Shown here piece after piece: positions 1-29,406 of a DNA stretch of 29,406 bases (position 1 is the stretch's first letter; each line of letters begins with the position of its first letter). Location of the stretch: IMG/VR virus record IMGVR_UViG_3300044616_001173, positions 1-29,406 of that record. One strand, given 5' to 3'. The position numbers and the translations under genes are program-made. The notes under the pieces were generated by a model. The model did not search any database and was not told the origin of the DNA. It saw only the letters and a list, made by a program, of their open reading frames with translations. This DNA comes from a virus.

Positions 1-2375
1 ATCTGGAGTTACATACTTTGGAAATCTTCTTGATTCTACACACCTTCAAATATTTGGTTCGATTGCTGATGCACAAGCTAATATAAACGAAATTCACACT
101 ACTGGATCAACAAATCCAATTAATGTAGATATTCGGAAGGAGATCATACCAGAGACAAAGTTGACCTTTACTGTGGATCATTTGCTAACTCAAGGCGACC
201 AAGTGCAGGTTTTCACATCTGGTGGAACGCTTCCGCAGCCATTGATTGCAAATCAAAACTACTTTGTAAACATTATTGATAGTAAGTCTGTATCGATTCA
301 CACTACACAAGCTGATGCCAATGCATCTTCTACAACAAACTTTGTAAATCCGATAAAGATAACATCTGATGGAGTTGGCACGATTTCGTTAGTTAAATTA
401 ATTCCAGCATCTGCTGTAGCTGGAGACGCAAGCCAGATTACTGCACCGGGATTATCTATTCCTGCTCCAACTGGAAGCGGAGCAAACTTCACGCCAGTTG
501 TTGTTGGTAGCGTAGTTTCTGTGAATATAACAAATCAAGGGTCTGGTTATACAAATGATGAGATAGAGGTAACTTTTCCAATGCCTCCACCAAAACCTAC
601 TGGAAGCACAATTACAACAAGACAAGCAAAAGGAATTGCAATTCGCAATAGTATTTCATATCAAATTTCAGCAATTGCAATTCAAGATCCGGGATTGGGA
701 TATATTTCTACTGGCAGTCCATTTCCAGTAGAAATTTCTGCTCCACCAGAGTCCGATCCTATTAATATATCAACAATGGTTACAGATGGGCTTACTGTAA
801 CTGTTACAACATCAGGCAGTCATAATTTCAGGAATGGTGATGTTGTAACCATTTCAGGGGCATCGCCAAATGATTATAACGGAGATTATGCGGTAACACA
901 AATTAGTTCTTCAATATTTTCCTATCAACTAAATACATTAGTTGGAAATGTATTAGATGTTGCATCAGGTGGTTTAACAAGGTCTGGATCAACTGCAACT
1001 TGTACCACAACAACCAATCACGGCCTTTCTGATAATGCCACTGTTTACATTAGTGGAGCAACGCCATCTGGATATAACGGAAATAAAGTTATAAATGTTA
1101 TAGATGCTGATACATTTACATATTCAGTATCATCATCATTATCAACGCCAGCAGGAGGAACGCCAACTGTATTTACTTCTCCAGCAATACGAGATGTTCC
1201 ATCAGTATCAATTAAAGTTAAACTAAAAACAGGAACTCAAGCTACTGCAACTTGTACTGTTGAAACTTCAATTTTAGCAGGATTTACTAAAATCAGTGGA
1301 GGTTCTGGATATACTGTTGAGCCACAAGTTGAAATTGAAAATGGTGAAGGAACTGGTGCTACTGCAAAAGCAAATGTATCTGGCGGATCCGTAACCTCAT
1401 TGACAGTTGTAACTAGTGGAACTGGTTATACAAGTATTCCTACAGCAAAAATATCTCCATCAACTGGTGTTTTTGTTCAATTTTCTTCTACTGGATCAAT
1501 GCCGTCTCCATTGTTATCTGGAACAGCATATAGAGCAGAAATGCCTCTAAACTCATCAACTGGTAAATTTACTGTAAAAAATGCAGATTTTAGTAAGATT
1601 GATATTACATCTGCTCCAACTGGATCATTCTATGTAGTTCTTTCACGTGCTTTTGATGTTGCATTTACAAATAAATGGCTAGGTGATTTTACGAACTTAA
1701 CAACTCCAGAAACGATTTATTGGGGAACCGATTATTTGTTGCCTACAACTAGTCCAGCAATTGATAATGGCGCAACTCCTGCATACTTGAATATATCGTC
1801 CACATCGGTTGCTAGAGCATATACATCTTCTGCAAATGCGATTGCCGGTGGTACAACTGGTTTGATTAGCGTTGTATCATTTGGAACTGGTCAATCTTAT
1901 TACGCGAAACGATTCTCTGTTTCTCCGCTACCTTACAATAATTTAATTCAACCTTCCTCCGTGCAGTTCTTGCAGGAAAATGAAACTGTTAAATTTTCTA
2001 CAAGTGGAGTGCTGCCATCTCCATTAGTTGCAGGCACGGATTACCAAGTAAGGGTTGTGGGAGATAGTGTGAATGTGTATTCTGGTGGTGTATTGGTTCC
2101 AATTACAACCCCCGGAACTGGTCAATTGTCGCTTGATATTGAACGCACATTTAATGTTTCCCCATCTACCAGCATCATTGCTGACGCTTCTTTGTATACA
2201 ACTGGTCAGTCCGTGACTGTAAGGGCAAGTTCTGGAGATGTGCTTCCGAATGGGCTGGTTGCAGGAACTACATACTTTATTCGTCGCATCGATAATGATG
2301 AGTTTGAACTTTATGCTACCAAAGCACAATCTCAAAACCTATCTAGCACAACTGGCAGGATTTCATTTTATACAA
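1..2375 (+). repeat. Five 'LPxPLVAGTxY' protein repeats in the first gene
   Basis: Five diverged copies of a unit of about 45 codons can be aligned by eye, at about 2-130 (edge-truncated), 205-360, 1465-1620, 1985-2130 and 2205-2375. Shared features are a turn of the type G-x-L/M-P-x-P/G-L, an A/S-G-T-x-Y-x-V strand, and a closing T-G-x-(I/L)-x-(F/L) strand. The copies are divergent at DNA level, so this is an old intragenic duplication rather than a recent expansion. Confidence 0.6.
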
Positions 2376-2860
2376 GTGGATTGTCCGTGGACAGCAAGTT
2401 CTTCGTTGATGCGATTGAGGATCCAATCCTAGTTAAGAGTGTTGCTAATATTCAGAAGCCTCTAACTGATGGATTTGTGAGCTTGTACGCAATGGACTAC
2501 GGACGCAGCAATGATTTGACATTGATTGGTCAGTACCACCCCACAGAGGTTAACCCGCAATATCGTCGTATTCGTATTGGTAAACCATGCGCGTGGGCAA
2601 GAATTGCGTACAGGGTAAAGCCTCCAGTCATTACAAGCAAATACGATTACATTCCGATTGAACATACACGTGCAATAATTACTGGAGTTCATGCCTGCGA
2701 CTTGGAAGATAAGGACTTTGCTGAACAGGCACTGCGTTATTGGGGATTTGCATTTGCATACCTAAAGAATCAGCAAGAACATCAAGATGGTCATGCATTC
2801 ATTCCACCACAAGTGAATGGTTTGACTTATGGTGATGAAACTGATCCGGTTATGTTCTAG
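2..2860 (+). CDS. Repeat-rich phage tail/fibre-type structural protein (5' partial)
   Basis: The reading frame is open from the left edge, and the 53 codons before the first candidate start (TTG at 161) continue a repeat seen later in the protein, so the gene begins outside the window; 952 residues are visible. Three repeat classes are interleaved. One is a 'G-x-LP-x-PL-(V/I)-A-G-T-x-Y-x-(V/I)' unit, as in SGVLPSPLVAGTDY. One is an 'HN/HG...G(D/N)xVxISGAxPxxYNG' unit, present twice (about 820-960 and 1015-1135). One is a 'G-(S/T)-GYT' unit (about 535, 1300 and 1410, with a divergent copy near 690). Such beta-rich repeats are common in phage tail, fibre and neck proteins. The last 130 residues are non-repetitive and may dock to the particle. 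There is no catalytic motif. A virion role is inferred from the repeats and the downstream neighbours; the exact structure it belongs to is unknown. Confidence 0.75.
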   Translation, partial: SGVTYFGNLLDSTHLQIFGSIADAQANINEIHTTGSTNPINVDIRKEIIPETKLTFTVDHLLTQGDQVQVFTSGGTLPQPLIANQNYFVNIIDSKSVSIHTTQADANASSTTNFVNPIKITSDGVGTISLVKLIPASAVAGDASQITAPGLSIPAPTGSGANFTPVVVGSVVSVNITNQGSGYTNDEIEVTFPMPPPKPTGSTITTRQAKGIAIRNSISYQISAIAIQDPGLGYISTGSPFPVEISAPPESDPINISTMVTDGLTVTVTTSGSHNFRNGDVVTISGASPNDYNGDYAVTQISSSIFSYQLNTLVGNVLDVASGGLTRSGSTATCTTTTNHGLSDNATVYISGATPSGYNGNKVINVIDADTFTYSVSSSLSTPAGGTPTVFTSPAIRDVPSVSIKVKLKTGTQATATCTVETSILAGFTKISGGSGYTVEPQVEIENGEGTGATAKANVSGGSVTSLTVVTSGTGYTSIPTAKISPSTGVFVQFSSTGSMPSPLLSGTAYRAEMPLNSSTGKFTVKNADFSKIDITSAPTGSFYVVLSRAFDVAFTNKWLGDFTNLTTPETIYWGTDYLLPTTSPAIDNGATPAYLNISSTSVARAYTSSANAIAGGTTGLISVVSFGTGQSYYAKRFSVSPLPYNNLIQPSSVQFLQENETVKFSTSGVLPSPLVAGTDYQVRVVGDSVNVYSGGVLVPITTPGTGQLSLDIERTFNVSPSTSIIADASLYTTGQSVTVRASSGDVLPNGLVAGTTYFIRRIDNDEFELYATKAQSQNLSSTTGRISFYTSGLSVDSKFFVDAIEDPILVKSVANIQKPLTDGFVSLYAMDYGRSNDLTLIGQYHPTEVNPQYRRIRIGKPCAWARIAYRVKPPVITSKYDYIPIEHTRAIITGVHACDLEDKDFAEQALRYWGFAFAYLKNQQEHQDGHAFIPPQVNGLTYGDETDPVMF

Positions 2861-2862
2861 TA

Positions 2863-5001
2863 ATGAAAAGTGAAAACATAACTTCTGGAAGACTTAAAAA
2901 AGTATCCACGGGATGGGTGCAGGGAGTTAATTCTGTCAGGAATCCTTGGAACTTACCCGAAAATCAATTTAAGTGGGGCGTAAATGTTACAGTCCGAGGT
3001 GGCATTGTTCAGACAAGGCCGGGACATAAAATGTTACTTTCACTTCCCGCTGGCAATTTTCAAGGTGGAGTGTTGTTTTCTTCTAACAAGCAAAAAGAAG
3101 CTGCTATAACTCAAGATAAAGATGGAGTTATTACAACAACTCCAGCAAAAATATTCGACGTAGACGGCAATGGTGTTATTGCAAGCGAATTGTCTTACAT
3201 GGTTTTTGCAGTAAACGGGAAAGTATATTATTCACCATTTCCTCTTACTCAACCGAGCAACTGGGAAGATTATCGACTTAAAAATATTTCGATGAGTCCA
3301 GATGTAGATCAGTTCGTCTTTGCATTGGCAACTCGATCCGCAAATTTAACAACTGGAACTGATGAATTTGCCACTCCAGCACATAGGATTGTGATGATCC
3401 AAGATGGCATTTCTTATCCTGCATATTGGGATGGTTCTGACAAAAACGGGACTCAACTATCTACAATTCCTGTAGGATATTGGATGGCATTTTCTGGAAA
3501 CAGAATGTGGATAGCAGATAAAAACATCGTCCTTGCTTCAGACTTGGGTGATCCAACATCATTTCAAGAACGCACAACAGGAACTTCGCGTGGGGATTTT
3601 AGCTTTTCTCGTCCCATTACTGCGATGGCGAGTTATGTTGGTCAAGACACTTCGACCCGATTAATTGTATTTACTGATAGGTCTACATTCCAGCTGAAAT
3701 CAGGCGTCCTTGATCGAGATCAATGGGTAACTACTGAAAACTTTCAATCCACGCTTTATCCTACTGTGGGATGCATTGCAGGAAAATCAATCGCTTTCCA
3801 AGCTGGTCAAATGTGGTGGTACGCGCAAGGAGGCTTGATGACGGGAGACATTGCTGCCACAGCATACCTGTCCTCGCAAGTCTTGTACAAAGACATTGAA
3901 ATGGCTAGGGCAAAGCGATTGATGGCGGCAGATCCAACCAAGATTTGCGCGACTGGATTTGAAAACTATTTGCTTTATTCAATCCCCTATCTTCAGACCT
4001 TAAACTCTGATACGATGGTGCTAGACTATGCAACGGCATCAGAATGGAGCAGTGGAGAAAACAGGTTTCCAGCATGGGCAGGAGTGTGGACAGGTACTCG
4101 TCCTGTAGAATGGACTACTGGAGTTATTGATGGGCAGTCGAGGTGCTTTCACTTTAGTGTCGATTACGCAGCAACAAACGATGGGTCATTCAACCATCTT
4201 TGGGAGTCATTCCAACCAGAACGAGTTGATTCTTATCTTCAAATTAATCCAGATAAAACTACGACTACACTCTACAATCGGATTTATTCGCAGTTTGAAA
4301 CTCCATTGCTTGGCGATGAGATGGACTTGAAAAAGTTTGTATATGCCGAAATCGAATCGACACAGATTGGCGGCACAGTTGACCTAAAAGTGTCCTACAA
4401 GGGCAGCAAGGGTTCATATAACCCAATCCTAGAGAAGCGCATCTTGGCGGTTACTGCTGACTACCAATGGGAGAATACACCATACGAAGCAGAAATTAAG
4501 AATTTAGGTTTTTTGAATTCCCAATACCGAAGGCTTACTACTGAATCCGCTCAACGCAACTCGCTTGTTTCAACTTGCGAATCCTATCTCACCGACGATG
4601 TAGACAAGGCGTTTTCACTTTTAATTGAATGGTGTGGCGAATTCGGTGTGGAGATTGTGCGACTTTTCATGGATCCTTGGCAGGAAAAATCCACTGGTGT
4701 ACCTCAAGGAGACGAGACGCAATCGTGCGTTGTTGCACAAACTGGTGAAACTTTGTCTATTGATTTGCTTCCGAATCCATATGAACAACAATCGGCAAAT
4801 GACAATTCATATAGCGCAAAAGTGTGGAAAACTGTGACTTTGACTTGTGACGAAAATCCATCAAAATCAATTTCCGCTACTGCATCTGCTACATTTTTGT
4901 CGTACATTAGTTTTGAACACGCTCAAGAAGAAGCTGGAATCCTTGCACTTCAATCAGCAACTGCCGCTGCACAACAATTCAAGGCACAGAATCCCTGCTA
5001 A
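2863..5001 (+). CDS. Head-tail / packaged-DNA-stabilisation-type structural protein
   Basis: 712 residues, starting two bases after the previous stop with no visible Shine-Dalgarno. The N-terminus has the hallmark of the P22 gp10-like tail-accessory class: an 'NPWNLP...KWGVNVTVRGG...QTRPG' segment at about residues 28-55, followed by repeated beta strands. A 'GNRMWIADKNIVLASDLGDP' segment near residue 212 resembles the 'GxRxxxADGNRVxxSDxGxP' turn of these beta-propeller-like proteins. No enzyme motif is visible. The last 90 residues are Gln/Ala-rich and may be a separate helical tail. Its place between the repeat-rich tail protein and the internal-virion block fits a neck or tail-hub role. 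The assignment is by pattern, so family-level confidence is moderate; a virion role is fairly likely. Confidence 0.65.
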   Translation: MKSENITSGRLKKVSTGWVQGVNSVRNPWNLPENQFKWGVNVTVRGGIVQTRPGHKMLLSLPAGNFQGGVLFSSNKQKEAAITQDKDGVITTTPAKIFDVDGNGVIASELSYMVFAVNGKVYYSPFPLTQPSNWEDYRLKNISMSPDVDQFVFALATRSANLTTGTDEFATPAHRIVMIQDGISYPAYWDGSDKNGTQLSTIPVGYWMAFSGNRMWIADKNIVLASDLGDPTSFQERTTGTSRGDFSFSRPITAMASYVGQDTSTRLIVFTDRSTFQLKSGVLDRDQWVTTENFQSTLYPTVGCIAGKSIAFQAGQMWWYAQGGLMTGDIAATAYLSSQVLYKDIEMARAKRLMAADPTKICATGFENYLLYSIPYLQTLNSDTMVLDYATASEWSSGENRFPAWAGVWTGTRPVEWTTGVIDGQSRCFHFSVDYAATNDGSFNHLWESFQPERVDSYLQINPDKTTTTLYNRIYSQFETPLLGDEMDLKKFVYAEIESTQIGGTVDLKVSYKGSKGSYNPILEKRILAVTADYQWENTPYEAEIKNLGFLNSQYRRLTTESAQRNSLVSTCESYLTDDVDKAFSLLIEWCGEFGVEIVRLFMDPWQEKSTGVPQGDETQSCVVAQTGETLSIDLLPNPYEQQSANDNSYSAKVWKTVTLTCDENPSKSISATASATFLSYISFEHAQEEAGILALQSATAAAQQFKAQNPC

Positions 5002-5003
5002 TT

Positions 5004-5258
5004 ATGCCGTCAATTATTACAGCAACAAAAGAGGTCACAAACTTTCCCAATAGGTTTATTTCGCCTTTTGGAGACGATCCTATTGTTCCAATCTACTCGT
5101 CAATTCCATTTACAACTGGTCAAAATAATTGCTTGCCTTGCGCGATTTGTGGTAGTAATTCTACCCGAAGCAATATTCTGAAAGCGCAAGCTGAAAAATT
5201 TGCCAACTATACACAAACAATAGCCAATCCAGACGAAATTTTGGTTGGCTTTAATTAA
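5004..5258 (+). CDS. Small Cys-cluster hypothetical protein
   Basis: 84 residues, starting two bases after the previous stop. I do not recognise the family. The middle holds a compact cysteine cluster, CLPCAICG (Cys43, Cys46, Cys49), which could bind a metal, although three cysteines alone are not a full zinc site. The N-terminal half is rich in Pro, Phe and Ile. The C-terminus (KAQAEKFANYTQTIANPDE) looks helical. Close spacing on both sides puts it in the virion-gene transcription unit. It could be a minor structural or assembly protein. Confidence 0.6.
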   Translation: MPSIITATKEVTNFPNRFISPFGDDPIVPIYSSIPFTTGQNNCLPCAICGSNSTRSNILKAQAEKFANYTQTIANPDEILVGFN

Positions 5259-5263
5259 TAAAT

Positions 5264-5644
5264 ATGAGGCCCAAAATTGAATATAAACTTCTTCATGCAG
5301 GGACTAACGAGTTCTTGGAACTTGTTGATTTTGCAGAAGAGTTTGATCACAAAATCATAGAGCATCCTAATATTAATGTTTATGCTCATTATCGAAATGG
5401 CCAGCTATTTGGATATTCTGACCATGTGTATATCCCAACAGTATATCCAGCATTTCATCCTAAATATACAAAACCTCAAGATGTTATACAAGTAATGAGT
5501 GATTGGAGGGCGCATTGTCAATTCATAAACTCACCGGGTTTCATTGGCGTTCCATTAGCAGATGAAAGACCTAATTTTACAAACGAAATAATCAAAAAAT
5601 TAGGGTTGACTCCTCTTAAAAGAGAAGTCTACTCTTTAACTTAA
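5264..5644 (+). CDS. Hypothetical protein, faintly acetyltransferase-like
   Basis: 126 residues, preceded by the A/T-rich leader TTAATAAAT and five bases after the previous stop. The layout loosely resembles a small GNAT fold: 'NGQLFGYSDH' near residues 45-54 could be the central strand pair, and the end 'NEIIKKLGLTPLKREVYSL' resembles the 'LGFxxxxxxY' ending of GNAT enzymes. The acetyl-CoA loop (R/Q-x-x-G-x-G/A) is not visible, so the enzyme call is weak. GNAT-like proteins do occur among phage structural genes. It could equally be an unrelated virion assembly protein. Confidence 0.55.
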   Translation: MRPKIEYKLLHAGTNEFLELVDFAEEFDHKIIEHPNINVYAHYRNGQLFGYSDHVYIPTVYPAFHPKYTKPQDVIQVMSDWRAHCQFINSPGFIGVPLADERPNFTNEIIKKLGLTPLKREVYSLT

Positions 5645-5652
5645 TTAAACTT

Positions 5653-6468
5653 ATGGGCGGCCAAACATATACTCCTCAAATTCAAAAACCTCGTCCTGAA
5701 CTTAACATGATGATGGCAGCAGAAGCTAATAAAGGAATGTATGAAGGCATTGCTTCTCAAGCTAGGTTCTTGGAATTGGCTACACAATTAAAGCCAATCT
5801 ACCAAGAATTTAATCCTAGTGAAGTGTCTCGTCAGGCTTTTGAACTAGGCATTGAAAACGCAAATCGTGCAAGGCAATTTGAAGAGTCTGTGGATCCAGC
5901 CGCTGCAAGGATGCGAGCAGGAGTTAGCGAGACTGTTGAAAAGTTGACATCTCCTGAATCTTGGCAACAAAAGTTAGGTCAATGGGCAAAAACAAAGGGT
6001 CTTGCTCAAATGATGGGGACTGGAATAGATATGGGATCAACCATTGGCAGGTCTGCTATGTTTGATCAAGCTACCGCACAAGGTCGGCAGATTGCTTTGG
6101 AGGATTTGGCATTGCGTCAAAAATATCTGGATGCAACGCAAAACCAAGGCGGCATCGACCCCGGAGCATTGGTTGCTGGTCAACAGGCTGCAAAAGCTCA
6201 AAATTTGCAAGGCTTGCAAGATTGGCAGCGTGGAGTTCTATCTGGAGCGCAAGGTCTAGGTCAGACTGCGCAGGACGCAATTAATCGATCAATGGGCAAT
6301 ATCCAATCTGCACATTCCGCAAATGTTGCTGATACTCAAAATTACAATAACATGATGAATCAAATCATGGCCCAAAATGCTCAAGGGAAAAATGCCGCAA
6401 CCGGATCTTGGATTAGTGCTGGTGGCGCGGTTGGTGGAGCCGCTCTTGGTGCTGCAATTATTATTTAA
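5653..6468 (+). CDS. Internal virion / ejection-type protein
   Basis: 271 residues, mostly helical and rich in Ala, Gln, Asn and Met. It ends in a Gly/Ala-rich hydrophobic stretch (GSWISAGGAVGGAALGAAII, from residue 251) that could insert into a membrane. This composition and a C-terminal hydrophobic tail recall T7 gp14-like and P22 ejection proteins, which leave the capsid with the DNA and help form a channel. Similarity to a specific family cannot be shown from the sequence alone. The start follows an A/T-rich leader (TTAATTAAACTT). Its stop overlaps the next start by one base (TAATG), so it is probably translationally coupled to the PP-loop enzyme gene. Confidence 0.65.
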   Translation: MGGQTYTPQIQKPRPELNMMMAAEANKGMYEGIASQARFLELATQLKPIYQEFNPSEVSRQAFELGIENANRARQFEESVDPAAARMRAGVSETVEKLTSPESWQQKLGQWAKTKGLAQMMGTGIDMGSTIGRSAMFDQATAQGRQIALEDLALRQKYLDATQNQGGIDPGALVAGQQAAKAQNLQGLQDWQRGVLSGAQGLGQTAQDAINRSMGNIQSAHSANVADTQNYNNMMNQIMAQNAQGKNAATGSWISAGGAVGGAALGAAIII

Positions 6469-7307
6469 TGAAAAACCTAATACATAAAACAATCGATAAA
6501 GCAGTTCGTTGGAATAAACAATGGCCCAATGCGGTTATTTTTTGGTCTGGTGGAAAGGATTCAACTGTCCTTCTACACTTGCTGAAATTTAAATGCGGAA
6601 TTGACCTTCCGGTAGTTCAATTTAGGCAACCTAAATTTCGTGAAAGGTATGCATATTCTGATAAGTTAATTAAGGATTGGCAACTCACAATGTATGAGTA
6701 TCCAGCATTCAAACATACCCTAGCAGATGGCCCTGATGTGGAGAATGGAGAGGTTCGATTTGATCTTCTTCATTATTTTCAATGGGGTCAAAATTCCGTG
6801 GTATTGTCTCTTGGAACAGAACGTCCAAAGGAAAACGAGCCATTTATGTGTGGCGTTGATGACTTTCTAATGCGACCAACTGGAACATTTAACTTCCCGT
6901 GGAATGCAGTTTGGATTGGAACTAAATTTACAGATACCGACTTGATTAAAGGTCACGTTCCATTAGCGCAGGATATTCGTCATGTTGATGGGAATCCAGC
7001 TTCACTTTATCTTCTAAAAGATTGGAATGATGATAATGTATACGAGTACCTTGAGACAAACAATGTCCAGCCAGATCCAACTCGATATGTAAAAGGCAAG
7101 AACGGATGGATGAATAATCCAGATAAATCACTTAATGCTGACTTTTATCCTGTTTGTTTAAATTGCGTGGATCGTCACCAAGGGCCGCACGTTGATTGCC
7201 CAAAGTTAAAAGCAAAGATTACAAACATATCGCATCTAGCTCCTTATGAAGATATCGTAATCCCTGATTTGGGGTTTAAACCAGTAAATTGGAACAACGG
7301 AGAATAA
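6468..7307 (+). CDS. PP-loop ATP pyrophosphatase, PAPS-reductase-like
   Basis: 279 residues. The ATP-pyrophosphatase P-loop SGGKDS is at residues 27-32, preceded by the strand 'NAVIFW'. This is the signature of the PAPS reductase / adenylyl-transferring superfamily, which also holds CysD, DndC and tRNA-thiolating enzymes. A C-terminal cluster (Cys230, Cys233, Cys244 in 'PVCLNC...HVDCPK'), with Cys128 further upstream, could hold a metal or Fe-S centre. Known members act in sulfate activation or reduction, DNA phosphorothioation or RNA thiolation; which applies here cannot be decided. It lies between internal-virion-type genes and overlaps the upstream stop by one base, which is odd for a metabolic enzyme. 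The YkgJ-type cysteine protein one gene downstream may be a partner. Confidence 0.85.
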   Translation: MKNLIHKTIDKAVRWNKQWPNAVIFWSGGKDSTVLLHLLKFKCGIDLPVVQFRQPKFRERYAYSDKLIKDWQLTMYEYPAFKHTLADGPDVENGEVRFDLLHYFQWGQNSVVLSLGTERPKENEPFMCGVDDFLMRPTGTFNFPWNAVWIGTKFTDTDLIKGHVPLAQDIRHVDGNPASLYLLKDWNDDNVYEYLETNNVQPDPTRYVKGKNGWMNNPDKSLNADFYPVCLNCVDRHQGPHVDCPKLKAKITNISHLAPYEDIVIPDLGFKPVNWNNGE

Positions 7308-7311
7308 TATT

Positions 7312-7809
7312 ATGGGAGGATCAAACGCAACAGCAGGAGCAACGCAAGTTCCCAACAGTCAATTTGGAGGAATTGTTGGAAGTGCATCAAACGCACTTGG
7401 AAGAACTGGAGATACGATGCAAAATTTCTTCTCTGGACAACTCGGAACAGGCGCACAAGCTCGTCCAGATTTCAAGCCAAATACAACTTCTCCCGAACAA
7501 AAGCAACAACAAAACCAATACATGAAAGACTTGCTTGGTGGCGTAATGGGCAAGGTTGGGCAAGCTGCTTCTCCATATGAGCGTGCGGCAAAATCTCAAT
7601 CTGATTCCGCTTCAGCTTGGTCTGCAATGCAACGAAATAGTGGAGATGGAAGTGGAAGTTTGAACTTTTCTTCAATGGGGGCATATAATGCTCCAGAAAC
7701 TGGTGAAGAAAAAGTCTCGCAGGGTTGGGCGGATGCATTTAAATCCATTGGAACCTCTGTAATTGGTGCTTATGCAAATAAATTTGGCGGTGCAAATAAA
7801 ATAGGATAA
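7312..7809 (+). CDS. Gly/Ala/Ser/Gln-rich internal virion-type protein
   Basis: 165 residues of low complexity (Gly, Ala, Ser, Gln, Asn) with no recognisable domain. A GGAG sequence lies about ten bases before the ATG, making this one of the few genes here with a plausible ribosome binding site. The middle (SPEQKQQQNQYMKDLLGGVM) and the end (WADAFKSIGTSVIGAYANKF) look like amphipathic helices. The style matches small scaffold- or internal-virion-type proteins of podoviruses. The stop overlaps the next start by one base (TAATG). The virion role is inferred from context only. Confidence 0.6.
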   Translation: MGGSNATAGATQVPNSQFGGIVGSASNALGRTGDTMQNFFSGQLGTGAQARPDFKPNTTSPEQKQQQNQYMKDLLGGVMGKVGQAASPYERAAKSQSDSASAWSAMQRNSGDGSGSLNFSSMGAYNAPETGEEKVSQGWADAFKSIGTSVIGAYANKFGGANKIG

Positions 7810-8093
7810 TGGATGATGAATACGACTGCGAAAAATGCGGTGCTTGTTGTTGTTTCAAATGGTCTTGGCCTGTATTGCGAAGAGATCGATCTGATGCGAC
7901 TAGTATCCCGCAAGAAATGCAAAGGCAAGACTACCCGTTAATGAAGACTATTGACTCCAGATGCATTGCTTTAGATGGAAAAGTTGGAGAAAAAGTATGT
8001 TGCATGGTATATCCTAGTAGACCAAATTCTTGCAGGAAATTCCAACCGGGATCAGAGCTTTGTAAAGAAGCTAGAAAGAAATTGACAATTTGA
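7809..8093 (+). CDS. YkgJ-type cysteine-cluster (metal/Fe-S) protein
   Basis: 94 residues with ten cysteines. The N-terminal CEKCGACCC (Cys7, 10, 13, 14, 15) is followed by 'RCIALDG' (Cys52), 'CCMVYPSRPNSCRKF' (Cys64, 65, 75) and 'GSELCKEAR' (Cys85). This is the layout of the YkgJ family (C-x2-C-x2-CC ... C-x-L ... C-x-(I/V)-Y-x-x-RP-x-x-CR-x-(F/Y) ... C), predicted zinc- or iron-chelating proteins of unknown biochemical role. The start overlaps the preceding stop by one base. It lies one gene away from the PAPS-reductase-like gene, which suggests linked Fe-S, sulfur or metal chemistry, but that is inference. Confidence 0.8.
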   Translation: MDDEYDCEKCGACCCFKWSWPVLRRDRSDATSIPQEMQRQDYPLMKTIDSRCIALDGKVGEKVCCMVYPSRPNSCRKFQPGSELCKEARKKLTI

Positions 8094-8144
8094 AATATTA
8101 AATGTATTTCACTAACCAACAACCTAACAATTAACATTAAAATC

Positions 8145-8150
8145 AAGGAG
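8145..8150 (+). promoter_or_regulatory. Strong Shine-Dalgarno for the gene at 8158
   Basis: AAGGAG lies seven bases before the ATG at 8158. It is the clearest Shine-Dalgarno in the window and follows a 51-base A/C-rich untranslated stretch (8094-8144). Most other starts here lack one, so this gene may be translated at a much higher rate than its neighbours. Confidence 0.7.
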
Positions 8151-8157
8151 TAATATT

Positions 8158-8676
8158 ATGGGCGGAGGATCAATGCCTACACCACCACCACCACCAGACA
8201 ACACCCCAATTCTGTTGGAGCAAATGCGTCAAAATAAAGAGGAGGCTGCTCGCGCACGCCGCGAAACCGATCTCTCGCAACGCAACCTAATGATTGAAGC
8301 GCAAAACCAGCAGGCATCCGCGCTTGCGCGTGAAGCTACACAGAGGGCGCAACAAAGCATTAGCGGAATGAATGCTTTGAAAGCGGCAGAAGACGCTGTT
8401 GCGCGTCAGCGAGGCTCGATTGCGGCGCAAGGCGCAGGAGCGGCGGCGACTGGAGGTGGCTATGATGTTAACGCTGCGCGTCAAGGCGCACTGGCTAACC
8501 TTGGGGCGGCATCTGGAACTCTTCCATCGACTGGTGCGAATATTCCAAACCCAACGATGGTTAATCCAGCAATGACAACCGCTGGCATGGCTAATCAGGG
8601 AACAGGTGGAACGACCCAACGCACCAACCAATTTGCAGTTCCTTCCGCAACCGGACTAACATTCGGCGGGGTGTAA
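8158..8676 (+). CDS. Ala/Gln-rich coiled-coil internal virion-type protein
   Basis: 172 residues. A Pro-rich start (PTPPPPPDNTP) is followed by a long charged helix from about residue 20 to 90 (QNKEEAARARRETDLSQRN and onward) with Ala/Gln heptad-like spacing, then a Gly/Ala/Thr-rich flexible tail. No enzymatic motif is seen. Its strong Shine-Dalgarno suggests an abundant product, which fits a virion or scaffold component. The codons are more GC-rich than in neighbouring genes. The function is not recognised beyond this. Confidence 0.6.
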   Translation: MGGGSMPTPPPPPDNTPILLEQMRQNKEEAARARRETDLSQRNLMIEAQNQQASALAREATQRAQQSISGMNALKAAEDAVARQRGSIAAQGAGAAATGGGYDVNAARQGALANLGAASGTLPSTGANIPNPTMVNPAMTTAGMANQGTGGTTQRTNQFAVPSATGLTFGGV

Positions 8677-8680
8677 CCTT

Positions 8681-10354
8681 ATGGCACTACCCACTGGTGG
8701 CTATTCGTTTACTCCACAGGTAGCAAACCTTGGAGCAAGTCCTCTTTCTGCCTTAAAACCTCTGGATGTTGGAGTATCCGTGCAGTTTACTCCAATGCCG
8801 AAATATGAGGTTCCATCGGCACAGCAAGAGTTAGTCAGCATTGGTGCTGCAAAGGGGTTCCAAGGATTAGTTGAACCTGTCTTTGCTGCCTTAAAAGCAA
8901 AAGAAGAAAAGAAACAAGCGGATACTGATCTTGAAGCTAAAAGAGCGCACGAAGTTTTGGTTGCAGCAATCCGATCTGGAAAAACTGAAAAAGAGTTGCT
9001 GATGGAAGATTTAAGATATAAAGATCTTGAAAGCAGAATAAATGAAAGGGGCGGCAATAAAGGAGATGAGGAAGTTGATTATGGTAACCTTGATGAGCCA
9101 ACATCAATGGATACAATTGACGTTACTGAAGACAACTTGCCTGAAAATCAAATGTGGAATTTGGGAATGCCTTCTGAAACTGAAGATGTGTTAAATCCTT
9201 TAAGTTCTCTAGGCCCAACACAACAAGAGGTTCAAGCACTATGGAATAGGCCATTATCTGATTTGACCGCTAATGTTGATATTCAAAAGCAAGCTAGAGG
9301 ATTGGCTGATATGCAGGCAGGCAACTTGACTCCAACTGGGCAAGTGATGTCTACAGATACACGATCCACAGAAAAGCCTGCATCGTTTAATCTTTTAAGT
9401 AGAGGAAAGAATCTAGTTTCGCCTGAAGAAGCTAGAAGGATTCAAGAAGAATTTTATGCTACGACTAGAGAACTTCCAACTGGATTCGGCGCATTATCTA
9501 CTCTTCCGAAACCAGAACCACAACAGACTTTAGTAGAACCAAAAGTTGGTGAAACAGACTTGAATCGATATTTTAGAACTTGGGGCGACCCTAATGTTGC
9601 AATAAAAGCACAAAAGAAAATAGCTGAAATTCTTGGGCCTGAATATAACGAGGCAGAGATTGAACAGATTAAAACTAAAAAGGGAGAAACTGGATTTAAG
9701 GTTAATTTTCCAAAAAGAAAAACCATAGATCAACTTAAAAAAGAAAAAGAAGCATTAAACCCACAACCGGGTATGTCAAAAGACCAAATTGGGGTTTATG
9801 ATAAACTTTATGCAAATGTACAGCAAAATCCTTTAATTAAAAATGCCATAGATGCAAAATCTTCAAGTGACATTATATTGTCTTCTTTAGCTGAAAAAAA
9901 TGGTTTTGGTGATATCAATGCAATTAATGCATTTCAAAGAATGGTTGATCCGGGCGTTGCTGTTCGTGAGGGAGATGTTTCTTTATTGCAATCAGCAATG
10001 CCAAGGTTAAGAAGGATGGGATTAACAGTGGCAAATTTAATAGAAGGAGATAAATTAACTCCAGAGGCAAGGGAACAATTAAAAATCCTTGCAAAGAAAA
10101 TAGCGAATACCAGAATTTCTTCTGCAAAACAACCTATAAGTGATTTAAGGCAAATAGCAATAGATTCTGGAATAAATCCAGACAGGGTAATTAGAGAATT
10201 AACAATAGAAGTAGAACCACAAGAAAAATTGGTTAATTCAACAAAGCAAAAATTTATGCAAATGAAAGAGATGCCTGAAGGTGAAGAAAAAGAACAATTG
10301 AAAAAAGAATTAAAAGTTCTAGTTGATCAACTTCGCGCAACTCCAAAAAAATAA
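8681..10354 (+). CDS. Internal virion / scaffold-type protein
   Basis: 557 residues, mostly helical and charged, starting four bases after the previous stop. Residues about 65-125 form a Lys/Glu-rich helix (ALKAKEEKKQADTDLEAKRA). The region 413-475 carries a pattern I recognise from phage internal-virion proteins: 'Q(R/K)MVDPGVAVREGD', then a helix, then 'G(D/E)xLTPEAREQL'. The usual form is 'xVDPTSVVREGEF ... GxxLTPxQR'. The C-terminus is a coiled coil (EGEEKEQLKKELKVLVDQLR). It directly precedes the giant protein gene, six bases upstream, so the two may be packaged together. No catalytic residues are visible. Confidence 0.7.
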   Translation: MALPTGGYSFTPQVANLGASPLSALKPLDVGVSVQFTPMPKYEVPSAQQELVSIGAAKGFQGLVEPVFAALKAKEEKKQADTDLEAKRAHEVLVAAIRSGKTEKELLMEDLRYKDLESRINERGGNKGDEEVDYGNLDEPTSMDTIDVTEDNLPENQMWNLGMPSETEDVLNPLSSLGPTQQEVQALWNRPLSDLTANVDIQKQARGLADMQAGNLTPTGQVMSTDTRSTEKPASFNLLSRGKNLVSPEEARRIQEEFYATTRELPTGFGALSTLPKPEPQQTLVEPKVGETDLNRYFRTWGDPNVAIKAQKKIAEILGPEYNEAEIEQIKTKKGETGFKVNFPKRKTIDQLKKEKEALNPQPGMSKDQIGVYDKLYANVQQNPLIKNAIDAKSSSDIILSSLAEKNGFGDINAINAFQRMVDPGVAVREGDVSLLQSAMPRLRRMGLTVANLIEGDKLTPEAREQLKILAKKIANTRISSAKQPISDLRQIAIDSGINPDRVIRELTIEVEPQEKLVNSTKQKFMQMKEMPEGEEKEQLKKELKVLVDQLRATPKK

Positions 10355-10360
10355 AAAGTA

Positions 10361-13300
10361 ATGGCTGAAATTGATGATCTTATCAAGGATATTGATGATG
10401 TTCTTGGAAATAAAGAGGAACCTCAAACTAAAGAAGTTGAAGTTAAAGATGAAACAGATGAATTAATTAGCGAAATAGAATCTGTCTTATCTCCTCAACA
10501 ACCTGCTGAAGAAAAGCCAAAGGAAGAAATTCCGCAGGCGGTTACGCCCGAAAAGCCAAAAGAAGAACTGCCAAAAGCAGTTCCATCTGCTTTACCTGCT
10601 CCTACTCCAGTAAAAGAGCCAGAGGTTGATCTTTCAAAACCGAGCAACATTGTTCTTTCAGTAATTGGTGACAAAGACGAAGCAGAGTTTACGCCAGCAG
10701 ATAGGGATTTAATTAAATCTTTAGATGCCGCAGATTTAAATGAATTCACTAAAGGCAGACCTGATGTATTTTTAGATGACGATCAAGAGCGTCAGATATT
10801 TAATTATCAACGCGAGTTAAGAAAATCATCTCCGTATGCTAAAATTCCTTCAAATTGGGAAGAATGGTATAATTTAGGTGCGGCGGCATCTGAAGATTTA
10901 GCAGATGTCGGGGTAATGACAGCAGACCTTTTGGGTAGTGTTCTGAAAGGCGGGGCAAAAGCGGTTGAGTATGGTGCGCCAGCGTTGCTTGGAATGACAT
11001 CTGAATACGCCGAGGCACTTGCGGCTGAAAAATTGTTGCCAGAAGATAAAAAAGCTGAAATTGAAAATTGGCGCAAACGAGCATGGCAAATTGCTAATAC
11101 TCCAGTAAAAGGTGGAGAAGAACAAAATCCTGACGCATATACTGACGCAAAGTATCTTGCCAAAATAAAAGAGAATTTAACTCCAGAGCAAATTGCAGGA
11201 ATTGAAAAAGATTTTGCCGAGAAACGATTAAAAGCAAAACAAGTTCCATTTTCTTATACATCAGAATTAGCTTCATTGCCAGAAAGTGTAGCATTTACTG
11301 CAACTAAAGTTGCATCTGGCGGAATGCAGTTATGGGATAATGCAAGCGAGAAATTTGGATTGCAAGATGAAGAAACATCTTTTCAACGCTATAAAGCAAG
11401 GCGCGAAGTAGATACCGCTCAAGCCAAATTATCCAAGGCAGAACCCAGAACATGGGCGCGAGTAATGGATACTTACTATGCTCCAGTTTTAAAATCGTTT
11501 TCAAGCCTTATTCATCCATCCGTTAAGGAATACATGATCATGTATCCTGAATTGAGTAGTTATGAGGCGGCATCTAAACGCGAAGCTGACATCGAAAACA
11601 ATGTGATTGCTGTAGTCGATGATGTTAAAAAATCGATTCCAGAAACTGATCCTAACATGGCGGCATTTGGTTCTGTAACCATTCCGGGGCAATTTGGTGT
11701 AGATGTATTTGGTTATGCTTATTCTGTTGTGCAAGCATCGAAGATGCTGACTCCTATTGCTAAATTACAATTTAAAAAATTAGGCTTATCTGACGATCAG
11801 ATTAATAATTTGGAAAAAACGGCACAAGAAGTTTTAAAGAAGAAAGAATTAAGCCGTTTAGAAGGCTTGCAAAAGCCCGGATTGATTGAGCGAGCGGCAG
11901 GAGCAACTGCAAGAGGTATTGAAAAAACTGGCGATTACCTTGAAAGAAGCCAAACATGGCAAGCGATTACGAGAGCCGCGCCTGCCGTTACCGGAGCAAC
12001 AATTGGATATCAAGTAAATCCTGAAAATCCTTTTGCTGGATTAGGATTGGGTGCTTTAGGTGGAGTGGGTGCAAAATATGGAGTTAAAACTTTAGTTGAT
12101 GTACCAAAAGTAATTAAAGAAGTTCAAGCCGCACGAAGAATTTCTGCTGGAGGTAGTGCAGGGCCACTTGCAACTTTAAAATCAATTGCTAAACAGCAAG
12201 ATGAAGTTAAAACACTAACAACAAAATTAAAGACGCTTGCGGAGGGAACGGATGAATATATCGAAACCAAGAAAGCGTTGGATGTAGCAAAATCTAGGGT
12301 AAAAGATGAAGGAATTGTTGATTACGAAGGAATTGGAAGGGTAAGTGATACGACAAAACGCATCTTGCGATTTGTAGGAGATGATACAATAGCCAATATT
12401 GGCGAATATGCTCGACTTGGAATCGAGCCTACACTTGTTGGATTGGCTACAGGAATTATCGATTCTTCAGACGAGGAAGAGCTAAAGACAATGATTGCTC
12501 AAGGATTGGTGTTTTCTTTGGGCGGCAGGGCGGTTCAGCAGGGTTATCACAAGTTTGTAGGTGAAGACCCTGTAATCCAGATGCGAAAGGCAAAGCAAGC
12601 CAATATGGACGCTTTGAAGGCATATCGCGATTCGACGCCTGAAACGCGAGGTGAGATTGATAAATTGACCGATTGGGATTTGGTTATTAATCGCCAAGCA
12701 AAAAAAGTAGCAGATACCGAGGCTGAAGTTCAGAGACTGGTAAACGAATCTCCTGACAACAAAAAAATTGAAGAGGCAGAGAAAAGGCTAGAGGCAGAGA
12801 AGAAATCTTTGTCATTGTTGAAAACGGCAAATGTTCAGACTCGAAATGAATTCGGAAGGCAGTTCCTGAATCAACTGGGAAGGAACAACGCTCTTTTGAA
12901 TGGAACATTAAGGGCGGGTCAAAATAATGTTGGGATTAATATTTTAACAACCCAACAAATTTTTGATCATTTCCGTAAAAATCCGCAATGGCAAAATGTG
13001 CCAGATGAGGTTTTGATGGAATACGCTTCTCAACAAGGTTTCTATTCTGGAACGGGAGGAACCGAATTCCGACCCGGTGTTAATGTGTCGGATGCGGCAA
13101 GAAGCATGACATTCGATCCAGCTAAACCTTCGATTGTTATTAACTCTGACGCTTTGCGAGATCGAATCGAGCTTTTCGGAGAAACGCCAATCGATGCATT
13201 GAACCATGAAACAGGTCACGCAATTCTTCGCATCAAAGAAATCCAAGATGCGGTTGCAGATGCTAGTAAGTTATTATTCACTAATGAAATCACAGATGCG

Positions 13301-16300
13301 TCTGGTAATGTTAAAGAAATTACGACTGGATTGTATAGTGAGGAGCAATTGAATTCTTTGTTCAAGGATCAGTATTTAAAAAACAGATCAAAAGATGAAA
13401 TTGCGAGATTGGGAACGGGACTTGGTCTGTGGGATGCCAATACGAATTCTTTAAACAAGAAAAAAGTAGCCAACTATATGCAGGAAGAAATTCTTGCTGA
13501 ATTATTTTCTAATACATTATCTCGCAATCTTGGTAAAAACATAGATTCAAAGCAAGTTCACTTGATTGATATCGCTCGACTAAAGTTAAAGAACAAACTT
13601 TTCAAGAATGCCGTTACAAAAATGCTTGGATTTGGCATGGATGGAGATGTGTTCTCTAAAGCTACTGGAGCAACATTGACTCCAGACGCTCAAAGCGCAT
13701 CAAGGAACGCATTGCGAATACTTGAAAGCATTAATGGTGACATCACAACGATTGCAGAACAACCTGAAACCGCACCAATCTCTAAAGCCGATATTCGTAA
13801 GAGCAAGATTGCGGCTGAACGCTATGGCATGGATTCTGGATTGTTTGCAACAAAGGTTCAGGCGCAGGTTTTTGACGCTAATGGAAACCCTGTAGGGGAT
13901 GCCGTTGATGTAACTGATCCAAGTGTTTTTGAAGGTTCTTGGAGAATCAGCAAAGACGGAGAGGAAAGGTTATCTGGATATGGTCAAATCCCTCTAGAAT
14001 TGCGACAATTGCAAGTTCCCGAAGGGGGAACTTTGTCGATTAAGAAAAAAATTATAACTGAAGTAGATGGAGTTACTCCAAAGTTGTTAAAGCCTTCTGA
14101 CTTGCGAAAGATAAAAAAAGATCGCGCAGAGTTATTCAAGCAAGCAATTGATACTCCTGACTACGGAACTCCGGGGCGATTTGAGCCTGTATCCGAAGGA
14201 TCAGAATCCTATCGTGGAACATTTACTCCAGCACAGATAAAAGCAATTCAAGAACTTCCTGAAGGAATCGTTCCGCTTAAAATTAAGAAGTATCTTTTAG
14301 AATTAAACGAAGCAATTGTTAGGCGCGATGGAACTCGTTTCTTTGTCGATTATGCCGCAGTAATGGATGACAATGGAAATTATAAAGCATTCTCTCCAAA
14401 AATTTATGATGTTGTTCCTATTGGGTTGCAACTATCTACGGCAGGCAATTTTCTAGTCACAACGATATCAGTTGGTCGAATGATGTCCAAGTTAAATGCT
14501 TGGTCAGATCGGATGCCCAATCGACTTTCCCCTTGGAATGGAAGTAAAGAAGCATTCTGGAATGAATTTTCTACAAAGTATTTGGATAACTGGTCGAAAG
14601 GAATTCAAGGTAGTGGATACAACGAGCGCGGAGAAGCTATAGGTAGCAACCAATTAAGCGATGATGTTGCCGTAGCAGAGCAGAAGAAATCAATATTTAA
14701 TGACTTCTTGAATTTATTTAAGAATGAAACTGAAGTGTTGAATCTTGATAGGACTAAAATTCCTAAACGCAAGGGCGACGAGAAAAACAAGAGCATAGAT
14801 CGAACAATTATGTCCATGCGAATCGATCACATGGCAGAGTTATTAGATGCTCAAGACCTGCCTAAACTGCCGATTGATTACGGAAAAGCAATAATCAACT
14901 TCCTTCCTGCCGAAACTGCCGAAATCGAAGCACCATCTGGCGAGCGTGGATTCAAGTCTAAATTGCAAATGGAAATCCAACGCAATTTCAAAGGCGCGAA
15001 GGCAACGCCAGAGCAAATGAAGGCAGTTTTGAACAACCCGCAGAATGTCAAAGCGGAGGAGGTTAAGTGGTCTGGAGTCAATGACGCAATTGACAGGCTT
15101 GCAAGCGAGAACAACGGCAAAGTTCCTGTGCAAGAATTGCTTAATTATCTGCGTGATGAGGGACAAGTTAAATTTGAAGAGGTAACACTTGGTGGGAAAG
15201 AACCATTTGATGCAAATCGTCTTGCTGAACTTGAGGCAGAATATAAAAACTTAAAAGATCATCCCGTTGATGATCCATCATTTGGCGAAGAGAAGTATGA
15301 TGAGTTGATTCGTTTGATGAATATCAGGGATCAAAGCACTACTGATACGCTTTACGAAGAGGCTGAACGAGTGATGAGGTTAGCTCAACAGGCTCAAAGG
15401 CGTGGTGACAAAAAGACTGCTGAAAAGTATTTTAGAGAGAATGAATTCTTAAATACGCGAGCAGAGAAATTAGATTTGCAAGGCGAGGGATTAGCTAATC
15501 CTCCTAAATTCGCAAGCCTCGTCCTCCCCGGTGGTGAAAACTATCGTGAAGTTGTGATGGCAATGCCTGAAAAATCTGAATTATCCTATTTAATCTCAAA
15601 AAAAGACGGATCAGGATTAATTAAAACTTTTGATACTGAAAAAGAAGCTAAAGATTTTTATAATAATTTAGAAAATAAAAATGAATATGAAATTCAAAGT
15701 TTCACGCAACCTAAAGATGTAAAATATACTTCATCTCATTTCCCTGACATCCCTAACTATGTAGCGCATATGCGTCTCAATGAGCGCACAGATGCCGAAG
15801 GCAACGATGGATTGTTCGTTGAGGAATTCCAGTCTGATCGGCATCAGGCGGGTAGGGAAAGAGGGTATGAAGGTGACATTAAACCTATTTCAGCAGAAGA
15901 AAATAAACGATTGTCTCAATTAACAAGAGAACTTTTCGAGCTTGAATATAATGGAATTGATGAATCAAATCCTACTCAAGAATTTATCGAATTAAATCGT
16001 GAATATACTGAACTTTCAAATAGGTCTGAAAAATATATTAAATCAAATGTTCCAGATGCACCTTTCCGCAAAGATTGGTCATTACAACTCTTCAAACGAG
16101 CATTGCGCGATGCCGTAGAGTCTGGCAAGAAATGGATCGGCTGGACTACTGGTATTGAACAGGTCAAGCGATACGAAAATCAATTTCGTCAGGCAGTTGA
16201 TGAGATTACTTGGAATCAACCAAAAGGTGATCCAAGGAAGAATTTCGCGGCGACTAAAAATGGCAGAACTGTTATTACTGGCAAGATCAAAGAAGATGGA

Positions 16301-19300
16301 ACTGTCTACGATTCAACTATTCCAGACGCGAACGAAATGCCATTGAGCGAAGTTGTAGGCAAGTCAGTTGCCGCAAAGATTCTTGCTGAAAACTCTGGAA
16401 CTGCCAAAGGCAACGACCTGACAATCGGCGGCGAAGGCATGAAAGGATTCTACGACACAATCGTTCCAAAAGAGATTGGCAAGTATGTAGACAAGATGGG
16501 TGGGAGGGTTGAGAAATCTAAACTTGCAGATGGTGGGGGTCTGCGAATTGAAAAAGACGGCGCGTCATTTGTCGTGGTTGCATCCGATGGAACTACACTT
16601 GGCGCCTATGAAACAAGAGAACAAGCCGATGCACGAATCTTTGAGCTAGATGGCGTGAAGCCATCCACTCCCATCTGGCGAGTAAACATCACGCCGCAGA
16701 TGGAGAATGTCGTTCGCGCAGGGCAGTTGCAATTTATGCCTGCTGAAGTTGACGCTCGCTATATCGACCTTGAAGCAAAAGCCAAATCAGGGGACAAGAG
16801 AGCTGCAGCGGAAGCGCAGAGGATGGTTTATGAGGCGGCGAAGGCTGTAGATGCGTTACCTAAAGTGCAAATTGTAGATTACTATGGTGAACCAAAATAT
16901 ACTGTTTTATTTGATGGTGAGGAGCAGACATCTAGATATATGGATCGCAACGGGAAGCGACCATTACCTGTTCAAAACAGGGATACCGCAGAGGAAATTG
17001 CATTGGAAATATTTGAGCAACATAAAGAAGATTTTGATACTTTCGACACATTCACATATGACGATGCAGGCGCATTAATCCCGCTATCCGAGAGGTTCCA
17101 GTCTGCAACTCCTGACATTCGCTTCATGCCTGCGGAACAACCAACCAAATACGAGCCGATCTCGCCTCGTATTCGCCCACTAGAAGGCATATCCGCACCA
17201 ACCAAGGTAGTTGAAGCGAAAGCACCTGCATTGCGTGAAATTGAGCCTCCTGTGAGGGCCAAGGCTATGTTGCCTGATATGGAGTTGGAACCTACTATCT
17301 CCGAAAAACCGCAAAGTTCGGAGATGATAGGTGATAAATCAAAACAACAAATTTCTATTGATGATTTTAAAAAACAATTAGAAAAACAACAAACTTTAGA
17401 CCTTGAAGAAGATCAAGTTTCAATTCCAAAATTTAATGACAAAACAGACAATTTTGTTGACACATTGATTTCTGGAAAAGCTCATTTGATGGTAAGAAAT
17501 AAAGAAGATGTTTCAGAATATGGGCCGCATGAGTTTTTTATATTAGATAACAATGATAATCCTATCGGATTTTCTCGTTTAACAAAAACTCCAAAAGAAG
17601 TGTCTATAAATTTAATTAAAATTAATGAAGATTATAGAGGGCAAGGAATTGGTTCTAAATTTTATAAGTATTGGTTAGATAAAGGTTTATCTGTAAAAAG
17701 CGATAAAGAAATAACAAATGACACTCAAGCACTTTATTCTTCATTAGCTCGTCAAGGTTATGGTTATGATATTGAAAATGATAGAGCAATATTAAAACCT
17801 ACTATCTCCGAAAAACCTATACAATCTTCTGACATAATCACTAGTGCAAAACCTGCTCCAGACGCAGTTATCAAGCCATTCTCCAACGCTTTAGTGTCAT
17901 CCGCTGGACTCATCAACTTCCTTCCTGCTTATCATGGCACTCCATTTGAAGTGGACAAGTTCAGCACCGCGAAGATCGGCACTGGCGAAGGAGCGCAAGC
18001 TTATGGCTGGGGGCTGTATTTTGCACAAGCAAAAGCGGTTGGAGAAGGATACCGAGATCAACTCGGCGGCATTCGGTTGATCACCGCAGACGGGCAGATG
18101 GCAGACAACATTGTGTCTACACCGGGGGCGAAAAAAATACTCAAAGAAGCTCGGGCTTTTTGGAAGCAAACAAAATCGCTGGATGGTTTTGTAAAACAAT
18201 TGGAGTCATCAAAATCCCAATCAAAGGTTTGGGCAGCGCAAGGCTATAATGTCGAATCCAACTCGCAATATGTAAAAGATGTAGACGAGGTTTTGTCGGT
18301 AATTAAAGACACAACCCCAACCCCGACAGGCAACCTCTACAAAGTCGATCTTGATGTAAAAGACGAAGACTTGCTTGATTGGGATAAGCCATTGAGCGAG
18401 CAGAGTGAGAAGCTGAAGGCGGTGAATAAAGCCTTGCAGGCAGTAACGGGCCAAAAAGAATACTTCCAAGCGTGGGCTGAAAACTTGACGGGTTCATGGC
18501 TTTATCATGCTACCGCAAAAATTATTTCATCCGCGACAAGCAAAACGGAAGATTTTTCAAGGACTGCTTCCACGAACGAGTTCAAACTTGCATCTGAAGC
18601 ATTAGCCAAGGTAGGCATCCCCGGCATACGCTACCTTGATGGAACTTCGCGTAAACAAGGCGAAGGCACATACAACTATGTCGTATTCGACGAGAATCTG
18701 ATTAAGATTCTCGATAAGAACGATAAACCTGTGAAAGACGAGTTGCCTAGATCAACTGGCTTGCAGTTCTTGCCTCAACAAATTGAAGAAAAAATAATTG
18801 AAACAGCAGTAAAAAATAAAGATGGAAGTATAATTAGTTATCCAAATAAGAATCATGCTATGATTATGGAAGAAACTGATTATAATCTTGATGCTGGAGA
18901 ATTTCCTCCAATGGAAAACTTTGGTTTTATAACAAATACTGGAAGATTTGTTAATCAAAAAGAAGCGCAAGAAATAGCTAAAAAATCAAAACAAGTTGAG
19001 GGAAATCAACAAATTAGCGGAGAGTTAGTATCAAGGCAAAATATTGCATTTCTTCCAGAGCAAATTGATTCAAGTACATCTGTTAAATCTTTGACTGAAA
19101 ATGAAAATTACAAAGACGCAAAATACAATGGCAATCCAATGTTTGCGTATAATTTAGCAAAAAAATTCTTAACTGATGAAGTAATTACCTCGGTCAATTC
19201 TAAAATAAATCCAGAAGAACCTGCTATAATCATACCTGTTTCTGCAATTGAAGGTGAAGACCTCAATACAATCCCATTGGCAGTTGCTGATATTTTGAGT

Positions 19301-20803
19301 TGGAAATTAAATATTCCAGTTTCTGTGGATATTGTTAAAACTTCAAAACAACACAATACTGGAGCCTCGGCTCAAGATCGAGCAAGCAATATTCATTCTT
19401 GGGCTGGGAAAAAACCAAAAGAAGGAACGCAGATAATTTTAGTTGATGACACATATACTACAGGTCAAACATTGCGTAGCCTAGCTGATTATGTTGGAGA
19501 ACCGACTGCAATCGTCACATTGGCATCTGGTAGGTATGGGAAAAAATTTGACCTGCCAATCGAACTAGAAAAAAAATTGCTTGATAAAGCGGGAATCACA
19601 AAAGAAGATTTTATTTCAAATTATGGCAAAGAACCAAATGCAGTCCTTACCGGAGCGCAAGCCCAGCAATACCTCCTCAATGGAGCAAAAGGAAAAGAAG
19701 GATTATTCAGCCGATTTCCTTCGCGACTTGGCAAGGCGAAAACTAGATCAGATTCGCAATTACAGGATGCAGGTAGAAACAGAAGAGTAGACACAGAAGA
19801 ATACATTGGCTTGAACTTCTTGCCGTCAGATAAGGATTCTGAATACGCAAAACAACTTGAATTTGCGTTTCCAAAAGGCCCGAAAACTTTAACCTACTTT
19901 TCTGGAATTGGAACATGGGAGCAAGGATTGAAGGGTGAAATTGATCCTCAATATGCTGTAGAATATGATCCAGCTAAAGCCGCCGCATATCGAGCGGCAA
20001 ATGGCGATCACATGATTGAGGGAGATGTGACTCAAATTGATCCCAAAAGATTTATTGGCATTGAATATTTTCACGCATCTCCAGTGTGTAAAAATTATAG
20101 CCTCTTAAAAGACCCAACCAGAGGTGGTGAAGAAAGCGATCTAGACATAAGGAGCGCAGATGCTGTCAATCGTGTTCTTGAAACTTGCAAGCCTAAATTT
20201 TTCACTCTTGAAAATGTTGGCGGCTATAAAAAATCTGACGCATACGCAAGCATTAAAAAAACATTAACAGATTTAGGGTATAAATTTGATGAAGCAATTT
20301 ATAAAGCAAACGAATACGGGTCACCGACTGACAGAAAGAGACTACTACTTCGCGCAACCTTGAGCGGTGAACTTCCTACTCCAATAAAAAAACAAGGCGG
20401 GAATTGGTATGATACAATTGAAGATATCGTAAATGACCTTCCTGATGCTCCACTAAAGGGAGCAAACTTCATTTGGAGAGAATTAAACAAGGTTGGTATC
20501 GATCCTAAAAATGTTCCATACCCAATATTAATTGCAGGTGGTGGATCATTCCAACAAGTCCCTTGGAGAAGCCCAGACGAACCTGCTTATACTTTTACAA
20601 CGAATCAAAATAATCTTGACCGCATTTTGTTGCCCGGAGGAATTTCAAAACGAGTAACAGGGCGAGCAAAAGCACGAATGTCTGGATTCTCTGATGATTT
20701 CATCTTGCCAGACAATGATAGACTTGCTAATATCGTAATAGGAAATGGTGTGCCGCCTGACCTTGTAAAAAATGTCATTGGCCCAATGTTTGAAAATAAA
20801 TAA
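10361..20803 (+). CDS. Giant polyvalent virion protein with peptidase, GNAT, ART, PRTase and C5 methyltransferase domains
   Basis: 3480 residues. Residues 1-110 are acidic and Pro/Glu-rich. About 170-730 contain hydrophobic, Gly-rich segments. A zinc peptidase motif HETGH sits at 949-953, with downstream acidic residues 1042-1047 as possible third ligand. A phage cassette spans about 1570-2050 (F1823-QSD, W1925-IGWTTG). A GNAT loop, YRGQGIG, is at 2425-2431. An ADP-ribosyltransferase-like domain runs about 2524-2790 (HGT 2525-2527, YGWGLYF 2548-2554, GIRYLDG 2755-2761). A phosphoribosyltransferase PRPP loop, VDDTYTTGQT, is at 3028-3037. A full C5 cytosine methyltransferase occupies 3178-3480: FSGIG 3180-3184, catalytic Cys3243 in SPVCKNYS, ENV 3284-3286, DRKR 3324-3327, GNG 3461-3463. 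This matches the 'polyvalent protein' class of phages, thought to enter the cell with the DNA. Processing and expression are inference. Confidence 0.9.
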   Translation: MAEIDDLIKDIDDVLGNKEEPQTKEVEVKDETDELISEIESVLSPQQPAEEKPKEEIPQAVTPEKPKEELPKAVPSALPAPTPVKEPEVDLSKPSNIVLSVIGDKDEAEFTPADRDLIKSLDAADLNEFTKGRPDVFLDDDQERQIFNYQRELRKSSPYAKIPSNWEEWYNLGAAASEDLADVGVMTADLLGSVLKGGAKAVEYGAPALLGMTSEYAEALAAEKLLPEDKKAEIENWRKRAWQIANTPVKGGEEQNPDAYTDAKYLAKIKENLTPEQIAGIEKDFAEKRLKAKQVPFSYTSELASLPESVAFTATKVASGGMQLWDNASEKFGLQDEETSFQRYKARREVDTAQAKLSKAEPRTWARVMDTYYAPVLKSFSSLIHPSVKEYMIMYPELSSYEAASKREADIENNVIAVVDDVKKSIPETDPNMAAFGSVTIPGQFGVDVFGYAYSVVQASKMLTPIAKLQFKKLGLSDDQINNLEKTAQEVLKKKELSRLEGLQKPGLIERAAGATARGIEKTGDYLERSQTWQAITRAAPAVTGATIGYQVNPENPFAGLGLGALGGVGAKYGVKTLVDVPKVIKEVQAARRISAGGSAGPLATLKSIAKQQDEVKTLTTKLKTLAEGTDEYIETKKALDVAKSRVKDEGIVDYEGIGRVSDTTKRILRFVGDDTIANIGEYARLGIEPTLVGLATGIIDSSDEEELKTMIAQGLVFSLGGRAVQQGYHKFVGEDPVIQMRKAKQANMDALKAYRDSTPETRGEIDKLTDWDLVINRQAKKVADTEAEVQRLVNESPDNKKIEEAEKRLEAEKKSLSLLKTANVQTRNEFGRQFLNQLGRNNALLNGTLRAGQNNVGINILTTQQIFDHFRKNPQWQNVPDEVLMEYASQQGFYSGTGGTEFRPGVNVSDAARSMTFDPAKPSIVINSDALRDRIELFGETPIDALNHETGHAILRIKEIQDAVADASKLLFTNEITDASGNVKEITTGLYSEEQLNSLFKDQYLKNRSKDEIARLGTGLGLWDANTNSLNKKKVANYMQEEILAELFSNTLSRNLGKNIDSKQVHLIDIARLKLKNKLFKNAVTKMLGFGMDGDVFSKATGATLTPDAQSASRNALRILESINGDITTIAEQPETAPISKADIRKSKIAAERYGMDSGLFATKVQAQVFDANGNPVGDAVDVTDPSVFEGSWRISKDGEERLSGYGQIPLELRQLQVPEGGTLSIKKKIITEVDGVTPKLLKPSDLRKIKKDRAELFKQAIDTPDYGTPGRFEPVSEGSESYRGTFTPAQIKAIQELPEGIVPLKIKKYLLELNEAIVRRDGTRFFVDYAAVMDDNGNYKAFSPKIYDVVPIGLQLSTAGNFLVTTISVGRMMSKLNAWSDRMPNRLSPWNGSKEAFWNEFSTKYLDNWSKGIQGSGYNERGEAIGSNQLSDDVAVAEQKKSIFNDFLNLFKNETEVLNLDRTKIPKRKGDEKNKSIDRTIMSMRIDHMAELLDAQDLPKLPIDYGKAIINFLPAETAEIEAPSGERGFKSKLQMEIQRNFKGAKATPEQMKAVLNNPQNVKAEEVKWSGVNDAIDRLASENNGKVPVQELLNYLRDEGQVKFEEVTLGGKEPFDANRLAELEAEYKNLKDHPVDDPSFGEEKYDELIRLMNIRDQSTTDTLYEEAERVMRLAQQAQRRGDKKTAEKYFRENEFLNTRAEKLDLQGEGLANPPKFASLVLPGGENYREVVMAMPEKSELSYLISKKDGSGLIKTFDTEKEAKDFYNNLENKNEYEIQSFTQPKDVKYTSSHFPDIPNYVAHMRLNERTDAEGNDGLFVEEFQSDRHQAGRERGYEGDIKPISAEENKRLSQLTRELFELEYNGIDESNPTQEFIELNREYTELSNRSEKYIKSNVPDAPFRKDWSLQLFKRALRDAVESGKKWIGWTTGIEQVKRYENQFRQAVDEITWNQPKGDPRKNFAATKNGRTVITGKIKEDGTVYDSTIPDANEMPLSEVVGKSVAAKILAENSGTAKGNDLTIGGEGMKGFYDTIVPKEIGKYVDKMGGRVEKSKLADGGGLRIEKDGASFVVVASDGTTLGAYETREQADARIFELDGVKPSTPIWRVNITPQMENVVRAGQLQFMPAEVDARYIDLEAKAKSGDKRAAAEAQRMVYEAAKAVDALPKVQIVDYYGEPKYTVLFDGEEQTSRYMDRNGKRPLPVQNRDTAEEIALEIFEQHKEDFDTFDTFTYDDAGALIPLSERFQSATPDIRFMPAEQPTKYEPISPRIRPLEGISAPTKVVEAKAPALREIEPPVRAKAMLPDMELEPTISEKPQSSEMIGDKSKQQISIDDFKKQLEKQQTLDLEEDQVSIPKFNDKTDNFVDTLISGKAHLMVRNKEDVSEYGPHEFFILDNNDNPIGFSRLTKTPKEVSINLIKINEDYRGQGIGSKFYKYWLDKGLSVKSDKEITNDTQALYSSLARQGYGYDIENDRAILKPTISEKPIQSSDIITSAKPAPDAVIKPFSNALVSSAGLINFLPAYHGTPFEVDKFSTAKIGTGEGAQAYGWGLYFAQAKAVGEGYRDQLGGIRLITADGQMADNIVSTPGAKKILKEARAFWKQTKSLDGFVKQLESSKSQSKVWAAQGYNVESNSQYVKDVDEVLSVIKDTTPTPTGNLYKVDLDVKDEDLLDWDKPLSEQSEKLKAVNKALQAVTGQKEYFQAWAENLTGSWLYHATAKIISSATSKTEDFSRTASTNEFKLASEALAKVGIPGIRYLDGTSRKQGEGTYNYVVFDENLIKILDKNDKPVKDELPRSTGLQFLPQQIEEKIIETAVKNKDGSIISYPNKNHAMIMEETDYNLDAGEFPPMENFGFITNTGRFVNQKEAQEIAKKSKQVEGNQQISGELVSRQNIAFLPEQIDSSTSVKSLTENENYKDAKYNGNPMFAYNLAKKFLTDEVITSVNSKINPEEPAIIIPVSAIEGEDLNTIPLAVADILSWKLNIPVSVDIVKTSKQHNTGASAQDRASNIHSWAGKKPKEGTQIILVDDTYTTGQTLRSLADYVGEPTAIVTLASGRYGKKFDLPIELEKKLLDKAGITKEDFISNYGKEPNAVLTGAQAQQYLLNGAKGKEGLFSRFPSRLGKAKTRSDSQLQDAGRNRRVDTEEYIGLNFLPSDKDSEYAKQLEFAFPKGPKTLTYFSGIGTWEQGLKGEIDPQYAVEYDPAKAAAYRAANGDHMIEGDVTQIDPKRFIGIEYFHASPVCKNYSLLKDPTRGGEESDLDIRSADAVNRVLETCKPKFFTLENVGGYKKSDAYASIKKTLTDLGYKFDEAIYKANEYGSPTDRKRLLLRATLSGELPTPIKKQGGNWYDTIEDIVNDLPDAPLKGANFIWRELNKVGIDPKNVPYPILIAGGGSFQQVPWRSPDEPAYTFTTNQNNLDRILLPGGISKRVTGRAKARMSGFSDDFILPDNDRLANIVIGNGVPPDLVKNVIGPMFENK
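17289..17310 (+). repeat. Direct repeat, left copy, flanking the GNAT module
   Basis: 22 bases identical to 17796-17817, encoding the PTISEKP peptide at residues 2311-2317. The offset between copies is 507 bases, exactly 169 codons, so loss or gain of the module keeps the frame. Confidence 0.85.
17796..17817 (+). repeat. Direct repeat, right copy, flanking the GNAT module
   Basis: Second copy of the 22-base repeat, encoding PTISEKP at residues 2480-2486. The similarity continues imperfectly downstream at protein level (Q-S-S-(E/D)-x-I in both). The stretch between the copies contains the GNAT domain and is far more A/T-rich than either flank. Confidence 0.85.
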
Positions 20804-20804
20804 T

Positions 20805-20942
20805 ATGCCTCTCCGAAAATGCGCTTCGCAAAATTGTTTTGACCGCAATTTGAAAACTGAACTCAAAAGCGGCAAAAGCAAGAAGCAAGCACTTGCCATT
20901 GCCTATGCCGTACAAAAGAAAGCCAAATCCAAAAAGAAATAA
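20805..20942 (+). CDS. Small basic phage protein, 'GKxxKQAxAIA' type
   Basis: 45 residues, starting one base after the giant gene's stop. It is strongly basic. The core 'IKTE(L/M)K-x-GK-x-x-KQA-x-AIA' (here LKTELKSGKSKKQALAIAYA, residues 16-35) matches a very common class of tiny phage proteins found near structural genes. The function of that class is unknown to me. Its base composition and reading frame fit the neighbouring virion genes. It is probably the last gene of the late operon. Confidence 0.7.
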   Translation: MPLRKCASQNCFDRNLKTELKSGKSKKQALAIAYAVQKKAKSKKK

Positions 20943-21103
20943 TCTTATAGCAGGCAGGTGTTCTAATTACTGCCGTCTTTGTCCTTCCTCTGTTAAATCA
21001 GATAGGCGAGCGGCTGGATGGGCGGGGCATGAGCCTCCTAGACTCCAGAATGCCCACATCTGAAAAGAGGATGCATACTCGTCCCTGCTACCCTTTAATA
21101 AAT
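20943..21103. other. 161-bp intergenic region at the late/early block boundary
   Basis: No convincing gene lies here. A weak hairpin (GGCAG 20953-20957 with CTGCC 20970-20974, 12-base loop) precedes a T-rich stretch, and a second possible stem pairs GGGCAT with ATGCCC at about 21025-21055. Neither makes a good intrinsic terminator. The position between the virion block and the small-gene block makes it the natural place for transcription control, but no clear sigma-70 promoter is visible. Confidence 0.4.
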
Positions 21104-21286
21104 ATGAAAAATACAAAAATCGTCAAAGGAATCGGCAGTGATCTGTGCGGGTACGAGGATCGAGAAGATCGTTGGTTGCGCCACTTGTCATTTGTGGTTG
21201 ATCGAGCTTGCAATTTGTTTTGGACACGCACTCCAGAACGGGAAAAAATTCAACGCGAATTTCTCGCCAAACGATATGGCTATTAA
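21104..21286 (+). CDS. Small hypothetical protein
   Basis: 60 residues from the ATG at 21104, chosen because the leader AATAAAT matches other starts in the window; an in-frame ATG at 21029 would add 25 residues of poor quality. The protein is charged, with Trp/Phe/Arg-rich helices (DREDRWLRHLSFVVDRACNL). I do not recognise it. Its end overlaps the next gene's start by 11 bases. Confidence 0.55.
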   Translation: MKNTKIVKGIGSDLCGYEDREDRWLRHLSFVVDRACNLFWTRTPEREKIQREFLAKRYGY

Positions 21287-21521
21287 AAAAAACAACCACC
21301 CGGCATTTCCAGTTTCCCATTTTTCTGGAGACGAAAAAACAAGTCCCGTCAAGCCAAATTCTGGAATGGCAATTCGTGATTATTTTGCCGCCGCTGCATT
21401 GAGGGGATATCGGGCAAGCGAAGAATTCTCTGGAGAGTTGCCAGAGATTGTGGCAGAGTTGTCGTTTGTTGACGCCGACGCCATGATGATCGAGCGCGAA
21501 AAAAATACACACAATCAATAA
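21276..21521 (+). CDS. Small phage protein, 'GMxxRDYFAA' family
   Basis: 81 residues from the ATG at 21276. It contains 'SGMAIRDYFAAAAL' (residues about 30-43), the signature of a widespread family of small phage proteins with the form 'HPAFP...GGMTLRDYFAxxAL...A(D/E)AMLxER'. The end here (FVDADAMMIEREK) fits that pattern too. The biochemical role of the family is unknown to me. The start overlaps the upstream gene by 11 bases. An upstream in-frame ATG at 21138 is rejected because the added 46 residues look non-coding. Confidence 0.75.
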   Translation: MAIKKNNHPAFPVSHFSGDEKTSPVKPNSGMAIRDYFAAAALRGYRASEEFSGELPEIVAELSFVDADAMMIEREKNTHNQ

Positions 21522-21549
21522 AAATATAATACATACAAATAATAAAAAT

Positions 21550-21792
21550 ATGTCAGAAAAAAACACACCAAAACAAGCAGGCGAGGAAGAGACGCAGAAA
21601 GCAATTGAAGCAGTCCTTTCTCAAATCGACCTATCTAAAATCACGCAGCACGATGTTTACCATGACGTGATGCGAACGCTCCAAGAGACGAGTTTCAAAT
21701 TCGTCCTAGCAGCAAAATTGATGGAGCATATTTTCGTTCGTGATGGGGTTTTCAAAACGAAGGAGCAGGAAGATGAGCCGTCACAAAATTGA
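21550..21792 (+). CDS. Small acidic hypothetical protein
   Basis: 80 residues following an A/T-rich leader (AATAATAAAAAT) without a Shine-Dalgarno. Acidic ends surround a predicted helical core (TSFKFVLAAKLMEHIFVRDG). No family is recognised. The last 20 bases overlap the next gene in another frame, typical of packed phage early regions. Confidence 0.6.
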   Translation: MSEKNTPKQAGEEETQKAIEAVLSQIDLSKITQHDVYHDVMRTLQETSFKFVLAAKLMEHIFVRDGVFKTKEQEDEPSQN

Positions 21793-21943
21793 CAACAATG
21801 AGTGGCATCGAAATGGAAAGGGAGACAAGCCTCGCACCAAAACTTGGAGGCGAGAATATCAAGACAACTACGATGAGATCGATTGGTCTTCCATTAGACG
21901 AAAATCTAAAAAGCGAGATGACGATGAAGAGTGCGATTCCTGA
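21773..21943 (+). CDS. Small basic phage protein, 'GKGDKPR' type
   Basis: 56 residues from the ATG at 21773, which has AGGAGCAGGAAG just upstream. The sequence 'NGKGDKPRTKTWRREYQDNY' (residues about 15-34) and the following 'DEIDW' match a short conserved phage protein that I know only as 'NGKGDxPR...YxxNYDxIxW'. Its function is unknown. It is highly charged (Arg/Lys then Asp/Glu). The in-frame ATG at 21740 lies deep in the upstream gene and has no better leader. Confidence 0.65.
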   Translation: MSRHKIDNNEWHRNGKGDKPRTKTWRREYQDNYDEIDWSSIRRKSKKRDDDEECDS

Positions 21944-22076
21944 TTCTGTCCGGCAATTTCTGTCCGAGATTGGACGCAAGGGCGGATGTGTTTCTACCGA
22001 AAAAAAAGTTGAGGCAGCACGCGCAAATGGCGCGAAGGGCGGCAGGCCAAAAAAGATGGTAGCCTGCGGAGCTTGA
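21918..22076 (+). CDS. Small 'AARANGxKGGRP' protein
   Basis: 52 residues from the ATG at 21918; a second ATG at 21924 would give 50. The core 'SEIGRKGG' and 'AARANGAKGGRPKK' match a common short bacterial/phage motif in which 'GRKGG' and 'ARANGxKGGRP' blocks occur together. It is strongly basic at the C-terminus, so nucleic-acid contact is plausible. It overlaps the upstream gene by 26 bases. The much longer in-frame extension to 21789 reads through a different gene and is not supported. Confidence 0.6.
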   Translation: MTMKSAIPDSVRQFLSEIGRKGGCVSTEKKVEAARANGAKGGRPKKMVACGA

Positions 22077-22233
22077 TTTTATCGGCATCTACGGGTGTCA
22101 ATAGAATAAAGTAACTTTTTTTATCTTACCGAAAAAAACCCAAAAATATTTGTTGCAAACCCAAGCGGCTTGGATATTGTCATCTCCATCGAAGGCGCAA
22201 CGCCGACGAACAAAAAAACAAAAACCAAAACAA
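22077..22233. other. 157-bp intergenic region with a repeated leader element
   Basis: No full gene is evident. The stretch contains a possible -10 box (TAGAAT at 22102-22107) without a good -35, a T7 run, and a leader element (CAAACCCAAGC ... TGGAT, 22156-22175) repeated at 22431-22450. From TTG at 22150 the frame is open into the next gene, so an N-terminal extension of that protein by 28 residues is possible but looks low-complexity and Lys/Gln-rich. Confidence 0.4.
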
Positions 22234-22450
22234 ATGAACATTAATTTATCACTTACTGAAAAACAGGCTACCGATCTCCAATATGCACTTAACTCGACAA
22301 TCTATCGTTGGGATGAGCAAATCGAAGATTTGAAGCGCAAGGGAAAAAACAAAAATGCAACAACCATTTCTATCTTTCAGAAAGACAGAGATGCTCTCAA
22401 AGAGATTGTTGACCAAATAAAACTATGACACAAACCCAAGCAGGATGGAT
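22156..22450 (+). repeat. Duplicated leader element CAAACCCAAGC-N4-TGGAT
   Basis: Copies at 22156-22175 and 22431-22450 match at 17 of 20 positions by eye, including an identical 11-base left part and 5-base right part with the same spacing. In both, one frame reads QTQA(A/G)WI. Each copy precedes a small gene with an AACCAAA-type leader, so this may be a duplicated leader or a boundary sequence. Confidence 0.5.
22234..22428 (+). CDS. Small helical hypothetical protein
   Basis: 64 residues from the ATG at 22234, which follows the A/C-rich leader AAACCAAAACAA. It is helical and charged, with 'LSLTEKQATDLQYALNSTIY' at the start and 'FQKDRDALKEIVDQI' at the end; this could be a short coiled-coil dimer. 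I do not recognise a family. Its stop is embedded in ATGA, which opens the 18-codon micro-ORF downstream, so translation may pass from one to the next. Confidence 0.6.
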   Translation: MNINLSLTEKQATDLQYALNSTIYRWDEQIEDLKRKGKNKNATTISIFQKDRDALKEIVDQIKL

Positions 22451-22481
22451 CCCTCGCCCCACAACCCAACCAAACAAATGA
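22425..22481 (+). CDS. 18-codon micro-ORF coupled at both ends
   Basis: MTQTQAGWIPRPTTQPNK. The ATG overlaps the upstream gene's stop as ATGA (22425-22428) and its own stop overlaps the next gene's start as ATGA (22478-22481). That geometry would let ribosomes pass through three ORFs without release. The peptide itself has no recognised function; it may act only as a coupling leader. It could also be chance. Confidence 0.35.
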   Translation: MTQTQAGWIPRPTTQPNK

Positions 22482-22642
22482 AATTCAAATCTTCCACGCA
22501 TTACAAAAACGCTTCGCACACAAAATTGGTGCAGGCACTACAGGCAGTCATTGACGCATATGGTCACAAGGATTCGTTGCTCATCGACCAGTGCAAAGAC
22601 GCTTTAAAATCGGCTGGAATTTTTTCCAAAAAATCCTATTGA
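22478..22642 (+). CDS. Small hypothetical protein
   Basis: 54 residues from the ATG at 22478, preferred over the in-frame ATG at 22445 because it carries the same ACCAAACAA leader as neighbouring genes and an ATGA overlap with the micro-ORF. Residues about 12-48 look like two helices (LVQALQAVIDAYGHKDSLLI; CKDALKSAGIF). No family is recognised. Confidence 0.5.
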   Translation: MKFKSSTHYKNASHTKLVQALQAVIDAYGHKDSLLIDQCKDALKSAGIFSKKSY

Positions 22643-22677
22643 CGATCCCAACCTGCTTTGATTATTCTACAACTCTA

Positions 22678-22908
22678 ATGAACCTCAACACACAAATCAC
22701 AAAACGCGCAATAAACTCTGCCATCAAACGCGCAGGCTTGCCTGTCATCATTGAAAACAACCGAAACGGATATTCGTATTTCACCAGCACCGAAACAGGC
22801 AACCAAGTTGGAGAGTCTGTATGCCTCTCCTACCTCAACCAGCAATCGATTGATGAATGGGTAGAGGATGCTCGTTACGCCATCGCACAACAACAAACCA
22901 ACAAGTAA
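22678..22908 (+). CDS. Small hypothetical protein
   Basis: 76 residues from the ATG at 22678, since the region upstream in frame reads poorly. A basic helix (TKRAINSAIKRAGL) leads into beta-like segments (PVIIENNRNGYSYF, TGNQVGESVCL) and a final helix. The layout resembles many small phage proteins in early operons, but no family is recognised. No Shine-Dalgarno is evident. Confidence 0.55.
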   Translation: MNLNTQITKRAINSAIKRAGLPVIIENNRNGYSYFTSTETGNQVGESVCLSYLNQQSIDEWVEDARYAIAQQQTNK

Positions 22909-22915
22909 AACTACC

Positions 22916-23140
22916 ATGAGCATCAAAGAAGCACTCGCAACTCACCTCGGCTGGAATATCGCAGATGTCGAGTATTACCAACCCTGCACATGGTCACACA
23001 AGATCGTGACTACTGATGACAACTGGTATTGCGCTACACGCACGGCAAAACCTCCTCGCGTTAAATCTACGGGAGGAGACGAAATCGATGGCTGGGTTCT
23101 CGCAGAGGAAATCGGAGAAATCAAAATCTGGAAGAGATAA
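22916..23140 (+). CDS. Small hypothetical protein
   Basis: 74 residues from the ATG at 22916, seven bases after the previous stop. Trp-rich (five Trp), with strand-like segments (HKIVTTDDNWYCATRT, WVLAEEIGEIKIWKR) that suggest a small beta fold. No recognised family. The alternative in-frame start at 22868 overlaps the upstream gene by 41 bases and is less likely. Confidence 0.55.
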   Translation: MSIKEALATHLGWNIADVEYYQPCTWSHKIVTTDDNWYCATRTAKPPRVKSTGGDEIDGWVLAEEIGEIKIWKR

Positions 23141-23141
23141 T

Positions 23142-23270
23142 ATGAGCATCATCGAAATATTCATCTCAACTCCATTGCTTGTGACGCTCCAGCATTGCTG
23201 GCAGGCATTCATTGCAATCGCTCCAGCATTTGGACTGCTTGGATTAACTTTTCTCATTGCCAAAAAATGA
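23142..23270 (+). CDS. Single-pass small membrane protein
   Basis: 42 residues, starting one base after the previous stop. Almost the whole protein is hydrophobic (residues about 3-40, with 'TPLLVTL' and 'AIAPAFGLLGLTFLIA'), ending in two lysines, so one or two membrane passes are expected. The size and form resemble small phage membrane proteins such as holins or exclusion proteins, but no endolysin is visible nearby to support a lysis cassette. Its stop overlaps the next start as ATGA. Confidence 0.55.
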   Translation: MSIIEIFISTPLLVTLQHCWQAFIAIAPAFGLLGLTFLIAKK

Positions 23271-23407
23271 GTGCTACAGAAAAAAACCAACCCACCTGTC
23301 TTGATCCAGAGGCATACATCCGCATCATCAAAAATTGCAACAACACGGAACCAAAATTCCGCTCGTCTGTTTATCCCAAAAAAATCAAATCACCAAAATC
23401 AAAATGA
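23267..23407 (+). CDS. Small basic hypothetical protein
   Basis: 46 residues, start overlapping the upstream stop as ATGA and its own stop overlapping the next start in the same way. The N-terminus 'NQPTCLDPEAYIRIIKNCNN' may be a short helix with two cysteines; the C-terminus is very basic (YPKKIKSPKSK). No family is recognised. Confidence 0.5.
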   Translation: MSATEKNQPTCLDPEAYIRIIKNCNNTEPKFRSSVYPKKIKSPKSK

Positions 23408-23556
23408 CAACAACAATCGTCGTTGCTATTGCCGTAGCGTATGTGGCTTTCAAATTTGGTCAGGAAGATATCCTAAACAGGTTCCGAAAATTTTGCGAAA
23501 AGCGGAAACAGGATGAAGACGTCTGTTCAATGTTCGATAAATTCGACAACTTTTAA
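23404..23556 (+). CDS. Small N-terminally anchored membrane protein
   Basis: 50 residues. Residues 2-17 form a hydrophobic segment (TTIVVAIAVAYVAFKF) followed by a charged cytoplasmic-type tail (RFRKFCEKRKQDEDVC). It starts with an ATGA overlap. With the 42-residue membrane protein and the lipoprotein on either side it makes a small envelope-associated gene cluster. The role is unknown; an inner-membrane spanin-like or exclusion function is speculative. Confidence 0.5.
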   Translation: MTTTIVVAIAVAYVAFKFGQEDILNRFRKFCEKRKQDEDVCSMFDKFDNF

Positions 23557-23578
23557 TCTCCCCAAAACAACAAACCAA

Positions 23579-23866
23579 ATGAAACACATAACACTAATAC
23601 TATCCCTGTCACTCTGCGCTTGCAGCATGACGAAAGAAACATACACGGAGACAAGAGAACTCCGATATCGGAAAGGCACATATCCTCATATGAAGGATTT
23701 CTACAACCAACCTGCGACAATCGTTCAGGCACAACCTGCGATAGATATAACGCACGGCGATATGCCGTCATTCGACAATAGCACAGACCAACTAGAATCA
23801 CTCCGTAGACAGAACGCAATCCTTCAAGAACTCGCAGTCAACAAAGCACTCCAATCAGCACTATGA
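23579..23866 (+). CDS. Small lipoprotein
   Basis: 95 residues from the ATG at 23579 (leader AACAAACCAA). The N-terminus MKHITLILSLSLCACS is a short lipoprotein signal: positively charged start, hydrophobic core and a lipobox-like L-C-A-C, so the mature protein would begin at Cys15. The rest is polar with a C-terminal helix (LRRQNAILQELAVNKALQ). An outer-membrane lipoprotein would imply a Gram-negative host. Candidate roles are superinfection exclusion or an o-spanin, but neither is shown. Its stop overlaps the ERF gene's start as ATGA. Confidence 0.6.
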   Translation: MKHITLILSLSLCACSMTKETYTETRELRYRKGTYPHMKDFYNQPATIVQAQPAIDITHGDMPSFDNSTDQLESLRRQNAILQELAVNKALQSAL

Positions 23867-24516
23867 ACACTCAATCCGAACAAATTGATCAACTCGCAAT
23901 CGCGCTTGCCAAGGCGCAAGCAGAAAACGGAATAGTCCACAAAGACGCAAAAAATCCGTTTTTTAAGTCAAATTACGCAACTCTTGCCCAAGTGTGGGAG
24001 ACAGTCAGGCCCATCCTCACGGCACATGGACTATCTGTAGTCCAGATGCCTTCGCACGACGAGAACGGCTATTATGTTGAATCGATGCTGATTCACTCAA
24101 GTGGTCAGTGGATCAAGAGCAAGACCTACATGAAACCTGTCAAAGACGATCCGCAGGGCATTGGCAGTCTCATCTCCTATGCTCGCCGATATGCGCTCCA
24201 ATCCTTGGTCATGGTCTGCCCTGACGATGACGATGGCGAGATGGCAATGGGACGAAGCAGCGTTGCGCCTGCTAGGACAACGATCACAAAGGTCATAGCA
24301 CCCGCAACCCCAAAGCAGGATCCTAATTGGTTCGCAAAAGTGGAGTCAGTAATTGGAGCCAAAGCTCAAGCGGCTTCTGCATATCTGATCACGAAAGGCG
24401 AGATCAAAGAAGGGCAAGCATGGAGCGAACTTCCCGCTGGCAAGTATCGTGACAACTTACTCGCTTCTCCAGAGAAGTTCTTGGCGGCAGTTGCAAAGTG
24501 GGAGGCGTCGAAATGA
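23863..24516 (+). CDS. erf: ERF-family single-strand annealing protein
   Basis: 217 residues. Residues 31-60 (NPFFKSNYATLAQVWETVRP, then ILTAHGLSVVQ) and 100-125 (IGSLISYARRYAL, then VCPDDDDGE) are the diagnostic blocks of the ERF superfamily. These are recombinases that coat resected DNA and anneal complementary strands during phage recombination and genome circularisation. The linker 128-155 is Pro/Thr-rich and variable, followed by a C-terminal helical domain. The start overlaps the lipoprotein stop as ATGA, and its stop overlaps the nuclease start likewise. The pairing with a RecB/Cas4-like nuclease is the usual exonuclease plus annealing-protein arrangement. Assignment is confident. Confidence 0.9.
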   Translation: MNTQSEQIDQLAIALAKAQAENGIVHKDAKNPFFKSNYATLAQVWETVRPILTAHGLSVVQMPSHDENGYYVESMLIHSSGQWIKSKTYMKPVKDDPQGIGSLISYARRYALQSLVMVCPDDDDGEMAMGRSSVAPARTTITKVIAPATPKQDPNWFAKVESVIGAKAQAASAYLITKGEIKEGQAWSELPAGKYRDNLLASPEKFLAAVAKWEASK

Positions 24517-25556
24517 TCCGTCACTCATTGCTGCCTAAACTAGCACAATGTCCATGTTTCGAGTCAGCGGGGGGTAGCTCCCCCGCTGCATCTCGCGGGA
24601 CAATGATGGACGAAGCGTTCCGTGAAATGTTTCAAGCCAACAGCAAGCCATTTAAAAAGCTAAATTCTGTTGATGCTGATGCAGTAATGTGGGCAGTTGA
24701 AACCACAAAACAGATTGCAGGAGGACACGAAGTAATAACAGACGAGGAAAGTCTAAAGGTTAAAACTCCGGGGATCGACCACATTGGAACCGAGGATTGC
24801 AGAATCCCAGCAATTCACACCTCCCTAGACCTAAAGTCAGGGATCGTACGTTCGTATTACGAACAACAATGTGCCTATGCCTACGGGAATATGGCAGCAA
24901 GTTATGACTTTGACACAGGTGAATACGCTATTCGCGAATGGACTACGCACCTTTTGTTCTGCGACCAAGAGCGAGTAGTTACGCACTCTTGGACGATTGA
25001 CGAGGCCAAGGAAATCGTTGAGGGAGTTATCGCCGCATATAACGATCCAGACAAAACCCCAACAGCTTGCGATTATTGCAACTGGTGTAAAAATTCCACT
25101 ACTTGCGAACAGATAACTATTCCAGTTACCAACACATTGGAGGTTGTTGAAAGCGACATACAGACCAACCTCGCGCAAATTAAGGAGCAACTTGCAGCAG
25201 ATACGAATCAACTCGCTTTGTTTGTAAAACAGAGCAGTGTTTTCAAAACGCACCTAGTCGATTGGGCGAAGAAATTGCTGAAGGAAAAGTTACAAGCAGG
25301 AGAGAAGATTGCTGGCTGGAAACTGCAACGTCAAAAAGGAGAGGAGACATTTCCTGCGGAGATTATTGAACATATCGCGGAGTCCACGAAAATGTCACTT
25401 TCCGACAGCATTAAGCTATTCGGAGGTAGTATCTCTGCTACAAAAATGCAAGAATATTGTAACAAAGTTGGATATGACATTTCAACAATTACTCCAGATG
25501 TAGGTAGTGAGATTGTGAAACTTGTTGAGGATAAGCCAAGGAAAGTAAAACTATGA
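24513..25556 (+). CDS. PD-(D/E)XK exonuclease, Cas4/RecB-like
   Basis: 347 residues from the ATG at 24513 (ATGA overlap with erf). The N-terminus has a 'SLLPKLAQCPCF' element typical of RecB-like nucleases. The active-site set reads D95 (IGTED), D106 and K108 (SLDLKSG), followed by Q118-x3-Y122 (EQQCAY), the RecB QxxxY motif. Four cysteines at 186, 189, 192 and 198 (CDYCNWCKNSTTC), with Cys13/15 near the start, suggest a Cas4-type Fe-S cluster. Such enzymes resect DNA ends to give the strand that ERF anneals. The C-terminal 140 residues are helical and may contact partners. The family-level call is firm; which strand polarity it degrades cannot be read. Confidence 0.8.
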   Translation: MIRHSLLPKLAQCPCFESAGGSSPAASRGTMMDEAFREMFQANSKPFKKLNSVDADAVMWAVETTKQIAGGHEVITDEESLKVKTPGIDHIGTEDCRIPAIHTSLDLKSGIVRSYYEQQCAYAYGNMAASYDFDTGEYAIREWTTHLLFCDQERVVTHSWTIDEAKEIVEGVIAAYNDPDKTPTACDYCNWCKNSTTCEQITIPVTNTLEVVESDIQTNLAQIKEQLAADTNQLALFVKQSSVFKTHLVDWAKKLLKEKLQAGEKIAGWKLQRQKGEETFPAEIIEHIAESTKMSLSDSIKLFGGSISATKMQEYCNKVGYDISTITPDVGSEIVKLVEDKPRKVKL

Positions 25557-25912
25557 ACGATCTGAACTTTGATAAACTAACAGGTAATGGATGGAAGCAA
25601 TTCAAGGACTTGCTTCGTAATTCCGATATTGCCTTTTACAAGACGTTTGCAGGACATGAGGAGTGCCGCTGCAACGAAGGGAAAAAGAAACAGGTCGAGG
25701 TTTACATCTACGATCACCGAAAGTATAGCCCAGTTGCTGGAGTTGGCTACGAGGTAAGATGCACTGGCGAATTGCCAGATGGTACATGGATTGACCTAAA
25801 ATCTTACGGGTTGAAACAAGACAACGTGGACGATAAGGCAGAGGAGATTTTGTCCGTTTGGGATTGGTCTGTAAAAAACAATTTGACTAAACTGGAAAAA
25901 GAAGTAATTTGA
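25553..25912 (+). CDS. Hypothetical protein in the recombination operon
   Basis: 119 residues with an ATGA start overlap on the nuclease gene. An alpha/beta pattern is visible: strands 'QVEVYIYDHR', 'GVGYEVRCTGEL' and 'TWIDLKSYGL', then a helix 'KAEEILSVWDWSVK'. No family is recognised. Being the last gene of the ERF/nuclease unit before a terminator, it may be an accessory recombination or DNA-binding factor, but nothing in the sequence proves it. Confidence 0.6.
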   Translation: MNDLNFDKLTGNGWKQFKDLLRNSDIAFYKTFAGHEECRCNEGKKKQVEVYIYDHRKYSPVAGVGYEVRCTGELPDGTWIDLKSYGLKQDNVDDKAEEILSVWDWSVKNNLTKLEKEVI

Positions 25913-25915
25913 AAT

Positions 25916-26023
25916 AGTCTCGTTTGAGACTCATCGACTAGAACCCGATGAAAAACACACAACAAATTTACCCCTGCCTCATGGCGTTATCGTTCGATAA
26001 TGCGGTTCTACTTGAGGCGGGGG
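25916..26023 (+). other. Candidate structured RNA / regulatory region with possible pseudoknot
   Basis: Three stems follow one another: 25916-25921 with 25926-25931 (AGTCTC/GAGACT, four-base loop); 25931-25936 with 25946-25951 (TCATCG/CGATGA, nine-base loop; the shared base 25931 means the two abut); and the long nested hairpin 25971-26023. The loop of stem two, TAGAACC (25939-25945), is a perfect complement of GGTTCTA (26004-26010), which sits unpaired inside the third structure, so a seven-pair pseudoknot is possible. This was found by eye; no thermodynamic or covariance test was possible. Confidence 0.4.
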
Positions 26024-26031
26024 TTTTGTTT
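25971..26031 (+). terminator. Rho-independent terminator-like nested hairpin
   Basis: Outer stem CCCCTGCCTCA (25971-25981) pairs with TGAGGCGGGGG (26013-26023) over 11 positions with one G-U pair, followed at once by TTTTGTTT. An inner stem (25984-25992 with 25995-26003) adds up to nine pairs, one of them G-U, over a two-base loop, so the outermost loop pairs would open. It lies six bases before the next start codon, so it may work as an attenuator as well as ending the recombination operon. Confidence 0.7.
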
Positions 26032-26036
26032 ACAAT

Positions 26037-26720
26037 ATGAAAATAAAACGTCCAGCATTTCAGTTTTACCCCGCTGATTACTTGGGATCTCAACGTGTGG
26101 CGTTGATGACTCTTGAGGAAGAGGGTGCTTACATTCGCTTGCTTTGCTATTGTTGGCAGCATGGAAGTATTCCATCTAATCCAGATCAATTAGCACGATT
26201 GATTGGCAAGGGTGCTTCAACCACCCTTGCAACCACAGTTGCAAGCATGTTCCAACCACACCCAGAAAATGGTTCATTGTTGGTTCACGAAAGATTGCAG
26301 CAGGAAATCGTCAAGCAAAACGAGTGGGCAAGGAAAAGCTCTGAAGGAGGCAAAAAATCTGCTGAATTGAGGGAAAAACGCAAGGGTGGTTCAACCACAC
26401 TTGCAAGGGTGGTTGAAGATTGCTTGCCAAATGGTATCAACCAAAAGGCAACACTACAGTCTTCTTCTTCATCTTCTTCTTCTAATAATATAAATAGACC
26501 AGATTCAGTTCCTGAACAGGTCTGGAATGATTTTCTTAAAATCAGAAAGGCAAAGAAGTCACCACTGACACAAACAGCACTCAACGGAATCCAACGTGAA
26601 GCTGACGAAGCTGGCTGGACGCTTGAGGAAGCAATCACCGAATGCGTCTCCCGTGGATGGCAGGGATTCAAAGCCGAATGGGTTTACAAGGCACAGGAGA
26701 CTTACCAGAGGGCTTGCTAA
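26037..26720 (+). CDS. DUF1376/YdaU-type phage replication protein
   Basis: 227 residues. Residues about 8-55 (FQFYPADYLGSQRVALMTLE then EEGAYIRLLCYCW) match the DUF1376 / YdaU N-terminal domain, a winged-helix-like region found in phage replication-initiation proteins. A low-complexity linker contains eight consecutive serines (142-149). From about residue 160 a C-terminal helical domain (VWNDFLKIRKAKKSPLT, WQGFKAEW) is of the type that recruits the replicative helicase. It lies two genes before a DnaB-family helicase gene. The start follows a terminator-like hairpin by six bases without a normal Shine-Dalgarno. A cluster of CAACCAC heptamers lies inside the gene and may be origin iterons. 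Confidence 0.8.
   Translation: MKIKRPAFQFYPADYLGSQRVALMTLEEEGAYIRLLCYCWQHGSIPSNPDQLARLIGKGASTTLATTVASMFQPHPENGSLLVHERLQQEIVKQNEWARKSSEGGKKSAELREKRKGGSTTLARVVEDCLPNGINQKATLQSSSSSSSSNNINRPDSVPEQVWNDFLKIRKAKKSPLTQTALNGIQREADEAGWTLEEAITECVSRGWQGFKAEWVYKAQETYQRAC
26218..26415 (+). repeat. CAACCAC heptamer cluster (possible origin iterons)
   Basis: Exact CAACCAC copies are at 26218-26224, 26230-26236, 26253-26259 and 26392-26398, with one reverse copy (GTGGTTG) at 26409-26415. A 16-base inverted match exists between 26216-26231 and 26402-26417, and a near-palindrome at 26386-26398. The copies lie inside a replication-protein gene, where some phages carry their origin. Part of the repetition also encodes the repeated peptide STTLA. 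Confidence 0.45.
26460..26483 (+). repeat. TCT trinucleotide microsatellite encoding eight serines
   Basis: Eight consecutive serine codons, seven TCT and one TCA, make a short tandem repeat. Changes of unit number would alter linker length without breaking the frame, so it could tune the distance between the two domains of the replication protein. Confidence 0.75.
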
Positions 26721-26754
26721 CAATAAATACAACCAAAAATAGAAAGACAAAATA

Positions 26755-28098
26755 ATGTGGATACTACCATCACAACTCTTGAATTCTGCGCCGGGTATGG
26801 CGGCATTGGACTTGGACTCAAAAACATCTTTGGCGAGCGATTGCGAACCATCGCATATTGTGAGCTTGAGGGGTTCGCTCAAGCCAATCTCATCAGTAAA
26901 ATGGAAAAAGGACTCATGGATGTCGCACCTATTTGGAACGATCTTAAAACCTTCCCATACAGAAAGTTTCACGGACTGGTGGATATCTTCGTTTCTGGAT
27001 ATCCATGTCAACCATTTTCCAGCGCAGGAAAACGAGCAGGAAAAGAAGACCCAAGACATCTCTGGCCTTGGATCGCAGATGGAATTCGACTTCTTCAGCC
27101 AAGAATGTGCTTCCTTGAAAATGTCGAGGGACACATTTCGTTGGGACTCTCCACAGTCATCAGTGATCTGGAAGAACTGGGTTACAAAAGTTCGTTCGGA
27201 ATATTCAGTGCGAGTGAAGTTGGCGCAGTCCACCAAAGGAAAAGAGTCTTTATCATGGCCCACCGCAGCGACGAGGGATTTCAAGGGGGAAAGTGGTTCT
27301 GGAAGGCAGGAACGCAAGGGTCATCCAGCGGACACGCTACCGAATGCAGTAGCTCAATGGCCGACTCCAACGGCGGGGGAATGTCTGGATCAAGGAACGA
27401 ATTGGGAAACTCTGGCGAGGTTGGACAAGGGTGGACGAATACTTCGCAGAATGGCATCATTGGAAATGTCTGGCCCTCACGCCCCGGCCAACCACAATAC
27501 GCATGGGAACCGCCAAGAGTCGTGGCCAACTCCGACCGCACTCAACCGAGTGAGGGACGAGGAGACAATGGAGAAGTGCCTAAAGTTCAGGCAGGGCAAT
27601 GGACAGACAAGTGTTCCGCTTTATCTGGAGGAGAAGGTGAATTTAGAGGAGAAGTCATGGCGAACCCCGTCATCGTCGGACGAGGATGCCAAGAAGGAAG
27701 CGAATTGGGCAACGCCCCAAGCAAGCGATCATGTGGAGGGAGCGAGGACAGAGCTAACCAGCAACCAGAAGTGCTTGGGCAGGGACATGAAGCAGTGGGC
27801 AACTCCGATTGTGGGAGACTCTCATCTGGCATCGACACCGGAAGTTGCAGCGAAACGGATAGCGGAGGGCAAGACAACATTAAGCAGACAGAATGCGGGA
27901 AAATTAAACCAGAGATGGGTCGAAACATTGATGGGACTGCCTATGGGGTGGACATCGCCGAGTTGTCCAGCCTCTGTCATTCGGAATTGGCCGAAATTCG
28001 TGAGTGGATGGTTAAAGGCGACAACCGCACAGACGAACTACGATCCTGCGGAAATGGAGTTGTTCCAGCTACAGCAGAAAGAGCGTTCAGAGTCTTAA
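26755..28098 (+). CDS. Overlapping-frame ORF across the methyltransferase gene ('WPTPTA' protein)
   Basis: 447 codons without a stop, starting at an ATG that shares its G with the methyltransferase GTG. The product has six Trp-Pro-Thr-like units (W168-PT, W202-PTPTA, W257-PTPTA, W302-RTP, W318-ATP, W348-ATP) and a tail LNQRWVETLMGLPMGWT (384-400). Both 'WPTPxAxD' units and 'LNPxWVExLMGxPxGWT' tails are features I recall from annotated phage proteins, as is the start MWILPSQL and the block 'ASLKMSxDT ... DSPQSSxIWKxWVTK'. I cannot tell from memory whether those entries are real proteins or repeated misannotations of the same overlap. It may be a true dual-coding gene or a shadow. Confidence 0.45.
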   Translation: MWILPSQLLNSAPGMAALDLDSKTSLASDCEPSHIVSLRGSLKPISSVKWKKDSWMSHLFGTILKPSHTESFTDWWISSFLDIHVNHFPAQENEQEKKTQDISGLGSQMEFDFFSQECASLKMSRDTFRWDSPQSSVIWKNWVTKVRSEYSVRVKLAQSTKGKESLSWPTAATRDFKGESGSGRQERKGHPADTLPNAVAQWPTPTAGECLDQGTNWETLARLDKGGRILRRMASLEMSGPHAPANHNTHGNRQESWPTPTALNRVRDEETMEKCLKFRQGNGQTSVPLYLEEKVNLEEKSWRTPSSSDEDAKKEANWATPQASDHVEGARTELTSNQKCLGRDMKQWATPIVGDSHLASTPEVAAKRIAEGKTTLSRQNAGKLNQRWVETLMGLPMGWTSPSCPASVIRNWPKFVSGWLKATTAQTNYDPAEMELFQLQQKERSES

Positions 28099-28121
28099 TG
28101 GAAGAATTGATAAACAAATGA
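26757..28121 (+). CDS. C5 cytosine DNA methyltransferase (Dcm-like)
   Basis: 454 residues. Motif I is FCAGYGGIG (10-18), the catalytic loop PCQPFS (83-88, Cys84), ENV at 121-123, QRKR at 160-163 and motif X GNGVVP at 432-437. These are all the essential motifs of an enzyme that methylates cytosine C5 using S-adenosylmethionine. The start must be the GTG at 26757: no upstream ATG exists in frame after the stop at 26724, and the next ATG (codon 49) would lose motif I. Residues 167-360 are Gly/Ser/Asn-rich with recurring (M/V/L)-(A/G)-x-(S/P/A) units where a target-recognition domain is expected. A second ORF covers almost all of it in another frame. The stop overlaps the helicase start as ATGA. 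It probably protects phage DNA from host restriction. Confidence 0.9.
   Translation: MDTTITTLEFCAGYGGIGLGLKNIFGERLRTIAYCELEGFAQANLISKMEKGLMDVAPIWNDLKTFPYRKFHGLVDIFVSGYPCQPFSSAGKRAGKEDPRHLWPWIADGIRLLQPRMCFLENVEGHISLGLSTVISDLEELGYKSSFGIFSASEVGAVHQRKRVFIMAHRSDEGFQGGKWFWKAGTQGSSSGHATECSSSMADSNGGGMSGSRNELGNSGEVGQGWTNTSQNGIIGNVWPSRPGQPQYAWEPPRVVANSDRTQPSEGRGDNGEVPKVQAGQWTDKCSALSGGEGEFRGEVMANPVIVGRGCQEGSELGNAPSKRSCGGSEDRANQQPEVLGQGHEAVGNSDCGRLSSGIDTGSCSETDSGGQDNIKQTECGKIKPEMGRNIDGTAYGVDIAELSSLCHSELAEIREWMVKGDNRTDELRSCGNGVVPATAERAFRVLMEELINK
27255..27812 (+). repeat. Six-copy RTGGS-NNAC type DNA repeat read in two frames
   Basis: Copies begin at 27255, 27357, 27522, 27657, 27708 and 27798. A typical copy is ATGGCCGACTCCAACGGC. 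In the methyltransferase frame it reads MADSNG (others: MAHRS, VANSD, MANPV, LGNAP, VGNSD); in the overlapping frame it reads WPTPTA, or WPTAAT, WRTPSS, WATPQA and WATPIV. Spacings are irregular (102, 165, 135, 51, 90), all multiples of three. Confidence 0.7.
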
Positions 28122-29406
28122 AAAACATACCAATCGCAATCACCGCAGAAAAAGCGGCACTATCACTCATCGCAATCGACCCAGAGGTTCTACCGCACCT
28201 TTCATGGTCAGAAGACTTGTTTGCGTTCCAGCAACACAAACTCATCTTTACGGCTCTGGAGAGAGTCTATCAGAGGACAGGATCCACTAATGCGCTAGGA
28301 GCATTGAGCGACCTAGAAACAACTGGCAAGCTGGAATCTTGTGGAGGGAAGGAAGGCGTCATGGAAATTCTCCAGACCATCTTCCTGTCTCCCGGAGCAA
28401 TGTGCATGGAAACCGCAGCCGATTATCGTCAACAACTCATCAAGGCGAAAGGATACCGAGATGCCCTCAAGACTTGGGAGGACAATCACGATGACATATG
28501 CGCGATGAAGGCAGACCTCTCTAGCCTCGCCGAATCCTTCGCCAATGCAATCGTGCCAGAAACCAAATGCAAAGACGTTAAAGCCCATTTAAACGAATTT
28601 ATGGATGATCTGGAGGACAAGACTCCGATAGAACATTTCCCAATTGGAATACCCAAGCTGGACAAGTTACTGGGTGGAGGCGCAAGACGTGGTGAGATGC
28701 TAGTGGTGGGAGCGCAGACCTCTGGAGGCAAATCAATCTTGCTTTACCAAGCGGCTCTACAAGCACTGCTCAATGGAAAATCAGTAACTATATTTTCCCT
28801 TGAGATGCCTGCGAAGGCTATTTTGCAACGTATGGCTTCTAATCTTGTGGGGAAGACCATCCTGCCTATGCGTGAGATGGCAGGAGTCACAGAGTGGCGC
28901 GGCGTGGCATCTGCGAAAGATATCTCCAGTGCCATAATCCAACTCATGCAAATGAAACTCACGATCCGAGACGATCTCTCCGAGGTTGGGGAGATCATTG
29001 CAGAGGCATCACGTCTCGCATCTCTTGGCAAAGCGGATGTAATTGTGGTCGATTACCTACAAATTGTAACGATGCCGTCAGCCGACAATCGGGAGCAGGC
29101 AGTGAGTGAGTTGTCAAGAAGGTTGAAGCTAACAGCACTCAAGACGAATTCCGTGGTGCTGACTGCATCACAACTCAACGACGATGGTGCTGTCCGTGAG
29201 TCTCGCGCAATCGGTCACCATACAGATTTTCTTTTGATCATCTCCCATCCAGACGAGAAGAAGAAAGAAGTTGCAACCTACCGAAAGAAACCAGAAACCC
29301 AATCAAATTCGCGTGTGCGGATCGACAAGAATCGCCGGGGTCAGAGAGATGTATTTGTGCCTGTAAAAATGCGTGGAGATATTTCAAGATTTGAACAAAT
29401 CGATGA
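28118..29406 (+). CDS. dnaB: DnaB-family replicative helicase (3' partial)
   Basis: 429 codons are visible and the frame is still open at the right edge. The N-terminal domain (1-150) is helical. A 'FPIGIPKLDKLLGGGARRGE' lead-in precedes Walker A GAQTSGGKS (198-206). Walker B VIVVDYLQ has its aspartate at 312. 'TASQLN' and 'RIDKNRRGQ' match later DnaB motifs, including the arginine region that acts across subunits. DnaB-type hexamers unwind DNA ahead of the replication fork. The start overlaps the methyltransferase stop as ATGA. With the DUF1376 protein two genes upstream it forms the replication module. The family is clear; the C-terminal end is missing. Confidence 0.9.
   Translation, partial: MKNIPIAITAEKAALSLIAIDPEVLPHLSWSEDLFAFQQHKLIFTALERVYQRTGSTNALGALSDLETTGKLESCGGKEGVMEILQTIFLSPGAMCMETAADYRQQLIKAKGYRDALKTWEDNHDDICAMKADLSSLAESFANAIVPETKCKDVKAHLNEFMDDLEDKTPIEHFPIGIPKLDKLLGGGARRGEMLVVGAQTSGGKSILLYQAALQALLNGKSVTIFSLEMPAKAILQRMASNLVGKTILPMREMAGVTEWRGVASAKDISSAIIQLMQMKLTIRDDLSEVGEIIAEASRLASLGKADVIVVDYLQIVTMPSADNREQAVSELSRRLKLTALKTNSVVLTASQLNDDGAVRESRAIGHHTDFLLIISHPDEKKKEVATYRKKPETQSNSRVRIDKNRRGQRDVFVPVKMRGDISRFEQID

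Follow-up and report, generated by a model that had tools for sequence, protein, structure and literature searches.

A phage C5-cytosine methyltransferase gene with two overlapping reading frames that may encode two subunits of one enzyme

The window analysed here is the whole 29,406-nucleotide stretch of the viral record IMGVR_UViG_3300044616_001173 (IMG/VR). It contains a C5-cytosine DNA methyltransferase gene with two long open reading frames on the same strand, which are referred to here as frame A and frame B (Table 1). Frame B is in +1 relative to frame A, and the two starts lie two bases apart. The first-pass annotation of this DNA had reported same-strand frames of 454 and 447 codons with overlapping starts, and both hold at the positions in Table 1. 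It had also proposed that the methyltransferase needs its GTG, and the next ATG of frame A is indeed found only at codon 49, past motif I. Among 117 related genes whose cores differ in sequence, 116 keep paired starts. The sole gene without the pair (L170) comes from a sequence that begins inside the gene. The start codons overlap as ATGTG in 79 genes and are spaced in 37, with B first in all of the spaced pairs (30 with ATGACATG, which are 5 bases apart, 6 at +8 and 1 at +17). Frame A starts with GTG only where it overlaps the ATG of B, and it starts with ATG in all spaced pairs. As far as these sequences can tell, the switch of A from GTG to ATG upon separation of the starts is as expected if both starts are needed. 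The ribosome-binding sites are only mildly purine-rich and are uninformative on the ratio of A to B.

Table 1. Positions of the two reading frames and of their parts in the window.
Feature	Position	Strand	Details and basis
Frame A: C5-cytosine DNA methyltransferase catalytic chain	26757..28121	+	454 aa, GTG start
Frame B: overlapping second protein, proposed recognition subunit	26755..28098	+	447 aa, ATG start
Overlapping start codons ATGTG (ATG of B, GTG of A)	26755..26759	+	Sequence
A catalytic core, motifs I-VIII (residues 1-175)	26757..27281	+	AlphaFold model, M.HhaI alignment
A residues 184-404, predicted disordered linker over the module array of B	27306..27968	+	pLDDT ~30-40
A-frame conserved element WPSRPGQPQYAWEPPRVV inside the variable part	27471..27524	+	Invariant W239, P240, R242, P243, G244, Q247, E251, P253-V256
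A motif X (NRTDELRSCGNGVVPATAERAF)	28023..28088	+	Invariant columns; helix 437-453 folded in AlphaFold model
B N-terminal segment under B-frame constraint (~residues 1-68)	26755..26958	+	SN/NS 1.41 (1.21-1.65)
A-dominated stretch, B little constrained (~codons 69-128)	26959..27138	+	SN/NS 5.25 (4.3-6.6), control-like
B helix WKNWVTKVRSEYSVR and surroundings (~residues 129-160)	27139..27234	+	SN/NS 0.88 (codons 129-155); conserved residues; model
B array of WxTP modules (starts at B residues 168, 202, 257, 302, 318, 348)	27256..27900	+	Cassettes in other genes
B motif IX-like element KLNQRWVETLMGLPMGWT	27901..27954	+	Near invariant in relatives

Frame A carries motifs I (AdoMet site), IV (PCQ), VI (ENV), VIII, and X, by which it qualifies as a C5-cytosine DNA methyltransferase. 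It matches phrog_363 at 1e-50 and Pfam PF00145 at 2.9e-30, the latter with residues 6-175 and only positions 2-167 of the 324 in the profile. AlphaFold folds A only at residues 1-170, where pLDDT is mostly 83-93 with dips at 81-100 and 121-130, and at residues 437-453. The model aligns with M.HhaI over 194 residues (Z 17.4). Motif X (GNGVVPATAERAF) is present with an invariant core although the PF00145 match stops at motif VIII. No recognition domain or motif IX could be recognised in the A chain: the Pfam match ends at 167 of 324, residues 184-404 are unfolded in the model, and the best HMM match to motif IX covers 3 residues with a score of -4.7. A canonical single-chain enzyme is ruled out since A lacks motif IX.

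A complete C5 domain lies elsewhere in the window. The open reading frame at 10361-20803 (3480 aa) is a polyvalent protein with a GNAT-like acetyltransferase match, a weak match to an ADP-ribosyltransferase of the polyvalent protein type, and a C-terminal C5 domain that covers profile positions 6-321. Motif IX (KRVTGRAKARMSGFSDDF, read by eye) is in frame there, and both other frames are full of stops. The phage thus encodes two C5 methyltransferases.

For the predicted product of frame B, searches of Pfam, NCBIfam and solved structures found nothing. It matches phrog_1008 at 3e-20, as do its relatives L023, L031 and L042. B alone is not predicted to fold (AlphaFold mean pLDDT 41.6), and its best parts are the helix at ~133-155 and residues 386-393. 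The model extends this helix over residues 133-161 with pLDDT up to ~72, and W139, R147, Y150, S151 and R153 are invariant. The six WPTP-type units and the distinctive tail that had been read in B on first inspection are both present, as the six WxTP units of Table 1 and as LNQRWVETLMGLPMGWT. The most conserved element of B reads KLNPRWVETLMGLPVGWT in most relatives, with LNxxWVxxLMGxPxGW near-invariant, and it lies ~32 codons before motif X, which is the position of motif IX in other C5 enzymes. Position and conservation are thus in line with the earlier suggestion that a motif IX-like element exists only in B, although the similarity in sequence falls short of significance. In HMM comparisons with canonical motif IX regions, the B tail scored no better than shuffled sequences, and only two actinophage proteins gave a weak signal over that background. 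In L023, L024, L030 and L042, phrog_1008 aligns with frame B as far as the motif IX element and with frame A at motif X. Going by these matches, the profile seems either to mix frames or to include members with IX and X joined.

IMG/VR was searched with single proteins and with alignments, and each alignment search listed more than 570 confirmed relatives, which is a lower bound. More distant relatives are found in bacterial assemblies, several of them from Verrucomicrobia, including Geminisphaera colitermitum TAV2. To avoid selection for B, its openness was assessed in 80 loci listed from the search that used the A alignment alone. The set includes loci that are nearly identical, and 77 of the 80 could be parsed. 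Frame B is open in 77 of 77, from its start to within about 34 codons or fewer of the A stop, and the third frame of the A-selected loci has a median of 18 stops. B-frame stops in many close homologues had been named beforehand as an outcome that would refute dual coding, and none were seen in these relatives. The window gene itself has no B-frame stop, and its third frame has 21 over the same span. Synonymous-codon shuffling of A gave a mean of 6.6 B-frame stops and never reached 0 in 2000 trials, while recoding of A with the codon usage of other window genes gave a mean of 16.4 and a minimum of 8.

Four relatives have unusual layouts. L153 and L196 each have one in-frame stop in A with B intact and with motif X of A still downstream; from sequence, these could be natural A-null alleles or assembly errors. 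In L045, the frame that begins at the B start ends in motif X of A. One indel in the module region could have fused the B N-terminus to the A C-terminus, and an assembly error is possible. In L011, B ends with KLNPRWVCVLMNLPVFWVKP after the motif IX-like element, and the frame that comes next contains an HNH-like stretch (CQECGSTN...HHKDRNPLNN...CASCH). The layout suggests that a homing endonuclease has entered between this element and motif X, with A open throughout.

Selection was assessed by classing nucleotide changes by their effect first on A and then on B as synonymous (S) or not (N). Rates come from 53 disjoint close pairs. The control consists of 46 ORF pairs from the flanking genes of 20 of these pairs, to which a fictitious +1 frame was assigned for the classing. 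Intervals are bootstraps over pairs. The SS sites are few, so ratios to SS are noisy and the values are approximate. The transition SN/SS ratio of the core is 0.35 (0.29-0.45) against 0.85 (0.73-0.99) in control genes, and NN/NS is 0.53 (0.47-0.58) against 0.84 (0.72-0.93). Constraint at A-synonymous sites, which had been proposed as a check, is therefore in excess. SN/NS is 4.13 in control genes, and the SN/NS profile along the core (Table 1) indicates that B is constrained at its N-terminus and at ~codons 129-155, and hardly between. When the module region was aligned via the A protein, the rates were NN 0.080, SN 0.152 and NS 0.224. Such an alignment favours A, yet NS still exceeds SN. With the whole 3′ part aligned by nucleotides, they were NN 0.082, SN 0.158, NS 0.297 and SS 0.597, and the sites that change A and are silent in B are the fastest after the few SS sites. 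Modules clustered on B protein similarity gave NS 0.298 and SN 0.059. The nucleotide-based rates are preferred because this clustering favours B. By these estimates, both frames are under purifying selection; in the 3′ half, conservation is stronger in B, with A still constrained.

It could be argued that A is the only gene, and that B is open through codon bias and repeat structure and is often misannotated. B has no curated domain match and is not folded by AlphaFold, and codons 69-128 show no B constraint, as this reading would have it, but it fails to account for a frame that is open in 77 of 77 relatives and that codon shuffles of the window gene never open. Changes that are silent in A and alter B are suppressed, the 3′ half conserves B better than A, and the start pairs are conserved. 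We regard this reading as very improbable, and the shuffles and the rates reject the idea that codon bias or repeat structure keeps the frame open. The openness of B in all 77 loci, the core SN/SS of 0.35 against 0.85 and the better conservation of B in the 3′ half support the other alternative of the first-pass annotation, that of dual coding.

The variable part of B is an array of modules, defined by splitting B at WxTP. Of the 507 modules of 113 genes, 106 are singletons and the others form 88 clusters with at least two members. A given module can be found at differing positions and in genes whose cores are down to 57% identical in nucleotides, and the modules of the window are shared with 3 to 14 other genes. 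Among the matches listed, the closest relative (L022) differs from the window by one module-block rearrangement. All 133 nucleotide matches between arrays are in frame. An identical module never occurs twice in one array, against 9.9 expected cases under random assortment and 9.3 with ordinal position kept. After thinning of similar arrays, 0 repeats were observed and 4.4 expected (P about 0.01). Array comparison thus identifies the WxTP units as cassettes that are shuffled between phages. The repeat units are coding modules of frame B, and the earlier alternative that repeats merely keep a noise frame open is rejected.

The main rival to two separate products is programmed frameshifting. Ribosomes would pass from A (motifs I-VIII) to B (modules and motif IX) and possibly back to A (motif X) to make one full-length enzyme, and the ORF overlap would be the frameshift zone. 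The order of motifs I-VIII in A, IX in B and X in A is collinear with a normal enzyme, the spacing between IX and X is normal, and both are found in one phrog_1008 profile. Two features of B nevertheless speak against frameshifting: its codons 1-68 and 129-155 are constrained although they precede any such junction, and it keeps an ATG of its own. In addition, constraint on A continues along the 3′ half as far as motif X. We consider frameshifting unlikely, though not negligible.

There are precedents for split C5 enzymes and for a B-type internal gene. M.EcoHK31I (YGGCCR) needs both a large and a small chain, and the coding sequence of the small chain lies within that of the large one in a different frame. 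Frame B of the window is likewise coded in another frame of the same gene, but it runs from a start that overlaps the A start to near the A end and does not have an internal start. In M.EcoHK31I, motifs I-VIII and X are on one chain and motif IX is on a second polypeptide (PMC3404938). The window A also has motifs I-VIII and X without IX. The predicted TRD of M.EcoHK31I is placed on the large chain in the literature, whereas here B is the likelier place by the folding model and the rates. The window B differs further in its extra constrained N-terminal part and in its variable array of exchanged modules. M.AquI (CYCGRG) is also a C5 methyltransferase split over two polypeptides. An enzyme of its type, in which the small chain carries the distal TRD, IX and X, is ruled out since motif X of the window gene is in frame A. 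The multispecific phage C5 methyltransferases of SPR and phi3T have tandem recognition modules, motif IX and the catalytic core in one frame and on one chain. The window gene, too, has modules in tandem in its variable region, and they are distinct, exchanged and non-repeated. The difference is that they lie in a second frame. A target of its own for each WxTP module is so far conjecture.

Nested versions of B are found in other phages. Paenibacillus phage Diva gp50 matches phrog_1008 at 1e-73, and in GenBank it is annotated as an internal gene of the methyltransferase gp49. Like the window B, it is a B-type product of the +1 frame nested in a C5 methyltransferase. Unlike it, gp50 starts ~60 codons inside gp49 with frame B closed upstream, has three W-type units only, and shows ~31% identity to the window B over the 3′ part. 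The same +1 frame occurs in Lacticaseibacillus phage R9.1 and in phages C72C1 and C75C1, in the last of these without annotation. B could also be a separate overprinted protein with another job, such as a regulator or an anti-restriction factor, with A complete alone. The N-terminal part of B, which has no known relative, leaves room for this. It is however improbable, as B always lies on a methyltransferase without motif IX and places a motif IX-like element where it belongs, and the shorter nested versions of Diva, R9.1 and C72C1 have the same placement.

Other phage enzymes are arranged differently. Streptococcus phages SpSL1 and IPP21 have canonical C5 enzymes with the +1 frame closed. In Streptomyces phage Darolandstone gene 38 (L223), the +1 frame remains free of stops across several LPTP units of the recognition region, and motifs IX and X are in the methyltransferase frame. 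This is perhaps an intermediate arrangement in actinophages. In Mycobacterium phage Chupacabra (genes 76 and 75; L221), motifs I-VIII are followed by a second ORF with an LPTP unit, a motif IX-like element and motif X, a layout that is AquI-like in its sequence. The IX-like elements of the two, FVEWMMGLPHG in Darolandstone and FSEWMMGWPEG in Chupacabra, are in the same frame as motif X.

We favour the reading that one phage gene gives two proteins from two frames, a catalytic subunit (A) and a recognition subunit (B), as in M.EcoHK31I. We put its probability at about 0.72; there are no expression or protein data, and the translation of B and the roles of the subunits are inferred. Points against it are that B alone has no predicted fold and no match to domain databases or solved structures, that the motif IX similarity of its tail is not significant, that SS sites are few, and that L153, L196 and L045 depart from the usual layout. 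Translation of B would start at the ATG two bases before the start of A and use the same ribosome-binding region. A would be the catalytic chain, in which a long flexible linker ties motifs I-VIII to motif X. B would consist of an N-terminal segment, a helix, the tandem WxTP array, which is taken as the DNA-recognition part, and an equivalent of motif IX. The two are inferred to bind each other and to assemble into one enzyme, in which B may supply the small (recognition) domain that is missing in A and set the target specificity. The product would protect phage DNA from restriction, which is likewise an inference. A more tentative extension, possible but not favoured, is that the array is combinatorial. 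Each WxTP module would be its own target recogniser, a role that rests on the inferred DNA recognition. Recombination that keeps both frames open would gain or lose modules, and repeats would be avoided since a second copy adds no protection. If true, one frame is where specificity evolves, and the DNA in its other frame is mainly the linker of the catalytic chain.

A literature search restricted to open-licence papers found no description of this phage family. Within the same literature, no account was found of a near-whole-gene overlap from a shared start, of two-frame rate evidence or of an exchangeable module array in a second frame. To our knowledge, it is rare outside small viruses for an overlap to exceed 400 codons and show measurable selection on both frames, and the many gene pairs available here allow frame-resolved rate tests. 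The findings suggest that many phage cytosine methyltransferases are annotated with only half of the enzyme, and in C75C1 only A is annotated. This would be a natural split enzyme with a seemingly modular and exchangeable recognition part, and it would make the change of methylation specificity by phages directly testable.
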